Assembly (NCBI GenBank): GCA_903896045.1
Contig: CAITWD010000017.1
Location: 62,001-126,000, forward strand
DNA length: 64,000 nt
Source: an uncultured Actinomycetes bacterium
GTDB lineage: Bacteria > Actinomycetota > Thermoleophilia > Miltoncostaeales > Miltoncostaeaceae
Direction of reading: 5' to 3'
Part shown: positions 1 to 64,000 of the stretch, piece by piece
Layout: every line of letters starts with the position of its first letter
How positions within the stretch are numbered: the first letter of the stretch is position 1
The notes under the pieces: model-generated
Told to the model about the DNA's origin: nothing
What the model saw: only the letters and a program-made list of their open reading frames with translations
The model's database searches: none
Made by a program: the position numbers and the translations under genes

Positions 1-8
1 GACGTCGT

Positions 9-644
9 ATGGAACAGCTTGATGAATTGAATTCCGCGTACCGCGGCACCGCAATGGTGCTTGGTGATGTGGTCGAATCCGACGATGCGTACACGGGTAT
101 GCACTGCCGGAGCGTGGTGCAGCTGGCGCTGGATGTCGCACACGAACTTGGCCTGGATGAGCAGAGCTGTCGACGTGTCGATTTTGGCGCCATGCTGCAC
201 GACGTGGGGAAAGTTGCCATTCCAAAAGAGATCATCAATAAGCCCGGTCCATTGAACTCCGACGAGTGGGAGATCATCAAGACGCACACGATCGAGGGGC
301 AACGCATGCTCGATCAGGTGGGTGGGCTCATGCGCAGCATTGGCCAAATTGTGCGCGCCCATCATGAGCGCTGGGATGGAACCGGTTACCCGGATGCACT
401 GCGTGGTGACGAGATTCCAATTGAGGCACGGATCGTGTCAGCATGCGATACCTGGAGCGCGATGACCACGACACGGTCATATCGGATTGCGATGTCACGC
501 GAAGCGGCAATGGCAGAGCTTAAAGCCGCCGCGGGCACGCAGCTTGATCCAATGGTTGTCGATGCACTGATTCGCGTGATTATTCGCAGTGGCGAGCATC
601 GTCCTCCCACCTACGACACGGTCAGTCAATTACCCGGCGCATAA
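9..644 (+). CDS. HD-GYP domain phosphodiesterase (5' end outside window)
   Basis: HD-GYP proteins hydrolyse the second messenger c-di-GMP in the cytoplasm. The metal-binding HD motif (MLHDVGK, about residue 62) and the family-specific HHERWDGTGYP segment (about residue 119) are both present, so the active site looks complete. The reading frame is open through base 1 upstream of the ATG at 9, so the true protein probably begins outside the window with a sensor, GAF or receiver domain; treat the start as partial. It ends 23 bp inside the convergent ABC permease gene. A GGDEF cyclase at 12.1-13.7 kb makes the opposing reaction plausible in the same cell. Confidence 0.9.
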   Translation: MEQLDELNSAYRGTAMVLGDVVESDDAYTGMHCRSVVQLALDVAHELGLDEQSCRRVDFGAMLHDVGKVAIPKEIINKPGPLNSDEWEIIKTHTIEGQRMLDQVGGLMRSIGQIVRAHHERWDGTGYPDALRGDEIPIEARIVSACDTWSAMTTTRSYRIAMSREAAMAELKAAAGTQLDPMVVDALIRVIIRSGEHRPPTYDTVSQLPGA

Positions 645-1461
645 AGAGCCAGGTGCCAAGCCAGGCAAATGCTGCGAGCAGAAAAAGGAGTGCCCCGATC
701 ACCACTGCCGACTGCATATGTGGGATCTGCGGGGTGAGTGCGGTGCGGAGTCCTTCTGAGACGTAGACCAATGGATTGACCAGGGTCACGATTTGTAGCC
801 ACCGAATGCTGGCCAATTGTTGCCACGGGTAATAGGTGCATCCAAGAAAGGTCACGGGAACGACCACCAGCGAAAAGATCAGGCCGATTTGCTTGGGGCG
901 CACGACGGTGCCAATGACGAGTCCGAGATACCCAGCGACGAGCGCTGCCAAGAGCACAATGACAATGAGCATTGGCCAGCTCGCCACGTGAATCGACACG
1001 GGCTCTGCCGAGACAAGAATCACCAGCGGCAATACCGCGGCCGCAGCGATGATCGATTGCAAACCACTCCAGACAACCTTTTCGCATGCGACGAGGCCGA
1101 CCGGCAAGGGCGCCATGACCCGGTCTTCAATCTCTCGGGTTCCCCCAAGCTCGATCGCCAACGGCAATGCGACTGCAGCGATGCCTTGAAAGAAGATTGC
1201 CACTGCAACCAGGCCCGGCGCAATGACCGTCGCAAAGCTCACCCCAGTATTCCCCCCTGGGGTAATTCCTGATCCAATTTTGGGAAACACATAGGTGAAC
1301 ACAAAGGTGAACAGCAACGGATTCATGACCGTGCGCAGCAAAAAGGGGATGAATTCTCTGGCAAGCACCCGGGCATCTCGGAGCATCAACCCCCAAAATG
1401 CGCGCAGATAGAGATGCCCTCCACTGATCTGCGGCGTCGATGTCGTCGATGCAGAGCTCAT
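622..1461 (-). CDS. ABC-2 type transporter permease
   Basis: Integral membrane half of an exporter of the DrrB/ABC-2 class, 279 aa, about six hydrophobic segments (for example around residues 32-52, 78-98, 115-135, 145-170, 178-198 and 250-272). The family moves drugs, lipids or polysaccharide across the inner membrane. Its ATG overlaps the stop of the ATPase gene by 4 bp (ATGA at 1458-1461), so the two are translationally coupled and form one transporter. The N-terminal stretch before the first membrane segment is short and cytoplasmic, as usual. The substrate cannot be told from sequence. Confidence 0.88.
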   Translation of the reverse strand: MSSASTTSTPQISGGHLYLRAFWGLMLRDARVLAREFIPFLLRTVMNPLLFTFVFTYVFPKIGSGITPGGNTGVSFATVIAPGLVAVAIFFQGIAAVALPLAIELGGTREIEDRVMAPLPVGLVACEKVVWSGLQSIIAAAAVLPLVILVSAEPVSIHVASWPMLIVIVLLAALVAGYLGLVIGTVVRPKQIGLIFSLVVVPVTFLGCTYYPWQQLASIRWLQIVTLVNPLVYVSEGLRTALTPQIPHMQSAVVIGALLFLLAAFAWLGTWLFMRRVID

Positions 1462-2411
1462 GCCGCCAGCGCCCGTCCGGTGAGTGCAATAAATGCGGTC
1501 TCAAGTGACGGCTCAGCGACACGTAAGTCGCGCAATTCGGGCCCTGCGAGCGCAACGACACGGGCGACGATGCCATCGGCAGCCACGATGTGGACACGCA
1601 CGGTGTTCTGGTCGGCGTCAACCGCTCCAACCCCATCGAGCGCGCGGAGTTGATCGAGAAAGCTGGGAACAACGTGACGGAGGCGCAGCGTGACAAGCAC
1701 TCCATCTGATGATGAGCGCTTGATCTGGTCTGGGGTATCGCACACCAGAATTGACCCAGCGTGCATAATTGCGACCCGATCGCAGAGGGCGTCGGCCTCT
1801 TCGATGTAATGGGTGGTCAGTACCACCGCCATTCCCTCTGCCGCCCGAATCTCGCGCACTGCGTCCCAGAGTGCGATACGGCTTTGTGGATCAAGACCCG
1901 TCGTGGGCTCATCAAGAAAGAGAACTTCCGGGTGATGCATCAATGCGCATGCCAATTGCGCCCGTCGCGCGAGACCTCCGGAGAGCTGCGCAACCATCGT
2001 GCCTGCGCGCTCAGAGAGCCCAAAGCGTTCGAGAAGCGCGTCGGCGCGCGTATGCGCGCTGCGACGTGACATCCCAAAGAACCGCCCATGGAAATAGAGA
2101 TTCTCGACGACATTGCATGCGCGATCGAGCGTATTGAATTGGGTCACGACACCAATGTGGCGTTTGACGCCCGAAGGATGCGCGCGCGCATCGATCCCAT
2201 TGACGAGCACCGTGCCCGATGTCGGTCGCACGCGTGTAGTGGCGATGCCGATCGTGGTCGTCTTGCCGGCGCCATTTGGACCGAGGAGCCCGAATATTTC
2301 GCCATTTTCGACCATAAGGTCGATCCCATTGACCGCGTTCGTATGGGCTCCGGGATAGCGTTTGATCACATCGTGCAGTGCAAGTGGGTGCATGGAACGC
2401 TCGTTGCTCAT
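1458..2411 (-). CDS. ABC transporter ATP-binding protein (DrrA-like)
   Basis: ATPase partner of the permease downstream. Walker A GPNGAGKTTT, signature LSGGLARRAQLA, Walker B VLFLDEPTTGLD and the switch histidine (LTTHY) are all visible; 317 aa with a C-terminal extension of about 80 residues typical of DrrA-type drug-resistance ATPases. The open frame runs further upstream to 2885, but that extension is basic, low in family similarity and antisense to the DMT gene, so I take the ATG at 2411 (an ATG at 2393 is an alternative). The pair is divergent from the DMT gene. Substrate unknown. Confidence 0.9.
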   Translation of the reverse strand: MSNERSMHPLALHDVIKRYPGAHTNAVNGIDLMVENGEIFGLLGPNGAGKTTTIGIATTRVRPTSGTVLVNGIDARAHPSGVKRHIGVVTQFNTLDRACNVVENLYFHGRFFGMSRRSAHTRADALLERFGLSERAGTMVAQLSGGLARRAQLACALMHHPEVLFLDEPTTGLDPQSRIALWDAVREIRAAEGMAVVLTTHYIEEADALCDRVAIMHAGSILVCDTPDQIKRSSSDGVLVTLRLRHVVPSFLDQLRALDGVGAVDADQNTVRVHIVAADGIVARVVALAGPELRDLRVAEPSLETAFIALTGRALAA

Positions 2412-2493
2412 GGACGTATGCTGACAAGTGTGCGTACGGGAATCGCTGGGCGCGGCAGCGCGTGAGCGTTGAGAGTGACAAAGGAGATTGACA

Positions 2494-2937
2494 TTGGATC
2501 GTCTGACACCAGCATTGTTGGCGTTCGCCGGAGGCGGTTTGCTTGCGGTGCAAGCTCCGATTAATGCCCGCTTGAAGATTATTGTCGGTGCGCCAATCCT
2601 TGCTGCGGCGATCTCCTTCGCGGTGGGCACACTGTTCTTGATGACAGCCGTCCTGGTAACACGTACCGGTGGGGGAATTTCCGAGTTCGGCGGTGGTCCG
2701 TGGTGGGCATATCTTGGAGGATTTTGTGGCGCGGTGTTGGTGACCGCGACGCTGGTTGCCGCGCCTCGTCTGGGTGTGACGACGACCTTTGTTGCGGTGA
2801 TTGTGGGCCAAATTGGTGTCGCTGCGATCATCGATCGCTTCGGACTCTTTGGAATTACCGCTCGGGCAATCACTCCGTCGCGCATCGTCGCGATTTGTTT
2901 ATTGGGAGTAAGTCTTGTGCTCCTTTTCCGGGAGTAG
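2494..2937 (+). CDS. DMT-family transporter, YdcZ/DUF606 type
   Basis: Small inner-membrane protein of 147 aa with four to five hydrophobic helices, resembling the half-size YdcZ (DUF606) branch of the drug/metabolite transporter superfamily. The AAGGAG at 2481-2486 lies only 1 nt before the first TTG (2488) but 7 nt before the TTG at 2494, so the latter is preferred. Members of this branch often work as pairs of small subunits; no second copy is adjacent here. The C-terminus is LLFRE after a last membrane helix. Substrate unknown. Confidence 0.75.
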   Translation: MDRLTPALLAFAGGGLLAVQAPINARLKIIVGAPILAAAISFAVGTLFLMTAVLVTRTGGGISEFGGGPWWAYLGGFCGAVLVTATLVAAPRLGVTTTFVAVIVGQIGVAAIIDRFGLFGITARAITPSRIVAICLLGVSLVLLFRE

Positions 2938-3120
2938 TTGCCAAACCGCCTCGGTGGTTGATCGCACGCCGATGCGTCGCTTTTTGATCTGCACCACCTG
3001 ATCTGCCCTGTCTCGATGGCGTCGCGATGGCGACACCTTCCGCTCTAAAAAATCTCTCGATGGATGTACCAATATTGGGCGCCGCTCTGCGCGGTGCAGG
3101 TGGCAACGCTGACGATGGGC

Positions 3121-4107
3121 CTAAAACGGCGGCGTTGCAACTCCTGGGCGGGTGCGGAGGTAGACCCCGAAGAAGTCCTTTTCCCCGACCGAGAAGTAGC
3201 GCGTTGACCATGCGCTCGGGTTCTGATCAAAGAGCTGGAGCCCACGGGCCCCGGGGCCGCGGAAGAGCACCAAGGTTGGCCAGGCGGGGTTGATGTCAAG
3301 TTCCATCGCACGGATCGCATGCGCATGTACAAAAATCTGAGCGAGGCTTGCTGCAGTTTGGTTGGGGGCTGCAACATAGATGAGATTTCCGTGTGCATCG
3401 ACGCCGACACCTGATCTCCAGACCGCCGGTGCGCCATGGAGCGTCGGCCCCCACAGAGAGGGCTCATTTGTTGGGAAGGTGGCGCGCCCATTGTCAACGA
3501 GCAACTGCAGGTTTTGGCGAGCGACAGCGACCTTTGCGGAGGGGTGCCTGCCGCCACGCCATGCGACGACATCAACGCTTCCTGATGTGGTCGTCACAAG
3601 GGTTGCGAGTCCATTGATCATTGGGTGATAGAGGGTGTGGTGGGTGAAAAACCCAGCAGGTGCATCCTGGGGATAGAACCCGCCATTAAAGAGCGCGATC
3701 AGGCGATTGCGGCCTGTCGTCGGCACCGATTCCGGACCTCGTGCCGCTGCAGATGGGGCAGGGGTCCTCGAGCCGGGATAGAGCCCAACTTCCGTGCGCT
3801 CAACGCGAAACCACGCAAGATACGCGGTCGTGCCGAGCGGATCGGTGGCGACCGTTGCAACCATGAGCGCAGGTGGTTGCCCTGCCCAGGGCTCCGGGTT
3901 TTTCCAGCGGCTGGGAAGTTGCCCAAGTGAGAATGGGGCAATCGGAGCGGGTCCTGGGCCATAGATGGGTGCGGGCGGACCAGAGACACTTGATCCCACC
4001 CCGAAAGCCGTCATCGCGAGAATCACCACGCCTGCTGCGGCAAGGATCACACGCCGTCGTCGCCCACCAGATCGCAGACGATTCGCCCAGGGATGACTTC
4101 TTTTCAT
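3121..4107 (-). CDS. Phosphodiester glycosidase (NAGPA/DUF2233) family protein
   Basis: 328 aa. The N-terminus is basic (KRSHPWANRLRSGGRRRR) followed by one membrane segment (VILAAAGVVILAMTAFGVG), so the enzyme domain should lie outside the membrane, tethered or secreted. The rest carries features of the phosphodiester glycosidase fold: LIALFNGGFY, the NGLATLV stretch, GVDAHGNLIYVAAPN and AMELDINPAW. The family includes the mammalian uncovering enzyme and bacterial proteins likely acting on glycosidic phosphodiesters of exopolysaccharide or teichoic-type polymers. The ATG at 4107 is chosen because the upstream extension lacks a signal sequence and overlaps the divergent gene. Substrate not known. 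Confidence 0.75.
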   Translation of the reverse strand: MKRSHPWANRLRSGGRRRRVILAAAGVVILAMTAFGVGSSVSGPPAPIYGPGPAPIAPFSLGQLPSRWKNPEPWAGQPPALMVATVATDPLGTTAYLAWFRVERTEVGLYPGSRTPAPSAAARGPESVPTTGRNRLIALFNGGFYPQDAPAGFFTHHTLYHPMINGLATLVTTTSGSVDVVAWRGGRHPSAKVAVARQNLQLLVDNGRATFPTNEPSLWGPTLHGAPAVWRSGVGVDAHGNLIYVAAPNQTAASLAQIFVHAHAIRAMELDINPAWPTLVLFRGPGARGLQLFDQNPSAWSTRYFSVGEKDFFGVYLRTRPGVATPPF

Positions 4108-4236
4108 GCGGGGTGTGCACAATGGCATGCGAGACATTTCGGACAAACTATCGTGCCCGCGTGTTGCGTTGTCGTGGTGGAGATGTTGCGACGCCGTAAA
4201 ACTTTCCCCCGACTGGCGCGACGGGAGACGGTCGTC

Positions 4237-4242
4237 TACGAT
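4237..4242 (+). promoter_or_regulatory. -10 box (TACGAT), leaderless promoter
   Basis: TANNNT hexamer 7 nt before the ATG at 4250; there is no Shine-Dalgarno sequence between. Transcription would begin at or next to the A of the start codon. No good -35 is seen. Confidence 0.45.
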
Positions 4243-4249
4243 AAAAACA

Positions 4250-4753
4250 ATGAAAACAAGAGATTTATTTGTATTTCCAAATCCCGTCAATGAAATCTCG
4301 GCGCGAGGCGTTGCTGCGGGCGTTGTGACGATGAGCGCTGTGGCAATTGCGACGGGGAGTCCATGGGTCATTGCGGTGGTCACCTACGGCTTTATTGCAC
4401 GCGTACTGACCGGCCCGACCTTGAGCCCGCTGGGTCAATTTGTCACTCGCGTGGTGACGCCCAGGCTGGGGATTACACCGCGGTATGTGCCCGGTCCGCC
4501 CAAGCGCTTTGCGCAAGGGATTGGCGCAGTGCTCTCGCTTGTCGCACTCGCCATGAGCATGGGGGGCCATGTGCTGATCGCCGATGTGGTGCTGGGGATG
4601 TTGGTGATCGCGGCAGGGTGTGAGTCGCTTGCGGGGTTCTGTCTGGGGTGCACGATCTTTGCCGGGCTGATGCGTGTCGGGGTGATCCCGAGCGATGTGT
4701 GCGTGCGGTGCGCCAATTTCTCCGCCGAGGTCGTGGTCGAGGGGACGCACTAA
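4250..4753 (+). CDS. DUF4395 domain membrane protein
   Basis: 167 aa. Matches what I know of DUF4395: an N-terminal DLFVFPNPVNEISARGVAAG segment, two pairs of membrane helices, a GPPKRFAQGIG loop between them, and a cysteine-containing C-terminal helix (CESLAGFCLGCTIF) ending with a CVRC pair. Members are often found with rhodanese, thioredoxin or thiosulfate genes, which suggests a link to sulfur or redox chemistry, but no such partner is adjacent. The start is the ATG at 4250, preceded by a -10 box at leaderless spacing. It converges with the acyl-CoA dehydrogenase gene 13 bp away. Confidence 0.82.
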   Translation: MKTRDLFVFPNPVNEISARGVAAGVVTMSAVAIATGSPWVIAVVTYGFIARVLTGPTLSPLGQFVTRVVTPRLGITPRYVPGPPKRFAQGIGAVLSLVALAMSMGGHVLIADVVLGMLVIAAGCESLAGFCLGCTIFAGLMRVGVIPSDVCVRCANFSAEVVVEGTH

Positions 4754-4766
4754 CCCCTCGGGCGCC

Positions 4767-5918
4767 TTAGCCGCGGGCGCTGTCTCCAAACAGATCCCGG
4801 GCGATCACAATCCGCTGGATCTGGCTTGTGCCCTCATAGATTTCGGTGATCTTGGCATCGCGGTAATACCGCTCTGCGGGGTACTCGGCAGAGTAGCCGT
4901 AGCCGCCGAGCGTTTGGACCGCCACATTTGCCGCCTCAACGGCAACGGAGCTCGCAAACAGTTTTGCCTTGGCGCCGGCGATGCCATGTGGCTGACCGGC
5001 ATCCCTGAGTACCGCGGCCTGCCAGGTGAGCAGCCGGGCGGCATCGAGTTTGGCGGCAATGTCGGAGATGGGGAATTGGACCCCTTGAAATTTTGCAATC
5101 GGGCCGCCAAATGCCATCCGAGTCCCTGCGTACTCGACTGCCAGATCAAGTGCAGCTTGGGCAATCCCGCAGGCCTGGGCAGCGATCGTGATGCGACCGC
5201 CATCGAGTGTGGCCAGCGCCAGCGCGAGACCTTGCCCGGGGGCTCCGAGCATCTGCTCATTGCCAACCACGACATCCTCAAAGACGAGTTCAACCGTCGA
5301 GGAGGTGTGGAGGCCCATTTTGGGGATCTCATTACTGACGCTGATCCCTGATCCTTTTTCGACAAGGAATGCGCTGACACCCTTGGCGCCCGGGCCTCCC
5401 GTGCGGGCGAAGACCACAAAGAGATCGGCAAAACCGCCGTTGGTAATCCACTGCTTTGTGCCGTTGATGACCCAGCCATCACCATCGGCGCGCGCAGTGG
5501 TGCGCAGCGCAGCGGTATCAGATCCGGCATCGGGTTCGGTGAGGGCATAGGCGCCAAACACCTCACCGCATGCGAGTCGCGGGAGCCAGTTGTGCTGTTG
5601 GGCGGGGGTGCCTGCCCGAAGAATGGGGGCACCGACTAAACCGTTTTGGACGGCGATCACCGTCGACGTCCCGGCATCTGCCCGCGCGATTTCCTCAACG
5701 ATCACACAAAGAGAAAGCGCATCGAGTCCGGAACCTCCAAACTCCTCAGGTACGGCGACTGCCAAAAATCCCAATGGACCCATTGCGCGAATGGTCGCAA
5801 GTGGCACCTGGTGGGCGGCATTCCATTCGGCGGCATATGGAGCGATCTCGCCGTGAGCAAACGCACGCACAACTTCACGAATGTCGTGGTGCACCTGTGT
5901 AAGAAATCCTGGTGTCAT
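4767..5918 (-). CDS. Acyl-CoA dehydrogenase
   Basis: Flavoenzyme of 383 aa, the usual length, catalysing alpha,beta-desaturation of an acyl-CoA thioester and passing electrons to ETF. Three canonical regions are visible: the helical N-domain, the FAD/substrate segment YALTEPDAGSDTAALRT (about 120-136) with WITNGGFAD, and the C-domain with the catalytic glutamate in ITEIYEGTSQIQRIVIAR (about residue 363). GGYGYSAEYPAERYYRDAKI is the usual signature before it. It stands alone here, without ETF or other beta-oxidation genes, so the chain-length or branched-chain preference cannot be assigned. Confidence 0.93.
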   Translation of the reverse strand: MTPGFLTQVHHDIREVVRAFAHGEIAPYAAEWNAAHQVPLATIRAMGPLGFLAVAVPEEFGGSGLDALSLCVIVEEIARADAGTSTVIAVQNGLVGAPILRAGTPAQQHNWLPRLACGEVFGAYALTEPDAGSDTAALRTTARADGDGWVINGTKQWITNGGFADLFVVFARTGGPGAKGVSAFLVEKGSGISVSNEIPKMGLHTSSTVELVFEDVVVGNEQMLGAPGQGLALALATLDGGRITIAAQACGIAQAALDLAVEYAGTRMAFGGPIAKFQGVQFPISDIAAKLDAARLLTWQAAVLRDAGQPHGIAGAKAKLFASSVAVEAANVAVQTLGGYGYSAEYPAERYYRDAKITEIYEGTSQIQRIVIARDLFGDSARG

Positions 5919-5972
5919 CGCTATCTCGCAGGCTCGGGTGTCGTCGAGTCTACGACGTGGATCTATGAGATG

Positions 5973-6015
5973 GCAATGTGGGCCGTGCCGCCACCGGCGG
6001 CACGGCCCACATTGC
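5973..6015 (-). terminator. Perfect 20-bp hairpin after the UspA-like gene
   Basis: A 20-bp perfect inverted repeat (left arm GCAATGTGGGCCGTGCCGCC, 3-nt loop) starts 1 nt past the TAA of the minus-strand gene at 6017. No T-run follows on either strand. Best read as a U-less terminator or 3'-end stabiliser. Confidence 0.7.
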
Positions 6016-6016
6016 G

Positions 6017-6493
6017 TTATGCGGCAACGGGCGCAGGGACAATGTGTGCGTGGTGGTGCGCCGCATCCACTTCAACCTCGGTGATGGGCATGCTGAATCG
6101 CTTGCGCGCATGGGCAACGAAATCGCGTTCGTGCCAGTTCGCCTCATGACGAGGATGTGTCGCGACGATGACATCATCGGGATGAAACACCCGGACCGCG
6201 TCATCCATTGCTTGCATGGGATTCGCGTCTCCAAATGTTCCATGCGCGTTGATCCCTGCGGCACGAAGGTGGGCAAGAGAAATCGTCACCCGTTCCTGCG
6301 CGGCAACACTCCCTGCATCACCGTCCGATGTCCACCAATGAAGGCGTGAGATCAGTGCCGGTGCAATCACCAGCACATCGGTGTCGGGACTACGGGCATG
6401 GCGACGTATTTCGTCAAAGAGTTCGATGCCATCACAGGTGGCATTTGCAATGACAAGAAGATGCGGATGGGTGTCGTGCATTTCGTGATTCAT
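6017..6493 (-). CDS. UspA-like nucleotide-binding fold protein
   Basis: 158 aa single-domain protein of the Rossmann-like universal stress protein type common in actinobacteria. The start HLLVIANATCDG, the middle VLVIAPALISRLHWWTSD, the GDANPMQAMDDAVRVF stretch and the end DDVIVATHPRHEANW are the recurrent blocks of this group, where the first strand and the THP loop form the putative ligand site. It is likely cytoplasmic and stress related; the exact ligand is unknown. The start at 6493 is preferred over 6529 because a GAAGGGGG ribosome-binding site lies 5 nt upstream. A perfect hairpin follows the stop. Confidence 0.72.
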   Translation of the reverse strand: MNHEMHDTHPHLLVIANATCDGIELFDEIRRHARSPDTDVLVIAPALISRLHWWTSDGDAGSVAAQERVTISLAHLRAAGINAHGTFGDANPMQAMDDAVRVFHPDDVIVATHPRHEANWHERDFVAHARKRFSMPITEVEVDAAHHHAHIVPAPVAA

Positions 6494-6694
6494 GACGCCC
6501 CCTTCGGAACGATCTGCGTGCTGATTCACGAGGAATTGTCGGTCCCGTGCACCGTGCGGTCATCGGGTCTATCCCTGAGTTCTCGCAGGAAAAAGATGCG
6601 CGGCAAATAGAGAGTGCGTCTCGCGTGAGAGCGGACCTACCCGTGGCAGCCTGTCGGTGTGACCCCGAGGTGGCCGACCCAAGGTCCCCGTCTT

Positions 6695-6710
6695 CGCCCC
6701 CGTGGGGGCG
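6695..6710 (-). terminator. Short GC hairpin after DUF302 gene
   Basis: CGCCCC-CGTG-GGGGCG, a 6-bp perfect stem 7 nt past the stop of the minus-strand gene ending at 6718. No T-run. The rest of 6494-6694 shows nothing I recognise. Confidence 0.4.
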
Positions 6711-6717
6711 ATTGAGG

Positions 6718-7137
6718 TTACCCGGAGTTCGTGAGTTCGTTTCTGATCTGAGCGAGTACGCGCTCGAGACGAGCCCCGACATCTTTGGCAAGAAGTGTGA
6801 GCGCCGGATTCTGGACCATTCCGAGCATTCGCTCGGCCGAAATGATGCTGACATAGGTGTGTCCATCCAGGACAAATACCGCAACATTGCAGGGGAGCAG
6901 TGTGCCGAGTTGGGGCTCAACCATAAGCGCCTGATGCGCGATCTGTGGATTGCACGCCCCGAGAATCAAATATGGGTCGCGATCGATACCGAGTTTGGCG
7001 GCAAAGGTGGCTTGCACGTCGATCTCTGAAACGATTCCGAATCCCTCGGCTGCGAGTGCGGTACGGGCTGTTATCAGCGCAGTTTCGAAGGTCGCGTGGA
7101 CCTGCGCACATTCTGAATATGAGGTCGACTCATGCAT
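6718..7137 (-). CDS. DUF302 domain protein
   Basis: 139 aa, a complete DUF302 domain: the opening segment FETALITARTALAAEGFGIV, then EIDVQATFAAKLGIDRDPYLILGACNP, the hydrophobic strand LLPCNVAVFVLDGHTYVSII and a C-terminal helix. Function is unknown; members are small soluble proteins often near redox or metal genes. The ATG at 7137 is preferred: GAAGG lies 8 nt upstream, and the start overlaps the end of the AhpD-like gene by 8 nt, so the two are co-translated. A TTG at 7143 is possible. A short hairpin follows the stop. Confidence 0.8.
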   Translation of the reverse strand: MHESTSYSECAQVHATFETALITARTALAAEGFGIVSEIDVQATFAAKLGIDRDPYLILGACNPQIAHQALMVEPQLGTLLPCNVAVFVLDGHTYVSIISAERMLGMVQNPALTLLAKDVGARLERVLAQIRNELTNSG

Positions 7138-7627
7138 GTGCAACGCCTTCGTGCGCTGCTGTTCGCGCTATTTCAAGGGGCGGTGGGTCGATCCCTGCGG
7201 CAATCATGACGCGATTCCATGCGCCGATTGCCGTAATGACCACAATAATCTGCGCGAGGATCGATGGGGAAAAATAGTTTGCTGCGCGTAGGTATGTCTC
7301 CTCGGGAACCGGTCCAGAGGGAAGGAGAGTAAAGGCATCGGCGACCTCCAATGCAATGCGCTGTTCCTCGGTGAACAGGGGTGATGATTCCCAGACTGCA
7401 AGTGCATCGATGACCCGATTGTCGACGCCCGCCGTACGGGCGTGACCACAATGAAGATCAACGCAATATGCGCAGCCATTGAGTTGTGACACCCGCGCCT
7501 TGATGAGCGCTGAGAGCCCCAGGTCGATGTCGGGGCTTGCGCGCGTGAGAGCTGCCAATGCGCGGTAGGCATCGGGGCAGTTGGATTTGACGTCAATCGG
7601 GTGTGGGTGCTGGACGAAATTAGGCAT
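7130..7627 (-). CDS. AhpD-like carboxymuconolactone decarboxylase family protein
   Basis: 165 aa helical protein with the AhpD-type redox site: NGCAYCVDLHCGHA contains the CxxC pair and the following histidine used in thiol peroxidase recycling or peroxidase activity. The rest follows the family pattern (ALIKARVSQLNGC, then LAVWESSPLFTEEQRIAL). Likely an alkylhydroperoxidase-like protein rather than a true lactone decarboxylase. The ATG at 7627 has a GGAG 8 nt upstream and is preferred to 7648. It is co-transcribed with DUF302 and probably with stress functions. Its 5' end faces a truncated gene on the other strand, which marks a possible rearrangement point. Confidence 0.85.
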   Translation of the reverse strand: MPNFVQHPHPIDVKSNCPDAYRALAALTRASPDIDLGLSALIKARVSQLNGCAYCVDLHCGHARTAGVDNRVIDALAVWESSPLFTEEQRIALEVADAFTLLPSGPVPEETYLRAANYFSPSILAQIIVVITAIGAWNRVMIAAGIDPPPLEIARTAAHEGVAHA

Positions 7628-7706
7628 CTTGTGCGCTCCAATGTGCATGCAGGTGACCGACGGCGGATCGCCATACGGTGGTGGGATCGACCCGATCCGA
7701 TCGCAG

Positions 7707-8162
7707 ATGCAGGTTGTTGAGTCGTACTCCGATTTGGGCTGGGCGACCTGGCACGATGCAATTTCCGCGGCGCTTGAGTGTTATCGCGCCAAGCGCATCG
7801 GCATCCTCGCATCTTGGGAGTCATTGGGGACTGCATCGGGGGTCAAGATGTTTGAGGATCTTGGTGCGGAAGTTGTCACAAGTGTTGGGTTCTCATGCGC
7901 AAACTCGCAGCACATCGCGCATGTCCCCGATTGGGCGAAGGAGAAGGCAGTACTCGAGCTCCTTGCGACAGCAGATAATCGCCTCGATGCGATCGTGCAG
8001 TGCGGCACCAACATGAGCATGTCGACGGTGAGCGAGCGACTTGAGCCGATCACCGGTATCCCAATTCTTGGGATCAATGCGGTGACATTTTGGTACGCAC
8101 TCCGCGAGAACGGTTTTCTCGGGCCCCTCAATGGTGGCGGGCGGTTGCTGCGCGAACATTGA
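7707..8162 (+). pseudogene. 5'-truncated arylmalonate decarboxylase/maleate isomerase-like gene
   Basis: The frame encodes only the C-terminal half of the Asp/Glu-racemase-like family that includes maleate cis-trans isomerase and arylmalonate decarboxylase (about 240 aa normally). Visible: KRIGILASWE, FEDLGAEVVTSVGF, the second catalytic-type cysteine in IVQCGTNMS, and IPILGINAVTFWYALR. The N-terminal lobe with the first catalytic cysteine is missing, and upstream codons run into the divergent AhpD-like gene. There is no convincing ribosome-binding site. I read it as a remnant left by a rearrangement; a short functional product is unlikely. Confidence 0.6.
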
Positions 8163-8444
8163 TCCGCCGAAGTTCCGATAGCGGTGCTCCCGGTGCCTGA
8201 CCTCCAGCTCGACACGTCGGGGGTCACGGCCGCACGCACGGGCACCCTGTTGGCGCGCAACGCAAGCTGATATTGACAGCACCTGCTGGGTACTCGAGAA
8301 TCACGCGGACCCCTTCTCGCCGACATGAAGTTTTCACGGGCCGGTTGATGCACCGCGTTCCCCTGGGCATCGATTGCAGATAGCCATCTCGATGTGACGT
8401 TGTGTGACACGCACCTTTACGTATCCCAACAAGGAGATCTCCGT

Positions 8445-8831
8445 ATGCCCGATGCACGCTTGGAGCAGGCCCATGACACCTTCTACCGAGCTTTGGGACT
8501 GATCTTGTGCGGCCAGACAGACGCGATGAGCGAACTCTGGTCCCACGCCGAGGATGTCACCTATATGAGTCCCCTCGGAGATCTGCTCGTCGGATGGGCT
8601 CCTATCGAGCAGTCCTGGGCTGAACAGGCGGCGACCCTTACCGGTGGCCCGATGGTCCCCGAGGAGGTGCACTTTTTCGAGTCGGAGACACTCGGCGTCG
8701 TCGTGGGGTTCGAACGCGGCCGCATTCAGGTGGGAGGTGACTCGCTGACGGTCAACATCAGGGCCACAAGCACCTACCGTCTCGAGGGTGGCGCGTGGAA
8801 GATGATCGGCCACCATACGGACCGGATCTGA
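8445..8831 (+). CDS. SnoaL/NTF2-fold (DUF4440-like) protein
   Basis: 128 aa, single cone-shaped alpha+beta domain of the nuclear transport factor 2 superfamily: opening helix AHDTFYRALGLILCGQTDAM, SHAEDVTYMSPLGDLLVGW, then ESETLGVVVGF and the final strands VNIRATSTYRLEGG and KMIGHHTDRI. Such proteins range from small-molecule isomerases to ketosteroid-like hydrolases and binding proteins, so no reaction can be assigned. AAGGAGAT at 8431-8438 sits 6 nt before the ATG and fixes the start. A TTGACA at 8273-8278 is a possible -35. A complex inverted repeat begins 11 nt past the stop. Confidence 0.8.
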   Translation: MPDARLEQAHDTFYRALGLILCGQTDAMSELWSHAEDVTYMSPLGDLLVGWAPIEQSWAEQAATLTGGPMVPEEVHFFESETLGVVVGFERGRIQVGGDSLTVNIRATSTYRLEGGAWKMIGHHTDRI

Positions 8832-8841
8832 ATCAATTGAC

Positions 8842-8904
8842 CCCCTGATCGAGGTCGCGGTGTGCGCCGCACCAGACAACGCCTGGTTCGGCCTCAATCA
8901 GGGG
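8842..8904. terminator. Branched inverted repeat (three-way junction) after the SnoaL-like gene
   Basis: Outer arms CCCCTGAT-C-GAGG and CCTC-A-ATCAGGGG pair over 12 bp with one C:A mismatch. Inside are two more hairpins: GCGGT/GCCGC, and ACCAG/CTGGT. A separate 12-bp palindrome, GGCGAATTCGCC, follows at 8919-8930. It could be a terminator for either strand or a structured RNA; it has no T-run. Confidence 0.5.
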
Positions 8905-8973
8905 CGCACGACGCCCGGGCGAATTCGCCTGATCGTCGCCCCGGTCTCAGGCGCCTATCCATCCAACTCCATC

Positions 8974-9361
8974 TCATCCTCTTTCGCGCACGAATGCCGG
9001 GAGCGATGTGCCGTCGGCGTTGGTTGCCGTCACGGTGATGACCGTCTCGCTTCGTCGACCGATGCCGTGCTTTTCAAGATTCGAAGTCATCCGCGCTCGT
9101 CGCGCTGTGCCGCCCCTCGCGGCGAGCGAGACGGCATCCGCTCTCGCTGTCGGGCGGCGTGTGGTTCATCTCGAAGCGGTGATAGAGCGTGGACTCGTCC
9201 GCCCGTGAGAGCTCCTCGCCGTGAAAAGCGATATCGGGCGCCGAACGCACCTGGTCTTTGGTCACCGCAACCTGCTGATCATCGGGACCGACCAGGGCTC
9301 GGATGACATTGCGTCGAGTCTCGCTCAGAGGATTGCGGGGTTCTCTGCCACGCATGCGCAC
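8974..9361 (-). pseudogene. Possible decayed coding sequence, family not recognised
   Basis: Two minus-strand frames look protein-like but do not join. Frame one (about 9361 to 9074) reads like a conserved domain (SETRRNVIRALVGPDD, ELSRADESTLYHRFEMNH). Frame two (about 9150 down to the TGA at 8974) reads RSETVITVTATNADGT and SLPAFVRERG. Together they suggest one gene broken by a frameshift near 9080-9150. There is no clear start or ribosome-binding site. I cannot name the family. The rest of 8905-9598 shows no gene. Confidence 0.3.
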
Positions 9362-9598
9362 TCCGTTGGGGAGGTAGAAGCCCTCAAAAACACGGGGGGG
9401 CGGCTCTATTCGGAGGGAGCCAGCGCCGCCGCACGTAGTGGGGGCTTTTCCCCACGACGCTTGGTCCCGGGGGAGATCTTCTTTTCCTGTCTGAATCGGT
9501 TGCTCACCGGTGTACGCACGCGGTGTACAAATGCGGTCATCGCTGACACAAAAAAACCGCTTGTGTCTGGGAAATTGACCATGGTAAAAAGGGCGAAA

Positions 9599-9672
<74 letters not shown>

Positions 9673-9980
9673 GTGCATGCTTCGCCGCACAATTCGATGT
9701 CGTGCAGTGGCGCACACCCTACCTTTCGAGGGGAAAATATGCGGTTTCTGGGGAGTGGGGTGATGTGTACCAGCAGATCGTGCTGCGATGAGGGGTGGGG
9801 ATCAACGCGTGCGATCGCACGGCGGTGTGGCGCTTCTCGAGTGGGTACGCCACGTCGCAGGGGCGATGCAAGCTAGGCTCCTAGAAACAGTTGTCGCGCG
9901 GTACGAACGTGTGGCGAGCAGGATCTGCGACGTGCATGTGGCACTCCCTACCATTGGCGTATTTCCCAAAGGATGCTGTT
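9673..9980. other. Intergenic region, no gene seen
   Basis: About 300 bases between the tRNA (reading left) and the flavin reductase (reading right). I see no convincing ORF on either strand and no strong paired promoter boxes; a TAGGGT on the minus strand near 9717-9722 could be the tRNA -10. Confidence 0.5.
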
Positions 9981-10457
9981 GTGAGCGAAGTAGTCGATTC
10001 CCAGGAATTTCGCGAGACCCTTGCCCTGTGGGCGAGCGGTGTCACGATTGTCACTGCCCGCGACGCAGACGGCCCGGTGGGGATGACTGTGAGCTCATTC
10101 TCCTCGCTCTCCCTTGACCCACCGCTGGTGCTGGCCTGCGTGGATCTTCGTGCCAAGAGTCATGATGGAATCGTCGAGGCCCCTGGGTTTGTGGTGCACG
10201 TGCTGGGCCGCACACAAGAAGATCTCTCCCAAGCCTTCGCTCGTCCTGGTGCAGAAAAATTTGATCAGTTTGCATGGGAGCCAGGTCCATATGACGCACC
10301 GCTATTGCAATTAGGGGTCGCACGCTTAGTCTGCGCGCGTCATGCGACCCTTGACGGCGGCGACCACACGATTTTGGTGGGCCGAGTAGAGCACGTTGAG
10401 CGCACCGATGCTGATCCTTTGGTGTATTGGAACCGCAGCTATCGGTCGGCGTCGTAA
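9981..10457 (+). CDS. Flavin reductase family protein (FMN-binding split barrel)
   Basis: 158 aa. The segment FRETLALWASGVTIVTARD followed by GMTVSSFSSLSLDPPLVLACV is the FMN-binding block of flavin reductases that supply reduced flavin to two-component monooxygenases, using NAD(P)H. The closing part (GDHTILVGRVEHVE, then PLVYWNRSYR) also fits. AAAGGA at 9968-9973 is 7 nt before the GTG at 9981, which is preferred to the longer frame from 9891. No partner oxygenase is adjacent, so the substrate system is unknown. The gene ends 32 bp before the glutamate racemase start. Confidence 0.88.
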   Translation: MSEVVDSQEFRETLALWASGVTIVTARDADGPVGMTVSSFSSLSLDPPLVLACVDLRAKSHDGIVEAPGFVVHVLGRTQEDLSQAFARPGAEKFDQFAWEPGPYDAPLLQLGVARLVCARHATLDGGDHTILVGRVEHVERTDADPLVYWNRSYRSAS

Positions 10458-10489
10458 GGCATGTTCGTCCCGCTGATGACGGTGGCCGT

Positions 10490-11302
10490 GTGACCGATGT
10501 GCGCCCTGAAATGGCGATCGGCGTCTTTGACTCAGGGGTTGGCGGCCTCACAGTTCTGGATGAATGTCTTGCCCAGCTGCCGGCAGAGGATTTCATCTAT
10601 TTCGGAGACACCGAGTGGTTTCCATATGGAGATCGCACAGAAGATGAATTGCGCCATCGCGCGGTCGGGATTAGTCAGTGGCTGATCGCAAACGACGTCA
10701 AGACAATTGTGATCGCCTGCAATACCGCGACGGCCGCCGCACTCAATTATCTCCAAACCCACATCGAGATCCCCGTGATTGGGGTGATGAGCTCAGAGGC
10801 GCATGCCGCGGTACAAACGACGCGCAATCGTCGCGTGGGGCTTCTTGCCACAGAAGCCACGGTGCGCTCCGGGGCCTATGAGCGGATGATTCACGCCCAT
10901 GATGCAGGCGTTGAGGTCACATCGGTTGCATGTCCACTGCTCGCACCTGCAATTCAAAGCGGGGATCCGCTCGATGCGCGCATTGTCGAGATGGTGCGTG
11001 AGTACGCTGCCCCCTTGCGGGATGCGGATGTGGACACGGTTATTCTGGGATGTACCCATTACCCATTGATTGAGCGGCTCCTCCGCCGCAGCCTGCCGAA
11101 CACCCAGTTGATTAAAAGCGGGGAAGAGCTCGCGCGTGAGTTGGGTGAGTCGTTGGGCCGCAAAGGTCTCTTGAGGGCTGCGGATCGCGAGGGGAGCTAC
11201 CGCTTCGCATGCAGTGGCGACCCGGATGCCTTTCACCTTCTTGGCACCCGCTTTTTGCAGATGCCACTCGGCCACGTTGACCGGGTGACCATCTCCCTTT
11301 AG
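10490..11302 (+). CDS. murI: Glutamate racemase
   Basis: Interconverts L- and D-glutamate in the cytoplasm to supply D-Glu for peptidoglycan. The hallmark start MAIGVFDSGVGGLTVLDE, the first catalytic cysteine in IACNTATAAAL and the second in LGCTHYPL are present; 270 aa from the GTG at 10490 or 263 aa from the ATG at 10511. Neither has a strong ribosome-binding site. It lies 32 bp after the flavin reductase and ends with a 4-bp tail overlap against the sirtuin gene. Alanine racemase is encoded at 31 kb, so both D-amino acid suppliers are in this window. Confidence 0.95.
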   Translation: MTDVRPEMAIGVFDSGVGGLTVLDECLAQLPAEDFIYFGDTEWFPYGDRTEDELRHRAVGISQWLIANDVKTIVIACNTATAAALNYLQTHIEIPVIGVMSSEAHAAVQTTRNRRVGLLATEATVRSGAYERMIHAHDAGVEVTSVACPLLAPAIQSGDPLDARIVEMVREYAAPLRDADVDTVILGCTHYPLIERLLRRSLPNTQLIKSGEELARELGESLGRKGLLRAADREGSYRFACSGDPDAFHLLGTRFLQMPLGHVDRVTISL

Positions 11303-12072
11303 GCAGGCGTTTGATCGGCAGTGCGATCGAGATGGTCGATCACCTCTGCCATCTGTTGCCCCGCTTTCCCGCGCAGTCGCACCGCGCAGTGCGCGTCATA
11401 GGGGGTATCGCCCTCGGTCAGGATGGCGATGCGCCCGCCTGAGTTGAGCACGACCTGAGGGAGCGTGCTCACCGGTGTCACCAGCAGGCTCGATCCAATC
11501 ACGAGCATCACATCGGCACGGTCTGCCGCGGCGAATGCCCGCGTGATTGGCTCATAGGGCAGCTGTTCGCCAAAGAGTACGACCCCGCTTTTCATGGCAA
11601 ACCCACAGGCGCTGCAGCGCGGAACGCCATCTCCTGAGGCGTCGGCACGCGCAAGGAGCTCATCACGTGCAACATATGCATCACAGCGCAAACACACCCC
11701 GCGATCGAGCGTGCCATGTACTTCGATGGGGTCGGTACTGCCCGCGCGCCGGTGGAGCCCATCGATGTTTTGGGTAATTAATGCCTTGACGATTCCGCGG
11801 CGCTCAAGTTCGGCGACAGCCATGTGCGCGGGGTTCGGCGCGACGCTGTCGACCGCGTCAAAGCGCGGTCGATGGAATGACCAAAAGCGCTCCGGAGTGC
11901 GCAGAAATGTCGTGAGCGAGCCGACCTCCATCGGGTCGACGGTCTCCCAGATTCCGCCTGGTGAGCGAAAATCGGGAATACCTGACTCTGTCGAGACGCC
12001 TGCTCCGGTAAGGATAACTGCATGCCTCGCCGAGGCGAGCAGCTCTGCCAAATCCCGCGTGGGAGCGGCCAT
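11299..12072 (-). CDS. Sir2-family NAD-dependent protein deacylase
   Basis: 257 aa sirtuin that removes acyl groups from lysine using NAD. Present in order: GAGVSTESGIPDFRSPGG (NAD loop, about 22-39), TQNIDGLH (about 98-105), the catalytic histidine in EVHGT, a zinc site of two cysteine pairs (CLRC and CSAC), and GSSLLVTPVS. The length and the two-pair zinc finger fit a bacterial CobB-type enzyme. It is 4 bp downstream of the diguanylate cyclase gene on the same strand, so it may be co-transcribed with it. It overlaps murI by 4 bp, tail to tail. Confidence 0.93.
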   Translation of the reverse strand: MAAPTRDLAELLASARHAVILTGAGVSTESGIPDFRSPGGIWETVDPMEVGSLTTFLRTPERFWSFHRPRFDAVDSVAPNPAHMAVAELERRGIVKALITQNIDGLHRRAGSTDPIEVHGTLDRGVCLRCDAYVARDELLARADASGDGVPRCSACGFAMKSGVVLFGEQLPYEPITRAFAAADRADVMLVIGSSLLVTPVSTLPQVVLNSGGRIAILTEGDTPYDAHCAVRLRGKAGQQMAEVIDHLDRTADQTPA

Positions 12073-12076
12073 GGGG

Positions 12077-13729
12077 CTAGGCGGAGTCGGTGCGCGAGGC
12101 GCTGGGGATCTCGTCGCTTCGTGGCATCACCAGATTGCGCCCTGCGGCCTTTGCGGCGTAGAGCTGGCGGTCGGCCTCGGTCAGAAGCTCCTGGGTGGTC
12201 ATGCCAGGCATCCCCACAACACATCCGAGCGATGCGGTCACCGCAAGGCCAGGTTCAATGGTATGCCATGAGTAGTCGGCAATCGTCGTGCGAATGCGCT
12301 CACAGACCACCAAGGCAACGGCCAAGTCTGCGCCGGGAAGAACGATGGCAAATTCCTCGCCACCAAAGCGCGCCACGAGATCGCGGTCGCGGCTCGATTG
12401 ACGCAGCAGTCGGGCACAGACCCGCAGCACATCGTCGCCGACCAGATGTGAAAACAGATCATTGACGCGCTTAAAGTGATCGAGATCCAACAGCGCGAGG
12501 GCGACCGGTCCGGTGCTGCGCGCGATGACCTGACTGAACTGGGCATCGAAATCGCGCCGGTTGGGGAGCCCTGTGACCGGGTCCATCAGCGCTTCGTGGC
12601 GACGGCGTTCTGCCTCTTCTCGTGCCTCTTGGACATCGAGGCGCAGGGCGGTGAGTTCCATGCGCGCTTTGGCACGTTCCCCATCAACCTCTTGCGTGAG
12701 ACTGTGAAAGCGTCGTTGCGCAGCAAGCGCGGTGCCCAGGTCACCAGTGTGCTCGCTCAAGGTGCTCAGCAACTCAAGTGCCTGCGCAAGCGTGCGTCGA
12801 TCACCGACCTCTTCGAGGAGTTCCACTGCGCGTGTGTTGGCGGTGATGCCATCTGCGGTACGGCCTGCCATATGCAGCGCGCGCGCCGTTTCGATCAGAT
12901 GTGCGCCCTCGGCGCGCCGATCACCGCTGCGCCGCGCGGTGAGCACGGCGGTCTTAAGATGTGTCAGCGCTCCGTCAGGATCGCCCATCCCCACAAGTGC
13001 GCGACCGGCCATGCCTTCTGCATAGGCACGGATGATGTCGTCTTCGGTATCGGGCAGTTGCGCTGCCTCGCGGGTGAGCGCGAGTGCGCGGCTGTAGGCG
13101 ACTTCGGCTTCGGCGCGTCGCCCCGCGGCATCCTCTCGATCGCCAATTCCACAATGCACATAGGCGGCGTTTTGGAGCACAAAAGCGGTCCACAGACTGT
13201 CGCCTGCCCGCTCATAGGCATCAGCGGCCTCACGGTAGAGCTGAAGTGCGCGTACCGGGTCGTCTTGGATGGCATGGGCGTTGGCAAGCTCGTTGAGCGC
13301 ACGCGCAAGCACGGTCAAATCGTCGCGCTTACGAATCTCGGGCAGCACATCATGCAAGAGCTCGGCTGCGGTCGCACCATCTCCGCTATAGACGTGCAAG
13401 GCGGCAATCAGGACGAGCGCCCAGGCGCGGGCCCTGCGATCCCCAAGGGCCTCAAAGGCGCTCATTGCCGCCCGCATCTCGCTCAAGACGCTGCTGACAG
13501 CAGTCGCGCCCATGAGTGCATTTGCCCGCGACAGGCGGGCCCGTGCCTCGAGCCACGAATCATCGGCGGCAAGTGCAGCACCGAGCGCCTCGTCACCGAG
13601 TCGACGCGCGCGAGATGGATCCCGCTGTGCGAGCACATCGACTAAGTCAACGAGCGCAAGCGCGCGCTCACGAGGGCTGGTTGCCCGCGCAAGACGCTCT
13701 TCATGGGTGCTGATCACGGAATCCGCCAT
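12077..13729 (-). CDS. Diguanylate cyclase with N-terminal TPR-like repeats
   Basis: 550 aa. The first 330 residues are alanine-rich helical repeats of TPR type (for example ALNELANAHAIQDDPVRALQ, AGRALVGMGDPDGALTHLKT), followed by a short coiled coil (ELTALRLDVQEAREEAERRR) and a GGDEF domain with DPVTGLPNRRDFD and FGGEEF. The active site is intact, and an RDRD inhibitory site lies five residues before GGEEF, so product feedback by c-di-GMP is likely. There is no membrane segment, so it should be a soluble cyclase controlled by protein contacts through the repeats. Divergent from rph; the sirtuin follows 4 bp downstream. Confidence 0.92.
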   Translation of the reverse strand: MADSVISTHEERLARATSPRERALALVDLVDVLAQRDPSRARRLGDEALGAALAADDSWLEARARLSRANALMGATAVSSVLSEMRAAMSAFEALGDRRARAWALVLIAALHVYSGDGATAAELLHDVLPEIRKRDDLTVLARALNELANAHAIQDDPVRALQLYREAADAYERAGDSLWTAFVLQNAAYVHCGIGDREDAAGRRAEAEVAYSRALALTREAAQLPDTEDDIIRAYAEGMAGRALVGMGDPDGALTHLKTAVLTARRSGDRRAEGAHLIETARALHMAGRTADGITANTRAVELLEEVGDRRTLAQALELLSTLSEHTGDLGTALAAQRRFHSLTQEVDGERAKARMELTALRLDVQEAREEAERRRHEALMDPVTGLPNRRDFDAQFSQVIARSTGPVALALLDLDHFKRVNDLFSHLVGDDVLRVCARLLRQSSRDRDLVARFGGEEFAIVLPGADLAVALVVCERIRTTIADYSWHTIEPGLAVTASLGCVVGMPGMTTQELLTEADRQLYAAKAAGRNLVMPRSDEIPSASRTDSA

Positions 13730-13800
13730 CTCTAAGTACTTCTATAACCCTATCGACGGCCAGTGACACCATCCGTCCGACCAGAACGTTGTGAGGGGGC

Positions 13801-13806
13801 TATCCT
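13801..13806 (+). promoter_or_regulatory. -10 box (TATCCT) at leaderless spacing before rph
   Basis: TANNNT hexamer 7 nt before the GTG at 13814 with no ribosome-binding site at normal distance. It supports the GTG at 13814 as start. Confidence 0.45.
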
Positions 13807-13813
13807 TACGTAT

Positions 13814-14569
13814 GTGACCAATGACGCCGTAGTACCTCAGGCTGGACCCACTCGACCCGATGGTCGCGTGGCGCAGGATCTTCGTCCCGTTCGCATGCTT
13901 CCACACTTTGTGCCATCTGCCCACGGCAGCGTGCTCATGGAGATCGGCCAGACACGGGTAATTTGCACCGCCTCTGTGGAGGAGGGGGTTCCGGGGTGGC
14001 GGCGTGGCGCTGGAGCGGGGTGGGTGACCGCCGAATACGGCATGTTGCCGGCCTCGACCCATGAGCGGCGCTCACGAGATGTGAGTAAGGGCAAACTCGA
14101 TGGACGCTCCTCAGAAATTCAGCGGCTGATCGGTCGTTCGCTGCGCGCAGTCGTGGACATGGAGGCCCTTGGCGAGCGGACGATCTGGCTCGATTGCGAC
14201 GTCTTGACCGCCGACGGGGGGACGCGGTGCGCAAGCATCTGTGGCGCCTATGTGGCGCTTGAGATTGCCGTTCGTGGACTCATGAGTTCCGGTGCGTTGG
14301 CACAGAATCCGATCACCCATCAGATCGCGGCGGTGAGCGTCGGCATTGTCGATGGGCAGTGTCGCCTTGATCTCAATTACGCAGAGGACTCCCACGCCCA
14401 TGCCGACATGAATGTCGTCGTGAATGGCGCAGGAGAGTTGATCGAGGTGCAGGCGACCGCAGAGGGGGCATCATTTACCCGCGGCCAACTTGATCAATTA
14501 CTTGACTTGGCCTTTTCGGGAACGACGAGCCTGATGCAGGTGCAGACGAAGACGCTCGCCGAGCTGTGA
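13814..14569 (+). CDS. rph: Ribonuclease PH
   Basis: 251 aa phosphorolytic 3'-to-5' exonuclease that trims tRNA 3' ends. Recognised by RPDGRVAQDLRPVRML near the start, TRVICTASVEEGVPGW, VTAEYGMLPASTHERR, and DCDVLTADGGTRCASICGAY; the phosphate-binding arginines lie in GKLDGRSSEIQRLIGRSLRA. The GTG at 13814 places the start just before the conserved RPDGR; the frame is open to 13763 but without similarity. The GTG of rdgB overlaps its stop by 4 bp, a common rph-rdgB pairing. Since tRNAs here lack encoded CCA, it would work with the nucleotidyltransferase at 32-33.5 kb. Confidence 0.95.
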   Translation: MTNDAVVPQAGPTRPDGRVAQDLRPVRMLPHFVPSAHGSVLMEIGQTRVICTASVEEGVPGWRRGAGAGWVTAEYGMLPASTHERRSRDVSKGKLDGRSSEIQRLIGRSLRAVVDMEALGERTIWLDCDVLTADGGTRCASICGAYVALEIAVRGLMSSGALAQNPITHQIAAVSVGIVDGQCRLDLNYAEDSHAHADMNVVVNGAGELIEVQATAEGASFTRGQLDQLLDLAFSGTTSLMQVQTKTLAEL

Positions 14570-15144
14570 ATATCCTCCTTGCGACGGGGAACGTCGGGAA
14601 GGCACGTGAGTTTGAGGCGATGCTGGGAGGTCATGCGCGCGTGGAGTCCGTCGGCCCAGGATTCGCTGTTGAGGAAGATGGCACATCTTTCTTTCAAAAC
14701 GCGCTCAAAAAGGCCCAGGCAGCGCGTGCCATCGCGGATTCCGATGTACTCGTGCTCGCAGATGATTCGGGTCTTGCAGTGCATTCCTTGGGTGGTCGCC
14801 CTGGAGTGCACAGTGCGCGATTCGCAGGACCTGACGCCAGCGATGACGACAACTGCCGCGCGCTTCTTGCTGCGCTTGACGGGGTTGATGATCGTCGCGC
14901 GGCGTTTGTGTGCGTGCTTGTGGGAATCGCCGCAAACCAGGTATTCAGCGTGACATGTGGAACCTGTTCTGGCGACATCGCACACACGCAGCGTGGGTCA
15001 CATGGGTTTGGATATGACCCGCTGTTTGTGCCGACCGGAATGACACGCGCTATGGCGGAATTACTCCCTGAGCAGAAGCATGCAATCTCCCATCGGGGCC
15101 GTGCGGTGCGTCGGTTTGCCGCGCAGATGGGTTTTCCCGCGTGA
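14566..15144 (+). CDS. rdgB: Non-canonical purine NTP pyrophosphatase (RdgB/HAM1)
   Basis: 192 aa. Hydrolyses ITP, dITP and XTP to monophosphates, cleaning the nucleotide pool. Motifs: LLATGNVGKAREFEAML at the N-terminus, VLADDSGLAVHSLGGRPGVH, SARFAG, and GFGYDPLFVP with the C-terminal SHRGRAVRRF. Start GTG overlaps the rph stop by 4 bp (GTGA at 14566-14569), and its own stop overlaps the next gene in the same manner, so three genes are translationally coupled. Confidence 0.95.
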   Translation: MNILLATGNVGKAREFEAMLGGHARVESVGPGFAVEEDGTSFFQNALKKAQAARAIADSDVLVLADDSGLAVHSLGGRPGVHSARFAGPDASDDDNCRALLAALDGVDDRRAAFVCVLVGIAANQVFSVTCGTCSGDIAHTQRGSHGFGYDPLFVPTGMTRAMAELLPEQKHAISHRGRAVRRFAAQMGFPA

Positions 15145-15902
15145 GTGAGACCTCTGTGACGATGACCGAATCCATGGAGCACTCCACTCCTGGCAACGGA
15201 TTGGCGCCGGTCCAGCGTGGACTCTCCGGGCATCTTTTTTCATGGATGATTGTCGGGTTTGTCGTCGGCTGGTTTGTGCTCTATAGCGCGCTGCGGCTTG
15301 GTGGGGATGCACCGAACACCGCGGCAATGCCAGCGGTCGTGGGCGGGATCGTGGGAGCGATTGCTGCGGTGTTTGTGGTGGCGTGGGTACGTCGCAGCAT
15401 TCGCGATGGACGCCCGCTGATGCAGCGCGCGCGCGCGGTGAATCCCGATGCGCTCTCCTCGTCGGATCTGGCAATTGTCCGTCTCACGTGGATCGTTACC
15501 TTTGCGGCAGCGATTGCGACTGCGGCCATCACCGCCATCATCGCGCTCCATTGGATGCGTCTGACGGGAACGCGTCCGAAAAGCACCGCGCTCATGATCG
15601 TGTGGGATGCGGTGGTCGCACTCTGGTTGCTGGATGAGGGGCGTCGCATCTACGCGAAGGTGTTCGACGGCGTTGAGGCGCTGTATTTCGGATGCCTGCT
15701 CACTGCGGTCTTGGCGAGCATTGGTATCGCGCGCAATGTGGTCGTTGCCGGTCAGATCGCGCTGATTGCTGCCGTCGGGATCGCGGCGATCACCATCGGA
15801 CTCTTGCGCTGGCGACTTTCCGGTGCCCGTTTCCTCCCGGTGAGTATCGTCATTGCCGCAGCAGTCGCTGTGCTCAGCGTGGTCGTTCCGTTGACTGCAT
15901 AA
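15141..15902 (+). CDS. Hypothetical multi-pass membrane protein
   Basis: 253 aa, not recognised. Begins with about 30 polar residues, then six to seven hydrophobic segments (about 33-55, 65-83, 115-140, 150-165, 175-195, 200-218, 228-250). A charged loop VRRSIRDGRPLMQRARAV lies between the second and third, and DEGRRIYAKVFDG between the fourth and fifth. It is coupled to rdgB by a GTGA overlap, so it is co-expressed with nucleotide housekeeping genes, but nothing in it points to transport or enzyme activity. A small 6-bp hairpin (15912-15929) lies between it and the convergent YihY gene. Confidence 0.72.
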   Translation: MSETSVTMTESMEHSTPGNGLAPVQRGLSGHLFSWMIVGFVVGWFVLYSALRLGGDAPNTAAMPAVVGGIVGAIAAVFVVAWVRRSIRDGRPLMQRARAVNPDALSSSDLAIVRLTWIVTFAAAIATAAITAIIALHWMRLTGTRPKSTALMIVWDAVVALWLLDEGRRIYAKVFDGVEALYFGCLLTAVLASIGIARNVVVAGQIALIAAVGIAAITIGLLRWRLSGARFLPVSIVIAAAVAVLSVVVPLTA

Positions 15903-15934
15903 GCGCAGCCTCGCATCACCAGGGATGCGTGTTG

Positions 15935-16933
15935 CTAGCCAAAGGGCGGCGGCGCGTGCGATCTCGATTGGTGACGTGGAGTATCGAGGAGCACGGCGTT
16001 GAGCATGCAGGCGATTGCCAACACCCGGCCGAAGACAAACAGGAGAAACAAGACCCCGGCGGAAAGACCGAGTACCCCGTAGGCCGCCTGCTTATGGGCG
16101 ATCCATGGCATCACGACCAGGGTTGCCACCAAATGGGTGACGGTATAGCTCACATAAATCAGCACGGCGCCGGGAACAAGCGCCAGCATGTTGGGTGCCG
16201 TATTGGGAAGCATCAAGGATGCGATCAGTAGGTAAAACACCGGGATGATCAGGAGCACCATAAGCGAGACGATTGCGCTGACGGGAAATGGCAGAGATTG
16301 GGCTGCGCGATTGCCCAGACTGATCACCGCCATTGTGATGACTCCGAGCACCACAAAGAGCGCCACCGTGTGGACAGGGCGTTTCATTGGCCGTACCGGG
16401 ATGCGCCATGAAAAGGCAGAGATGGCACGCAATGTGCGCAGCAATGCATACGACTCATAGAAAAAGACGATGGTGCCGCTGATCAGGATTGTCAGACGGG
16501 CAACGATGCCGGTCGCTGAGCTCGCCTGAGTGACCGATTCGGCAACGAAGCCGCTCAGCCCAAGATCACTGGCCACCGCAGCACTGTTGATGGAGACGAG
16601 TCCGAGCCCTGCGACCAATACCAACGCAAGTGGAAGCAACCAAATAAAGATGCGGTACGCCAGAGCGGCTGCAAGCACCGTCCCCGCGATCTCCTGATCG
16701 CGTCGGTAGACCTTCCAACCGATTTCCGTGACGGGGCCAAACGGACCCCAGGTAGTCAGTCGCTCCGCGGAGTCCACGAATCGCGATCGCATGCGATCGA
16801 TGCGTCCAGCGCCAACCGGGCGGCTCGAGAGCTCATCGAGAAATGCGTGAAATGAGTCGTCCTCGTATGCCGCGTTGCGCGGATCGGAGTCGTGATGCGA
16901 CGCAGATGGGAGATCTGTCACGTGATGGATCAT
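15935..16933 (-). CDS. YihY/BrkB family membrane protein
   Basis: 332 aa. A cytoplasmic N-terminal stretch of about 100 residues is followed by six membrane helices; the conserved opening of the family is seen as EIAGTVLAAALAYRIFIWLLP, with YESYALLRTLRAIS and YTVTHLVATLVVMPWIAHKQ further on. The family was once annotated as ribonuclease BN but is an integral membrane protein of uncertain function. The ATG at 16933 is chosen over 17083 because the extension overlaps the divergent proA region and looks noncoding. The C-terminus HAPPPFG is short and polar. Confidence 0.83.
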   Translation of the reverse strand: MIHHVTDLPSASHHDSDPRNAAYEDDSFHAFLDELSSRPVGAGRIDRMRSRFVDSAERLTTWGPFGPVTEIGWKVYRRDQEIAGTVLAAALAYRIFIWLLPLALVLVAGLGLVSINSAAVASDLGLSGFVAESVTQASSATGIVARLTILISGTIVFFYESYALLRTLRAISAFSWRIPVRPMKRPVHTVALFVVLGVITMAVISLGNRAAQSLPFPVSAIVSLMVLLIIPVFYLLIASLMLPNTAPNMLALVPGAVLIYVSYTVTHLVATLVVMPWIAHKQAAYGVLGLSAGVLFLLFVFGRVLAIACMLNAVLLDTPRHQSRSHAPPPFG

Positions 16934-16974
16934 TTCTGATTGTGGGTGATTCGACAACCATCGTGAATTGGGCG

Positions 16975-17005
16975 TTGTCAGGTATCGCGCACTGGGCGCG
17001 ATAAT
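16975..17005 (+). promoter_or_regulatory. Candidate promoter of proA
   Basis: TTGTCA (16975-16980), 19-nt spacer, GATAAT (17000-17005). Spacing is long but both boxes are good. It lies in the divergent gap between the YihY gene and proA. Confidence 0.4.
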
Positions 17006-17038
17006 GCAAACCTCCGAATGAATTGGAATGATGCAGGC

Positions 17039-18292
17039 ATGAGCACTTCTGAGGTGACCGAACTTGTCATTGCCGCAGGCCATGCCGCGCGCGCAGCCGC
17101 CCCGTCGCTTGCGGCGGCAACCGAGGAGATGCTCACCGATGCACTGTCGCGGATGAGCGTTGCCCTTCGGGTGAATGAGGCACAGATTCTTGCGGCAAAT
17201 CTCGAGGACGTCGACGCACTCGATCCGTTGTTTCCTGAGGCGATGCGTGATCGACTCCGGCTTGACGCTGCGCGGATCACCGCGATGGCAGCGCAGATCG
17301 ATGCCCTAGTTGATGTGCCATTTGCCCCACGGGTAGTCATGCGCCGCGCGATGGGCAACGGCTTGGTGCTGGAGGAGCGCCGTCGCCCCGTCGGTGTGAT
17401 CGGGGCCAATTACGAAGCGCGTCCGAATGTGACCATTGATGTCGCCTCTCAATTTATTAAGTCGCGCAATGTGGGCGTGCTGCGTACGGGGGGCGCCGCA
17501 CTGAGATCTGCCGCCGCCCTTGTGGATTTGGTGATTGCTCCCGCACTCGGCGCCGCGGGGCTCGATCCGCGCGCAATCCAACTTGTGCGCTCTCCGGATC
17601 GCGCGGGCGCGTCGGCGCTGGTGAGTCAGCCGTCATTGATTAGTCTGGTCATCATTCGCGGAAGTGGCCCAACGACGCGCGAATTGTCGATGCGCGCAGC
17701 GAGCGCAGGGGTGCGCACGCTTGCCCATGCTGATGGTGGCGGTGTGATGTATGTCGATGACGCAGCCGACGACGCAACCCTGCGGATACTTCTTGCGGCA
17801 AGCCTGGATCGTCTGGGTGTGTGTAATCGCTTAAATCTCTTGTTGATTCACGAGGCCCGATGGGATGCCGTGGAACAACTTGTCGGCGACGAGCTTGCGC
17901 GCCTGGGGGTGACACCGCGCGTTGCGCCACATGCACATCCCCTGGGGTATGAGTGGGCGCTCGATGAGGGCAATGAGGCCAATGTGACCATTGCGCGTGT
18001 GGAGTCGCTGCTCGTGGCTGCCGAGATCGCAAACAATGAGACCTCCGGCTTGGCTGCAGGGATCGTCACCGAGGATCCCGCGCATGCCGCAGCGTTCTTG
18101 GACGCCTACACGGGAACCGGTGCCTTCTGGAATGCCCCAACCCGTTTGCTTGATGGATTCAAGTTACTTGGCGCTCCCGAGACGGGTATCAATGTGGACC
18201 ATGTCCCCGGCCCGCGAGGTCCGGTGACATTCGAGGATCTTTATCTGCGCCAGTATGTGGTGATGCCTGAGCCAGCAATACCCGCCTCATAA
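17039..18292 (+). CDS. proA: Glutamate-5-semialdehyde dehydrogenase
   Basis: 417 aa. Second step of proline synthesis: NADPH-dependent reduction of glutamyl-5-phosphate. Seen: EERRRPVGVIGANYEARPNV, LRTGGAALRSAAALVDLV, HADGGGVMYVDD, the catalytic cysteine in RLGVCNRLNLLLIHE, and the C-terminal FKLLGAPETGINVDHVPGPR. Two in-frame ATGs (17018 and 17039) are possible; 17039 gives the usual short N-terminus. The expected partner proB is not adjacent in this window, so the pathway is split across loci. Confidence 0.94.
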   Translation: MSTSEVTELVIAAGHAARAAAPSLAAATEEMLTDALSRMSVALRVNEAQILAANLEDVDALDPLFPEAMRDRLRLDAARITAMAAQIDALVDVPFAPRVVMRRAMGNGLVLEERRRPVGVIGANYEARPNVTIDVASQFIKSRNVGVLRTGGAALRSAAALVDLVIAPALGAAGLDPRAIQLVRSPDRAGASALVSQPSLISLVIIRGSGPTTRELSMRAASAGVRTLAHADGGGVMYVDDAADDATLRILLAASLDRLGVCNRLNLLLIHEARWDAVEQLVGDELARLGVTPRVAPHAHPLGYEWALDEGNEANVTIARVESLLVAAEIANNETSGLAAGIVTEDPAHAAAFLDAYTGTGAFWNAPTRLLDGFKLLGAPETGINVDHVPGPRGPVTFEDLYLRQYVVMPEPAIPAS

Positions 18293-18414
18293 ATCCCAGA
18301 GGCTTGTGGTGTGTGCCTCGTCGGAGCTGACATCATCTACGCCATGCAAATCTGGCCACGTGATCCTCGCTGCGTCCTGCGCACATTGTGGTGTGGTGGC
18401 GTCTGGGTGCGCGC

Positions 18415-19335
18415 ATGATTTCTACCTCTGTTGCCGCACTCGTCATCATTTTGGTCGGCGTGATTCTGCGGCGCTTTTGGATCATTCGCCCCGAGCATGG
18501 TCCGGTGCTGGTCAATGTGGTGATCTACGCATCCCTTCCCGCGTTGGTCTTTATGATCATTGCCACCGAGCAGCTCTCTGTTGGGCTGATTTTGGTGCCG
18601 ATCGCCGGATATCTCATCCATGTGGTGATGCTCGCAATCGCCTGGGTTTGGGCGCGCCTGCGTCATGCGGACCGTCCCACCTCAGGCGCGATACTCGTCG
18701 CAACAGCCGTGGGGAACACGGGGTTCTTTGGGCTCCCATTGATCGCGGCGAGTGGACTTGGGGTGTCGCTTGCGGCTGCGGTCTTCTATGACGCATTTGC
18801 GACCGGGGTGCTCACGTGGACCTCGACGATGTTGATTGCCACATCTTTTGGCACATCGGGCGATCGCACCCGTGGAGTTGATTGGCGGGGCCTTGCCCGT
18901 GGGTTGACGATGCCGCCGATGATCGCCCTTGCACTCGGATTGGCGTGGAACCTGGCCGGATTAGGTCTCCCACCAAGCCTGATTGCGCGACCCCTTGACC
19001 TGCTTGGTGCAGCGACGCTGCCACTGGTGATGCTCTACGCCGGCCTGATGCTCGATATCGACGCATTGCGATCAGCCTGGCCCGAGGTGAGCATGATTAC
19101 CGTGACCCGATTGGGCATTGGGGCATTCGTCGGCCTTGCGATCGGTACGCTTTTGGGGCTTGCGACTGCACAACTGCACACCGTTGTCTTGATGGCTGCG
19201 ATGCCGACGGCAACGATGTCGCTCGTGCTGGGAGTGCGCTACGGATTGCGTCGCGATGTGCTGGTTGCTGCAGTATTTGTCACCACGGTGCTGTGCACCA
19301 TAACGTTGCCGATTGTGCGGGGGTTGATCCTATGA
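18415..19335 (+). CDS. AEC-family (auxin efflux carrier-like) transporter
   Basis: 306 aa, about ten hydrophobic helices in two halves, matching the AEC family of secondary exporters for small organic anions. Typical points are the first helix with LRRFWIIRP, the conserved helix with VATAVGNTGFFGLPL, the middle LATGLAWNLAGLGLPP-like segment and the last repeat LGVRYGLRRDVLVAAVFVTT. The ATG at 18415 avoids a Trp-rich extension from 18388. Its TGA overlaps the ATG of pyrF (ATGA at 19332-19335), so the two are translated together, but a metabolic link is not evident. Substrate unknown. Confidence 0.85.
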   Translation: MISTSVAALVIILVGVILRRFWIIRPEHGPVLVNVVIYASLPALVFMIIATEQLSVGLILVPIAGYLIHVVMLAIAWVWARLRHADRPTSGAILVATAVGNTGFFGLPLIAASGLGVSLAAAVFYDAFATGVLTWTSTMLIATSFGTSGDRTRGVDWRGLARGLTMPPMIALALGLAWNLAGLGLPPSLIARPLDLLGAATLPLVMLYAGLMLDIDALRSAWPEVSMITVTRLGIGAFVGLAIGTLLGLATAQLHTVVLMAAMPTATMSLVLGVRYGLRRDVLVAAVFVTTVLCTITLPIVRGLIL

Positions 19336-20153
19336 GTGCGTCGCCGGGATTTGGTGATCGTGTTGCGCGGGCGGTCGAGGTGCGTGCGAGCCAGGTGGTC
19401 TTGGGATTGGATCCGGACCCTGCGCGTATTGGCGATGGCGCCGATCGTGCGATCGCATTTTGTGAACGAGTGATCGATCTGGCGGGGCCGGCGTGCGTTG
19501 CGGTCAAACCGCAGCTGGCATGGTTTGAGCGCCTTGGTGCCGCCGGGTGGGATGCGCTGGAGCGGGTGTCGAGTCATGCCGCCGACTGCGGTTTGTTGGT
19601 GATTGCCGACGCCAAGCGTGGGGATGTCGATGTGACGGGCCGCGCGTATGCCCAGGCCCTTGTCCGCAGTCCATTCGATGCGGTGACGCTCAACCCCATG
19701 TTGGGGGGAGATGCTGTTGCCCCATTTCTTGACGCGGCGCGTGCCACCGGTCGCGGGCTCTTTGTGTTGGTGCGTACCTCGAATCCCGGCGCTCGAGATC
19801 TCCAAGACCTGGTGCTCGAGGATGGCGCGCCCTGGCATGAGGCGGTTGCGCGACTCGTTGCGACATGGGGTGCAGGCGGTGTCGGTGCCGATGGTATCTC
19901 TGATGTGGGTGCAGTGGTGGGCGCGACAGCGCCGCAGCACCTGGCACGGCTCCGGAGCCTGATGCCAGATCAACTGTTCCTGATTCCTGGGGTCGGCGCA
20001 CAGGGCGGGCGCCCGGAAGATCTTGGTCCGGCGTTTGCCGGCAATCGCGCCGGCGCACTGGTCGCCGCAAGCAGGTCAATTCTCTACGCGGATGACCCAC
20101 GCACCGCCGCGGAGCAATTGCGCAGCGCCGTGTGGGCGGTTTCTGGGGGATAA
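19332..20153 (+). CDS. pyrF: Orotidine 5'-phosphate decarboxylase (type 2)
   Basis: 273 aa, the length of the long type 2 enzymes. Catalyses the last step of UMP synthesis. The catalytic block VIADAKRGDVDVTGRAYAQA contains the Lys-Asp pair; VVLGLDPDPARIGDG and SQVVLGL near the start bind substrate; the end shows FLIPGVGAQGGRPEDL with the phosphate-binding loop and NRAGALVAASRSILYA. It sits apart from other pyr genes, translationally coupled to an AEC transporter. A T8 run at about 20177-20184 follows the stop without a clean hairpin. Confidence 0.93.
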   Translation: MSASPGFGDRVARAVEVRASQVVLGLDPDPARIGDGADRAIAFCERVIDLAGPACVAVKPQLAWFERLGAAGWDALERVSSHAADCGLLVIADAKRGDVDVTGRAYAQALVRSPFDAVTLNPMLGGDAVAPFLDAARATGRGLFVLVRTSNPGARDLQDLVLEDGAPWHEAVARLVATWGAGGVGADGISDVGAVVGATAPQHLARLRSLMPDQLFLIPGVGAQGGRPEDLGPAFAGNRAGALVAASRSILYADDPRTAAEQLRSAVWAVSGG

Positions 20154-20391
20154 CCCATCACGCACCCGGTCGCATTTTTTTTGTGCCCGGGGAGACGCGT
20201 TGGTGTGATGGCGGCTACCATGTGGCAGCAACTGCAGCGAGTGACGCGGTGTGCTCCACAAGATGTGGTGTTTGGAGAACGGTATTGGACATGGATGTTC
20301 CGGTGACGCACATCATCACGCCATATGTCATCGCTCCCGCTCCTGGAGCACTCGGAATGCATCCTTCGACCATGCACAAGGCGATCTCCTC

Positions 20392-21354
20392 ATGATTGTG
20401 ACTGTCACGCTCAACGCTGCGTTTGACCGGACGCTCACCGTGCCGAATTTTCAGTCGGGTGTGCGGAATAGGGCAATTGATGCTCTTTCTCTGGCCGGTG
20501 GTAAGGGCGTCAATATCGCCCGGACCCTCAAGCGTCTGGGCGAACCCGTGATTGCCACAGGTCTTGCCGGCGGTCGTACCGGGACGTCAATTATTGAGGG
20601 ACTCACCAGCGAGGGAATTCTCAACGATTTCGTCCGCATTCGTGGCGAGTCGCGTACGAGTACCGCGGTGATCGACCCGAATGGCGCCCAGACTGAAATC
20701 ATCGAGCATGGCCCATCGGTTGCCGAGGACGAGCTTGAGATGCTGATGGAGAAAATGGCGTATCTGGCGCGCGGCGCAGACATCTTTGTGTTGGCGGGAT
20801 CATTGCCTCCTGGCGTTCCCGATGATTTCTACGCGCGAGTGATCAGAGAGATTCGCGGCTCGGTTGTGACGGCGCTCGACGCACAAGGTCCTCCCTTGCG
20901 CCTCGGACTTGCCGCGGACCCGGATTTGGTCAGCCCAAATGCCCGCGAGGCGGAGGAGATTGTCGGGCATGAACTCAACGACGACGCCGATCTGGTGGAC
21001 GCCGCCAAGACGATGAGCGACCTTGGTGCGCGATCCGCGATTGTGCATCGCACCGATGGATGCGTCGCACGACTGCGCGATCCCGATTCAAAGACAACAA
21101 CAACCTTCCGTGCCTATCTTGGTGAGCGTGAGGCAGCCAGCACCGTGGGTTCTGGGGATGCGTTGATTGCCGGGTATCTTGCCGGACTTCATCGCGGCGA
21201 CGGGCCCGAGGCGCGGGTTGCGCTCGGTGTCGCCTGCGGTGCCGCAAACACACTCGTGCCGGGTGCCGGAGTGCTCGAGCGCGCCGATGTTGAGGCGATG
21301 GCACGCCAGGTGCAGATTTGGACCTTGGATGGAAATGAAAATAACCATGGATGA
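20392..21354 (+). CDS. PfkB-family hexose kinase (1-phosphofructokinase type)
   Basis: 320 aa ribokinase-fold kinase. TLNAAFDRTLTVPNF and LSLAGGKGVNIARTLKRLG are the two N-terminal signatures of the 1-phosphofructokinase/tagatose-6-phosphate kinase branch; FVLAGSLPPGVPDDFYA and the catalytic GSGDALIAGYLAGL (signature 2, with the catalytic Asp) are near the C-terminus. Whether the sugar is fructose-1-phosphate, tagatose-6-phosphate or another cannot be told, as no PTS or aldolase gene is adjacent. The start is the ATG at 20392. The 238 bp upstream contain no gene I can support. Confidence 0.88.
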   Translation: MIVTVTLNAAFDRTLTVPNFQSGVRNRAIDALSLAGGKGVNIARTLKRLGEPVIATGLAGGRTGTSIIEGLTSEGILNDFVRIRGESRTSTAVIDPNGAQTEIIEHGPSVAEDELEMLMEKMAYLARGADIFVLAGSLPPGVPDDFYARVIREIRGSVVTALDAQGPPLRLGLAADPDLVSPNAREAEEIVGHELNDDADLVDAAKTMSDLGARSAIVHRTDGCVARLRDPDSKTTTTFRAYLGEREAASTVGSGDALIAGYLAGLHRGDGPEARVALGVACGAANTLVPGAGVLERADVEAMARQVQIWTLDGNENNHG

Positions 21355-21390
21355 TGCGCAATTGAGGCGGCGGCATCCGCGCCAGTGCGG

Positions 21391-21396
21391 TAGCCT
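21391..21396 (+). promoter_or_regulatory. -10 box (TAGCCT) of the guaB3 leader
   Basis: TANNNT hexamer 6 nt before the ATG of the short ORF at 21403, the same arrangement as at other leaderless genes in this window. A TTGAGG lies 23 nt upstream, too far for a standard -35. Confidence 0.4.
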
Positions 21397-21402
21397 CACA
21401 CC

Positions 21403-21492
21403 ATGAAGTGTCGTGCCCACCTCGGGCGCCAAACGGCGACCTTTGACGACCCAAGTTCGGCTCTTGCCTGCTTGGGTCGCGTGCGTTTTTAA
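21403..21492 (+). CDS. Possible 29-aa leader peptide upstream of guaB3
   Basis: An uninterrupted 29-codon ORF (MKCRAHLGRQ, then TATFDDPSSALACLGRVRF) that begins at leaderless spacing from a -10 box and ends with TAA inside the T-run of the terminator described next. Nothing shows it is translated. If it is, a ribosome would cover and melt the terminator stem, giving translation-dependent readthrough into guaB3-guaA. No run of one amino acid is present, so it would not be a classic amino-acid attenuator. It may be chance. Confidence 0.3.
   Translation: MKCRAHLGRQTATFDDPSSALACLGRVRF
21447..21490 (+). terminator. Terminator/attenuator hairpin before guaB3
   Basis: CGACCCAAG (21447-21455) pairs perfectly with CTTGGGTCG (21471-21479), 15-nt loop, then TTTTT at 21486-21490. 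An overlapping alternative pairing, GCGACC (21436-21441) with GGTCGC (21475-21480), would exclude it. It may end the PfkB transcript or act as an attenuator. Confidence 0.65.
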
Positions 21493-21548
21493 GGCAAGGT
21501 GTGGCGCGCGAAGTGGCGGTTGACATCGGGGACAAAAGGAGCGAGCGC

Positions 21549-22706
21549 GTGGAGATCGAGATCGGACGAGGCAAGAAGGGCCGTCGGGCGTACGGCTTTG
21601 ACGAAATCGCAATCGTTCCGAGTCGAAGGACGCGTGATCCTGAAGATGTTGATCTGACCTGGCGCATTGGTGGCCACGAGTTCGGGTTGCCATTACTCGC
21701 CTCGGCAATGGATGGCGTGGTCAACGTCAACACCGCCACCATCATGGGCAAGCTTGGTGGGATGGGCGTGTTGAACCTCGAAGGCATCCAAGTGCGGTAT
21801 GACGACGCAGACGCCGAACTCGAGCGCATCTCGCAGCTTCCCGTCGCCGAGGCGACACGAGGACTGCAGAAGGTCTACCAAGAGCCCATCAAGGCTGAGC
21901 TGATCGCGCAGCGCATCCGCGAGCTGAAGGCGAATGGCGTTGTTGTGGCGGGATCGTTGACTCCACAGCGTGTCCGTCAGTACATCGGACCGGCCCTTGA
22001 AGCGGGTCTGGACTTCCTTGTGATCCAGGGAACTGTCGTCAGTGCAGAGCATGTCTCGACCGTCGCCGAGCCGCTCGACATCACCCGCTTTATCGCGGAG
22101 CTTCCGATCCCTGTGATCGTCGGCGGATGCGCCTCCTTCCAGACGGCATTGCATTTGATGCGTACTGGTGCGGTTGGCGTGCTTGTGGGTGTGGGTCCGG
22201 GTGCAGCCTGTACGACCCGTCAGGTGATTGGCGTCGGGGTTCCGCAGGCGACGGCGATTGCCGATGCCGCCGGTGCACGGATGCAACACCTCTTGGAGAC
22301 GGGTCAGTATGTCAGCGTGATCGCTGACGGTGGCATGAGCTACGGAGGCGACCTCGCCAAGGCAATCGCCTGCGGGGCAGATGCCTGCATGATCGGTTCA
22401 CCGCTCGCCAAGGCAGTTGAGGCGCCTGGTCGCGGTTACCACTGGGGAATGGCGACCTTCCACCCGACCTTGCCACGTGGAACACGCGTCAAGACGAACA
22501 CGATCGGGACGCTCGAGGAAATCATCACTGGCCCCGCCCATGAAAATGACGGTTCGCTTAACTTGAGCGGCGGGCTGCGGACGGCAATGGCCACCTGTGG
22601 CTACGACACGATTCAAAGCTTCCAAAAGTGTGAGGTCATGGTGGCTCCCGCATTGCGCAGTGAAGGCAAGAAATTGCAGCAAGCGCAATCGGTGGGGATG
22701 GGATAG
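21549..22706 (+). CDS. guaB3: GuaB3-family IMP dehydrogenase-related protein
   Basis: 385 aa TIM-barrel protein of the GuaB3 family found in actinobacteria and cyanobacteria. The start EIGRGKKGRRAYGFDEIAIV and PSRRTRDPEDVDLTW are family hallmarks; there are no CBS domains. The catalytic-type cysteine is retained in GVGPGAACTTRQVIGVGVPQ, with VIADGGMSYGGDLAKAIACG after it, so IMP oxidation or a related purine reaction is possible; the family's precise role is debated. The GTG at 21549 has AAAAGGAG 7 nt upstream, so I prefer it to the GTG at 21501. guaA follows with no gap, which supports a role in guanine nucleotide supply. Confidence 0.92.
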   Translation: MEIEIGRGKKGRRAYGFDEIAIVPSRRTRDPEDVDLTWRIGGHEFGLPLLASAMDGVVNVNTATIMGKLGGMGVLNLEGIQVRYDDADAELERISQLPVAEATRGLQKVYQEPIKAELIAQRIRELKANGVVVAGSLTPQRVRQYIGPALEAGLDFLVIQGTVVSAEHVSTVAEPLDITRFIAELPIPVIVGGCASFQTALHLMRTGAVGVLVGVGPGAACTTRQVIGVGVPQATAIADAAGARMQHLLETGQYVSVIADGGMSYGGDLAKAIACGADACMIGSPLAKAVEAPGRGYHWGMATFHPTLPRGTRVKTNTIGTLEEIITGPAHENDGSLNLSGGLRTAMATCGYDTIQSFQKCEVMVAPALRSEGKKLQQAQSVGMG

Positions 22707-24278
22707 GTGGCAGACGGTCCCGAGGCACTTGATCCCGAGCTTGCGCGTGCAGTTCCCGGTGGTGTGTTGGTCATTGATTTTGGTGCGCAGTACGCCCAAC
22801 TGATTGCGCGGCGTATTCGTGAGTGCCGGGTCTTTTCGGCCGTTGTGCCGCACGACACGCCCGCAGCAGAAATTGCGCGACTGCAACCGAAAGGCCTGGT
22901 GCTCTCAGGTGGCCCCGCATCGGTGTATGAAGAGGGTGCCCCTGCGTTGAATCGGGAGCTGCTTGAGCTTGGTGTGCCGGTCCTGGGGATTTGTTATGGG
23001 ATGCAGAGCATGGCTCAAGCCCTTGGCGGAGATGTTGCACCCACTGGGACCGCTGAATTTGGCAAGACCCCGCTTGAGGTCATCGGACGGGACGGGCTGC
23101 TGCGTGATGTCCCTATGGACGAGTGCTGGATGAGTCACCGCGACGCGGTGATGAGCGCCCCGTCGGGATTCACGGCAACTGCCCGCACCGCAAGTAGCCC
23201 CGTTGCGGCTATGGAAGATGTGGCCCGCGGGATGTACGGCGTGCAGTTTCACCCTGAGGTCGTGCATACCCCGTACGGCACCGATTTGCTCAAGACCTTT
23301 TTGTTTGAGATCTGCGCATGCGCGCCGACATGGACCCCGGTGCAGGTCATCGAGGACCAGGTGTCCCGTATTCGTGCCCAGGTTGGCGATGAGCGCGTGA
23401 TCTGTGCGCTCTCGGGCGGCGTCGATTCTGCGGTTGCGGCGCTGCTTGTCCATCGCGCCGTCGGCGATCGTTTGACCTGCATATTTGTCGACCATGGCAT
23501 GTTGCGCATGAATGAGGGAACCCAGGTCGAGGAGGCCTTCGGGACCTATTTCAATGTGCCGCTCGTGCATGTGCGCGCTCAAGATCACTTTCTGGCCGAA
23601 CTCGCCGGTGTGACCGACCCAGAAGAGAAGCGCAAGATTGTCGGTCGCGAGTTTATTCGCACTTTCGAAAAGGAAGCGGCGAAGCTGGGTGGAGTTAGGT
23701 TCCTCGTGCAGGGGACCCTGTACTCAGATGTGATCGAATCGGGCTCCCGCGATGCGTCCAAGATTAAGAGTCATCACAACGTGGGTGGCTTGCCTGAGGA
23801 CATGGGTGTGGAGTTGGTTGAACCGCTGCGCCAACTCTTTAAGGATGAAGTACGCGTCGTTGGCGAGGAACTGGGGCTTCCTGAGCGCATGGTTTGGCGT
23901 CAGCCATTCCCGGGCCCCGGTCTTGCGATTCGCATCATCGGTGAGGTGACACGCGAGCGACTTGAGATCTTGCGTCAAGCCGACTTTGTCCTGCAGGAAG
24001 AAATCCGTCGTGCCGGCCTTTATCGAGAGCTGTGGCAGAGCTTTGCGGTGTTGCCTGCGGTGAAGAGCGTTGGCGTTCAGGGCGATGAGCGCACCTATGC
24101 CTATCCAATCGTGATTCGCGCGGTGACCTCCGATGACGCGATGACCGCCGACTGGGCGCGTTTGCCGCATGATCTCTTGCAGCAGATCAGCAGTCGCATC
24201 ATTAACGAAGTGGCAGGCGTCAATCGTGTGGTGCTCGACATCACCTCAAAGCCGCCGGGCACCATCGAGTGGGAATAA
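22707..24278 (+). CDS. guaA: GMP synthase (glutamine-hydrolysing)
   Basis: 523 aa. Converts XMP to GMP with ATP and glutamine. Class I glutaminase domain (about 1-205) with [20 protein letters not shown], the nucleophile cysteine in GICYGMQ and the His/Glu pair in [11 protein letters not shown]. The ATP pyrophosphatase domain begins with the P-loop [14 protein letters not shown], and the C-terminal dimerisation domain ends with [11 protein letters not shown], the canonical terminus. The GTG start immediately follows the guaB3 stop. The order guaB3-guaA channels IMP/XMP to GMP. Confidence 0.97.
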
Positions 24279-24288
24279 CGGCCTCGGA

Positions 24289-24657
24289 CTAGGTTCCGGT
24301 GCGAGGGAGCGGATGGATCACCTCGCGCACCTCGACATAGCCGTGGGAACGTGAGATTGCGAAGCTGCCGTCGTCGTGATTTTCAAGGAATCGCGCAAGT
24401 TGCTCGAGTTGGCCCTTATTGAGTTGGCCAGCAATGCGCTCAGGCGCAGTCGTGGGTGCATGCTCGATTGGTGTCGGCAACGCGATGACGACTGGCTCTT
24501 GTGTGCGTGGAGAGCGGGGTGCGACCCGGCTTGGGGCCCAGACCTTGCGGCTTTGGGTGTGATGCCAGCAGTACGGGCTTCCGCGATAGGTCGATTGTTG
24601 GCACCGACGTCCATGTGCAGCGACGGCGATGCACCGATCGACTGAATTTGACGACAT
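24289..24657 (-). CDS. Small Cys/His-motif protein (DUF5763-like)
   Basis: 122 aa. The N-terminus reads RCIAVAAHGRRCQQSTYRGS followed by PYCWHH, a CX(n)CX(n)CxxH arrangement that looks like the small zinc-binding module called DUF5763 in phage and bacterial proteins. The middle is proline-rich and probably disordered; the C-terminus (NKGQLEQLARFLENHDDGSF) is predicted helix followed by strand. The ATG at 24657 has AAGGGC about 9 nt upstream. It converges with guaA, 10 bp away. Function unknown; a nucleic-acid or protein-binding adaptor is possible. Confidence 0.6.
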   Translation of the reverse strand: MSSNSVDRCIAVAAHGRRCQQSTYRGSPYCWHHTQSRKVWAPSRVAPRSPRTQEPVVIALPTPIEHAPTTAPERIAGQLNKGQLEQLARFLENHDDGSFAISRSHGYVEVREVIHPLPRTGT

Positions 24658-24782
24658 GTGTTCTGCCCTTACGTGGCGGTAATCGACGCGAAACGTCGTC
24701 TGCGTTCGCATCAATTGTTACGAACATATTGAACATCATCGCTCGGACGACAGCAGAAAAGGCGGGTATCTGCATAAATGGG

Positions 24783-24811
24783 TTGCACAGCGGCGCAGAT
24801 TCTCGTAATCT
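24783..24811 (+). promoter_or_regulatory. Promoter of rplM-rpsI
   Basis: TTGCAC (24783-24788), 17-nt spacer, TAATCT (24806-24811). A 60-nt leader follows with a small stem GCCCA/TGGGC, a possible site for L13 autoregulation. Confidence 0.65.
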
Positions 24812-24877
24812 CCGCGGTCGGCCCAGAGGAATGGGCTGGCTACTGCATTGCCATTATCCGGAGGGACGCGGACCACC

Positions 24878-25330
24878 GTGAAGACGTTGAGTGCCAAAGC
24901 TGGAACAGTTGACCGCCAATGGTGGATCGTCGACGCAAATGGGCAAAACCTTGGGCGTTTGTCCTCATCGATCGCTGAGACCTTGCGCGGCAAGCGCTCT
25001 CCGTGGTTTACGCGGCACACTGACACCGGCGACTTTGTCGTGGTGATCAATGCCGAGAAGATTGCTGTCACCGGCCAGAAGCTTCGTGACAAGCAGTATT
25101 ACCGCCACACGGGATACCCCGGTGGATTGCGCAGCCGGACATTGGGCGAGCAGCTCAAACTGCACCCCGAAGAGGTAATCCGGATGGCTGTGCGCGGCAT
25201 GCTTCCCAAGAACAGTCTTGGTCGCAAGCAATTGACGAAATTGAAGATTTACGCTGGTCCCGAGCACCCACATGGTGCGCAAAACCCACAGCCGTTCCGT
25301 GTTGAGCGTAAGGCAGAGGTCCCCGCATGA
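24878..25330 (+). CDS. rplM: 50S ribosomal protein L13
   Basis: 150 aa. [50 protein letters not shown] and [20 protein letters not shown] are all standard L13 blocks. L13 is an early assembly protein of the large subunit. The GTG at 24878 is chosen; the frame extends to 24848 without similarity. The stop overlaps the rpsI ATG by 4 bp, the usual L13-S9 operon. A clear promoter and a 60-nt leader lie upstream. Confidence 0.97.
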
Positions 25331-25728
25331 AGACTGATCAGCTTGGCCGTTTCATCGCTACTGGAAAGCGTAAGACCTCCGTTGCACGGGTGATCTTGGC
25401 GCCAGGCGAGGGCCGCATTCTCTGCAACGGACGTCCCGCTGAGGAGTACTTCGGTCGACGTGTGTTGGTTACCAATGCCCTCAAGCCGCTCGTAACGACG
25501 GGAACCTTGGGCAGCTTTGATGTGATCGCGCGCCTCAATGGCGGCGGACCGTCCGGCCAGTCCGGGGCGTTGCGCCACGGTATTGCTCGTGCGCTGTGTG
25601 TTGTTGACGGTGACTTGCGTCCAGATCTTAAGCGTGAAGGCCTTCTGACGCGTGATGCACGCGAGAAGGAGCGTAAGAAGGCTGGTCTCAAGGGCGCCCG
25701 TAAGCGGCCGCAGTTCTCCAAGCGCTAA
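25327..25728 (+). CDS. rpsI: 30S ribosomal protein S9
   Basis: 133 aa. [20 protein letters not shown] at the N-terminus, the [19 protein letters not shown] core and the basic tail [14 protein letters not shown], whose terminal KR contacts P-site tRNA. Coupled to rplM by an ATGA overlap at 25327-25330. glmM starts 13 bp downstream, so ribosome and cell-wall precursor genes are probably on one transcript. Confidence 0.97.
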
Positions 25729-25741
25729 CGCGTACGGGGGC

Positions 25742-27103
25742 GTGACCGCGCAACCCGCTCGGACATTTTTTGGGACAGATGGGGTCCGCGGGGTTGCCAA
25801 CCGCGACCTCACTCCGGAGCTGTGCGTCGCCCTTGGGCGGGCGCTTGGGGCAGGGATTGCTCTCGGAGGACACGTCGTCATTGGGCGCGATACTCGCCTG
25901 AGCGGCACGATGCTTGAGGCGGCTCTTGCCTCGGGGATTGCATCAGTCGGTCGAAATGTCGTCTGCCTTGGGGTCCTGCCGACCCCCGCGATTGCAGAGG
26001 CCGTCGTGTTGCACGGCGCTGCGGCGGGCGCCGTGATTAGCGCATCGCATAACCCCTTTGCCGATAACGGGATCAAGTTGATTGGCCCTGATGGGTACAA
26101 GTTGGCAGACGCCCAAGAGCTCGATATTGAGCAACGGATGGCAGATACCGACGCGCACTCGCCTGTAGTTGGTGCAGAGCTTGGTGACATCACCCATACC
26201 AATGATGCCGCAGAGATCTACATCCGCAGCATGATCGAGCGATTCCCGACCCCGTTGGCTGGCGTGTCGCTGGTGATCGACTGCGCAAACGGGGCCACTG
26301 CAGTGACCGCCCCACAGATCTTCCGTGCACTTGGTGCGCGGGTCACGGTCATGCACGCCACGCCAACCGGCGTGAACATCAATGCGCAGTGCGGATCCAC
26401 GCACCCAGACAGCCTGCAGCACGCGGTGCGCGAGGGTGGGTATGACCTCGGCTTTGCCTTCGATGGTGATGGGGACCGGATGCTTGCCGTCGATCACACT
26501 GGCGCGGTCGTCGATGGCGATCACATTCTTGCGATCCTTGCTCTGCATATGCAACGCGCCGGGACACTCGCCGGGAATGCCGTGGTGACGACAACCATGA
26601 CCAATTTGGGTTTTCGTCGTGCGATGGCAATTCGCGGGATTGAGGTGCGCTGGACCGATGTGGGGGATCGTTATGTGCTGGCCGAGATGCGCGCCGGTGG
26701 ATTTGTGCTGGGCGGTGAACAGAGTGGCCACGTGATCAATCTCTTGAGCGGACCAACCGGTGACGGCGTGGCTGCCGCATTAATGGTGCTCACCGCCCTT
26801 GGGGAGTCGGGTGAACAACTCGCCCTTGCAGCATCGGTGATGGAGCGTTTGCCACAACAATTGGTCGGAATTCGTACCGGACGCAAGAATGAGCTCGCCG
26901 CCGCCGAAGATGTCTGGCGTCAAGTTCGGGCGTTTACGTCTGAGTTCGGCGAAGATGGGCGGGTCGTGGTTCGCGCAAGCGGCACAGAGCCTTTGGTTCG
27001 GGTGATGGTCGAGGCGCCGAGCATTGATGCATGCGAGATCTGGTGCGCAAGGATTGCCAAGGCTGTCGAGGATGCTCTCGGCGACGGAAGCTCCTCACTC
27101 TAA
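25742..27103 (+). CDS. glmM: Phosphoglucosamine mutase
   Basis: 453 aa. Interconverts glucosamine-6-phosphate and glucosamine-1-phosphate on the way to UDP-GlcNAc. FFGTDGVRGVAN at the start, the phosphoserine site in AVISASHNPFADNGIK (about residue 101), the magnesium loop AFDGDGDRMLAVD and the phosphate-binding RASGTEPLVRVMVE near the C-terminus identify it as GlmM rather than a general phosphohexomutase. The GTG at 25742 is preferred; the frame runs back into rpsI. Followed 22 bp later by glmS, giving two consecutive steps of the pathway. Confidence 0.96.
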   Translation: MTAQPARTFFGTDGVRGVANRDLTPELCVALGRALGAGIALGGHVVIGRDTRLSGTMLEAALASGIASVGRNVVCLGVLPTPAIAEAVVLHGAAAGAVISASHNPFADNGIKLIGPDGYKLADAQELDIEQRMADTDAHSPVVGAELGDITHTNDAAEIYIRSMIERFPTPLAGVSLVIDCANGATAVTAPQIFRALGARVTVMHATPTGVNINAQCGSTHPDSLQHAVREGGYDLGFAFDGDGDRMLAVDHTGAVVDGDHILAILALHMQRAGTLAGNAVVTTTMTNLGFRRAMAIRGIEVRWTDVGDRYVLAEMRAGGFVLGGEQSGHVINLLSGPTGDGVAAALMVLTALGESGEQLALAASVMERLPQQLVGIRTGRKNELAAAEDVWRQVRAFTSEFGEDGRVVVRASGTEPLVRVMVEAPSIDACEIWCARIAKAVEDALGDGSSSL

Positions 27104-27125
27104 GCGCACCTTCCAGGAGGCAGTC

Positions 27126-28970
27126 ATGTGCGGAATTATCGGTTATGTGGGCGGGCGCCCATGTCAGGAACTGATCGTGCAAGGACTCGAGCGGCTGGAA
27201 TATCGCGGCTACGACTCCGCGGGTTTCGCGCTCGTTGGTGATCCTGCTGAGGGATTCTCGGTGGTGCGCGCGGTGGGCAACTTAAGCAAGCTGCGTGCAG
27301 CCAGTGACGATCTCGGGGTGGCATCGGCGGCGACGACCGGTCTTGGACACACGCGGTGGGCGACACATGGTCGGGTCACCGAGGCAAATGCCCACCCACA
27401 CCTTTCTGCGGATGGTCGCGTCGCTGTCGTGATGAACGGAATTATCGAAAACTACGCAGAGCTGCGCCATCAGCTGCAAGACAGCGGGGTGGTCTTTATG
27501 AGCGAGACGGACACCGAGGTCCTTCCACACCTGATTGCCCAGGCCTATCAAGGAGACCTGGTCGAGGCGGTGCGCGCAATCGTGCCGAAGATCGCTGGCC
27601 ACTACGCATTTGTGGTCTCGCACCTCGATGAGCCAGGGCGCCTCGTCGGGACACGCTATGAGTGCCCGCTTGTTGTCGGCATCGGTGAGGGCGAGGCATT
27701 TTTGTCCTCCGCAATCCCTGCATTTCTGCATCAAACCCGCGACATCGTCAATCTTGAAGATGGTGATATCGCCGTGCTGGATACAGGTGGCGTCACGGTG
27801 CTCGGCGCAACCGGCGGACCGGTGTCACGCGTGACCGAGCGGGTTGATTGGGATGAAGACGCCGCCGAGAAGGCCGGATACGACACCTTTATGCTCAAGG
27901 AGATCCATGAGCAGCCATCGGCATTGTGGGACACGATCGGCGACCGCCTTCGCCCCGATGGGTCGGTGTACATCGATGAACTCGGGCTCGATGTGCGCGC
28001 GCTGTCGCGCATTGAACGGGTGCACATCGTTGCCTGCGGCACCTCCTACCACGCCGGGTTGATTGGTCGCTATCTGATGGAGGACTGGGCACGTATCCCG
28101 GTCTCGGTTGAAGTCGCCTCGGAATATCGCTATCGCACCTGTCTGGCGGGGCCCGGCGATTTGGTGATCGGGATCACCCAAAGCGGCGAGACTGCAGATA
28201 CCTTGGCGGCGATGCGTGTTGCGCGTGAGCGGGGCGCCCATGTGGTTGCCCTCACCAACATCATGGGCTCACAAGCCACACGTGATGCCGACGGCGCGAT
28301 CTATACCCGCGCGGGGCTTGAGATTGGTGTTGCCGCGACCAAAACGCACACGGCCCAGGTCATGGCGTTGGCGCTCTTGGCGTTAAAGATTGGTCGCCTG
28401 AAGGGGGCCTTGAACCCTTCAGGTGCTGCGGAACTGGCAGAGGATTTGCGCGAGATTCCCGACCTGATTGAGGGGTACCTGACCTCGTCTGCAGCTCACA
28501 ATGTTGCCCAGGTTGTCCAGCGATATCGGGATCGCGAATTCTTTTTGTTCCTTGGTCGTCATGTCGGTGTGCCGGTGTGCTTTGAGGGCGCGCTGAAACT
28601 CAAGGAGATCAGCTACATCCCCACCGAGGCCTACCCGGCCGGTGAGATGAAGCACGGACCCATCGCGCTCCTCGAGGAGGGGTCACCTGTGGTCGTGGTG
28701 GCGCCGGATGGACATGTCTTCGACAAAATTGTGTCGAACATCCAAGAGGTGCGGGCACGAGGTGCACGTGTGATCGCGGTTGCCACCGAAGGAAACCGCG
28801 AGATCGAGCAACACGCAGATGATGTGTTGTGGACGCCCAAAACGACGCCACTGCTCTCGGCGTTAACGACGGTGATTCCACTGCAGCTGTTTGCGTATGA
28901 GATGGCCACGGCGCGGGGGCTCAACGTGGATCAGCCGCGTAACCTCGCGAAAACCGTCACCGTCGAGTAG
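27126..28970 (+). CDS. glmS: Glutamine-fructose-6-phosphate aminotransferase (isomerizing)
   Basis: 614 aa. Makes glucosamine-6-phosphate from fructose-6-phosphate and glutamine. The N-terminal glutaminase begins MCGIIGYVGGRPC with the nucleophile Cys2, followed by LEYRGYDSAGFAL and HTRWATHGRVTEANAHPH. Two SIS sugar-binding domains follow (CGTSYHAGLIGRYL, then ITQSGETADTLAAM; second copy from about residue 455). The C-terminus NLAKTVTVE is canonical. AGGAGG at 27115-27120 fixes the start. No glmS ribozyme is seen in the 22-bp gap to glmM, as expected outside Firmicutes. Confidence 0.97.
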   Translation: MCGIIGYVGGRPCQELIVQGLERLEYRGYDSAGFALVGDPAEGFSVVRAVGNLSKLRAASDDLGVASAATTGLGHTRWATHGRVTEANAHPHLSADGRVAVVMNGIIENYAELRHQLQDSGVVFMSETDTEVLPHLIAQAYQGDLVEAVRAIVPKIAGHYAFVVSHLDEPGRLVGTRYECPLVVGIGEGEAFLSSAIPAFLHQTRDIVNLEDGDIAVLDTGGVTVLGATGGPVSRVTERVDWDEDAAEKAGYDTFMLKEIHEQPSALWDTIGDRLRPDGSVYIDELGLDVRALSRIERVHIVACGTSYHAGLIGRYLMEDWARIPVSVEVASEYRYRTCLAGPGDLVIGITQSGETADTLAAMRVARERGAHVVALTNIMGSQATRDADGAIYTRAGLEIGVAATKTHTAQVMALALLALKIGRLKGALNPSGAAELAEDLREIPDLIEGYLTSSAAHNVAQVVQRYRDREFFLFLGRHVGVPVCFEGALKLKEISYIPTEAYPAGEMKHGPIALLEEGSPVVVVAPDGHVFDKIVSNIQEVRARGARVIAVATEGNREIEQHADDVLWTPKTTPLLSALTTVIPLQLFAYEMATARGLNVDQPRNLAKTVTVE

Positions 28971-28977
28971 GTCACTG

Positions 28978-29346
28978 ATGGCGGTGATTGGCGTGGGCAT
29001 AGATCTGATTGAAATTGATCGGATCGCGCAGGCGCTCGATCGCCGGCCGCGTTTTGCCGAGCGGTGTTTCACGACCGATGAGGCAGCGTATTGCCACTCA
29101 CGTGCATTCCCGGCACAGCACTTCGCGGCGCGGTTTGCCGCCAAGGAAGCAGTCGGGAAGGCGCTTGGCATTGGGATGACCCGCTGGCGCGAGGTGGAAG
29201 TTGTGCGGCATCGCGGTGCACCACAGATCGTGCTGAGTGGCCGCTATGCGGCGCGCGCTGCCGAGTTGGGTGTCGCACGCGTGAGCGTATCGTTGACCCA
29301 CAGTCGCGGTATGGCGGCTGCAGTCGCGGTCCTTGAGGCCGACTGA
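28978..29346 (+). CDS. acpS: Holo-[acyl-carrier-protein] synthase
   Basis: 122 aa. Transfers 4'-phosphopantetheine from CoA to ACP. VIGVGIDLIEIDRIAQAL carries the metal-binding Asp, and FAARFAAKEAVGKALGIGM the catalytic Lys/Glu block; VSVSLTHSRGMAAAVAVLE is the usual end. The ATG at 28978 lies 7 bp after glmS. The position before the NAD(P)HX repair gene and alr is a common actinobacterial order. Confidence 0.94.
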   Translation: MAVIGVGIDLIEIDRIAQALDRRPRFAERCFTTDEAAYCHSRAFPAQHFAARFAAKEAVGKALGIGMTRWREVEVVRHRGAPQIVLSGRYAARAAELGVARVSVSLTHSRGMAAAVAVLEAD

Positions 29347-29378
29347 GCGCGTGTGTCGTGATTGCGCAGCCGGCGTCG

Positions 29379-29384
29379 TAGGAT
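29379..29384 (+). promoter_or_regulatory. -10 box (TAGGAT) at leaderless spacing before nnr
   Basis: TANNNT hexamer 6 nt before the GTG at 29391. A weak -35-like TCGTGA lies 17 nt upstream. It suggests an internal promoter in the operon. Confidence 0.4.
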
Positions 29385-29390
29385 AGTGAG

Positions 29391-30959
29391 GTGCCAACCG
29401 CTCGCTCACAAACTGCAGCACCCTTTCATGGGCTGACACCGCTCTTTGGAGCGACAGCACTTCGCGATGCCGATGCGGATGCGACACGCCGATTCGGTAT
29501 TCCCGGGCTATTGCTGATGGAACGTGCAGGGCTCGAGAGCGCCCACATTATTCGTGAGCGATTTCCCGATGCCCACCACGCGATCGTGATGGTGGGTACC
29601 GGCAATAACGCGGGCGATGGGATGGTGGTCGCGCGACATCTTGCCGAGTCCGGATGGCGGGTGCAGGTGCTCTCTCCTGATGGATTGGCGCCGACGTCAA
29701 CCGATGCATATGCGATGAGCAATATCGCTCTGTCACTGGGAGTGTCGCTTGCCCCATTCGATGCCGGGGCACTCCGCCCAGAGGGCGCGGTGCTTGTGGA
29801 CGCGCTGTTGGGGACAGGAGCGCACGGCGAACCGAGATCACCGATCGATGCAATGCTCGCGTGGGCCGACGGGTGGCCGGGTCCTGTCGTTGCGCTTGAC
29901 GTGCCCACAGGAGTTGATGCGGATACCGGTCGAGTCGCCGGCCGTGTGATCACTGCTGATGTGACGGTGACCTATCACGGCGATATGCCTGGGCTGCGTA
30001 TTCACCCCGGTCGTGCGCATGCAGGGGACATCGTCGTGGCGGATATTGGTATCCCCAGTGCAGTGCGATCGGCACCGGTTGCGTGGTGCGCGGATCTGGC
30101 GGTTGCCGCCGGGATCCCAACAAAGAGTGAGGGCGGCGAGAAGTATTCGGCGGGCGCAATCCTTGTTGTGGCAGGTGCGCCTGGGATGACGGGTGCGGGC
30201 ATCATGAGTGCGCAGGCAAGTCTTCGTGCGGGTGCGGGCCTGGTTGTTGCCGCTGTTCCCCGCGAGGTGCAGCCCGTGATGGCCGCGCTGACGCGCGAGA
30301 TCATGTGCGCAGCAGTCGACGATATCAACGGGAGCTTCGGGCCGATATCGACTCCCGGCGTCCTCGCCCAATCGGCGCGTGCCGGTGCAGTTGCCCTCGG
30401 GCCAGGGATTGGACGAGCGGCGCACACAGGGGAATTCGTGCGCCAGCTCGTGGCAGACCTCGCATTGCCGGTGGTGTGCGACGCAGACGCCTTGTGGCAC
30501 CTGGTAGGCCATACCGATCTGCTGCAACGCCGCACTCAGGCAACCGTGATCACCCCACATTCCGGCGAGGCTGCGCGACTGCTTGGCTGCGATCGCTCCG
30601 AGGTGGACGCTGATCGTCTTGCCGCCGCAATTACGCTGTGTCACCAGACCGGTGCGGTCGTGGTGCTCAAAGGGCCTGGCACGATTGTCTGTGACCCCGA
30701 TGGGACGGTGACCATTGCCCGAGATGGCGGGCCGGAGCTCGCAACCGCAGGTTCAGGAGATGTGTTGACCGGGATCATCGCTGCACTTCTCGCAAAAGGG
30801 ATGGATGCGACCTTCGCAGCAACTGCTGCGGTTGTCGTGCATGCGCGTGCCGGGGAGCGAGCGGGCCATGGAGACGGCACACTCGCGGGTGATCTCTTGG
30901 AAGAAATTCCCGGAGCGATCGACAATGCCCGTATGTGTGTTGCAGGAGATGCGCGGTGA
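29391..30959 (+). CDS. nnr: Bifunctional NAD(P)H-hydrate repair enzyme (epimerase + ADP-dependent dehydratase)
   Basis: 522 aa fusion. The N-terminal YjeF_N epimerase domain (about 20-230) shows LLLMERAGLESAHII, VMVGTGNNAGDGMVVARHL and VDALLGTGAHGEPRSP; the C-terminal carbohydrate-kinase-like dehydratase domain (about 245-515) shows ILVVAGAPGMTGAGIMSAQA, VALGPGIGR, VVLKGPGTIVCDPDG and ATAGSGDVLTGIIAALLAKG. Together they repair hydrated NADH/NADPH. Start GTG at 29391; its stop overlaps the GTG of alr by 4 bp. Confidence 0.95.
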   Translation: MPTARSQTAAPFHGLTPLFGATALRDADADATRRFGIPGLLLMERAGLESAHIIRERFPDAHHAIVMVGTGNNAGDGMVVARHLAESGWRVQVLSPDGLAPTSTDAYAMSNIALSLGVSLAPFDAGALRPEGAVLVDALLGTGAHGEPRSPIDAMLAWADGWPGPVVALDVPTGVDADTGRVAGRVITADVTVTYHGDMPGLRIHPGRAHAGDIVVADIGIPSAVRSAPVAWCADLAVAAGIPTKSEGGEKYSAGAILVVAGAPGMTGAGIMSAQASLRAGAGLVVAAVPREVQPVMAALTREIMCAAVDDINGSFGPISTPGVLAQSARAGAVALGPGIGRAAHTGEFVRQLVADLALPVVCDADALWHLVGHTDLLQRRTQATVITPHSGEAARLLGCDRSEVDADRLAAAITLCHQTGAVVVLKGPGTIVCDPDGTVTIARDGGPELATAGSGDVLTGIIAALLAKGMDATFAATAAVVVHARAGERAGHGDGTLAGDLLEEIPGAIDNARMCVAGDAR

Positions 30960-32065
30960 GCGGCACGCCGGAGCGCGCATGCATCGTCGTTGATCGTGGT
31001 GCGCTTGCACACAATATGCGCACGATCGTCGCTGCTTCGGGTAGAGCCCGAGTCATGGCGGTGGTGAAAGCCGATGGCTACGGCCACGGCGCGGTGCTCA
31101 GCGCAGATATTGCACTCGCGAATGGTGCGACTGACCTTGCCGTACACACCGTCGGCGAAGCTGAACAGTTACGGGCAGCGGGAGTCGGGGCACCGATCTT
31201 GGTGTTGGGTGCACTCACCGGTGCCGAATGGGGGCGTGCCGCAGGCGTGAATGCGGAAGTGGTGGTCTGGGCCCCTGAGGCGGTCGGGTATGCGGATGCG
31301 TCGGGTGTGACGCGGATACACCTTAAATTGGACTCCGGGATGGGACGTTTGGGGGTCCGGATTGATGAATCAGCGGCGCTCGTTGATGCTGCGCGCGTGG
31401 GTCGGGGCAACGTTGCGGGGCTGATGACGCACTTTGCGACCGCAGATGATCTGGAGGGTGAGCACGCAGGATTTTTCCGCGAGCAGTTACTGCGATTCCG
31501 GAGTGCGGTACAGCGCCTTCGCGAGATATTTCCCGATGCGACCGTGCATGCGGCAAACTCCGCCGCGACCTTTCGCGACCCCGATGCCAGGTTTGACATG
31601 GTGCGATGCGGTATTGCGTTGTACGGCTGTTCGCCATTTCATGAGGACCCCACGCTGCGTGATTTGCGTCCGGCAATGTCATTGGTCTCGCACCTGGCGT
31701 TGACCAAGACCATCCTCTCTCGCGAGAGCGTCGGCTATGGGCGTACCTGGCGCGCGGAGCGCGGTACCCAAATCGGACTGATTCCGGTGGGGTATGCCGA
31801 CGGATACTCGCGTGCCTATGCAAATGTTGCTGAGGTGTTGGTGAATGGTCGTCGCGTTCCCGTAATCGGTGCGGTCTCGATGGATAGTTTGACCGTTGAT
31901 CTTGGCCCGGAATCGGTGGATCGAGTGGGGGATGAGGTCGTCCTTTTGGGCCGTCAGGGCGACGAGATGATCACTGCGGAAGAACTGGCCGCATGGCGCC
32001 ACACGATTAACTATGAGGTCACCTGCGCGATGGGTCCTCGTCTTCCTCGGGTGCACGTGGGGTGA
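30956..32065 (+). CDS. alr: Alanine racemase
   Basis: 369 aa PLP enzyme making D-alanine for peptidoglycan. The PLP lysine lies in VMAVVKADGYGHGAVL (about residue 38), DLAVHTVGEAEQLRAAG follows, substrate and catalytic tyrosines are in GYGRTWRAERGTQIGLIPVGYADG, and VGAVSMD-type GAVSMDSLTVDLG closes the active site. The first sequence block is CIVVDRGALAHNMRTI. The start is the GTG at 30956 (GTGA overlap with nnr), and its stop overlaps the next gene in the same way. Confidence 0.96.
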   Translation: MSGTPERACIVVDRGALAHNMRTIVAASGRARVMAVVKADGYGHGAVLSADIALANGATDLAVHTVGEAEQLRAAGVGAPILVLGALTGAEWGRAAGVNAEVVVWAPEAVGYADASGVTRIHLKLDSGMGRLGVRIDESAALVDAARVGRGNVAGLMTHFATADDLEGEHAGFFREQLLRFRSAVQRLREIFPDATVHAANSAATFRDPDARFDMVRCGIALYGCSPFHEDPTLRDLRPAMSLVSHLALTKTILSRESVGYGRTWRAERGTQIGLIPVGYADGYSRAYANVAEVLVNGRRVPVIGAVSMDSLTVDLGPESVDRVGDEVVLLGRQGDEMITAEELAAWRHTINYEVTCAMGPRLPRVHVG

Positions 32066-33480
32066 CTATCGAGCAACTGCGCGCACCGCTTTCGGCAGTT
32101 GGCGCGGGTGCATGGATTGTCGGCGGGAGCGTGCGGGATGCGATTGCCGGGCGTCCGATCACCGATATCGACATCGCCATTGATGGAGATGCTGCCGCCG
32201 CGGCGGCGCGATTGGCTCGTGCACATAAGGCCCATCGATTTCCGCTCTCATCGGAGTTTGGTGCGTGGCGTCTTTCGGGGGGCACCCTTCCGGTCCAAAT
32301 TGACATCACGCCACTGCAAGGCGCTGATTTGGTCAGCGATCTTGCCCTTCGCGATCTGACCGTCAATGCCATGGCGGTTGCAGTCACGGGGGCAGATGAG
32401 GTCATTGATCCGCACGGCGGGTTGGCAGATCTCGCTGCAGGCAGGCTGCGAATGGTTGCGCCAGATGCATTCACCCGAGATCCCGTACGAATCTTGAGAG
32501 TCGCGCGGATTGCTGAGCAGCTGGGGTGTGCGATTACCCTTGAGACCATCTCTGCCGCTCGCGCGGCCGCCCCCGGGATCTGGTCGAAAGCGAGCGAGCG
32601 GCTGCGTGATGAGCTTTATCGGATCGTGGCGCTCCCGCGGGCATGGCAGGCCATCCTGCAACTTGATGCGCTCGGTGGGCTCGGCGCAATGATCCCAGAG
32701 CTCGAGGCATGTCGAGATCTCGATCAAAGCGACTATCACCACAAGGATGTGCTCGGACATACGATCGAGGTTGTCGAGCATATCTGTGAGATTCGCGATG
32801 ACCCCGAAACGATCTTTCGTGAACATGGACACGCGGTCGCCGAGGTGCTCCGGGAGGGGCTTGCCGATGATCTCTCCCGAGGGGAGGTGTGCGCACTCTC
32901 GGGGCTCCTACATGACATGGCAAAGCCGGCCACACGCGATCAGCTTCCCAATGGCCGCGTGACCTTTTTTGCCCATGATCGCGTTGGGGCGCAGCAGGCA
33001 GATCAATTGTTGACGCACCTGCATGCGGCACATCGGGTACATGACGCCGTCGTGATGTGCGTGGCCCAGCACCTGCAGCTGGGATTCCTCGTCCATCGCC
33101 AGCCATTGTCATTGCGCACAATCGATCGGTATCTGCAGGCAACGGCACGTGCACCCGTCGAGATGATCGTCTTGTCCGTCGCCGATCGTCTGGCCACGCG
33201 CGGTCCACGCTCCGCCCAGAATCAAATCGACCGTCATCTCGATCTTGCCCGCCAGATGATGCAGGCATATCTGAAGGTACGGGCGCGTGGTGTGATCTCT
33301 TCGCCGATTCCCGGTGATGTGCTTGCGACGCGCCTTGGACATGCCCCAGGCCCCTGGCTGGGTGAGGTCCTCGAGGTCATTCGCATCGCTCAACTTGCCG
33401 GGCCAATTACCGAGCAGCGGGCGCTGCGATTGGCCGAGCAGTGGATGCGCGCCCATCCGGATCGCATTGGTGCGCGGTGA
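32062..33480 (+). CDS. CCA tRNA nucleotidyltransferase / poly(A) polymerase family, with HD domain
   Basis: 472 aa. The nucleotidyltransferase head has WIVGGSVRDAIAGRPITDID with the two catalytic aspartates (DID), followed by LRDLTVNAMAV and RDPVRILRVARIAEQLG for nucleotide selection. From about residue 270 an HD domain is visible (LSGLLHDMAKPATRD). This layout is typical of bacterial CCA-adding enzymes with HD. Since none of the tRNAs in this window encodes CCA, the activity is expected to be essential. Coupled to alr by GTGA at 32062-32065. A-adding-only activity cannot be excluded from sequence. Confidence 0.92.
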   Translation: MTIEQLRAPLSAVGAGAWIVGGSVRDAIAGRPITDIDIAIDGDAAAAAARLARAHKAHRFPLSSEFGAWRLSGGTLPVQIDITPLQGADLVSDLALRDLTVNAMAVAVTGADEVIDPHGGLADLAAGRLRMVAPDAFTRDPVRILRVARIAEQLGCAITLETISAARAAAPGIWSKASERLRDELYRIVALPRAWQAILQLDALGGLGAMIPELEACRDLDQSDYHHKDVLGHTIEVVEHICEIRDDPETIFREHGHAVAEVLREGLADDLSRGEVCALSGLLHDMAKPATRDQLPNGRVTFFAHDRVGAQQADQLLTHLHAAHRVHDAVVMCVAQHLQLGFLVHRQPLSLRTIDRYLQATARAPVEMIVLSVADRLATRGPRSAQNQIDRHLDLARQMMQAYLKVRARGVISSPIPGDVLATRLGHAPGPWLGEVLEVIRIAQLAGPITEQRALRLAEQWMRAHPDRIGAR

Positions 33481-33532
33481 TCGTGCGATGAGTACGTCGG
33501 CGGTAGGTATCGAATCTGCTTCCAGGACGCGG

Positions 33533-33538
33533 TAAGGT
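33533..33538 (+). promoter_or_regulatory. -10 box (TAAGGT) at near-leaderless spacing
   Basis: TANNNT hexamer 9 nt before the ATG at 33548, no ribosome-binding site between. A weak TCGAAT is 17 nt upstream. Confidence 0.4.
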
Positions 33539-33547
33539 CTGGGTCGA

Positions 33548-34120
33548 ATGGTCCGTTTGACGCGCATCTATACCCGCCAAGGCGATGGCGGCGACACCCA
33601 CTTGGGCAATATGACCCGCGTGCGCAAAACGCATGCCCGCGTCTGCGCCTATGGGGATGTGGATGAGACCAACAGTGTGATTGGTGTCGTACGCACCCAT
33701 GCGGTCCCTGATCAGGTCGATCAATGGCTTGCCGTCATTCAGAATGATCTCTTTGATCTTGGAGCTGATCTGTCGGTACCGGGGACCTCGGAAGAGAGCA
33801 ATGACCGCCTGCGGATCACCTACGAGCAGGTGCGACAACTCGAGGAGTGGTGTGATGCTGCCAATGCCACGCTGGCGCCCCTCGTGAGCTTTGTGTTGCC
33901 CGGCGGGTCACCTGCGTCCGCCGCGCTGCATGTTGCGCGTACCGTCTGCCGTCGCGCCGAACGGTCGGTGATTGCTTTGTCGGATCTCGAGGAGATACGC
34001 CCCGAAGCGGTGCAGTACCTCAATCGCTTGTCCGACCTGTTATTTATCTTGTCACGCACCTGTAATGCCGACGGTGATGGCGATGTCTTGTGGCTACCGG
34101 GTGGCGGACGCGCGCAGTAG
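33548..34120 (+). CDS. Cob(I)yrinic acid a,c-diamide adenosyltransferase (PduO type)
   Basis: 190 aa. Adenosylates cob(I)alamin with ATP to give coenzyme B12. The ATP-binding N-terminus TRIYTRQGDGGDTHLGNMTR is the PduO signature, followed by ARVCAYGDVDETNSVIGVVR, FVLPGGSPASAALHVARTVC with the CRRAER motif, and NRLSDLLFILSR at the C-terminus. No other cobalamin gene or B12 riboswitch is nearby. It is probably transcribed from its own leaderless promoter. Confidence 0.94.
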   Translation: MVRLTRIYTRQGDGGDTHLGNMTRVRKTHARVCAYGDVDETNSVIGVVRTHAVPDQVDQWLAVIQNDLFDLGADLSVPGTSEESNDRLRITYEQVRQLEEWCDAANATLAPLVSFVLPGGSPASAALHVARTVCRRAERSVIALSDLEEIRPEAVQYLNRLSDLLFILSRTCNADGDGDVLWLPGGGRAQ

Positions 34121-34221
34121 GCGTTCTCGGGCCTCTCACGGCCTTTTCGTGAGGCATATGGCACCGCAACATCAATCTGGAGCGATAGGGCGGCGAGAGC
34201 ACGGGAAAGGTGGGATTCGCG

Positions 34222-34563
34222 ATGCCAATTGCCGTATTGATTTCTCGCAGCGGCGACACACGGGATGCGGACGGACTCTTTTTGGCGGGGCGCGGGTGGA
34301 CGACGGTGCCCATCACGCCAGAATCTGCACAGATCCATGATGCCGTGCGTGCGCTTGCACCGGCAGTGGTGGTGATCGATTGCCGTGGGGTCGAGGAGGC
34401 CGCGGAAGCCTGTCTTGGCGTGCTCGCAGACCTTGAGATCGCGGTATATGTCCTCCACCGAACGGCAACCACTGTGCCGCTTCCCGCAAATGCGCGCGCG
34501 GCGATGGAGCCCGCAGATATTCCATTTGCCCCGGGAGTCCCGGCGGCGCCACACGGCGATTAG
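34222..34563 (+). CDS. Hypothetical protein, 113 aa
   Basis: Not recognised. The pattern of alternating strands and helices ([15 protein letters not shown], then [20 protein letters not shown], then [16 protein letters not shown]) looks like a small alpha/beta sandwich similar in outline to a receiver domain, but the phospho-acceptor set is not convincing. AAAGGTGGG about 10 nt upstream supports the ATG at 34222 over the GTG at 34210. It overlaps the NlpC/P60 gene by 4 bp, tail to tail. Confidence 0.55.
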
Positions 34564-35669
34564 GGCCGGACAGCTCCAACAGGAGCTGGCATGTACGCCA
34601 TGGAGGTGATCTCCACAAAGGCACCTGCGTGCGGGGCATGAATGATATTGCCGTTGCCGATGTACATCGCGACGTGACCAAGACCGTAGTAGAAGACCAA
34701 GTCTCCGGGTTCAAGTTGGTCGATCGGAACCGATGGGAAGCCTGCGCCAAACTGCGCGGCCGCGTTGTGGGGAAGGCTCACGCCTGCCGCTGCCCACGCC
34801 TGCATGGTGAGACCCGAGCAGTCGATCCCCGAGAGCGAGCTTCCACCCCAGAGATATGGCACACCGAGGTAGCGCTCAGCTGCGGCGACTGCGGTCTGAT
34901 TCCCGCCGCTGCTGCTGCCGCCAGGGGTGAGCATAGAATTCGATGACCCGCTCGAGGATGCGCTTGCTGCCTGTTGGGCGGCTTGTGCAGCCTGGGCTTG
35001 GGCGCGCTGTTGTGCGGCAATTTGCGCCTGTTGTGCTGCTTCGGCCGCAAGCGCTTGGCGAAGGCTCGCTTGTGCACCTGCGAGCACCTGCGCCTTTTGA
35101 TTGACCAGCGACTGCAACGCAGCGTGCTCTTGTGCAGCCTTTGTCACTGATGATGCCGCGGTCTTTTGGGCGGCAACAAGTTGTACGCGCGCGGTTTTCA
35201 AACTCGAGAGATTCTGTCGAACACCGGTCACCACATCGCCATCTTGGTTGCCCACGTGTTGGATCAGGGCAACCGTATCCACAAGGGAAGTGATGTTGCC
35301 GCTCGAGAGCAACACCTGCATTGGGCTCGGTGTCGGTGTGGCATAAAGCTCGCGCAAGCGGGTCGCCAAGGTGACAGTCGCAAGAGCCAGTTTCGTCTTG
35401 TTCGCCTGAATCGCCGCCCCATTGGAGGTGATCTGTTGGCGGGCGTTTTGCAACTGCGACAGTGCGTAGTCGTAGTTGCCCTGTGCCGCATCGGCCTGAT
35501 AGCTGATGGAGTTCAGTTGGTTCTGAAGCGCGGCAACCTGTGCCTGCTGGCTTGAGATTGAAGCCGGTTGGGCAATCGATGCCACCGGGATCACAAGACC
35601 GAGACTGAGTCCAACAAGTCCAACTATTTTGGCGCGGTGCCTACGAGCTATGGCGTGATCGAAAGGGAT
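34560..35669 (-). CDS. Secreted NlpC/P60 peptidoglycan hydrolase, apparent ATC start
   Basis: 369 aa. A signal peptide, then about 170 residues of coiled coil (for example [20 protein letters not shown]) and an Ala/Gln/Ser-rich linker, then an NlpC/P60 domain with the catalytic Cys in [14 protein letters not shown] and the His in [19 protein letters not shown]. This is the RipA/Cwlo-like layout for cleaving peptide crosslinks. No ATG/GTG/TTG start includes the signal peptide: the first such codon (GTG 35594) would cut it away. Reading from ATC at 35669 gives an arginine-rich n-region (IARRHRAK) and the hydrophobic core [20 protein letters not shown], with AAGGGG 8 nt upstream of the ATC. Confidence 0.85.
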
Positions 35670-35727
35670 CTACGCAGCCCCTTGTTCGGGAGCGGGACAG
35701 GGGTCGTACGAACGACCAACATGAGGC

Positions 35728-35755
35728 AAGCTAGCAGCACATCTGTGAAGTTCAA
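35728..35755 (-). promoter_or_regulatory. Promoter of the NlpC/P60 gene
   Basis: On the minus strand: TTGAAC (35755-35750), 16-nt spacer, TAGCTT (35733-35728), giving a leader of about 50 nt to the ATC start. Confidence 0.55.
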
Positions 35756-36041
35756 GCATGTTCGGCCGCCTGCACGGGTTGTTGCATGCGAGGATTAATT
35801 TATCGGTCTGCGCGGCTGGCACAGGAAATAAGTCCTGCATCTGGAATTTTTGTTGCCGAGATCGTCGACTGTCAGAGGGATCTGAGAAACTGCAAAAGAC
35901 GCCCGCCGTGATACCCACCACGCGCCCAACCCCCGCATATTGGGGGGAAGGTTAAGACTTTGCAAATCGATATGTTCTGTGACGTGGAATCGATGATTTC
36001 GCCACAGTGCTCGGCTTTTCATTACGCAAAAAAAGGAACCC
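35756..36041. other. Divergent intergenic region
   Basis: Separates the NlpC/P60 promoter from the DsbA-like gene. I looked for the c-di-AMP (ydaO) riboswitch that precedes many actinobacterial peptidoglycan hydrolase genes and did not find its conserved blocks. No ORF is supported. AAAAAAAGGAA at about 36028-36038 is the ribosome-binding site of the right-hand gene. Confidence 0.5.
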
Positions 36042-36692
36042 ATGGAACAGTCATCCGATCATGTCGTGCTCGATGTCTTCTCCGACGTTGCCTGCCCGTG
36101 GTGTTTTGTGGGCCTGCGGATGCTGCAGCAGGCGCGTGAGGGCTGGGACGGACCCAGTGTCGATCTGCAGTGGCGTGCCTTTCAGCTCGCACCAGAGAAC
36201 CCACCCGAAGGCATTTCTTTTGCACGCGTGATTGAAGAGAAGTTTGGTGGCGCCCAGCAGTACGAGGCCGCAACGGATCGTCTGCGCGAGGTTGGTCGCG
36301 AGGTCGGGATCCCATTTGCGCTTGAGCGGATCAAAGTCAGCCCGAATACCCGCCTGGCACACGCAGTCATTGCCCAGGCGCGACAGACCGGTGATCCAGA
36401 TGTGGTCGTAGAAGCGCTCTTTACGGGGTATTTCTGCGAAGGGGTCAATATCAGTGACCCGGAAGAGATCGTCGCATTGCTCGGGCGCCATGGCGCCGAT
36501 CCTGATCCTGCCCAACTTATTGCTGCCGCACAGACGGCCGGGGCGCAGGCATCAGTCGACGAAGACCTTGCGATTGGCGCACGTATTGGCGCGTCTGCAG
36601 TTCCGCTCTTTGTTGTCGATGGCGTACGCGCAATCGTGGGGGCGCATCCCCCTGAGGCGATTCGTCAGCTCATTCTGGGGGATGCCAGCTAG
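36042..36692 (+). CDS. DsbA-family (FrnE-like) dithiol oxidoreductase
   Basis: 216 aa thioredoxin-fold protein with inserted helical domain. The redox site is DVACPWCFVGLRML (CPWC, about residues 18-21); the second signature is GASAVPLFVVDG with the cis-proline. No signal peptide, so it is cytoplasmic, as for FrnE/HCCA-isomerase-like members. Substrates are likely small thiols or stress-damaged proteins. A strong AAAAGGAA precedes the ATG. It converges with the small gene at 36706. Confidence 0.9.
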   Translation: MEQSSDHVVLDVFSDVACPWCFVGLRMLQQAREGWDGPSVDLQWRAFQLAPENPPEGISFARVIEEKFGGAQQYEAATDRLREVGREVGIPFALERIKVSPNTRLAHAVIAQARQTGDPDVVVEALFTGYFCEGVNISDPEEIVALLGRHGADPDPAQLIAAAQTAGAQASVDEDLAIGARIGASAVPLFVVDGVRAIVGAHPPEAIRQLILGDAS

Positions 36693-36705
36693 CGCAATCG
36701 CGCGG

Positions 36706-37167
36706 TTAGGCGACCCCTTCGGGCGATTCCTCAATTGTCGGGGGACCCCGCTTGGCGTCCTCCTTGGCAATTGCCTCCTCAAATCGGCGCAGCACATCCT
36801 CAGGTACTGGCCCTTCGGGGATCTCCATCTGCCCGGTGCGGCGCACCCCCTCTGACCGCGGGCGCCTCGGCGCACCGGCAGCAGGCGCACCGGTTGTCTG
36901 ATCCTGGTCGCCCGGCACACGGGGGATGGTATTCGCGCGCTCCGCATCGAGAATCTCTGATGGAGTATCAACGATGACACCCTCGCACTCGACCACAACG
37001 CGATATTGACCCGTGCGATCCCCATGGAGCCCGCCGAGACGTTCACGTTCGTCTTCTGCGGCAAGTGCCGCATCGCGTTCGCTACGGTGGCGGCTCATCT
37101 CGCTGCGTTGGGCCGCAGATGACCCGGCGTGTCCCACGATGACCACCGTGTAACGCTTACGCAACAT
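36706..37167 (-). CDS. Hypothetical charged protein, 153 aa
   Basis: Not recognised. It opens with a basic strand-like segment (MLRKRYTVVIVGHAGSS), has a charged helix (RSERDAALAAEDERERLGG), a short beta part (GQYRVVVECEGVIVDTP) and a disordered Ala/Pro/Arg-rich linker. The end, GPVPEDVLRRFEEAIAKEDA, closely resembles the C-terminus of the 70-aa protein encoded 200 bp away. The ATG at 37167 has GGTGG about 4-8 nt upstream. The shared helix suggests a common partner or a common origin. Confidence 0.55.
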   Translation of the reverse strand: MLRKRYTVVIVGHAGSSAAQRSEMSRHRSERDAALAAEDERERLGGLHGDRTGQYRVVVECEGVIVDTPSEILDAERANTIPRVPGDQDQTTGAPAAGAPRRPRSEGVRRTGQMEIPEGPVPEDVLRRFEEAIAKEDAKRGPPTIEESPEGVA

Positions 37168-37367
37168 GGTGCCACCACGTCATTGAGGTCATCTGCGAGG
37201 ACGAAAAAGCGGTGAAACGAGACACGAGCGTGTGGAGTCCATCCTTCGAGAGCGGTCGTCATCGGCGAGAGCCACTGCGCCGAAGACGACAGGTACTCGC
37301 CGCGATGACGCGACGAGTATGCAGTCGATCAGAACGCCCTTCGGCGAGTGCGCCGAGGGGCTGCACA

Positions 37368-37580
37368 TTACAACGAGCTGCGCTCGCTACGGTCGACGCG
37401 GCGAGATTCTTCGCGGGCAATCGCATCTTCGAAGTAGCGAATCACCGATGCGGGGACGCGACCAGATGGAACGTCGTCCCAATCGGAGGACACAACCTGC
37501 AGCACTGGCTGGCGGCTGGTCGGTGACTCGTCGTAGGAGGCGAACTGTGCGGCAGTGGCGGCCGAAGCATTGTCAGACAT
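37368..37580 (-). CDS. Small protein, 70 aa, sharing a C-terminal motif with its neighbour
   Basis: Starts at the ATG at 37580 with GGGAG 7 nt upstream. The N-terminal half is polar and likely disordered, then LQVVSSDWDDVPSG and GRVPASVIRYFEDAIAREES, a predicted helix of the form VPxxVxRxFExAIAxE. The same motif ends the 153-aa protein at 36706-37167. A hairpin CTTCGGCG/CGCCGAGG (37339-37358) lies just past its stop. Between the two genes (37168-37338) no other ORF is convincing. Function unknown. Confidence 0.55.
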   Translation of the reverse strand: MSDNASAATAAQFASYDESPTSRQPVLQVVSSDWDDVPSGRVPASVIRYFEDAIAREESRRVDRSERSSL

Positions 37581-37686
37581 GGGTGGCTCCCAGGCAACGA
37601 GGATGTACGTGGCTCAATCTTCGCATCTGGCCCGGACATTCCTGCGGCCGGATGGCCATCTTTTGCAATGGATCCTACCCTGCCAA

Positions 37687-38127
37687 TTACGCGCTAAATG
37701 AATCCCCGCATGAGCATGTCCCAGTTGCATTGGGATTGGAGATGCGAAAGCCCCGTCGCAGCAGCCCGGATTCATAGTCGATGATCGATCCGGTGACGTG
37801 AATTGCACTCTTTAAGTCCATGAAAATACGGACCCCTTCACTGACCACTTCACGCTCGTCAGGAGCCAATTCGGCGTCGGTGCCGAGTAGATCCAGCTTG
37901 TACTCAAGTCCCGAGCAGCCGCCCGCCAAAATACGAAGGCGGACGCCTCGCTGGGCACCGGTGCGCTCGGCCGATTCTGAGATGTAGGCGGCTGCGGCGG
38001 GGCTGACGCGGACAAGTCCTGCATCGATTCCCGCCTCTTGCGCTGCGCGTGCGGCCCGCGCGCGCTCGCGCGCTGCTGCCTTTTTTTCCTCGAGTGTCAG
38101 AGGCGCCACTGCGGTTGACTCAGCCAT
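37687..38127 (-). CDS. A-type iron-sulfur carrier (IscA/ErpA/SufA family)
   Basis: 146 aa. The HesB-like domain (from about residue 38) has the three ligand cysteines in ILAGGCSGLEYKLDL and the C-terminal GTCSCGDSFSA. It accepts nascent clusters from the SufBCD scaffold and hands them to apoproteins. An N-terminal extension of about 35 residues rich in Ala, Arg and Glu (LEEKKAAARERARAARAAQE) is not part of the usual domain and should form a helix. Its ATG overlaps the end of the SufT-like gene by 8 bp, so it is the last gene of the suf operon. Confidence 0.92.
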   Translation of the reverse strand: MAESTAVAPLTLEEKKAAARERARAARAAQEAGIDAGLVRVSPAAAAYISESAERTGAQRGVRLRILAGGCSGLEYKLDLLGTDAELAPDEREVVSEGVRIFMDLKSAIHVTGSIIDYESGLLRRGFRISNPNATGTCSCGDSFSA

Positions 38128-38431
38128 ATCCCATTACCTTCATCATGAATCGACCCTCTTCGGTCATCATCTCTGGACTCCAGGCCGGTTCCCAGACCCA
38201 GCTAATGTCGACATCGGTGACGCCCTCCAGCGGCGCGACTGCCGCCTTGGAATCTCCGAGGATTTGTTCGGTCAATGGGCATCCCATCGATGTAAGTGTC
38301 ATCTCGAGGCGGACAAATCCGTCTTGGGAGATATCAACCCCATAGAGCAGCCCGAGGTCAACGATGTTGATCCCGAGTTCGGGGTCTTCGACCTGTTTCA
38401 TTGCGCTGCGCACATCGTCTTCGGTAATCAT
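38120..38431 (-). CDS. SufT-like (DUF59/MIP18) metal-sulfur cluster assembly factor
   Basis: 103 aa single DUF59 domain: VRSAMKQVEDPELGINIVDL, LGLLYGV, RLEMTLTSMGCPLTEQI with the conserved cysteine, and VDISWVWEPAWSPEMMTEEG. SufT/PaaD-type proteins help cluster maturation, mainly under high demand. The ATG at 38431 overlaps the sufU stop by 4 bp, which sets the start; the frame upstream is only sufU antisense-phase sequence. A second DUF59 domain is fused in the Mrp protein at 48 kb. Confidence 0.93.
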   Translation of the reverse strand: MITEDDVRSAMKQVEDPELGINIVDLGLLYGVDISQDGFVRLEMTLTSMGCPLTEQILGDSKAAVAPLEGVTDVDISWVWEPAWSPEMMTEEGRFMMKVMGYG

Positions 38432-38877
38432 TGGTCTTCCTGTGCCGTGGGGGTGCCGTTGATCAGTCCATCTTTGAGGGCCATCCATGACAGTAATGCA
38501 CATTTGATGCGCACGGGGTACTTGGCGACCCCCTCAAGTGCAATCGCATCGCCAAGAATTGTCTCATCAGCGACGATTTCTCCATGCATCACCCGTCGAA
38601 AATGCTCAATCATGGCGAGCGCGTCTGCAACGGAGTGGCCGACGACTGCATCGCTCATCATGGATGCCGAGCTTTGAGAGATTGAGCACCCTTCGCCCGC
38701 GTGGGCAATCTCTGTGATCTGATCGTCGACGATGCGCACGGTGATGTGGAGTTCATCTCCGCAGAGGGGATTTTGCTGATCGACCTCGATTGTCGGCTCG
38801 GAAAGGGTCCCACGATGCCGAGGGCGTCGATAGTGATCGAGGATGAGTTGTTGGTAGAGGTCGTCGAGTCCGGGCAT
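38428..38877 (-). CDS. sufU: SufU sulfur-transfer protein
   Basis: 149 aa. Zinc-dependent sulfur acceptor for SufS. The three cysteines are in QQNPLCGDELHITV, GEGCSISQSSASMMSDA and YPVRIKCALLSW, with the Asp after the first Cys, and the usual SufU insertion before the last Cys. The start LDDLYQQLILDHYRRPRHRG is typical. The ATG at 38877 lies 4 bp after the sufS stop; it overlaps the SufT-like gene by 4 bp. Confidence 0.95.
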   Translation of the reverse strand: MPGLDDLYQQLILDHYRRPRHRGTLSEPTIEVDQQNPLCGDELHITVRIVDDQITEIAHAGEGCSISQSSASMMSDAVVGHSVADALAMIEHFRRVMHGEIVADETILGDAIALEGVAKYPVRIKCALLSWMALKDGLINGTPTAQEDQ

Positions 38878-38881
38878 GTGA

Positions 38882-40123
38882 CTAGCGGGCAAAGTAGGCG
38901 CGGGCGCGATGCAGGGCCGTGACGAGCGCGTCGATGTCATCGGTGTCGTTGTAGATATAGGTGCTGGCACGTGCGGTTGCGTTGACGCCGAGCGCCCGCA
39001 TCAATGGCTTTGCACAATGATGGCCCGCACGCACGCAGACATTGTCCTCATCGACGAGTTGCGCGATGTCGTGGGGGTGGAGATCGGGGAGATGGAAACT
39101 GAGTGCCCCGCCCCGTCGAGCAGGATCCCGCGGACCGAAAATGCGCAGCCCATCGATTTCAGACAGCGCATCAAGCGCATACGTGGTGAGGTGTACTTCG
39201 TGAGCGCGTACCGCATCGAGGCCGAGCGATGACAAATATATGCATGCTGCGCCGAGGCCGACCGATTCGGCGATCGGCGGCGTTCCCGCTTCAAACTTGT
39301 TCGGAAGATCTGCCCAGTCGGATCCATCTGTTCGGACATCAGCGATCATTTCCCCGCCGCCCAGAAATGGCTCCATGCCATCGAGGATCTCGGGTCGACC
39401 GACAAGGACCCCGATCCCCGTGGGACCCAGCATTTTGTGGCCGGTAAAGGCCATGAAATCGCATCCGATACCGGCGAAGCTCACGGGCATATGCGGAACG
39501 CTTTGCGAGGCATCGACCAGCACAAGTGCGCCATGCGCATGGGCCCGCGCCACGATGTCTGCCACGGGATTCACAGTTCCCAAGACGTTTGAGACATGCA
39601 CGATGCTCACCATGCGCACCGGTGCGCTGGCAAGGGTGTGATCAATCCACTCATGATCGAGTTCCCCATCCGGGGTGATCGGTGCGAATCGCACCTCGGC
39701 CCCGGTCATCTTCGCGACGATCTGCCATGGGACGATGCCGCTGTGATGCTCCATCTCGGTGACCATGACGACATCGTTTGGGCGCAGCGTGCGCAAGCCC
39801 CATGCCCAGGCAACCAGATTGATCGCCTCGGTCGCGTTCTTGGTGAAGATGGTCCCCGCCAGAGGTGCCGCAACGAGCTCGGCGACCGCACGGCGCCCAT
39901 CCTCAAATCGCTCAGTGGCCTCTTGGGCGAGTCGATAGACACCGCGATGTACATTCGCATTTGCGCATCGGTAGTAGTCGTCCATTGCCTCGAGGACCGC
40001 ATTGGGTTTCTGCGAGGTGGCTGCAGAGTCGAGGTACACCAAGCGCGCGCCGCCCTCTGTGGGGGCCAGGAGAGAGAAATCCTGGCGCACCCTCAGAGGA
40101 TTAATCAGCGCGGCATGTGTCAC
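38882..40123 (-). CDS. sufS: Cysteine desulfurase SufS
   Basis: 413 aa PLP enzyme that takes sulfur from cysteine. The PLP lysine is in FMAFTGHKMLGPTGIGVL and the persulfide cysteine in CVRAGHHCAKPLMRALG, characteristic of type II desulfurases. YLDSAATSQKPNAVLEAMDD and YYRCANANVHRGVYRLA lie near the start. It transfers sulfur to SufU, encoded next. Starts 6 bp after sufC. Confidence 0.96.
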   Translation of the reverse strand: MTHAALINPLRVRQDFSLLAPTEGGARLVYLDSAATSQKPNAVLEAMDDYYRCANANVHRGVYRLAQEATERFEDGRRAVAELVAAPLAGTIFTKNATEAINLVAWAWGLRTLRPNDVVMVTEMEHHSGIVPWQIVAKMTGAEVRFAPITPDGELDHEWIDHTLASAPVRMVSIVHVSNVLGTVNPVADIVARAHAHGALVLVDASQSVPHMPVSFAGIGCDFMAFTGHKMLGPTGIGVLVGRPEILDGMEPFLGGGEMIADVRTDGSDWADLPNKFEAGTPPIAESVGLGAACIYLSSLGLDAVRAHEVHLTTYALDALSEIDGLRIFGPRDPARRGGALSFHLPDLHPHDIAQLVDEDNVCVRAGHHCAKPLMRALGVNATARASTYIYNDTDDIDALVTALHRARAYFAR

Positions 40124-40129
40124 CGAGTG

Positions 40130-40897
40130 TTATGCCCCGGGAGCGATTGCTGGCTCAGCTGAGCCATATTGGGCGTATCCGCCCGCTTCGAGCTCATCGG
40201 CGAGCTCTGGGCCACCGGTGCGCACGATCTTGCCTTCAAACATCACGTGGACGACATCCGGAGTGATGTACTGCAGGATGCGTGTGTAGTGGGTGATGAT
40301 GAGTGCACCAAGCTGTGGGCCGCGAAGGCTGTTGACGCCTCGGCTCACCACCTTGAGTGCATCGACATCAAGACCGGAATCGGTTTCATCAAGCACGGCA
40401 AAACGCGGCTCGAGCATCGCCATCTGCAAGATCTCGTGACGCTTCTTCTCGCCACCGGAGAAGCCTTCGTTGAGATAGCGATCGGTAAAGCTTGGGTCGA
40501 ATTCGAGCAGCTTGCTCTTTTCTTGAAAGAGCTTCATGAAATCCCGTGGACTCATCTCTTCACCGCGCACGGCGTTGAGGGATGTCCTCAAAAAGTTGAG
40601 CACCGACACACCGGGAACTTCCACGGGGTACTGCATCGCCAAAAAGAAGCCGGCCTGCGCGCGCTCGTCGACTTCCATGTCGAGCAGGTCCTTGCCATCA
40701 AAGATCACCGAACCGCCGGTAATGTCATAGCGAGGGTGGCCTGCGAGTGCATAGGCAAGAGTGCTTTTACCTGAGCCATTGGGGCCCATCAGCGCGTGAA
40801 TCTCGCCCTGAGGGATCTCAAGGTCAACGCCCTTGAGAATGGCACGGCCCTCGACTGCGACTTCGAGGCCTTTAATTTGAAGGATAGGATCGGCCAA
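40130..40897 (-). CDS. sufC: Fe-S assembly ATPase SufC
   Basis: 255 aa ABC-type ATPase that drives the SufBCD scaffold; it is soluble, not a transporter. Walker A MGPNGSGKSTLAYALAG, the SufC-specific GGEKKRHEILQMAMLEPRFA, Walker B AVLDETDSGLDVDALK and the switch ITHYTRIL are present. The start is a TTG at 40897, chosen because AGGAG lies 10 nt upstream and the extension to 41074 is antisense-like and overlaps the Rieske gene. Confidence 0.95.
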   Translation of the reverse strand: MADPILQIKGLEVAVEGRAILKGVDLEIPQGEIHALMGPNGSGKSTLAYALAGHPRYDITGGSVIFDGKDLLDMEVDERAQAGFFLAMQYPVEVPGVSVLNFLRTSLNAVRGEEMSPRDFMKLFQEKSKLLEFDPSFTDRYLNEGFSGGEKKRHEILQMAMLEPRFAVLDETDSGLDVDALKVVSRGVNSLRGPQLGALIITHYTRILQYITPDVVHVMFEGKIVRTGGPELADELEAGGYAQYGSAEPAIAPGA

Positions 40898-40917
40898 CTG
40901 AGAGAGTCTCCTGGTTG

Positions 40918-41265
40918 CTAGTTGCCGTACAGGGGATGCGGTCGGCTGGGTGTGGGGTCCACGAGGACCCGCCCATCCTGAAGCGCCACCGCGAATATGG
41001 GAAGTGGCGCACTTGCCGGAGGGGTGAGGGCATCGCCGGTAATCACCGAAAACACCGCCCCATGCCGAGGGCATTCAATGCGGTCACCATCGACCCAGCC
41101 CCCGGAGAGCGATTGCAATGCATGGGTGCACACATCGTGAACTGCATGAATTGCGCCATCGACATTGACCAGACAGATTGGCGTTCCATTGACCTCCACC
41201 CGAACCGGGGTGTCGGCGGGAATGTCGGCAACTGCACTGACATCGATGTAGGACCCGTTGCTCAT
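40918..41265 (-). CDS. Rieske [2Fe-2S] ferredoxin
   Basis: 115 aa. The two cluster motifs CTHALQ (Cys-x-His) and CPRHGAVF (Cys-xx-His) with VNVDGAIHAVHD before them form a small non-heme-oxygenase-type or NirD-like ferredoxin. Its position between sufD and sufC is common in actinobacteria, and it may supply electrons for cluster assembly. The ATG overlaps the sufD stop by 4 bp. No oxygenase partner is present. Confidence 0.93.
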   Translation of the reverse strand: MSNGSYIDVSAVADIPADTPVRVEVNGTPICLVNVDGAIHAVHDVCTHALQSLSGGWVDGDRIECPRHGAVFSVITGDALTPPASAPLPIFAVALQDGRVLVDPTPSRPHPLYGN

Positions 41266-42485
41266 GCGAGCTTTCGGGCGACTGCGTGTTCGAGATCTTG
41301 ACGCACCTCATCAAGTTCAACGTGTGCCAGAACCTCTTGCAAAAAGCCGATGACGATCAGTTGCTTTGCGGTTTCCTCGGGAACACCGCGGGAGCGAAGA
41401 TAAAAGAGGTGCTCATCATCGACGCGTCCGACTGCACCTGCGTGGGAGCACTTGACTTCAGCCGTTTCGATTTCAAGAAATGGGATCGTGTCGGCACGCG
41501 CGCCTTCGTTGAGGACGAGGTTTCGGTTGGTTTGGTATGCGTCGGTACCGGGGGCTCCCGGAGGGACGACGAGATTGCCAAAGAAGACCGTGTGGGCCTT
41601 GTCCTTGAGTGCGCCCTTGTAGAGCAGGTTCGAGTAGGACCGCGGCGCCTCATGACGCGCAATCACACGGTGCTCAAAGTGTTGATGATCGTCGGCAAAA
41701 AAGAGTCCCAATGCACGCGAGTCAGAGCCTGATCCGCGGGCGATGTGGGTTGCCTCGACGCGCACCACGTCGCCGCCAAGGGTGACGCAGACCGAGCGCA
41801 CACGCGCATCCTTGCCTGCACTGGCGGTAATGCGTGCGTGATGACGTACGCCCTTACCCCATTCGATCAATGAGAGATGCTCAAGTTCTCCACCCTCGGC
41901 AACGACGATCTCTGTCGCGCTTGAGACGGTGACGGGAGCGGCAAGATCGCTCGATCGATACCGATCAATCACTGTCGCCTTGCCGCCCTCCTCGACCACA
42001 ACCAGGGTGCGTGCAGTCACTTGCCCATGGGCACCCGTCGCGGTCAAAAAGGTTTCGGTCGGCAGGGTGAGGTGTGCGCCACGGGGTACGTAGATAAATG
42101 TGCCCGCCTGCCAGTGTGCAGCATTGAGAGCACCCGGACGATCCTCAAAGCCAATCAACTGATAGAGGTGACGACGCACGAGGTCCTCGTGATCAATCAG
42201 CGCTTGGCCAAGCTCGGCCACGATGACCCCATCGGGCAGCTCGAGGTCGGTCGGCTCCGCGGGGAGTCCATCCACAAATGTCAGCCGTGCCGAACGCGGT
42301 CCTTGGGTGCGAGTGTCTGTGGTCTGCGTGGTGGTGCCATCTGCCGGCGGACCTCCCACGAGGCCCAGATCTGCCGGCGGAGTGAAGCGCCATTCCTCTT
42401 CTTCGCCCGTGAGAATCGGGAGTTGGTCCAGATTCATGGTCGCGGTCTGGCGCGCCTCTACTGCCCAACTTGGCGCGTTAGCCAA
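41262..42485 (-). CDS. sufD: Fe-S assembly protein SufD
   Basis: 407 aa. Beta-helix scaffold subunit related to Suf[21 protein letters not shown] near the N-terminus, then [50 protein letters not shown] and the SufB/D C-terminus [20 protein letters not shown] with [20 protein letters not shown]. The start is most likely the TTG at 42485: GGAGGG lies 5 nt upstream (inside the end of sufB) and the product then begins [15 protein letters not shown], as in other SufD proteins. It overlaps sufB by 8 bp. Confidence 0.94.
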
Positions 42486-43887
42486 TGCTGCCCTCCATCT
42501 GAAGCTCGATGAGGCGGTTGAGTTCCACGGCGTACTCCATGGGGAGTTCCTTGGCGATGGGCTCAATGAAGCCACGCACGATCATCGCCATTGCCTCTGT
42601 CTCTGACATGCCACGGCTCATCAGGTAGAAGATCTGATCGTCGCCCACCTTCGACACTGTCGCCTCGTGACCGACCGATGCATCCTCTTCTTGAATGTCC
42701 ATGTAGGGATAGGTGTCAGAACGGCTGTCCTCATCGAGGAGCAGGGCGTCACAGACAACCGATGCCTTCGCGCGACGTGCGCCTGGCTCGACCTTGACGA
42801 GCCCGCGATATGAGGTGCGACCGCCACCACGACTAATCGACTTCGACACGATTGTCGATGAGGTGTCGGGTGCCACATGGACCATCTTGGCGCCGGCGTC
42901 TTGGTGCATCCCTTCGCTGGCAAACGCCACCGAGAGCACCTCGCCACGCGCACCGCGGCCGGTCAACCAGACCGCCGGGTACTTCATGGTGACCTTGCTG
43001 CCCAGGTTTCCGTCAACCCATTCCATCGTGGCATTCTCGTGTGCAACGGCCCGCTTGGTCACCAGGTTGTAGACGTTGGTCGACCAATTCTGGATGGTCG
43101 AGTAGCGGCAGCGCGCTCCCTCTTTGACGATGATCTCGACGACCGCTGAGTGCAGGCTGTCGGAGCTGTACACCGGTGCGGTGCATCCTTCGACATAGTG
43201 CACGTAGGAGCCGGGCTCGCAGATAATCAGCGTCCGCTCAAACTGGCCCATGTTTTCGGCATTGATGCGGAAGTAGGCCTGCAGCGGGATTTCCACCTCG
43301 ACCCCTTCAGGGATCCAGATGAACGACCCCCCAGACCACACGGCGCTGTTGAGCGCAGCAAGCTTGTTGTCGCCGGGGGGAATGATCGTTGCCCAGTACT
43401 TGCGAAAGAGTTCCTCGTGCTCGCGCAGCGCGGTGTCGGTGTCACAGAAGATGACACCCTTCTTTTCGAGGTCTTCGCGAATGGAGTGGTAGACCACTTC
43501 GCTTTCGTACTGCGCGGACACACCCGAGAGGTACTTCTGCTCAGCCTCAGGAATGCCGAGCCGGTCGAAGGTGTTTTTGATGTCGGTGGGGACGTCATCC
43601 CAATCTTTGCCCTGCTTCTCCGACGCGCGGATGAAGTAGAAGATGTCCTGGAAGTCGATGCCGCTGAGATCAGAACCCCAGTTTGGCATAGGCTTACTCT
43701 CGAAGATCTCGAGTGAGCGCAAACGGAACTTGGTCATCCATTCGGGCTCGTTCTTGAGAAACGAGATCTCCCGCACCACGTCTGCGCTCAGCCCCTTCTT
43801 GGGAGTGAACACATAGTGGGCTGGATCGTGCCAGCCAAACTTGTACTGCCCGAAACCCTCGAGCTCGGGCGGTGTGGTTGTCGACAC
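42478..43887 (-). CDS. sufB: Fe-S assembly protein SufB
   Basis: 469 aa scaffold subunit on which the cluster is built. Seen: [62 protein letters not shown]-like [20 protein letters not shown], and [20 protein letters not shown] with [18 protein letters not shown]. The GTG at 43887 has AGGAGAAGG just upstream and follows a good promoter by about 20 nt. First gene of the operon; divergent from the SufR-like regulator. Confidence 0.96.
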
Positions 43888-43912
43888 AGCCTTCTCCTGA
43901 AAGCAGAATGTG

Positions 43913-43941
43913 AGTAGAGGCCCCGTGGTCGGCAGTGTCAA
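43913..43941 (-). promoter_or_regulatory. Promoter of the suf operon
   Basis: On the minus strand: perfect TTGACA (43941-43936), 17-nt spacer, TCTACT (43918-43913). The leader to the sufB GTG is about 20 nt. A palindrome ACAATTGT near 44023-44030 in the same divergent gap is a possible operator. Confidence 0.65.
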
Positions 43942-44090
43942 CTGCGCAATGAGGGGAGCCGCGCGTTCTTCTATAAGATACCTGCGTAACCGAAAAGCGG
44001 TAGCCCATACCGGCGATTCTTGGACAATTGTTTTCTCTCGCCGCATGAGTTCACCGAAATTGCGTCATGTGCCCACTTGGGGAGCACGTC

Positions 44091-44831
44091 ATGACCGACC
44101 AACTTGACATCAGGCCAGAGCACGCAGCACAGGCGCAGATCGAGCGTTTAGCGGTCGCCTTGGGGGATCCAACGCGGCGCCGGGTGTTCTTTATGGTGCG
44201 CGAGGCCGATGATGCGGTCAGTAAAGACCGAGTTGCCGAAGAGGTCGGAATTGATCGTCGCTTGGCGGGCTTTCACCTCGACAAACTCGTCGACCAAGGA
44301 TTTCTGACCGCTGATTTCAAGCGCCGTACCGGGAAAAGCGGCCCGGGGGCCGGTCGGCCAGCCAAGCACTATCGACTGGCCGCCGATGAATCCGCGGTCA
44401 TGTTGCCGGAGCGTCACTACGACCTGCTTGCCTCGCTGCTGCTCAAGGCAGCCGCCGATGAATCTGGTGCGTCACGTCAAGACATTCTTGAGCGGATCGG
44501 ATATGACTTCGGTTTTGAAGTTGGTCTGACCGAGGTCGCTGCTGGCCGCACGCGACCGGGTGAGGATGGCGTGAATGCCGTGGAGCAGGTGGTGCGTTTG
44601 CTCTCGCGCTATGGCTTTGCCGCACAGAATGAGGGTGACGGAACGATCCGCGCCTGCGCCTGCCCCTTTGAGGAACTCGCCTTTGATGATCCAGAACGCA
44701 TTTGCGGTCTCGATCGCTCAATTTGGAAGGGCATGCTCGCCGCCTTTGACGATGGGGCAACATTGAGTGTTGCGACAACGCGGGCAAAGGGCGATGTCGC
44801 CTGTATCGCTGAGGTACTGGGAACGCCGTAG
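44091..44831 (+). CDS. SufR-like winged-helix transcriptional regulator
   Basis: 246 aa. N-terminal ArsR/MarR-type winged helix (RRRVFFMVREADDAVSKDRV, then LAGFHLDKLVDQGFLTADF), with the DNA-binding GRPAKHYRL wing. The C-terminal half carries four cysteines (RACACPFEELAF, ERICGLDR, GDVACIAEV) able to hold an iron-sulfur cluster, as in SufR repressors. Divergent position from sufB supports cluster-dependent control of the suf operon. The ATG at 44091 with GGGGAG 7 nt upstream is preferred to 44067. Confidence 0.88.
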   Translation: MTDQLDIRPEHAAQAQIERLAVALGDPTRRRVFFMVREADDAVSKDRVAEEVGIDRRLAGFHLDKLVDQGFLTADFKRRTGKSGPGAGRPAKHYRLAADESAVMLPERHYDLLASLLLKAAADESGASRQDILERIGYDFGFEVGLTEVAAGRTRPGEDGVNAVEQVVRLLSRYGFAAQNEGDGTIRACACPFEELAFDDPERICGLDRSIWKGMLAAFDDGATLSVATTRAKGDVACIAEVLGTP

Positions 44832-44866
44832 GACATTGGTGGATCCAGATGCGGCGTACGCGTTGC

Positions 44867-45148
44867 CTAGTCGCGCAACCGTGTCGAGCCGAACAGGAAC
44901 ACCATGTAACCAAGGGCCCCGGCGAGGCCGATTGCCACCACGGCATCGGCGTAGGTGGCATCGATGACGTAATAGACGCCCCAACCAAACATCGACAGAC
45001 CCACGAAAGCAAACAGCACAAATCCGAGCCAGTTTGCCCAATAGTTGGGAATGTACTTGCGAATGCCGATTTGGTCAGGCGTCGGGCCATAGTTGCGCCG
45101 CCGCCCGGTGGTCTGCTTCTTGGACCCACGTGACTTTCGAGTACTCAC
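44867..45148 (-). CDS. Small two-helix membrane protein
   Basis: 93 aa, not recognised. The first 40 residues are basic (STRKSRGSKKQTTGRRRN); then YWANWLGFVLFAFVGLSMFG and ADAVVAIGLAGALGYMVFLF are two membrane helices. The GTG at 45148 is chosen because the frame upstream overlaps the divergent thioesterase gene; the ribosome-binding site is weak. It is convergent with the SufR-like gene. Similar short proteins occur widely in actinobacteria without known function. Confidence 0.55.
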   Translation of the reverse strand: MSTRKSRGSKKQTTGRRRNYGPTPDQIGIRKYIPNYWANWLGFVLFAFVGLSMFGWGVYYVIDATYADAVVAIGLAGALGYMVFLFGSTRLRD

Positions 45149-45217
45149 GGGATCAAGGGTAGCAGCGGGGCTGGCGGGCCGGGGCATGCAGGGGTGAATT
45201 TTCCACGAAAAACGGGG

Positions 45218-45223
45218 TACCCT
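45218..45223 (+). promoter_or_regulatory. -10 box (TACCCT) at leaderless spacing
   Basis: TANNNT hexamer 7 nt before the GTG at 45231; no ribosome-binding site. TGAATT 17 nt upstream is a poor -35. It would drive the four-gene cassette that follows. Confidence 0.45.
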
Positions 45224-45230
45224 CTGACCC

Positions 45231-45692
45231 GTGACAGCTCGCCCCGCCCACAACGCCGACCGCAGGTCCGATGTATTCGCGTTGCGGACACGTGTTGAGA
45301 TATCCGATACCGATCTGGGTGGGGTCGTGTACTACGGGCGCTATTCCCACATGCTTGATCGCGCGGTGATCGCCTATCGTCGCCACATAGGAATTGCCCC
45401 GTTGGGCCCTGAGGGCCATCTGTTTGTGGTGCGCCGCGTCGAGATGGACTACCTCATATCCGCCCGCTTTGAGGATGAGCTTGATATCGCGGTGTGGATT
45501 CCTCGAATCGGTCGCTCCAGCCATACGGTCGCGTGTGAGATCACCCATGTCGTGACCGGGGGTGTGCTGCTGCGTGCGGAGTACACCATCGTTGGCGTCT
45601 CGGGATATGACGGCGGACGCCCCACGCGCGTGCCACACCAGATGACCGATGCAATCGTTGCCCACGAGGGCGACAGCGTCCAGCGCCGATGA
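45231..45692 (+). CDS. Hot-dog fold acyl-CoA thioesterase (YbgC/4HBT-like)
   Basis: 153 aa. RVEISDTDLGGVVYYGRYSH carries the catalytic Asp and the conserved Tyr/Gly of the 4-hydroxybenzoyl-CoA/YbgC thioesterase class; FVVRRVEMDYLISARFEDEL and GVLLRAEYTIVGV complete the hot-dog. Hydrolyses an acyl- or aryl-CoA in the cytoplasm. Probably leaderless. It is the first of four genes linked by 4-bp overlaps; the neighbours suggest a small pathway rather than general lipid turnover. Confidence 0.88.
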   Translation: MTARPAHNADRRSDVFALRTRVEISDTDLGGVVYYGRYSHMLDRAVIAYRRHIGIAPLGPEGHLFVVRRVEMDYLISARFEDELDIAVWIPRIGRSSHTVACEITHVVTGGVLLRAEYTIVGVSGYDGGRPTRVPHQMTDAIVAHEGDSVQRR

Positions 45693-46516
45693 GGCTGTTT
45701 GGCACCGACGCCGAGCTCCTGGAGGAGGCCGGGTGTGATGTTGCGCGCATCACGGAACTCGAACGCAGCCTTGTTGCAGGGCTCATCGAATGTCCGCGTG
45801 CCGATATTCATGTCCATGTGGGCCGCGACCGAGATGGCCACGAGCTTGATGTCGATGGGCTGCTTGCGGATATGGATGCATGGGGAATTCGCCGCACGGT
45901 GATATTCGCGCCCAACGACCCTGGCCCCGATGGAGATTTTGCAGATGCAAATGCCACCGTGCGCCGTGCTGCGGAGGTTGCTCCTGCGCGGCTCATCGAT
46001 TTTTGTCGCGTCGATCCGGAGATCTCGGCGCTCTCGGTCATGGAGGAGGCGATGAGACACGGCGCACGCGGACTCAAATTGCATCCTATTGCCCAAGGGC
46101 GGCCGCCCGAATCGGCTGCGTCAATTGCATGTGTGCGACGCGCGACCGAATTTGGGTGGCCGGTCATTATGCACGCGGGATTTGGTGCACGCTCGCTCGC
46201 TGATCCGTTTCTTGGAGTACTCAATGCGGTACCCGAGGCGCGATTGATTCTGGCCCATGGTGCCCGTGGCGATGCGCGTGCAGTGAGTGATGCACTCGCG
46301 GATCACCCCGGGGTGTGGTTCGACACCTCGCTTGCGACCCTTTCAGATCTGGTGATCTTGCCGCGTGAGCGCCTGATATTCGGGACCGATCGCCCCTACG
46401 GTGATCACGCAACGGCACTGCAGTTGGTTGATCATGCGGCCCGCCTTGCCAAGTGGAGCGAGGCAGATGTGCGGCGGGTGCTTGTGGGCAACTTCGACGA
46501 CATCCTGGGGGCGTGA
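45689..46516 (+). CDS. Metal-dependent hydrolase (amidohydrolase-2-like TIM barrel)
   Basis: 275 aa. PRADIHVHVGRDRDG carries the metal-binding HxH, GARGLKLHPIAQG the central His, PVIMHAGFG and ARLILAHGARGD further His ligands, and RLIFGTDRPYGD the terminal Asp. This set is typical of amidohydrolase-related enzymes (decarboxylases, lactonases or hydrolases such as the PdxA/LigW-like group). The ATG overlaps the thioesterase stop (ATGA at 45689-45692). The reaction is not known. Confidence 0.82.
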   Translation: MRLFGTDAELLEEAGCDVARITELERSLVAGLIECPRADIHVHVGRDRDGHELDVDGLLADMDAWGIRRTVIFAPNDPGPDGDFADANATVRRAAEVAPARLIDFCRVDPEISALSVMEEAMRHGARGLKLHPIAQGRPPESAASIACVRRATEFGWPVIMHAGFGARSLADPFLGVLNAVPEARLILAHGARGDARAVSDALADHPGVWFDTSLATLSDLVILPRERLIFGTDRPYGDHATALQLVDHAARLAKWSEADVRRVLVGNFDDILGA

Positions 46517-46818
46517 GCGTGCGTGGACCAGATGCCGTGCGCCTTGCCGCTGCACTCGGGGCGATTGAGATGGCACTCGTACGTCGCGATCTGGTTGTGG
46601 GGCCGCTTCTGGCACAAGCTGCGCGCGCGGCCAGTGAAACCCAGATTGCTCCACTTCTTGTCTGCGCCGCCGAACAGACCCGCGCCGATGATTTTTTTGC
46701 CGACACGTCGCCCGCAATTGCGCGACGCAAAATGACCCAGGCACTGTGTCGTGCCGCGGCGCACGAGGTGCATGCCGAGCTGCTGGTCATGACCGGTATC
46801 GATATGGGTGCATCGTGA
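46513..46818 (+). CDS. Hypothetical helical protein, 101 aa
   Basis: Not recognised. Mostly helical by composition: DAVRLAAALGAIEMALVRRD, GPLLAQAARAASETQIAPLL, CAAEQTRADDFFADT, and ALCRAAAHEVHAELLVMTG. Three cysteines/histidines are scattered without a motif. The GTG start overlaps the hydrolase stop and its own stop overlaps the next gene (GTGA each time), so it is made in step with them and may be a subunit. Confidence 0.6.
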   Translation: MSVRGPDAVRLAAALGAIEMALVRRDLVVGPLLAQAARAASETQIAPLLVCAAEQTRADDFFADTSPAIARRKMTQALCRAAAHEVHAELLVMTGIDMGAS

Positions 46819-47210
46819 CGAGTCCCATCATTCGTGCCCAAGTAGAGGCGACGAACCAGCGCTTTTATGACGCCTTTGGCGCACGAGATCTCGATGCGAT
46901 GATCGCCTGTTGGGCATCGACCGATGAGATTGCCTGCGTCCACCCGGGCAGTCCATGGATCCGCGGATGGGAGTCAGTCCGCGACACCTGGGAGGTCATA
47001 TTGAGTGGGATCGGTCCGATTGCGATCGACGTCGAGGTGGTCGAGATCGTGATCTGCGATCCCGTTGCATGGGTGAGCTGCGTCGAGCGAGTCCGGGCAG
47101 TCGGTGCGCCGGCCGATCACGCCAGCGAAGTTGCTGCCACCAACATGTTTGTCCTTGACGCGCACGGATGGCAGATGGTGCTCCACCATGCCTCTGCCGT
47201 GATCGCGTAA
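46815..47210 (+). CDS. NTF2-fold (SnoaL-like) protein
   Basis: 131 aa. Opens with VEATNQRFYDAFGARDLDAM and WASTDEIACVHPGSPWIRGW, the classic SnoaL_3/DUF4440 pattern, with RGWESVRDTWEVILSG, then the strands VEVVEIVICDPVAWVSCVER and MFVLDAHGWQMVLHHASAV. May be an isomerase, hydrolase or ligand-binding protein. Last gene of the coupled cassette. A strong hairpin at 47262-47288 ends the unit. Confidence 0.8.
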   Translation: MTSPIIRAQVEATNQRFYDAFGARDLDAMIACWASTDEIACVHPGSPWIRGWESVRDTWEVILSGIGPIAIDVEVVEIVICDPVAWVSCVERVRAVGAPADHASEVAATNMFVLDAHGWQMVLHHASAVIA

Positions 47211-47261
47211 GGATCGTTTTCTCGTCGGTGCGCGCGCTCGAAGAACTCGACGGCGCAGAGC

Positions 47262-47288
47262 GCCCTGGGCGCAGCGGGCGCCCAGGGC
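47262..47288. terminator. Bidirectional GC hairpin between convergent genes
   Basis: GCCCTGGGCGC and GCGCCCAGGGC (11 bp perfect, 5-nt loop), inside longer outer arms AAGAACT (47241-47247) and AGTTCTT (47304-47310). No T-run. It serves the cassette ending at 47210 and the ferredoxin gene ending at 47302. Confidence 0.65.
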
Positions 47289-47301
47289 ATCAACGCGAGT
47301 G

Positions 47302-47613
47302 CTAGTTCTTTGATGCCAGGAAGTCGGCGACCATCTTCTCGCCGGCGTCGTGGCCGGACTCGAAGTAGGTCCGGTTGATCTCGCGGAAAATCTCGAGTTC
47401 CGCCGGGACGTCGTCTTCCGACATCGTCGCGTCAACTGGACATGCCTCAACACATGCATCGCAATCAATGCATTCGCTGGGGTCGATGTAGAGCATCGTG
47501 CTTTGCTGGTGGTGCTCTTCCCCGGGAGCGGGGTGGATGCAGTCAACCGGGCACACGTCGGCACACGAGGTGTCCTTGGTGCCGATGCACGGCTCAGTGA
47601 TCACATAGGCCAT
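47302..47613 (-). CDS. 7Fe/8Fe ferredoxin (FdxA-like)
   Basis: 103 aa. Cysteines in EPCIGTKDTSCADVCPVDC and ECIDCDACVEACPVDA form one [3Fe-4S] (or second [4Fe-4S]) and one [4Fe-4S] cluster, as in actinobacterial FdxA. The first group has the CX7CX3C spacing of 7Fe ferredoxins. Low-potential electron carrier in the cytoplasm. GAGGAG precedes the ATG. Located next to the Mrp cluster-carrier gene, though a separate transcript. Confidence 0.93.
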   Translation of the reverse strand: MAYVITEPCIGTKDTSCADVCPVDCIHPAPGEEHHQQSTMLYIDPSECIDCDACVEACPVDATMSEDDVPAELEIFREINRTYFESGHDAGEKMVADFLASKN

Positions 47614-47728
47614 CTTGGGCTCCTCACGAGAGGTGGTTCGGCGCCGCGGCGGTCTGCCAACGGGCCTCGGAACGATATCAGCGCGAACGCAGTTTCAGAA
47701 CGATCAGACAAAGTTTTGTTTCAGGGAC

Positions 47729-48823
47729 TTATCCCGCGACACCTGCGAGTCCTGCCACCGAGGCGATGATTTGCTGTGCGGTGAGCTCAAGCGCCCGTGC
47801 TGCAGGACTTTCTGGGGCGGCGGCAACAACGGGGAGTCCGGCATCTCCGGCGTGGGCGACGGACGACTCCAGCGGGATTTGGCCGAGGAGCGGCACCGCC
47901 AGCTCAGATGCCAACGAGGCACCACCACCACCCGAGAAGACCTCATATCGGGCGCCGGTGTCGGGCGCGATGAACCAGCTCATATTCTCAATCACTCCAA
48001 TCACTGGGAGATTGACGCGTCGTGCCATTGATGCGGCGCGGCGGGCAACGCGCTGGGCGGTGATTTGCGGGGTCGTGACGATCACCATTGCGGCCGAAGG
48101 GAGCAGCTGCGCAATGGTGAGCGAAACATCTCCGGTGCCAGGAGGAAGGTCGACAAGGAGGTAATCGGGCGCATCCCAATAGACCTCGGTGATGAATGAG
48201 GTCAATGCCTTGTGGAGCATCGGCCCGCGCCAAATCACCGGCGAGTCTTCCTCGGTGAGAAAACCGATCGACATCAACCGCACGCCATGCGCTTCCACCG
48301 GGATCATCAGATCGTCGACCATCACCGCGGGGCGATGTACGCCCATCATGCGCGGAATGGAATACCCATAGACATCGGCATCAAGCAGCCCCACTGTATG
48401 TCCGCGTTGTGCGAGGGCAATCGCAAGATTTGCCGTGATGCTCGATTTTCCGACACCGCCCTTACCTGAGGCAATCGCGATCACCTTGGTGGGGGAGTCC
48501 GCGGTAAACGGGGACGGGCGCTCCGGACCTCCGCCAATTCCTGAGCGCAACTGACGGCGTTCCTCATCGGTCATGGTGTCGAGGGTGACATGCGCCGTCT
48601 CGACTCCGTCCAGCCCAGAAAGGGCGTCAGAGACACGGCGCTGAATTTCGGCTTTCAGTGGGCACCCGGCAACGGTGAGCTTGATCGAGACCGTGACTCG
48701 CGTCTCTGAGATGGTGACCTCACCCACCATCCCCAGCGCCACGATGCTGCGGTGGAGTTCGGGATCATGGACCTCTTGGAGTGCGGCCATGACCGCGTCA
48801 TGTGTCACACGAGTTGTGCTCAC
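47729..48823 (-). CDS. Mrp/ApbC-type iron-sulfur carrier ATPase with DUF59 domain
   Basis: 364 aa. An N-terminal DUF59 domain (HDAVMAALQEVHDPELHRSI, CPLKAEIQRRVSDAL) precedes a P-loop ATPase with deviant Walker A ASGKGGVGKSSITANLAIAL, switch DADVYGYSIPRMMG and YLLVDLPPGTGDVSLTIAQ. Family members bind and transfer [4Fe-4S] clusters. The usual C-terminal CxxC of Mrp is not seen: the segment NMSWFIAPDTGARYEVF has tryptophan and proline where cysteines are expected, and none follows. The GTG at 48823 overlaps the stop of the upstream MBL gene. Confidence 0.9.
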   Translation of the reverse strand: MSTTRVTHDAVMAALQEVHDPELHRSIVALGMVGEVTISETRVTVSIKLTVAGCPLKAEIQRRVSDALSGLDGVETAHVTLDTMTDEERRQLRSGIGGGPERPSPFTADSPTKVIAIASGKGGVGKSSITANLAIALAQRGHTVGLLDADVYGYSIPRMMGVHRPAVMVDDLMIPVEAHGVRLMSIGFLTEEDSPVIWRGPMLHKALTSFITEVYWDAPDYLLVDLPPGTGDVSLTIAQLLPSAAMVIVTTPQITAQRVARRAASMARRVNLPVIGVIENMSWFIAPDTGARYEVFSGGGGASLASELAVPLLGQIPLESSVAHAGDAGLPVVAAAPESPAARALELTAQQIIASVAGLAGVAG

Positions 48824-49455
48824 ATGAACATCCTGGTCCACGGGGTTGCCTCTTCCATCGTGACCCCCCATGGCCCGTGGCCGGGATAGATCCGAGTCGC
48901 AGGCGGCAACTCATCGATGACGCGATGCAAGCTACTGATCATGTCGGTGTGGCTGGATCGCGGAAAGTCGGTGCGACCGATGCCCTGGGCAAAGATCAAA
49001 TCGCCCACAATTGCCTCCCCATGCGTCTCCTCCACGGCGACATGACAGCCGGGTGAGTGCCCTGGGGTGTGCATGACCACAAAGTCGAGCGTGCCGACGC
49101 TGAATCGATCGCCATCACCCAAAATGCGTGCGGGGATAACACCTGGTGTGACGGGCGGGTTGCCAAAGAGCGCGGGATTAAATGGGGCAGGGGCCGCGAG
49201 CCACTCCTCATCACCGGTCCCCGCCCAAATAGGAATGCCCTTGTCTGCCCATCGGTAGGCCTCGACGACGTGGTCCCAATGGCCATGCGTTGCCCAGACC
49301 GCCTCTGCGGTGAGATCATGCGCCGCAAGGGTGTGTGCAAGCCAATCGTGACTTCCCGCAGCAGGATCCACGACAAGCGCCGGACCCCCATCGTGTGCAA
49401 ACACGACATATGAGTTGGTTGCGACCGGTCCGAATGTTCCACCCAGAATCTTCAT
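48820..49455 (-). CDS. Metallo-beta-lactamase fold hydrolase (glyoxalase II-like)
   Basis: 211 aa. THGHWDHVVEAY is the metal motif (HxHxDH-like with Trp), with VMHTPGHSPGCHVAV, AIVGDLIFAQGIGRTDFP and RIYPGHGPWGVTME supplying the later ligands. Resembles YcbL-type hydrolases acting on thioesters such as S-lactoylglutathione analogues. The ATG at 49455 lies 7 nt after TAGTGT, a leaderless arrangement; a GTG at 49476 is the alternative. Coupled by a 4-bp overlap to the Mrp gene. Confidence 0.9.
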   Translation of the reverse strand: MKILGGTFGPVATNSYVVFAHDGGPALVVDPAAGSHDWLAHTLAAHDLTAEAVWATHGHWDHVVEAYRWADKGIPIWAGTGDEEWLAAPAPFNPALFGNPPVTPGVIPARILGDGDRFSVGTLDFVVMHTPGHSPGCHVAVEETHGEAIVGDLIFAQGIGRTDFPRSSHTDMISSLHRVIDELPPATRIYPGHGPWGVTMEEATPWTRMFM

Positions 49456-49462
49456 AATCGAC

Positions 49463-49468
49463 ACACTA
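49463..49468 (-). promoter_or_regulatory. -10 box (TAGTGT) at leaderless spacing
   Basis: Minus-strand TANNNT 7 nt before the ATG at 49455, with no ribosome-binding site. Confidence 0.4.
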
Positions 49469-49505
49469 TCCGACACTACTCATTGCATTCGAGCATGGAG
49501 GGGCG

Positions 49506-49958
49506 ATGCGCATTGTGATTGGGGCAGATGAGGTACTCCCGGTTGCGACATGTGTTGTCGATGCCGTGCGCAATCGTGGCCACGAGGTTGTGCTCGTTGG
49601 CCCGCTTGCCGGTGATCAGATGGAGTGGGCGGAGGTGGGGTACCGCACCGCATCTTTGGTTGTTGGCGGCGATGGTGATGTCGGGATCGTGCTGTGCTGG
49701 TCGGGAACGGGTGTCGCAATCGCTGCCAACAAGGTCCCCGGTGCGCGGGCGGCGCTCTGCGCGGATGCCCAGACTGCGCGTCTGGCCCGCAAATACGATC
49801 ACGCCAACCTTGTGGCGCTTTCCATGCGGCTGACAACACCTACGGTTGCCGAGGAGATTCTTGATGGCTTTTTTGATGAGCCATTTGGAACCGACGATTT
49901 CGATACCCGCAATGTCGCGTTCCTCGGCGATCACGACGGCCGCGGCGAGGACCGCTAA
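49506..49958 (+). CDS. RpiB/LacAB family sugar-phosphate isomerase
   Basis: 150 aa. IVIGADEVLPVATCVVDAVR at the start, VGIVLCWSGTGVAIAANKVP (in place of the usual CGTGxG, with Cys retained) and RAALCADAQTARLARKYDHA with NLVALSMR are the RpiB blocks. GGAGGGG precedes the ATG. The active-site loop CWSGTG differs from canonical CGTGIG, so the substrate may differ from ribose-5-phosphate. Ends 4 bp inside the convergent lipoprotein gene. Confidence 0.85.
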   Translation: MRIVIGADEVLPVATCVVDAVRNRGHEVVLVGPLAGDQMEWAEVGYRTASLVVGGDGDVGIVLCWSGTGVAIAANKVPGARAALCADAQTARLARKYDHANLVALSMRLTTPTVAEEILDGFFDEPFGTDDFDTRNVAFLGDHDGRGEDR

Positions 49959-50839
49959 CCCGTCAGGAGCGTGCGCAATTGCGCGAGCGACATTGGTGTC
50001 GCATGCGCGGGTGCAGTGATCCTCGGGGGTGTGGCGAGGTCCGTGAGATCGAGCGCGAGGTCGATCGAGGCATTGCGGAGTGCCGGGGTGACGTGAATCG
50101 TGGTGGGAATCGTGATGAGGATCTGCATGCGCACCGTCGCAAGATCACGCACACGGACCCAAATGTGTGCGGTTCCCTGATCGATCGCGTGGGCGAGTGC
50201 AGGGAGCGATATCGGGGTCGTTCCCAGCGAAGGAAGAGTGGCAAGCCCGTTCGCGATCATCGGCGCCAAAGATGCGCCATTGAGCTGGCCAGCAATTTCC
50301 ACCGCGGGTACACCGCCGATGCTGGTCCGGCCAACCCGTGTTGGCATCCTCATCGCATCGATGAGCGCGTTCAGTGTCGGGACAGAAGTATCGGTTACGG
50401 GTCGAACGACGCGCACCGTGCGACCCGCTGCCAGCACATAGAGCTGGCCGCGAGTGTGAATGAGAGTGAATGGCGCGTCGACCCCGCCGATAGTGACGCC
50501 AAGTGCGAGCGAGAACTGGTCAGGTCTGACGACGACGCCGGTGCCGTGAATGGGTAGCTGCCTGCCACTCAGAAATTGTCCATATGACGTGCGTGCCGCA
50601 GCCGCCGGGGTGAGGGCGATCGCGATCGTCGAATTCGTGGTCAGCCCAAATTGAGGACGTGCCGCGGTGTGGGTCCGGGTGGCACCAAGAAGCTGCTGCG
50701 CACTGCGACCGACGGTCAAATCGGGGCCGTGATAGGTGGTCTGCCCGCAGCCGCCAAGCGCAATGGCACCCAGGAGACTCAGCACGCAACCCGCGATAAC
50801 TCGTCGATGTGTGGACACCGTGGTGGTATAGCACGGCAT
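49955..50839 (-). CDS. Lipoprotein, LppX/LprG-like
   Basis: 294 aa. A lipoprotein signal: basic THRR, hydrophobic VIAGCVLSLLGAIALGG and the lipobox LGGC, after which the mature part is about 265 residues. The pattern of long strands (TTNSTIAIALTPAAAARTSY, SLALGVTIGGVDAPFTLIHT, GQLYVLAAGRTVRVVRP) and a helix followed by more strands recalls the LppX/LprAFG fold that carries lipids across the envelope, but similarity is only at pattern level. The start at 50839 or the GTG at 50818 both keep the signal peptide. Divergent from the next MBL gene. Confidence 0.65.
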   Translation of the reverse strand: MPCYTTTVSTHRRVIAGCVLSLLGAIALGGCGQTTYHGPDLTVGRSAQQLLGATRTHTAARPQFGLTTNSTIAIALTPAAAARTSYGQFLSGRQLPIHGTGVVVRPDQFSLALGVTIGGVDAPFTLIHTRGQLYVLAAGRTVRVVRPVTDTSVPTLNALIDAMRMPTRVGRTSIGGVPAVEIAGQLNGASLAPMIANGLATLPSLGTTPISLPALAHAIDQGTAHIWVRVRDLATVRMQILITIPTTIHVTPALRNASIDLALDLTDLATPPRITAPAHATPMSLAQLRTLLTG

Positions 50840-50914
50840 CTGGCACCCGGCCGCAGGGATGCGCATGATGCAGTGAGGATTCATCATGTCGCCCATTCGG
50901 GCAGACTTGTCGAC

Positions 50915-51676
50915 ATGGCACCAGACACAGCATTCGCGGTGACACCTATTGGCGTGGGCGCGGCCTACGGCCGACCAGGCGAGCACCAGAGCTGTTATCT
51001 GGTCACCGCGGGCACCCAGAGCATTTGCCTGGATTTCGGGGCGGGTGCCCTGAATGCGCTGTGTGCGATCGCGCGCCCAGAAGACATTGACCTCTTTGTG
51101 ATCAGCCATCTGCACCCGGATCACTTCATCGACCTCTTGGCCCTCAGGGTCTACATGGTGTGGGGGCCAGGAGCCGGCCATTCAATTCGCGTTGCGGGCC
51201 CCCCTGGACTGCGTGAGGTGCTTGCCGCATTCGGTGATGACGGACTCGGCACAGCAATGCAGATTGAGGTGCTCACCGGGGATGCGACCGCGACGCAGTG
51301 TGGGGGAGAGATCGAGATCTCCCATCGCCAGGTGCCACATCTGCCACCGACCTATGCAACGCGGATCTGGTTCGGTCGGCGATCGGTGTGTTTTGGTGCC
51401 GACTGCGCGCCCAACGAGGCGCTGTCGGAATTCGCGTCGGGGGTGGATGTGTTGCTGACCGAGTGTTCATTTGGGGAGGCAGAAATCCCAACGGGGGCCG
51501 CACATTTAAATGCCCATGCTGCCGGCGATATCGCGCGGCGCGCCGGTGCCAGGCACCTGCTGCTCGCACATTGCTTTCCCGAATATGACATCGAGCGATC
51601 TGCACAGATCGCCGCCGAGGTCGCAGGAATCCCCGTTGCGCCCGCACGTCAGGGCCAGACCGTGCAGATCTTGTGA
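50915..51676 (+). CDS. Metallo-beta-lactamase fold hydrolase (ribonuclease Z-like)
   Basis: 253 aa. LFVISHLHPDHFIDLLAL holds the HxHxDH motif; CFGADCAPNEALSEFASGVD the bridging Asp-like ligand; VLLTECSFG and LLLAHCFPEYD the last His. It lacks the long exosite of tRNase Z, so it is closer to RNase Z-like or phosphodiesterase-type MBL proteins. The frame is open to 50651 but the ATG at 50915 begins the fold (AFAVTPIGVGAAYGRPGEHQ). Followed by a coupled small membrane gene. Confidence 0.82.
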   Translation: MAPDTAFAVTPIGVGAAYGRPGEHQSCYLVTAGTQSICLDFGAGALNALCAIARPEDIDLFVISHLHPDHFIDLLALRVYMVWGPGAGHSIRVAGPPGLREVLAAFGDDGLGTAMQIEVLTGDATATQCGGEIEISHRQVPHLPPTYATRIWFGRRSVCFGADCAPNEALSEFASGVDVLLTECSFGEAEIPTGAAHLNAHAAGDIARRAGARHLLLAHCFPEYDIERSAQIAAEVAGIPVAPARQGQTVQIL

Positions 51677-51966
51677 CCCCCCGCGCGCAGAAACGCCCAC
51701 CAACCCCGTTTCAGCGATCGGTTGTTGCGGTGCTGTTGACCCTGGTTGCTCCCGGGGTTGGACACATTGCGCTGTCGTCATTTGTGCGCGGGGCGATTTG
51801 GATTGCGGGAAATATTGTCCTGCTTGCCATTCTCGGTACGCCATCGGTGCAGGGCGGTGTGCTCATCGCGATGCTGGTTGCACTCAGAGTCGCTGCACTC
51901 GGAGACCTCTGGTTGATTGGCGCACTCGATGGCTTCAAAAACGGGCGCGGGGAAGGTTCTCGCTAG
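51673..51966 (+). CDS. Small membrane protein, 97 aa
   Basis: Start GTG overlaps the MBL gene stop (GTGA). Three hydrophobic segments: VVAVLLTLVAPGVGHIAL, GAIWIAGNIVLLAILG and VLIAMLVALRVAALGDLWLI. The pattern PGVGHIALSSFVRGAIWI resembles small TM2-like or DUF5683-like proteins, without a known role. The C-terminus is short and charged. Confidence 0.6.
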   Translation: MTPRAQKRPPTPFQRSVVAVLLTLVAPGVGHIALSSFVRGAIWIAGNIVLLAILGTPSVQGGVLIAMLVALRVAALGDLWLIGALDGFKNGRGEGSR

Positions 51967-51998
51967 ACTGACCTCCGACGACGCACGAGGAGTGGTCT

Positions 51999-52808
51999 GT
52001 GAGTTGGAGTATTTCCTCTGGAGCTGGCGGTGCCGCACAGGGTGAAGAAGAGCTTCGGATGCTCTGGCGCCGAGTGCGCGATCACGCGGACACGGGTGCA
52101 AAAGAACGCCTCGTGCTGACCTATGCGCCACTGGTCAAGTATGTCGCCGGCCGTATGAATGCGGCATTACCCGCACATGTCGAGGAAACAGATCTCATCT
52201 CCTACGGCTTGATGGGATTGATCGCCGCGGTTGATCGGTATGACCCTGCGCGACAGGTCAAATTCGAGACCTACGCGGTAATGCGTATTAAGGGTGCCAT
52301 CATCGATGAGTTGCGCTCGCTTGATTGGGTGCCGCGATCGGTGCGAGCACGGGCGCGCGCGATCGAGCAGATGTCCACCGAGCTTGAGCACAAGTTGCAT
52401 CGCGCCCCAACCGATGAGGAGCTTGCGGGTGCACTCCATATGGATATGGATGAGTTCCAGACGGCCCTGACCCAGATTTCAAATTCCAGCATCGTGGCCT
52501 TGGATGAGATGTGGAATGTCAATGCCGGTGGGGACTCCGTTGCCCTGATCGACACGATCGGGGACCAGCGCATGAGCGATCCTGGGGATCTCTTGGAGAA
52601 TGCCCAGCTGCGCGAGACCCTTGCCGACGCAATTGCGCGCCTTCCTGATCGCGAAAAGATTGTGGTGTCGCTCTATTACTACGACCATCTCACTCTGCGA
52701 GAAATTGGTGAGGTCTTGGGGGTGACAGAAAGCCGTGTCAGCCAACTGCACACCAAAGCAATTCTGCGCTTAAAGGGGCGTTTGCAAGAGGATTCTTTAG
52801 TGGCATAG
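51999..52808 (+). CDS. RNA polymerase sigma factor, WhiG/FliA type
   Basis: 269 aa with regions 2, 3 and 4. Region 2: KERLVLTYAPLVKYVAGRMN, EETDLISYGLMGLIAAVDRY, VKFETYAVMRIKGAIIDELR and SLDWVPRSVRARARAIE (the -10 contact). Region 4 ends with LTLREIGEVLGVTESRVSQL. No flagellar genes are in the window, so the sporulation/WhiG-type or a general regulatory role is more likely. A TAGACT (51964-51969) is a candidate -10 and GAGGAG lies before the GTG. A cognate anti-sigma factor is not adjacent. Confidence 0.92.
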   Translation: MSWSISSGAGGAAQGEEELRMLWRRVRDHADTGAKERLVLTYAPLVKYVAGRMNAALPAHVEETDLISYGLMGLIAAVDRYDPARQVKFETYAVMRIKGAIIDELRSLDWVPRSVRARARAIEQMSTELEHKLHRAPTDEELAGALHMDMDEFQTALTQISNSSIVALDEMWNVNAGGDSVALIDTIGDQRMSDPGDLLENAQLRETLADAIARLPDREKIVVSLYYYDHLTLREIGEVLGVTESRVSQLHTKAILRLKGRLQEDSLVA

Positions 52809-53086
52809 CCGACGTCCACCCAACCAGGTAACGTGCCCAAATCGCATCGGTGTCGAACGACTTTGTTCGGATCGTTGCCATCGCCCCCCAAAATCGTTTT
52901 TTGCACGGTAAGGTGCACCCCCTAAGGGACGTCTCCACTGCGTATATGGATTCACCCCTGAAATACGCGTGAAGTATTGTTCCGTTTTGTCGACCCATGC
53001 TCCATCACGAGGACACTGATGCTGCCGAAGTGCTGTCGCCTGCCCGGCCTGCCGGGCACACGAATCCGACCCCAGGGTCCGGGCCG

Positions 53087-54313
53087 ATGAGTACCGATAC
53101 ACATTCCTTGACGATTGGCGTCGTCCGAGAGAAGCGTGCCGGTGAAGATCGCGTCGCGATGACCCCTGCTGGCCTTGCCTCGCTGTTGAAAGCCGGGGCC
53201 AAGGTGCTGATCGAGCGTGGCGCGGGCCATGCAGCAGGTTTCAGTGACGAGGCATATGCCGATAAGGGTGCCGAGATCGTCTCGCGTGAACAGGCGCTTG
53301 CTGCACGCGTGCTCCTGCGTGTCCAGGTGGATGAGGATGCAGTGGCCGATACGCACCCAGGGCAAATCGTGATTGGTCTGGCGGCACCGCTGGCCGGAAC
53401 GCCAACCGTGTCTGCATTGGCAGAACGTGGCGCGACCCTGTTTGCGATGGAGCTCGTCCCACGGACGACCCGTGCGCAGGCGATGGATGTGCTCTCGTCC
53501 CAGGCAAACATTGCCGGCTACAAGGCGGTCCTGCTTGCCGCAGGCGCGCTTCCCAAGATGTATCCGCTTTTGACGACCGCCGCAGGCACGATCGCGCCTG
53601 CCAAGGTGCTGATCGTTGGTGCCGGTGTGGCAGGTCTGTCGGCAATCGCGACCGCACGCCGCTTGGGAGCACTCGTTGAGGCCTATGACGTGCGTCCTGC
53701 CGTCAAAGAAGAGGTCGAGAGTCTTGGCGCGCGGTTTGTCGAGTTGCCACTCGAGACCGATCAAGAGGGTGGCGGTTCGGGCGCATATGCGCAGCAGCTC
53801 TCTGATGAGCAATTGCAAAAGCAGCGCGAGTTGCTTGCCAAGACTGTTGCCAACAGCGATGTGGTGATCACCACGGCACAGGTGCAGGGCGCGAAGGCGC
53901 CGGTCATTGTCACCACCGACATGGTGAGCATGATGTCTCCTGGGTCCGTCATCGTCGACTTAGCCGCTGAGCAGGGTGGCAACTGCGAGCTCACCGTGGC
54001 CGGTGAGACCGTCGATCATGGTGGCGTGAAGGTCATTGGCCCGATCAACTTGCCTGCAACGATTCCGACGCACGCGAGTTTGATGTACGCCAAAAATGTC
54101 GCCAATCTTGTGCAGCTGATGCTGCGTGAGGGTTCGGTCGACGTCGACGTCGATGACGACGTCGTGCGTGACACGCTGGTGACCCGCGAGGGGGAGATCG
54201 TCCACCCGCGCGTGCGCGAAGTCTTTGGGCTGGCCCCGAAGGCCGTGCCAGCAGCTGCTGCGCCACCGGCGCCCGCGGCATCCGAGTCTGGACCTGAGGA
54301 GGTGGCATCGTGA
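53087..54313 (+). CDS. pntAA: NAD(P) transhydrogenase subunit alpha, part 1
   Basis: 408 aa. NAD(H)-binding domain I: GVVREKRAGEDRVAMTPAGL at the start, ELVPRTTRAQAMDVLSSQAN, VLIVGAGVAGLSAIATARRL (dinucleotide fold), and the mobile loop PINLPATIPTHASLMYAKN. The frame is open to 52997; the ATG at 53087 begins the conserved domain. An Ala/Pro-rich tail ends it. With the next two genes it forms the proton-translocating transhydrogenase that makes NADPH from NADH. In the upstream 188 bp an inverted repeat TGCAC/GTGCA (52902-52917) and a 7-bp hairpin TGCCCGG/CCGGGCA (53041-53058) are seen. Confidence 0.94.
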   Translation: MSTDTHSLTIGVVREKRAGEDRVAMTPAGLASLLKAGAKVLIERGAGHAAGFSDEAYADKGAEIVSREQALAARVLLRVQVDEDAVADTHPGQIVIGLAAPLAGTPTVSALAERGATLFAMELVPRTTRAQAMDVLSSQANIAGYKAVLLAAGALPKMYPLLTTAAGTIAPAKVLIVGAGVAGLSAIATARRLGALVEAYDVRPAVKEEVESLGARFVELPLETDQEGGGSGAYAQQLSDEQLQKQRELLAKTVANSDVVITTAQVQGAKAPVIVTTDMVSMMSPGSVIVDLAAEQGGNCELTVAGETVDHGGVKVIGPINLPATIPTHASLMYAKNVANLVQLMLREGSVDVDVDDDVVRDTLVTREGEIVHPRVREVFGLAPKAVPAAAAPPAPAASESGPEEVAS

Positions 54314-54633
54314 GTGCAAACGTCATTATTTCGAGCCTGTTTGTCTTTGCTCTTGCCGGCTTCGTCGGATTCGAGTTGATTCGCAAGGTCCCGAAGCTGC
54401 TCCACACGCCCCTGATGGCGCTCACAAATGCCTTGTCGGCAATCTCGTTGGTGGGATCATTGGTGATCCTCGGTGAGAGCACCGAGCTCTACGCGCGGAT
54501 TCTGGGGTTCCTGGCCGTTGTGGCATCGACGATTAACGTCGTGGGCGGCTTCTTGATTACCGACAAGATGTTGCGCATGTTCCGTCGTACGCCTGCACGA
54601 CCTGTCGCCGGTTCGAAGGAGGCCGAGTCGTGA
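54310..54633 (+). CDS. pntAB: NAD(P) transhydrogenase subunit alpha, part 2 (membrane)
   Basis: 107 aa membrane subunit of the three-gene type of transhydrogenase. Membrane helices IISSLFVFALAGFVGFELI, LMALTNALSAISLVGSLVIL and ILGFLAVVASTINVVGGFLI; the end DKMLRMFRRTPARPVAGSKE is basic and cytoplasmic. Start GTG overlaps pntAA by 4 bp and its stop overlaps pntB by 4 bp. Confidence 0.93.
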   Translation: MSANVIISSLFVFALAGFVGFELIRKVPKLLHTPLMALTNALSAISLVGSLVILGESTELYARILGFLAVVASTINVVGGFLITDKMLRMFRRTPARPVAGSKEAES

Positions 54634-56042
54634 GCGATTACATCCGTCAGAATTTTATTGACTTTGCCTATCTGATTGCGGTGATGGGCTTTGTGCTCTC
54701 ACTGAAGTGGATGACCAACGCCGCAACCGCTCGCCGCGGCATCTTTGCCGGTGAGATTGGCTTTGCGATTGCGATCATCGCGACCCTGCTTGATCCTGCG
54801 ATTACCTCAACGGGATGGTTTTTGATCATCGTCGCCCTTGCCTTGGGCACCCTGATCGGTATCCCAATGGGGTTGCGTGTGCCAATGACCGCAATGCCCG
54901 AGCGTATTGCCTTGAGTCATGCATTCGGTGCGCTGGCTGCCGGACTTGTCGGTCTGGGGCACTACTTTTTGAACTATCACCACATCGGCAAGTTTGCGAT
55001 TGCCGTGCTGGGAGTCGAGATCACCCTCGGTTGTCTCGTCTTTACAGGCAGCCTGATGGCCTCCGGCAAGCTGCATGAGATGCTCCCGCAGCGCCCGATC
55101 GTCTTTCAGGGTCAGAACTACTTGAACTTCAGCGTGCTCGGTGTGGCGATTATCATCATCGGGGTACTGACGTTCAACCCGACCCAAGTGTGGCTCGTGC
55201 CGGTCTTGGTGGTGCTCGGACTGCTCTTCGGTGTGCTGCTGATCGTGCCGATCGGTGGCGCCGACATGCCAACCGTGATTGCCCTCCTGAACAGCTACGC
55301 AGGTCTTTCTGCCTCAGCATTGGGATTTGTGCTCGGCAACAAGCTCTTGATCGTTGCCGGTGCGCTTGATGGAACCTCGGGTTTGATCCTGGCGATCATC
55401 ATGTGCCGGGCCATGAACCGTTCCTTCCGCAACGTCCTGTTTGGTGCCTTCGGGCAGCTTGAGGAGGGTGTTGCCGAGGGTGGCGAGGCGGGCAATGTGC
55501 GCTCCGCGTCCACCGATGAAGCGGCCGAGATCATGAAGACCGCGCGTAGCGTCGTGATTGTGCCGGGATACGGAATGGCCGTCGCCCAGGCGCAGCACAA
55601 GGTACGTGAGTTGGCCGATGCGCTGGAGAAGGAAGGCGTTGAGGTGCGGTACGCAATTCATCCTGTGGCAGGCCGTATGCCTGGGCACATGAATGTGTTG
55701 CTTGCCGAGGCAAATGTGTCGTACGAGAAGCTGCTCGACATGGATGAGATCAACTCCGATTTCCCGCAGGTGGATGTGGTCTTGGTGCTTGGTGCCAATG
55801 ACGTCGTCAACCCTGCTGCCCGTCATGAAAAGAGTAGCCCGATCTATGGCATGCCGATCTTGAATGTCGACCAGGCGCAGTGCGTGATGGTCGTCAAGCG
55901 CAGTATGCGTGCCGGATTCGCGGGCATCGAGAACGAGCTGTTCTTTAACCCCAAGACGCTGATGGTCTTCGGAGATGCGAAGGCTGTCGTGTCAGAGCTC
56001 GCAATTGAAGTCTCCGGCCAGCGAGACGCAATTAGCCTGTAG
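54630..56042 (+). CDS. pntB: NAD(P) transhydrogenase subunit beta
   Basis: 470 aa. About nine membrane helices in the first 270 residues, then the NADP(H)-binding domain III with VIVPGYGMAVAQAQHKVREL, YAIHPVAGRMPGHMNVLLAE, DVVLVLGANDVVNPAARHEK, and VVKRSMRAGFAGIENELFFN. Length is normal for PntB. Proton movement is coupled to hydride transfer between NADH and NADP+. Confidence 0.96.
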   Translation: MSDYIRQNFIDFAYLIAVMGFVLSLKWMTNAATARRGIFAGEIGFAIAIIATLLDPAITSTGWFLIIVALALGTLIGIPMGLRVPMTAMPERIALSHAFGALAAGLVGLGHYFLNYHHIGKFAIAVLGVEITLGCLVFTGSLMASGKLHEMLPQRPIVFQGQNYLNFSVLGVAIIIIGVLTFNPTQVWLVPVLVVLGLLFGVLLIVPIGGADMPTVIALLNSYAGLSASALGFVLGNKLLIVAGALDGTSGLILAIIMCRAMNRSFRNVLFGAFGQLEEGVAEGGEAGNVRSASTDEAAEIMKTARSVVIVPGYGMAVAQAQHKVRELADALEKEGVEVRYAIHPVAGRMPGHMNVLLAEANVSYEKLLDMDEINSDFPQVDVVLVLGANDVVNPAARHEKSSPIYGMPILNVDQAQCVMVVKRSMRAGFAGIENELFFNPKTLMVFGDAKAVVSELAIEVSGQRDAISL

Positions 56043-56147
56043 TTCGGCTGATCGGCTTGCAGTGGGAAGGGGTCCTGCTGCAGGCCTGATCTGCATCTTT
56101 GTGCGACCTAACCTCTGCGAGGGTTCTCGACGTGGCAACATGTCGAC

Positions 56148-56942
56148 ATGGATCTCGCCCGCATATTAGATGTCGTGGATTCGCTTGCCCCTTGGGGGCT
56201 TGCCGAGGAGTGGGACAACGTCGGTCTCATCGTCGGGCGACGTACCCGTGAGGTGACCTCGGTCGCGGTCGCCCTGGACCTGCGAGCTGCAGTCATCGAT
56301 GCTGCGCGCACACATGGTGATCAGGCGATTCTGGTCCACCACCCGCCGATCTTTCCGAGCATGTCGTCGGTGACCGATACGCAGCCGCAGGCAGAATTGA
56401 TTCTGCGGGCCGCAGAGGCGGGAATCGCAGTCATTGCGGCCCACACCAATCTTGACAGCGCAGTTGGCGGCTTGAACGACATTATGGCGGAGTTACTCGG
56501 TATCACCGATGCGCAGCCACTCGTGCCGAATGTCCAGAACCCCGCGGCAGGCCTTGGTCGTGTTGGCATCTCGAGCGAGACCCATCTCGGGGGCCTTCTT
56601 GGTCGGTTTGATGGGGAGCTGCGGGGTCCGATGACAACAACAGGGGGCACCGACCAGCCGGTAGGTCTCCTGGCATGTTGTACTGGTTCGGGGGGCTCGT
56701 TTATTGAGCTCGCGCGCGATGCGGGTATCGAGACCTATGTCACAAGTGATCTGAAATACCACGATGCCGATCGAGCGCGCGGGATGACTCTTATCAATAT
56801 TCCACATGGCCAAATCGAGGCATATGCGCTTGCGAGGTGGGTTCCCGTGCTGTCCCGCACACTGTCCGAATGCAGGGTTGTCGCGCACATGTCGGATGTA
56901 GATACTGATCCCTGGCAATTGCCGCGCCCGAAGATGTTGTGA
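56148..56942 (+). CDS. Nif3-like dinuclear metal centre protein
   Basis: 264 aa, YbgI/DUF34 family. WGLAEEWDNVGLIVGRRTRE near the start, the metal ligands in ILVHHPPIFPS and AHTNLDSAVGG, and TSDLKYHDADRARGMTLIN plus DIPHGQIE-like NIPHGQIEAYALARW for the rest. Hexameric toroid whose proposed activity is GTP cyclohydrolase or pyrophosphatase-like; unproven. No GTP-related partner adjacent. The tRNA promoter overlaps its last codons. Confidence 0.9.
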   Translation: MDLARILDVVDSLAPWGLAEEWDNVGLIVGRRTREVTSVAVALDLRAAVIDAARTHGDQAILVHHPPIFPSMSSVTDTQPQAELILRAAEAGIAVIAAHTNLDSAVGGLNDIMAELLGITDAQPLVPNVQNPAAGLGRVGISSETHLGGLLGRFDGELRGPMTTTGGTDQPVGLLACCTGSGGSFIELARDAGIETYVTSDLKYHDADRARGMTLINIPHGQIEAYALARWVPVLSRTLSECRVVAHMSDVDTDPWQLPRPKML

Positions 56943-56965
56943 GGGCACGCGGCGTTCGGTAGTCT
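56937..56965 (+). promoter_or_regulatory. Promoter of the tRNA-Gly/tRNA-Cys pair
   Basis: TTGTGA (56937-56942), 17-nt spacer, TAGTCT (56960-56965); transcription would start about 6 nt before the mature tRNA-Gly. The -35 overlaps the stop of the Nif3-like gene. Confidence 0.65.
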
Positions 56966-56977
56966 GCGGTTCCTCGA

Positions 56978-57051
56978 GCGGGTGTAGCTCAGTTGGCTAG
57001 AGCGTCTGCTTGCCATGCAGAAGGTCGAGGGTTCGAGTCCCTTCACCCGCT
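56978..57051 (+). tRNA. tRNA-Gly (GCC)
   Basis: 74-nt cloverleaf: acceptor GCGGGTG/CACCCGC, D-arm AGCTCAGTTGGCTAGAGC, anticodon arm TCTGC-TTGCCAT-GCAGA (anticodon GCC), T-arm GAGGGTTCGAGTCCCTT, discriminator T. No encoded CCA. Confidence 0.96.
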
Positions 57052-57060
57052 CCTGCACTA

Positions 57061-57087
57061 CCACAGGGCCACACAGTGGCCCTGTGG
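57061..57087 (+). other. 12-bp perfect hairpin between two tRNA genes
   Basis: CCACAGGGCCAC - ACA - GTGGCCCTGTGG, 9 nt after tRNA-Gly and 7 nt before tRNA-Cys. No T-run. It could be a processing signal or a U-less terminator between the tRNAs. Confidence 0.6.
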
Positions 57088-57094
57088 CCGTCAT

Positions 57095-57166
57095 GGCGAC
57101 GTGGCGAAGTGGGAACGCTGCGGTCTGCAAAACCGCCATGAGTCGGTTCGATTCCGACCGTCGCCT
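57095..57166 (+). tRNA. tRNA-Cys (GCA)
   Basis: 72-nt cloverleaf: acceptor GGCGACG/CGTCGCC, anticodon arm GCGGT-CTGCAAA-ACCGC (anticodon GCA), T-arm GTCGGTTCGATTCCGAC, discriminator T (the usual U73 of tRNA-Cys). No CCA encoded. Confidence 0.96.
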
Positions 57167-57181
57167 TTGTCGGAAGTTACC

Positions 57182-57208
57182 GAGAACCCGTTTATTTAGC
57201 GGGTTTTC
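57182..57208 (+). terminator. Terminator after tRNA-Cys
   Basis: GAGAACCCG and CGGGTTTTC pair over 9 bp (one G:T), 9-nt loop, followed by the T-rich GTGTTT. A usual end of the tRNA operon. Confidence 0.65.
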
Positions 57209-57309
57209 GTGTTTCCGGGGTGCGTTTTTTCTGGGTGTTTGTGTGGAAGGAGGTCCCCCATGATCTGGGGCGTCACCGTCCTCCACTCCGAGATCTGCCT
57301 TCGTAACGC

Positions 57310-57348
57310 AACGTGCCCTGCGGCAGGTCATCTACCACAGGGCACGTT
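57310..57348 (-). terminator. Hairpin after the PEBP gene
   Basis: AACGTGCCCTG/CAGGGCACGTT, 11-bp perfect stem with a 17-nt loop, 54 nt past the minus-strand stop at 57402. No T-run on the minus side. Confidence 0.5.
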
Positions 57349-57401
57349 TACACCTGATCGGATGCCCCGCGCATCCGTCACACCGCGTTGGCGCGCCTGG
57401 C

Positions 57402-57941
57402 CTACCGCGCGTAGATCGGACGCAGCGTGGCCCGTGCGATGACGTGGAAGACGGTGTAGAAGCCGACGACCGCGGGCGAGGCGCCCGCATCAGGCCCAAG
57501 CTGATCAGTGTCGAGGGCGTGCACGGCAAACACATACCGGTGGGCACGGTCGCCCTCCGGCGGCGCAGCCCCGCCGAAGCCCACAGATCCGTAGTCGTTG
57601 CGCACCTGGAATGCACCGGCGGGCAACCCCGACCCATCCGCCGCACCCGCGCCACGCGCGAGCTCGGTCACCGACGCGGGCACATCGACCGCCAGCCAGT
57701 GCCAAAACCCACTACCGGTCGGCGCGTCCGGGTCGAAGCAGGTCACCAGATAGCCGCGGGTCTCGGCGGGTGCCCCCGACCAACGCAGGTGCGGCGAGAT
57801 GTTCTGACCGCCGGCACTGTCGTGAACGAAGGTGTTGGCGAGCATTTCACCGTTGACGACGTCGTCGCTTTCCAGGGTAAATGTCGGGACCTTCGGCAAC
57901 AAATCATAAGGATCCGGGGCCATTGGGCGCTCAAGAGGCAT
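57402..57941 (-). CDS. YbhB/YbcL family PEBP-like protein
   Basis: 179 aa phosphatidylethanolamine-binding-protein fold. [20 protein letters not shown], then [37 protein letters not shown] with the DPDAP anion-site motif, and [20 protein letters not shown] with YVFAVHAL. No signal peptide, so cytoplasmic. Family role in bacteria unsettled (possibly kinase inhibition or small-ligand binding). AAGGAG 7 nt upstream of the ATG at 57941 fixes the start. Confidence 0.92.
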
Positions 57942-58147
57942 CGTGGGGCTCCTTGCAATTGGGATTGAACACACATGCTGCCTTCATGATCATCAAACCA
58001 CAGCCTCCCGCCCTGGGATACCCCTTGCGATCGGCCCATCGACAGTGCGAGGTGGGTGCACCTACATCGTCCCTGCCGTGGGCGAAGGCACGCGAGAGCT
58101 TCGTTTGACAGGTCATGACGTGCCTCACCTGACGAGACCGCGGTCGA

Positions 58148-58951
58148 TCAACCCTCCATGGGACGACGAGCCCAAATGTTGAGCCGCCAATGATCCAGCT
58201 CGAATGGCGGATCGCTCGCCGCTAGGCGCCCCACAACAGCATCCAGCAAATGCTCCCGCGCCTGGTCGGAACCCAATCGGCTCAAGTGACTGCGCAGATT
58301 AATGGTCGTCAAGAATGCACGCGCATGCGCCGCATCATCCAGCTGCACGAAACCCGGCGTGACCGAGGTGGCAATTTCGATGAAACCCGCATCAGCCAGA
58401 CGCACCGCAGTCGTTTCGGCATCCGCGTTATTCCAGGGCCCATCCCACCCCACAAGAGATGCCAATAACGAATCGTCCGCGGCGACTTCGGCGACGTGGG
58501 CTCGCAGCCGCTCGAGATTGGGGCCGCCGCCGCACTGGGCAACCAATCGCCCTCCGGGCCGCAGCGCCTGCCAGAGGCATCGAAACAGCGCCGGATGATC
58601 TGGGATGTGATGAAAAACGGCATTACTGAAGATCACATCAACCGGGCGCTCAAGTGTAAACCCAGTGAGATCTGCGACCTCGACACGCACACGATCACCA
58701 AAGCGGGCTTCCAACTGCACGCGCGCACGTTCGACCATCTGTGCTGATCCATCGATGGCGATCACCCGTCCGCGCGGCAGTTGTTCGAGGATCTCCGCTG
58801 TCAAGCCCCCGGCGCCGCAGCCAGCGTCCAGCACGGTCTCATCACCCCGCAACGCTGCGCGGGCAAGCACCGTGCGCCCCCAGGCGCGCTGAGGGTCGGC
58901 CAAGCGGTCGTATGCGGAGGCGTCCCATTCGCGATCGCCCTGACTCGTCAT
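58148..58951 (-). CDS. SAM-dependent methyltransferase (Tam-like)
   Basis: 267 aa class I methyltransferase. WDASAYDRLADPQRAWGRTV, motif I TVLDAGCGAGGLTAEILEQL, the acidic loop VIAIDGSAQMVERARVQL, and DVIFSNAVFHHIPDHPALFR resemble trans-aconitate 2-methyltransferase. It lacks the cysteine set of arsenite methyltransferases. The ATG at 58951 overlaps by 4 bp the end of an arsC remnant, so it was once, or is, part of that transcript. Substrate unknown. Confidence 0.85.
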   Translation of the reverse strand: MTSQGDREWDASAYDRLADPQRAWGRTVLARAALRGDETVLDAGCGAGGLTAEILEQLPRGRVIAIDGSAQMVERARVQLEARFGDRVRVEVADLTGFTLERPVDVIFSNAVFHHIPDHPALFRCLWQALRPGGRLVAQCGGGPNLERLRAHVAEVAADDSLLASLVGWDGPWNNADAETTAVRLADAGFIEIATSVTPGFVQLDDAAHARAFLTTINLRSHLSRLGSDQAREHLLDAVVGRLAASDPPFELDHWRLNIWARRPMEG

Positions 58952-59190
58952 TGGGTGCACGCCCCTGCGTTGTGGGTGATCTGCGCGCCGAGCTCTTCCA
59001 AACGCCCGATGACGCGCGCCGCGATCTCATCGCGAATCGGTCGCACTCCCGCCAGGTCCTGTACCGCAGGCTCATCGAGAGCCCAATGGATGTATTTGGA
59101 CTCAAGAACCACCGGACAGGTATCGACGTATCCCATCGTCACTACCAAATCGGCCGCTCGCAGCATCGCCATGAGGCGAGCGTACAGCAC
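58948..59190 (-). pseudogene. 3' remnant of arsenate reductase (ArsC, LMW-phosphatase type)
   Basis: The frame gives only the C-terminal third of the family: ADLVVTMGYVDTCPV, KYIHWALDEPAVQDLAGV and RPIRDEIAARVIGRLEEL match the usual MGCGDxCP, WxLxDPAG and RxIRDEIxxRV blocks. The first Cys of MGCGDACP is Tyr here. The N-terminal P-loop CX5R, needed for catalysis, is absent, and an in-frame TGA lies directly before the first possible start. I call it a truncated gene. Confidence 0.75.
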
Positions 59191-59567
59191 TCAGTAGAAA
59201 TCTCAGGCGGGTGATTGTCGACCCTAGAACGGGTGTTGCGACGCATCGAACAATTCCACCGCTTGTGATCTCTCTCGGAATCTCGTACCCGTGAGCCAGA
59301 GCGACGCAGTGCTTTTGATGAATATTTGCATCGGCCACCGTACGTGTACGCATCATTGGGCAGGCGCACTGGGTACCGCAGGCACAAAGGATGTACTGCC
59401 GGTCTGCAATATCGGCGATGGTCGTTGCGATACCGACCATCGCCTGTGTCGCACTTGGGTGAGAGCCATCCTGTAGAGCGGGGGTTTTGTATTCCTGGGC
59501 AAGAGAAGCTGCTTGGTTCGTTCTCGTCGCGGGAATCCGTGTTCGTGTCCCCGCAACGGTCATGCCG
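59191..59567. other. Region without a supportable gene
   Basis: An open frame on the minus strand (59102-59575) has an unusual Cys-rich stretch (ILCACGTQCACPMMR) but no ribosome-binding site, overlaps the arsC remnant in another phase and has no family look. I think the region holds decayed sequence. Confidence 0.45.
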
Positions 59568-59901
59568 TCAGTCAAAGTCGGCGACGAAATCCCAGGTGAT
59601 TAAGGGGCTCCCTCCGTTAGGGGCCCAGCGCACGGCCCCATCTCCTGCGGGGAGCACGACAAAAAATTGGAATGAGGAAGATGGCACCTTCCTCGTGTGT
59701 GTGGGTGCTGTTCGAATGTCTCGTCAGGGCCGAGAGTTTGACTGCGTGAAGACGCCCGTGCTCGTCGATAACTGTGAGTGATTCGAAGGAGAGGGGAACA
59801 CGCCCGCTGGCGTTGGAAATGGTGAGAACAAAACGGGTGCGTTCAGCCTTCGGCGTGGGGACTCGCCCAATGATGGGAATCTCAGGGCCGGTGAGTGTCA
59901 T
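59568..59901 (-). pseudogene. Frameshifted gene for a beta-sandwich protein
   Basis: From ATG 59901 the frame reads like a conserved beta domain (GPEIPIIGRVPTPKAERTRF, VLTISNASGRVPLSFESLTV, IDEHGRLHAVKLSAL). At a run of six A (plus strand 59661-59666) the phase is lost; one base fewer gives FVVLPAGDGAVRWAP and NGGSPLITWDFVADFD ending at TGA 59568, a much better finish than the current frame. It resembles DUF4352-type secreted domains. The expected signal peptide is missing, since an in-frame TGA lies about 33 nt upstream. Sequencing error, phase variation or decay are all possible. Confidence 0.6.
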
Positions 59902-60033
59902 TGTCGCAGTGCCAAGGGGGAGATGCGCAACGACGTGTCACCTGATGTCACACCCGCGAAACACGAGCGCGCTCGGCGATGCGCTGCACGTTGTCACTCG
60001 GCACAGCGGTGGGGTATGCGCGATGAGAGAACG

Positions 60034-60065
60034 GCTCTGCCCGGGCGCGCGCACCCGGGCAGAGC
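60034..60065 (-). terminator. Hairpin after the MacB-like operon
   Basis: GCTCTGCCCGGG/CCCGGGCAGAGC, 12-bp perfect stem, 8-nt loop, 46 nt past the ATPase stop at 60112. No T-run on the minus side. Confidence 0.6.
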
Positions 60066-60111
60066 TCTACGGGGTCAATGAGCCCGTGCCATCTCGGTCG
60101 GTGCGACTGCT

Positions 60112-60786
60112 TTAGGCGATCTCGGTGAGTGTTCCATCGACGATCCGCAGACGACGGTCTGCTTGGTCGGCAACTGCTTGATCGTGTGTGACGACAAGGA
60201 CAGTTGCCTTCTCTTGGGTTGCGGTCGTTCGAAGGAGCTCGACGATGCGCTTTCCCGTCTCGCTATCCAAGTTTCCGGTGGGTTCATCGGCGAGGATGAG
60301 CCCGGCTCGTGCGGCAAATGCCCGAGCGACCGCAACGCGCTGTTGTTCGCCACCGGAAAGTCGTGATGGACGACGGGAAATCTTTTGGGCATCGAGCCCC
60401 ACCATTGTCAGCATGCTCTCTGCGCGCGCGCGACGTTCGTCCTTTGGCCATTTTGCGAACTCAAGCGCCAATTTGACGTTGTCGATCGCGGTCAGATTCG
60501 GAACAAGGTTGAACTGCTGAAAGACGAATCCAACCTTGCGGGCCCGGTAGTCGGATCGACCACGGGCATCGAGATAGGCGAGCTCGGTGTCGTTGACCGA
60601 GATGCTCCCTGAGTCCGGGGAATCCAGTAACCCAAGCATGGACAGCAGCGTGGATTTCCCGCTCCCGCTTGCCCCGACAATGGCAACCATCTCGCCGTCA
60701 TTTGCCGTAAAGCTGACATCTTGCACTGCATGCACGTCTCCGGCATCGGTGCGAAAGGTTTTACTGAGAGATGTGACCTTCAGCAT
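60112..60786 (-). CDS. ABC transporter ATP-binding protein (MacB/LolD-like)
   Basis: 224 aa. Walker [18 protein letters not shown], signature [17 protein letters not shown], Walker [13 protein letters not shown], switch VVTHD. The loop [17 protein letters not shown] is typical of the MacB/LolD/FtsE group. The ATG at 60786 follows GAGGAG and overlaps the permease stop by one base (TAATG), so it is coupled. Together they should form an efflux or lipoprotein-type mechanotransmission pump; no MacA-like adaptor is present. Confidence 0.93.
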
Positions 60787-62183
60787 TATTCGCTCCTCAA
60801 CACTTCGGCGGGACTGATGCGGGTGATGGTTGCCGCGGCGACGGTGCTGCCGAGGGCGGCAATCACGAGGGCGGCGATAATTGCGAACAGGATTGTTGAC
60901 CAACCTGCTGCCGTGTGCACTTGGGTCAACGCATTGTTGACACCCCGAATACGGAATCCGCCAACGCCGCCACCACCGGCGCCTGGGGGAGGTGCAAACC
61001 CGGAACCGCCGCCGCGGAAGCCTCCGCCTCCGCCGCGGACGAAGCCACCGTTGGCGTTGGAATTGCTTGCCGTGACAAGCGTTGAGGTAATCGGACTGCT
61101 GATCAGGATGCCGATCACGAGTCCGACGACTGCGCCAAGCGCGGTGAAGGTCGTTGACTCGGCGACAAACTGCGTCATGACAGAACGATTTGGTGCGCCA
61201 ATTGCTTTGAGCACACCAATCTCGCGACGACGTTCACGGACGATCATCAGCATCGAGAGCAACAGAATGATTGCCGCCCCGATGACGCATCCGATCAATG
61301 TGTAGGTCGAGATGGTCTTGACCGAATTGAGCGGTGACAACTGGGCTTCTACCGTTGATTGAGTAGATGTCACATCTGCTGTCGATCCCAACTGATTGGT
61401 CGTGGCTGTCACGACACCGGCAACGTTATCGACGGAGTCTGCGGTGAGCACTGCGGAGGTCACCTGATGCGGGGCTGCGGCAAGACGCTGGACGCTTGCC
61501 AGCGGCATGAGCACTGTCGCATTGGCGAAGGTCGAGCCGGCGTCGTAGATCCCGACGACCTTGATCGATGCTCCCCAGGCGGTAAAACTCGAGCCGAGGC
61601 TGAGTTTGTTGGCGGTGGCCATGTCGGTCCCGATGAGCGCCACGTTTGCATTCGAGGTAGGGGCAAAGGCGACGCCCGAGACGAGCTTTTCGGTGCCGCC
61701 ACCATTTGCGCCACCGACGAGCGATGTCCCCGGGCTGTTTGTTCCGGTGACACGGATCGGAAGCGTGAAGGTTCCGGTGCCATTACCGCCACCAAAGCCA
61801 CCTCCGCCGCCGCCGCCACCACCAAACTCTTGGCCGAGTGTTCCCGGGGTGATTGGGGATGTCAGTGATGTGTCGGTGCCGGTCGTCAGGCGTTGGTTCA
61901 AGGATTCCTGCACCGCGACGACATGGGGAACCGAAAGAAGGCTGTTGACCTGCGTATCGGTGAGCGGCGTGCCGCCGCCTTGACCTCCGAAGAAGCCGCG
62001 CGGGGAGATCACGATGGTGTTTCCAGTTGATGCCCGGACCGAGGAAATTTTTGCGGAAACGGCTTGTCGGGCAATCAGCATTGAGACCGAAAGTGCGATG
62101 ACCACACCCAAGATCACGATGATGCCGACGGCGCGTACTCCGTTGCGGAAGGTGTTACGAACCCCGCGAAGGATTGCGTTCAC
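60786..62183 (-). CDS. MacB/FtsX-type ABC permease with glycine-rich insertions
   Basis: 465 aa. TM1 (VGIIVILGVVIALSVSMLIA), a large extracytoplasmic domain, then TM2 (GCVIGAAIILLLSMLMIV), TM3 (FTALGAVVGLVIGILISSPI) and TM4 (TILFAIIAALVIAALGSTVA), with the FtsX hallmark RERRREIGVLKAIGAPNRSV after TM2. Two Gly-rich segments stand out: about residues 120-138 in the periplasmic-type domain (FGGGGGGGGGFGGGNG) and about 375-410 in the TM3-TM4 loop (FVRGGGGGFRGGGSGFAPPP). AAAGGA before the GTG at 62183 is good; the longer frame to 62222 is less likely. Confidence 0.88.
   Translation of the reverse strand: MNAILRGVRNTFRNGVRAVGIIVILGVVIALSVSMLIARQAVSAKISSVRASTGNTIVISPRGFFGGQGGGTPLTDTQVNSLLSVPHVVAVQESLNQRLTTGTDTSLTSPITPGTLGQEFGGGGGGGGGFGGGNGTGTFTLPIRVTGTNSPGTSLVGGANGGGTEKLVSGVAFAPTSNANVALIGTDMATANKLSLGSSFTAWGASIKVVGIYDAGSTFANATVLMPLASVQRLAAAPHQVTSAVLTADSVDNVAGVVTATTNQLGSTADVTSTQSTVEAQLSPLNSVKTISTYTLIGCVIGAAIILLLSMLMIVRERRREIGVLKAIGAPNRSVMTQFVAESTTFTALGAVVGLVIGILISSPITSTLVTASNSNANGGFVRGGGGGFRGGGSGFAPPPGAGGGGVGGFRIRGVNNALTQVHTAAGWSTILFAIIAALVIAALGSTVAAATITRISPAEVLRSE
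61787..61830. repeat. GGN/CCN microsatellite in the permease gene
   Basis: A run of CCG/CCA triplets on the plus strand (poly-Gly in the minus-strand product). A second, broken Gly-rich stretch lies at about 60962-61050. Such runs can slip, but neither breaks the frame here. Confidence 0.7.
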
Positions 62184-62232
62184 GTGCGTCCTTTGTTGTG
62201 ACGGCGAATGTTGACGTTGCACTGCTCGATCG

Positions 62233-62252
62233 CATATTCCCGGCTGAATATG
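62233..62252. promoter_or_regulatory. Inverted repeat upstream of the MacB-like operon
   Basis: CATATTC-N6-GAATATG, perfect 7-bp arms, 50-70 nt upstream of the permease start. Size and symmetry fit a dimeric repressor site. The remainder of 62253-62447 shows only a weak hairpin GAGCGC/GCGCTC (62349-62369) downstream of the secreted protein gene. Confidence 0.45.
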
Positions 62253-62447
62253 AGAATCCCCTTAGAATCATGTTAGGAGTGCGCGCGGGATTGAGGGCCG
62301 CCGCGATCAACGCATAACCGATGCGCGCCGTGGATGAAAAATCTTGGAGAGCGCAACCTTTATGCGCTCAATCCCGCGTCGATTTTCGCGCCTGCGCCGC
62401 CCTCTCTCTGGGATCGGGGGCGGCGCGTGATGAAAGAAGCGCTTCGA

Positions 62448-63482
62448 TTACTTGAGGACGCAGGCCCCTGCGGCGTTCGACCATGTGGGCTGGACCGCAT
62501 AGTTCTTTCCACCGAGCGAAATGTTCGCCGATAGTGGGTTCCAGATGCACTTATCTGCGGTTTCATTGCCTGCGTAGTCAAGCCATGCGGCACTGCCAGC
62601 GACGGGGTTCGGGTTGACTTCTGCCTCGGCGTACTCGTGTCCAGCGGTGATTGAGAATCCGTCGAAGTAACCGTTACCAAAGCTGTTCCACTTTGTGGAG
62701 GTCGCATTGACCGAGTTTGTTCCACACGTCGCGCCGAATGCGGGCTCGTATGGAATGTAGGCAAATGCCAAGTTGTTTGTGCCACCGTTGTAGCTCGTGA
62801 TCCCATGGGTGGCGCACCAGCTGGTGCCGTAGCCCGCGACCGAATTGGTGCTGGGGGTAAAGACAAAGAACGTCGCATCCTGTGTCGCGGGGTTATAGCC
62901 AAGGTTCTTGGCCGCATATCCGGCCGCATAGGCGGCTTCGTTCGCAACATCAGTCATTGTCGGGGTCACGGGAATGGCGTTTGTGGAATCGATGAATGCG
63001 CCGTGGAATTCATTCGATGTATTCGCGATATGCGTCGTGCCGGAGGGGCATGCCACTGATTGAAGTGGCGCGCCCTGGCAGTACTGGTTCATCACGTTGC
63101 TCCAAGGGGATCCACCAACATTGGTCAAAAACCCCGTACTGGTCGAGCCGGGCTTCGATCCCGGTGCACCGATATAGGCCATCGCCTGTTGGTTCGTATA
63201 CGAGTACGCCCCATTGGTGCCTGTGACGACGGGCGTGCTCCACCACTTTCCCCAGTACACGACATAAATCGCAGGAGACTTTTCGACCGAACCACCCTGA
63301 TAGGTCAACTGCGCAACCGGGTTAGTTGACGTTGTCGTTGCGGCGGTGGTACGGACGCGCATCGCATCATTTACCAGGGCAGCGCTCCGCGTGTGCCCTG
63401 CTGGCACGAACGTGGTTGCCAGCGCGGCAAGTGAGAGTGCAATGGTTGCGCCGATGGTGCCGAAAACAAAACGCCGATACAT
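62448..63482 (-). CDS. Secreted HExxE protein, EXORDIUM-like
   Basis: 344 aa. Signal peptide MYRRFVFGTIGATIALSLAA-LATTFVPAG, then a Thr/Asn-rich mature protein. IYVVYWGKWW near the start and SITAGHEYAEAEVNP with AAWLDYAGNETADKCIW near the end are the blocks I know from secreted bacterial proteins related to the plant EXORDIUM/phosphate-induced family; the HEYAE resembles a metal-binding HExxE site. Four to six cysteines probably form disulfides. AAAGGA 6-7 nt upstream fixes the ATG at 63482. Enzyme activity is not shown for the family. Confidence 0.75.
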   Translation of the reverse strand: MYRRFVFGTIGATIALSLAALATTFVPAGHTRSAALVNDAMRVRTTAATTTSTNPVAQLTYQGGSVEKSPAIYVVYWGKWWSTPVVTGTNGAYSYTNQQAMAYIGAPGSKPGSTSTGFLTNVGGSPWSNVMNQYCQGAPLQSVACPSGTTHIANTSNEFHGAFIDSTNAIPVTPTMTDVANEAAYAAGYAAKNLGYNPATQDATFFVFTPSTNSVAGYGTSWCATHGITSYNGGTNNLAFAYIPYEPAFGATCGTNSVNATSTKWNSFGNGYFDGFSITAGHEYAEAEVNPNPVAGSAAWLDYAGNETADKCIWNPLSANISLGGKNYAVQPTWSNAAGACVLK

Positions 63483-63785
63483 GACCAGTCCTTTAATGGA
63501 TCTCCCCTGGGAGGCTATTCCTGCATATGAGTGCATCCATCTGATGTTTGGGGAGGATTGTGCTCGACGATCGGTGGGGTTGGCTCCCCACAGGCGCGGT
63601 CGTGGGCGCTTCGATCGTGCGTGAAGTGAGAGAGGTGCCGTAATCCGTCGGGCATTGATGCCCATGTATGTGTAGTAGGTGCTCCTGAAACGCGGGTTTA
63701 TCGAGCGTTCGCGCTAGAAAATGTCAGAGAGACGGCGTATGCCCCGACCGCCGCATATTGGCTCAAACAAATGATTGGAGCCGCA
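63483..63785. other. Divergent intergenic region with two small hairpins
   Basis: Hairpins GTGGGG/CCCCAC (63574-63591) and GGGCA/TGCCC (63650-63663) lie between the two secreted-protein genes. No ORF and no riboswitch that I recognise. Confidence 0.45.
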
Positions 63786-64000
63786 ATGAGAGCGCGGAAA
63801 TCCCCATCGCGGGGAGTAGTTATTGGGGTGCTTGCAGGCATTTCAGCTGTTGGTGGAACTGTCGCGTATGGGGCGGCGACTGCCCCCTCTCCGCCGGTTC
63901 CCTAGATCATCCATGCCTGCTGGAACCCGAAGCAGGGTGCGTGGGCGTCCTTGCGTATTTCTCGTTACAACCAGGTCTGTCCGACTGGCTGGGTCAATAT
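63786..64000 (+). pseudogene. Secreted-protein gene interrupted by an in-frame TAG, open at window end
   Basis: From ATG 63786 (TTGGAG 5 nt upstream) the frame encodes a signal peptide (RARKSPSRGVVIGVLAGISA, VGGTVAYGAATAPSPPVP) and then TAG at 63903-63905. After the TAG the same frame continues to the end of the window as IIHACWNPKQGAWASLRIS and RYNQVCPTGWVN, the start of a Cys-containing secreted domain common in actinobacteria (IHAC... CPxG). The stop falls exactly between signal peptide and domain. Nonsense mutation, sequencing error or amber readthrough are the options. Confidence 0.6.

What the first reader, a model, noticed from the sequence alone, without database searches (positions are those of the whole stretch)
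21391..21548. guaB3-guaA leader: leaderless 29-codon ORF ending inside an intrinsic terminator
The leader has a -10-like TAGCCT, 6 nt later an ATG, a 29-codon ORF whose TAA falls in the T-run of a 9-bp terminator, and an alternative pairing (GCGACC 21436-21441 with GGTCGC 21475-21480) that excludes the terminator stem. Then comes a normal ribosome-binding site for guaB3. Translation to the end of the ORF would melt the stem. This is the layout of a ribosome-dependent attenuator, but for guanine nucleotide synthesis, where I know of none of this form. The functional reading is inference; the stem and ORF are seen directly.
Basis: partly seen in the sequence, partly recalled or inferred. Interest (0 to 1): 0.6.

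Follow-up and report, generated by a model that had tools for sequence, protein, structure and literature searches.

The report
Translated-leader attenuator ahead of guaB3
In front of the genes for the last steps of GMP synthesis, bacteria of the class Thermoleophilia keep a start codon near the mRNA 5' end followed by a transcription terminator, so translating the leader probably decides whether the genes are transcribed; the window's own copy looks like a worn version.

Summary
Every described piece is at its stated coordinates. The ORF alone is chance (55% of RTG codons in the window open as far), and the ATG 21403, the 29-codon length, the stop in the T-run and the GCGACC:GGTCGC pairing are not conserved, even within the genus. 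The general layout is real and old. In the family, a -10, an ATG/GTG 11-16 nt later (18/22 leaders, 11/12 genera; shuffles average 3) and a covarying hairpin precede guaB3. In a second family NTG stands at one fixed place in all 13 leaders; 12 of these ORFs run through the terminator (1 in-frame stop in 441 codons, 10 and 7 in the other frames) and nine end exactly 10 nt inside guaB3. Leaders are unstructured, with no antiterminator beyond chance. Best reading: an attenuator working like E. coli pyrBI, in which a translating ribosome keeps the terminator from forming, here for guanine nucleotides; the signal is unknown. In the window the likely start is GTG 21413 (36 codons, stop 21521-21523); its T-run is displaced by 6 nt and the frame constraint is absent from its family, so this copy may be weak. 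No transcript data were available.

The parts
21391..21396 (+). -10 hexamer TAGCCT of the leader promoter
   Evidence: TAnnnT at the matching place in 22 leaders of the family; in family f2 the corresponding promoter also has a clear TTGA -35. The -35 in the window is weak.
21403..21492 (+).
   Evidence: present; the ATG is not conserved in L002-L004
21413..21523 (+). 36-codon ORF from GTG 21413, the more likely leader ORF; runs through the hairpin and ends 25 nt before guaB3
   Evidence: start lies 16 nt after the -10, within the conserved 11-16 nt zone, opposite ATG in L002
21436..21441 (+). GCGACC, proposed 5' half of an alternative pairing with 21475-21480
   Evidence: complementary but pairing of leaders to terminator arms is at chance level in relatives
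21447..21456 (+). 5' arm of the terminator hairpin (outer stem)
   Evidence: stem conserved with covariation in 19 relatives; hairpin z -5.3
21459..21468 (+). inner stem GGC/GCC with loop TCTT
   Evidence: predicted fold; the inner stem has free sequence but usually pairs in relatives
21470..21479 (+). 3' arm of the terminator hairpin
   Evidence: as for the 5' arm
21486..21490 (+). T-run, displaced 6 nt from the stem
   Evidence: sequence; in several relatives the T's follow the stem directly
21534..21541 (+). Shine-Dalgarno AAAAGGAG of guaB3
   Evidence: sequence
21549..22706 (+). guaB3
   Evidence: TIGR01304, 515 bits
22707..24278 (+). guaA, GMP synthase (the exact start codon may lie further in)
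   Evidence: NF000848, 789 bits

Best explanation
The guaB3-guaA leader of Thermoleophilia is a translation-coupled transcription attenuator. Transcription starts a few nucleotides before an NTG codon; a ribosome starts there without a Shine-Dalgarno sequence and translates a short ORF of no fixed sequence that covers the terminator. If translation keeps up with RNA polymerase the hairpin cannot form and transcription enters guaB3-guaA; if not, it ends at the T-run. Shown by comparison: promoter -10, NTG, hairpin, and in family f2 a frame kept open through the terminator to the guaB3 start. Inferred: that the ORF is translated, that transcription really terminates, and the direction of the effect. 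Unknown: the signal (slow polymerase at low GTP, as with UTP at pyrBI, or general translation capacity). In the window's own genus the element looks partly decayed.
For: RTG 11-16 nt after the -10 in 18/22 leaders and 11/12 genera, shuffle mean 3.0, maximum 9 in 2000. In f2 NTG (TTG, GTG or CTG) at one fixed place in 10/10 leaders, shuffle mean 0.5, and in 13/13 with the further genomes. f2 frame: 1 stop in 441 codons against 10 and 7 in the other frames; 12/13 open, P 0.006; nine stop exactly 10 nt inside guaB3 with leader lengths differing by multiples of three, three more stop 10-12 nt before it. Families f3, f5, f7 and f11: 16/18 open in the NTG frame; combined with f2 4/847 against 30/1659 stops, Fisher P 0.005. 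Hairpin covariation and mean z about -4.8 and -4.6. Leaders less structured than chance and no antiterminator. Precedent: the pyrBI terminator lies inside its leader peptide gene and is suppressed by a closely following ribosome (PMC4824070, PMC5021804).
Against: No transcript, ribosome or termination data. In the window's own family the frame is not constrained (13/674 stops against 16/668 and 8/660); L005 and L006 have a 6-codon ORF that ends before the hairpin; L003, L004 and L007 lack the start codon. The start codon would lie about 5-10 nt inside the transcript, and RTG beyond +1 is less efficient in mycobacteria (PMC4633059). T-runs are poor in the genus. The NTG distance windows and the -10 sites were chosen after seeing the sequences, and the genomes are related.
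Confidence: 0.5

Rival explanations
1. A fixed, leaky terminator that sets a low level of guaB3-guaA transcription (or mainly stops read-through from the upstream pfkB-like gene); the NTG near the 5' end only loads ribosomes or protects the mRNA, and nothing is regulated.
For: No sensor codons, no antiterminator; frame not constrained and stops scattered in the window's family; leader lost in most of genus g9 without loss of guaB3.
Against: Does not explain why the f2 frame stays open through the terminator and ends at the guaB3 start, nor the scarcity of other NTG codons in the leaders.
Confidence: 0.25
2. A trans-acting protein or a ligand binds the leader hairpin, whose outer stem CCCAGG/CCTGGG is nearly invariant, and controls termination.
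For: In the family the outer stem keeps its sequence while the inner stem drifts, and this hairpin with its T-tail is found essentially only at guaB3.
Against: No Rfam match; the 5' leader is short and less structured than chance; families f2 and f7 use other stem sequences at the same place.
Confidence: 0.1
3. Ribosome attenuator exactly as first proposed: leaderless ATG 21403, stop in the T-run, and GCGACC:GGTCGC as the competing structure.
For: All elements present in the window.
Against: None of the three defining elements is conserved in the genus; pairing at chance level.
Confidence: 0.05
4. An independent small transcript (small RNA or peptide gene) with its own promoter and terminator that merely lies in front of guaB3.
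For: In many Solirubrobacterales leaders a second -10-like TAGGAT lies between the terminator and guaB3, so guaB3 may have its own promoter there.
Against: No such second -10 was seen in the window's family or f2; peptides are not conserved; f2 ORFs overlap guaB3.
Confidence: 0.1

Closest known systems
pyrBI attenuator of Escherichia coli (leader peptide PyrL)
   Same: Nucleotide-synthesis operon; intrinsic terminator inside a leader ORF that reaches the structural gene; ribosome proximity suppresses termination; no competing antiterminator needed (PMC4824070, PMC5021804).
   Different: Purine, not pyrimidine; near-leaderless NTG start instead of a Shine-Dalgarno start; no nucleotide-sensitive pause identified here; f2 ORFs overlap guaB3 instead of ending before it; function untested.
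trp/ilv-type attenuators, including ilvB1 of Mycobacterium tuberculosis
   Same: Leader ORF and terminator between promoter and biosynthetic genes (PMC13236596).
   Different: No conserved antiterminator and no sensor codons; the end product is a nucleotide.
Leaderless short ORFs and translated uORFs with premature termination in mycobacteria (cysteine attenuators, whiB7, termination shaped by Rho and uORFs)
   Same: Actinobacteria, RTG near the 5' end, uORF upstream of a controlled gene, primary sequence of the peptide often not conserved (PMC4633059, PMC12810186, PMC13236596).
   Different: Here an intrinsic-terminator-like hairpin lies within the ORF, the gene is guaB3 and no amino-acid bias is seen.
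Guanine, ppGpp, PRPP and xanthine riboswitches
   Same: Control purine genes from a leader.
   Different: No Rfam match; no structured aptamer.

Membership tests
pyrBI-type coupled attenuation | intrinsic terminator between promoter and structural gene | tested here: met
   hairpin with T's at a consistent place in 21 of 22 family leaders, including L003 by inspection; displaced T-run in the window
pyrBI-type coupled attenuation | leader ORF that extends through the terminator to the structural gene | tested here: inconclusive
   met in f2, 12/13, and in 16/18 of other families; in the window's family most cross the hairpin but the frame is not constrained
pyrBI-type coupled attenuation | termination falls when a ribosome follows the polymerase closely | not testable with these tools
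   needs reporters or in vitro coupling
pyrBI-type coupled attenuation | pausing that depends on the pathway's nucleotide | not testable with these tools
   the G-rich 3' arm before the T-run is only suggestive
trp-type attenuation | mutually exclusive antiterminator pairing | tested here: not met
   mean z for pairing with the terminator arms +0.39 and -0.17 in f1, +0.53 and -0.26 in f2
trp-type attenuation | runs of sensor codons in the leader peptide | tested here: not met
   peptides differ and show no shared codon run
leaderless translation | RTG at or within 5 nt of the transcription start | tested here: inconclusive
   NTG 9-16 nt after the -10, so roughly +3 to +10 if transcription starts 7 nt after the -10; starts not mapped
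known RNA families in Rfam 15 | match to a covariance model | tested here: not met
   no relevant match up to E = 1 in the window region or in 11 relatives

The most novel reading that the evidence does not exclude
A GTP-sensing counterpart of pyrBI: at low GTP the polymerase slows in the G-rich 3' arm (CCTGGG, CCCGGG) before the hairpin is complete, the leader ribosome catches up, termination fails and guaB3-guaA are made. It would be a guanine-nucleotide attenuator of this type, old enough to be shared by several families of Thermoleophilia.
Probability: 0.2. Interest if true: 0.75.

Novelty: new variant of a known kind. Interest (0 to 1): 0.55.

Why it matters
Nucleotide-controlled coupling of ribosome and polymerase is a textbook case for pyrimidines in enterobacteria. 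A comparable arrangement for guanine nucleotides in a deep actinobacterial class, built on near-leaderless translation, would be an independent invention and would tie guanine synthesis directly to translation. In the window's organism GuaB3 is the only IMP dehydrogenase-type enzyme found, so the leader would control the entry to de novo GMP synthesis. One reporter fusion would test it.

Tried and rejected
Conserved antiterminator: complementarity of 29 leaders to both terminator arms is at chance level. Conserved peptide or sensor codons: none. Known RNA family: no relevant Rfam match. A regulon using the same hairpin: scans of 42 genomes find the strict form only at guaB3, and the looser form elsewhere at about the rate of the reversed-pattern control. 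Pseudoknot of 21463-21469 with 21492-21498: not seen in L002 or L005 by inspection, probably chance. The leader ORF as an N-terminal extension of GuaB3: frames do not match consistently. Frame constraint in the window's own family: tested and not found. Literature searches for a guaB attenuator with a leader ORF found none, but the library lacks most subscription papers.

Full report
What is in the window. The window lies in a 1.67-Mb genome (99.85% complete) of the class Thermoleophilia; its close relatives include bins named Miltoncostaea and Miltoncostaeaceae. The gene order is a hexose kinase of the pfkB family, guaB3, guaA. Every element of the finding is at its stated place. guaB3 starts at GTG 21549 with AAAAGGAG at 21534-21541.

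What chance gives. A frame of 29 codons is ordinary in this sequence: 55% of RTG codons on the + strand of the window stay open that long. The whole leader folds no better than its shuffles, and a simple terminator scan misses the hairpin because the T-run begins 6 nt after the stem. The single sequence cannot decide the matter, so relatives were needed.

Relatives in the family. guaB3 was found in 39 of 42 genomes of the order, and leaders were read from the loci. Twenty-two leaders carry a TAnnnT hexamer at the matching place. A hairpin follows in 21 of them, its 5' arm usually starting 38-52 nt after the hexamer, mostly with T's after it; L020 lacks it, and the outer stems of L120 and L003 were assigned by inspection, L003 having an entirely different stem sequence. 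The usual arms are ACCCAGG and CCTGGGT around an inner stem of free sequence. On an alignment of 19 hairpins 86.8% of cells pair, the covariation score is 0.335 against 0.179 in shuffles, and 25 cells have both sides changed against 8.3. Hairpin z-scores average -4.8. The strict hairpin with T-tail occurs in the 42 genomes only at guaB3, and the looser pattern occurs elsewhere at about control rate. Genus g9 has, with one exception (L026), lost the leader: its -10 lies close in front of guaB3.

The start codon. ATG or GTG stands 11-16 nt after the -10 in 18 of 22 leaders and in 11 of 12 genera. Dinucleotide-preserving shuffles give 3.0 on average and never more than 9 in 2000; with one leader per genus the figures are 10.2 against 1.7. 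RTG is scarcer than expected in the rest of the leader, 6 against 13.8. The 11-16 zone was chosen after seeing the sequences. GTG 21413, 16 nt after the -10, stands opposite ATG in L002 and CCG in L003 and L004. It opens 36 codons, through the hairpin, to a stop at 21521-21523.

The test in other families. In family f2 (13 leaders read, 6 genera) the promoter has a clear -35 and extended -10, and NTG stands at one place, 9-10 nt after the -10, in every leader: TTG, GTG or CTG, that is, first base free and TG fixed, as expected of a start codon. The NTG frame holds 1 stop in 441 codons while the other frames hold 10 and 7; 12 of 13 are open against 7.5 in shuffles (P 0.006). Nine of 13 stop exactly 10 nt inside guaB3, with leader lengths of 116, 122, 125, 128 and 140, which differ by multiples of three; three more stop 10-12 nt before it. 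In families f3, f5, f7 and f11, 16 of 18 leaders are open in the NTG frame; together with f2 there are 4 stops in 847 codons against 30 in 1659 (Fisher P 0.005). These sequences are related, so the P values are guides only. In the window's own family this frame constraint is absent (13/674 against 16/668 and 8/660): the start codon is kept, the frame is not.

No competing structure. In 29 leaders of f1 and f2 the part between start and hairpin folds slightly less than chance (mean z +0.64 and +0.55), and its best complementarity to either terminator arm is at chance level. With an unstructured leader and an ORF through the terminator, the simplest antiterminating agent is the ribosome.

Mechanism. 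Near-leaderless initiation at NTG, translation through the terminator, read-through into guaB3-guaA. [quoted passage not shown] RTG at the 5' end suffices for initiation in mycobacteria, with lower efficiency at +2 to +5 (PMC4633059), so the nucleotides before the RTG in f1 are a weakness of the model. The signal is not shown. The G-rich 3' arm before the T-run would fit GTP-limited polymerase, but G-rich 3' arms are common in terminators, so this is a guess.

The window's own copy. Its T-run is displaced, two of three congeners have lost the start codon, and L003 and L004 have weak T-runs. The genus and g9 also lack the canonical IMP dehydrogenase, so GuaB3 is the only clear enzyme of that superfamily there. 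Decay of the attenuator and loss of the second enzyme may be connected; this is speculation from two genera.

Verdict. Observation confirmed. Interpretation partly supported: right in kind (a leader whose translation bears on a terminator in front of guaB3), wrong in the details that define it (start, length, stop, alternative pairing). It works like pyrBI at the level of anatomy; membership is not established because ribosome-dependent termination and nucleotide-dependent pausing could not be tested. New variant of a known kind, pending transcript and reporter evidence.

Noticed in passing
genome G000; guaB3 at 21549-22706: The window's genome, its genus and genus g9 lack the canonical IMP dehydrogenase (TIGR01302 best hit is guaB3 itself, about 110 bits against a cut-off of 481), so GuaB3 probably carries the IMP dehydrogenase step; most other genera of the family have both.
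   Followed up: partly
L048, L056, L141-L156, upstream of guaB3: In Solirubrobacterales-like genomes a TAGGAT that could be a -10 lies about 6 nt before the guaB3 start, behind the leader terminator, suggesting a second, leaderless promoter for guaB3.
   Followed up: no
21447-21479 and the family leaders, e.g. L005, L019, L024, L111: The outer stem CCCAGG/CCTGGG is nearly invariant in sequence across 11 genera while the inner stem drifts freely; the hairpin is not reused elsewhere in the genomes. Reason unknown.
   Followed up: partly
21463-21469 and 21492-21498: CTTGCCT in the hairpin loop is perfectly complementary to AGGCAAG just after the T-run, a possible pseudoknot; not seen in relatives, probably chance.
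   Followed up: partly
L075, L084 and L109 upstream of guaB3: More distant Actinomycetota also have ACCCAGG-type hairpins upstream of guaB3, with CTGGGTTGTTTT in L084 and CCTGGGTTTATTG, duplicated, in L109; common origin or convergence was not tested.
   Followed up: no
L060, L068: Two public bins labelled Bifidobacterium breve carry a guaB3 78-80% identical to this Thermoleophilia protein; the labels look wrong.
   Followed up: no

Follow-up and report, generated by a model that had tools for sequence, protein, structure and literature searches.

Four kinds of described system lie closest to the locus considered here: thioesterases of the YbgC/FadM type with the 4HBT fold, hydrolases and decarboxylases of the Amidohydro_2 family, SnoaL_3 proteins with the NTF2 fold, and the split and fused gene pairs known as Rosetta stone pairs. 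In the amidohydrolase superfamily, the metal site is built from an HxH motif, a lysine, two histidines and an aspartate. The locus, found in a 64-kb stretch of DNA (the window), consists of four consecutive genes, A to D, and its component parts are already familiar. The protein A matches the 4HBT profile and YbgC chains in the PDB, but it stays below the cut-offs of the YbgC and TIGR00051 families and is encoded together with B and C. The protein B shares with the Amidohydro_2 enzymes both the profile and the HxH, Lys, His, His and Asp residues, but its putative helical partner is a separate protein here, whereas elsewhere it is a fused domain covered by no Pfam family. D is a SnoaL_3 protein by profile, but is not tied to the A-B-C core. 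As in Rosetta stone pairs, the hydrolase and a helical part are encoded by two coupled genes in the window and in another actinobacterial family (f23), and are fused in other families; C, however, is too diverged for its homology to be certain. The reading favoured here, with a probability of about two in three, is that A, B and C form one operon, in which B and C would be the two subunits of a hydrolase accompanied by the thioesterase A.

The locus and the proteins it encodes

The initial annotation described four open reading frames joined by ATGA, GTGA and GTGA overlaps, and these are present at 45689 (A/B), 46513 (B/C) and 46815 (C/D), respectively. The features of the locus are as follows:

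45218-45223, + strand: TACCCT, candidate -10 element of a leaderless promoter for A (sequence)
45231-45692, + strand: A, 4HBT (hot-dog) acyl-CoA thioesterase, 153 aa (Pfam PF03061)
45689-46516, + strand: B, Amidohydro_2 TIM-barrel metal-dependent hydrolase, 275 aa (Pfam PF04909)
46513-46818, + strand: C, predicted four-helix protein, 101 aa (AF2 and profile tests)
46815-47210, + strand: D, SnoaL_3 (NTF2-fold) protein, 131 aa (Pfam PF13474)
47262-47288, no strand: 11-bp perfect hairpin between the convergent genes for D and a ferredoxin (RNA fold)

The assignment of A, B and D to a hot-dog thioesterase, an amidohydrolase-2-like protein and an NTF2-fold protein agrees with Pfam, where all three exceed the cut-offs: 48.1 bits against 20.6 for 4HBT (E 1.4e-12), 68.9 against 26.4 for Amidohydro_2 (E 8.4e-19) and 91.7 against 22 for SnoaL_3 (E 5.8e-26). 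In NCBIfam none of the four proteins has a match above cut-off, and A reaches 70.5 of the 141.35 bits set for YbgC (TIGR02799) and 46.9 of the 68.7 bits set for TIGR00051. B stops at the end of the barrel and has no C-terminal extension. Since its residues H41, H43, K130, H162, H190 and D234 are invariant in all 70 aligned homologues, as are D39, D47, D49, N88, R107 and H132, B is predicted to be, very likely, an active metal enzyme. Among PDB sequences it finds only weak matches to carboxyvanillate decarboxylases, including 5-carboxyvanillate decarboxylase (E about 1e-3), which do not fix its reaction.

The protein C, annotated as unrecognised and helical, indeed has no match in Pfam or NCBIfam and no significant match among PDB sequences, and none was found in the plasmid collection. 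Its AF2 model, built from three sequences, consists of four helices (pLDDT 89.8, pTM 0.80; 57 in a single-sequence run). The model has no Foldseek match at E ≤ 0.001, and VIA-align pairs it with unrelated helical bundles at Z up to 11.7, scores which the tool itself calls common for helical models. An assignment of function from the fold was therefore dropped. The N-termini of C in related genomes fit better to an alternative start, GTG at 46519.

The TACCCT element ends 7 nt upstream of the GTG start of A. A TANNNT motif at about this distance precedes 4 of the 76 called starts, compared with 32 of 5000 random places, and is thus about eight times commoner at starts, so that a leaderless promoter for A is a plausible candidate; the promoter scan found no sigma-70-type site. 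Behind D, the hairpin with which the cassette had been said to end is present as a stem (47262-47272 paired with 47278-47288; the fold of 47211-47301 has a z of -2.2). It has no T-run behind it and is absent from the results of the terminator scan. Nothing on the cassette was found in those parts of the literature that were seen, whether on Miltoncostaea or on amidohydrolase, Rubrobacter, Thermoleophilia and four-helix.

Conservation of A, B and C in the window's family

The window's genome comprises 1.67 Mb in 41 contigs. Within its family, which we take to be the Miltoncostaeaceae, the locus keeps its place: it is bordered on one side by SufB/SufD and the genes of a helix-turn-helix regulator and of a small membrane protein, and on the other by ferredoxin, Mrp, a metallo-beta-lactamase and RpiB. 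The gene order A-B-C is kept as well. At the A/B junction, a possible start of B lies at the 4-nt overlap in 26 of 31 loci. At the B/C junction, the same is true of C in 25 of 31, and the other six have a start of C within 15 nt of the stop of B, so that in all 31 loci about 100 aa are encoded directly after the barrel, as in the fused domain. A duplicate locus (L031, identical with L038) and a locus containing no cassette gene (L049, from G021) were left out of these counts; a locus that breaks off within the cassette was not scored for the genes it lacks, and the place of D lies beyond the end of some contigs. A, the split kind of B, and C are jointly absent from 6 of the 42 genomes of the family (G004, G005, G014, G015, G021 and G034), although G005 carries a fused homologue of B elsewhere in its genome. 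In one further genome, which is 64% complete, only A was seen.

A 4-nt overlap could exist at ten of the 40 pairs of neighbouring genes that lie on the same strand in the window, and therefore the overlaps alone are weak evidence; the strong part of this evidence is, on the sequences compared, their conservation in relatives. The frequency of such pairs, together with the small genome, speaks for the ordinary packing of a compact genome, in which unrelated housekeeping genes overlap through short spacers. This explanation is nevertheless improbable, as relatives whose genomes measure 2-4.5 Mb show the same A-B-C order and overlaps, and the three genes are absent together. A-B-C is a conserved, tightly coupled three-gene unit. 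Outside the window's family, no link of A to B was seen in the loci read.

Matches to C were obtained in 36 of the 42 genomes of the family, or 35 after removal of G021, where the match is weak and unsupported by the profile or by the presence of A or B. A class-wide draw of 399 genomes added four weak matches, about as many as expected by chance; one is in G014, a member of the family, and three (E 0.004-0.009) are in genomes of other families. Judged by these searches, C is confined to the window's family. In 111 pairs with more than 60% identity, the differences at the three codon positions amount to 0.18, 0.16 and 0.47; C changes mostly at third positions and is therefore a protein under purifying selection. 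Neither of the outcomes that would have spoken against the initial annotation, the scattering of the genes in relatives and the lack of conservation of C as a protein, occurred for A-B-C.

The position of D is different. The initial annotation had proposed one pathway or complex for all four genes, and D does overlap C in the window and is found at the locus in eight relatives too. However, this makes only 9 of 35 genomes of the family, in five of which a further gene separates C from D, and the C/D overlap occurs in the window only. D was therefore rejected as a core member and is a frequent but accessory neighbour outside the conserved core, and a dedicated pathway including all four genes is improbable. 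The part of the proposal concerning A, B and C stands on their conserved order, overlaps, and joint presence and absence.

Other genes join the unit in parts of the family. A short-chain dehydrogenase gene lies upstream of A in 15 loci, and a gene of the SirB1 type (transglutaminase-like/TPR) lies downstream of C in 15. Five relatives have a gene for a SAM methyltransferase upstream of A, and in four of them a possible start of A lies at a 4-nt overlap with it. The window's genome contains no match for the relatives' methyltransferase or SirB1 gene. The place between C and D is occupied in one genus by a gene for a proline-rich membrane protein instead of the SirB1-type gene (L038:6081-6920, L039:6258-7040). 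In G012, A-B-C is flanked by two similar-looking genes of about 650 codons (locus L042, 2942-4903 and 6639-8603, on the strand of B), which, read by eye, we take to encode secreted trypsin-type proteases.

Fused and split homologues of B, and the relationship of C to the fused domain

A homologue of B is present in 161 of 249 genomes of the class. Outside the split group, 36 distinct loci were read, one of which (L134) is masked; in 33 of the 35 assessable loci, from several other families of the class, the barrel is followed by about 100 aa of helical sequence at the C-terminus. The two exceptions, L120 and L146 from one family (f4), have neither the C-terminal domain nor a C-like ORF nearby, so that the partner is not needed everywhere. 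The alignment of the domain omits L134, these two loci, a duplicate (L143), and four loci in which the gene was not cleanly called (L115, L121, L123 and L124), although the domain was found in all four. When 396 genomes of the phylum were searched with the resulting profile of 15 sequences, 34 had a match at E ≤ 0.001, including 21 in f23, which we take to be the Rubrobacteraceae. In this family the domain has a gene of its own, C', of about 105 codons, which follows the hydrolase gene. The order hydrolase, C', asparaginase II was found in all 14 loci fetched, and a start of C' at a 4-nt overlap is possible in six of the seven junctions checked. Profile comparison shows homology between C' and the fused domain (hhalign Prob 96.8, E 3e-10). 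In a barrel tree of 61 rows, the split family of the window (support 99) adjoins the fused clade (98), and f23 and the short forms lie on the other side (97). The tree is rooted at the midpoint only; if the root lies between these two sides, the split genes may represent the older state and the fusion a single event.

The existence of fused and split relatives supports B and C as one enzyme, and C is probably the partner of B because many of the related hydrolases have a similar segment fused to them. The relationship of C itself to the fused domain was assessed by several profile comparisons, the outcomes of which differ in strength. Scored against the fused profile, the native C was equalled by none of 400 column shuffles, 39 rotations or 47 reversed rotations; when the comparison was run the other way round, the native score was reached by 1 of 400 shuffles and by 7 of 45 rotations. 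With a custom profile-profile score, C ranked first of 111 against the fused profile and first of 214 against the f23 profile, the latter by a small margin (22.7 against 21.6 for the best control). After f23 was added to the fused profile, C ranked third of 111, behind two helical windows of methyltransferases, and 10 of 1000 shuffles reached the native score; the HMMER comparison of C with f23 gave 13 such cases among 1000 shuffles and 8 among 77 rotations.

Other comparisons allow a different explanation, according to which C forms an unrelated helical protein family of its own that entered the operon in the window's family; it would then act together with A and B without corresponding to the fused domain. 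The alignment of C with the domain by hhalign is not significant (E 0.03-0.34). Joining B and C gave a gain of 3.65 with the fused HMM, compared with 3.24 (sd 0.44) with shuffled C, a negative result in a test handicapped by the missing linker of about 25 aa. A search with the profile of the fused domain gave no hit to C in the 10 listed genomes of the window's family, and four-helix bundles resemble many unrelated things. Against this stand the scores of C above shuffles and most real-protein controls, as well as its place after the barrel, its size and its coupling, all of which are the same as for C' in f23. An unrelated origin of C is thus rather unlikely, and the homology of C to the fused C-terminal helical domain is quite probable.

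Under the favoured reading of a two-subunit hydrolase with its thioesterase, A-B-C would be transcribed as one operon. B, a TIM barrel, would be the catalytic subunit of a metal-dependent hydrolase from the amidohydrolase superfamily, and C a separate helical subunit in the role of the C-terminal domain of the fused homologues, which would pack on the barrel of B and shape its pocket or its oligomer. Ribosomes ending B could start C through the overlapping stop and start codons, yielding matched amounts of both subunits. A would free an acid from its CoA thioester in the same pathway as B-C, and D would be accessory. It is from sequences and predicted structure that we infer the B-C complex, the kinship of C and the fused domain, and the reaction and substrate. 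If this reading is true, a module of the B-C metallohydrolase and A has been kept even in a 1.67-Mb genome, and C, a protein devoid of database matches, acquires a probable role as a helical hydrolase subunit. The natural pair of split and fused forms also offers a way to test how a helical domain tunes a TIM-barrel hydrolase.

Genomic neighbourhoods of the B homologues

In 5 of the 14 f23 loci a methyltransferase gene follows asparaginase II, and its product is 34-40% identical to the methyltransferase of the window's family. By sequence, the same methyltransferase family is thus found by B-C in both families (five loci in the window's family). The set of methyltransferase, thioesterase and hydrolase genes is a lead for a substrate search. 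The chances are evenly balanced that a hitherto undescribed metallohydrolase of actinobacteria, with B and C as its two subunits, exists in coupled two-gene and in single-gene forms, lies by the same O-methyltransferase family in two distant families, and makes up a new metabolic module together with A.

The neighbours of the fused homologues, which we take to include an M16 peptidase, a lytic transglycosylase, PhoH/YbeY and HrcA/DnaJ/PrmA, vary, and a function was therefore not derived from them. In two genomes of one genus, the fused homologue of B lies within the SUF operon, directly after SufD (L112:2235-9067, L128:15-5823). A strict link to Fe-S assembly, suggested by these two loci and by the SUF and ferredoxin flanks, was dropped, as none of the other homologue loci read has a SufB/SufD match by B, and this neighbourhood is treated as a location and not as a functional link. 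In one locus, the hydrolase, small protein, asparaginase and methyltransferase genes are followed by an ORF (L168:8371-8703) similar to the leader of Os1348/NHLP RiPPs, with 38.1 bits (E 1.2e-9) just short of the cut-off of 40, which hints at a peptide-modification cluster. In another (L152:334-1953), an FHA domain precedes the hydrolase and its C-terminal helical domain.
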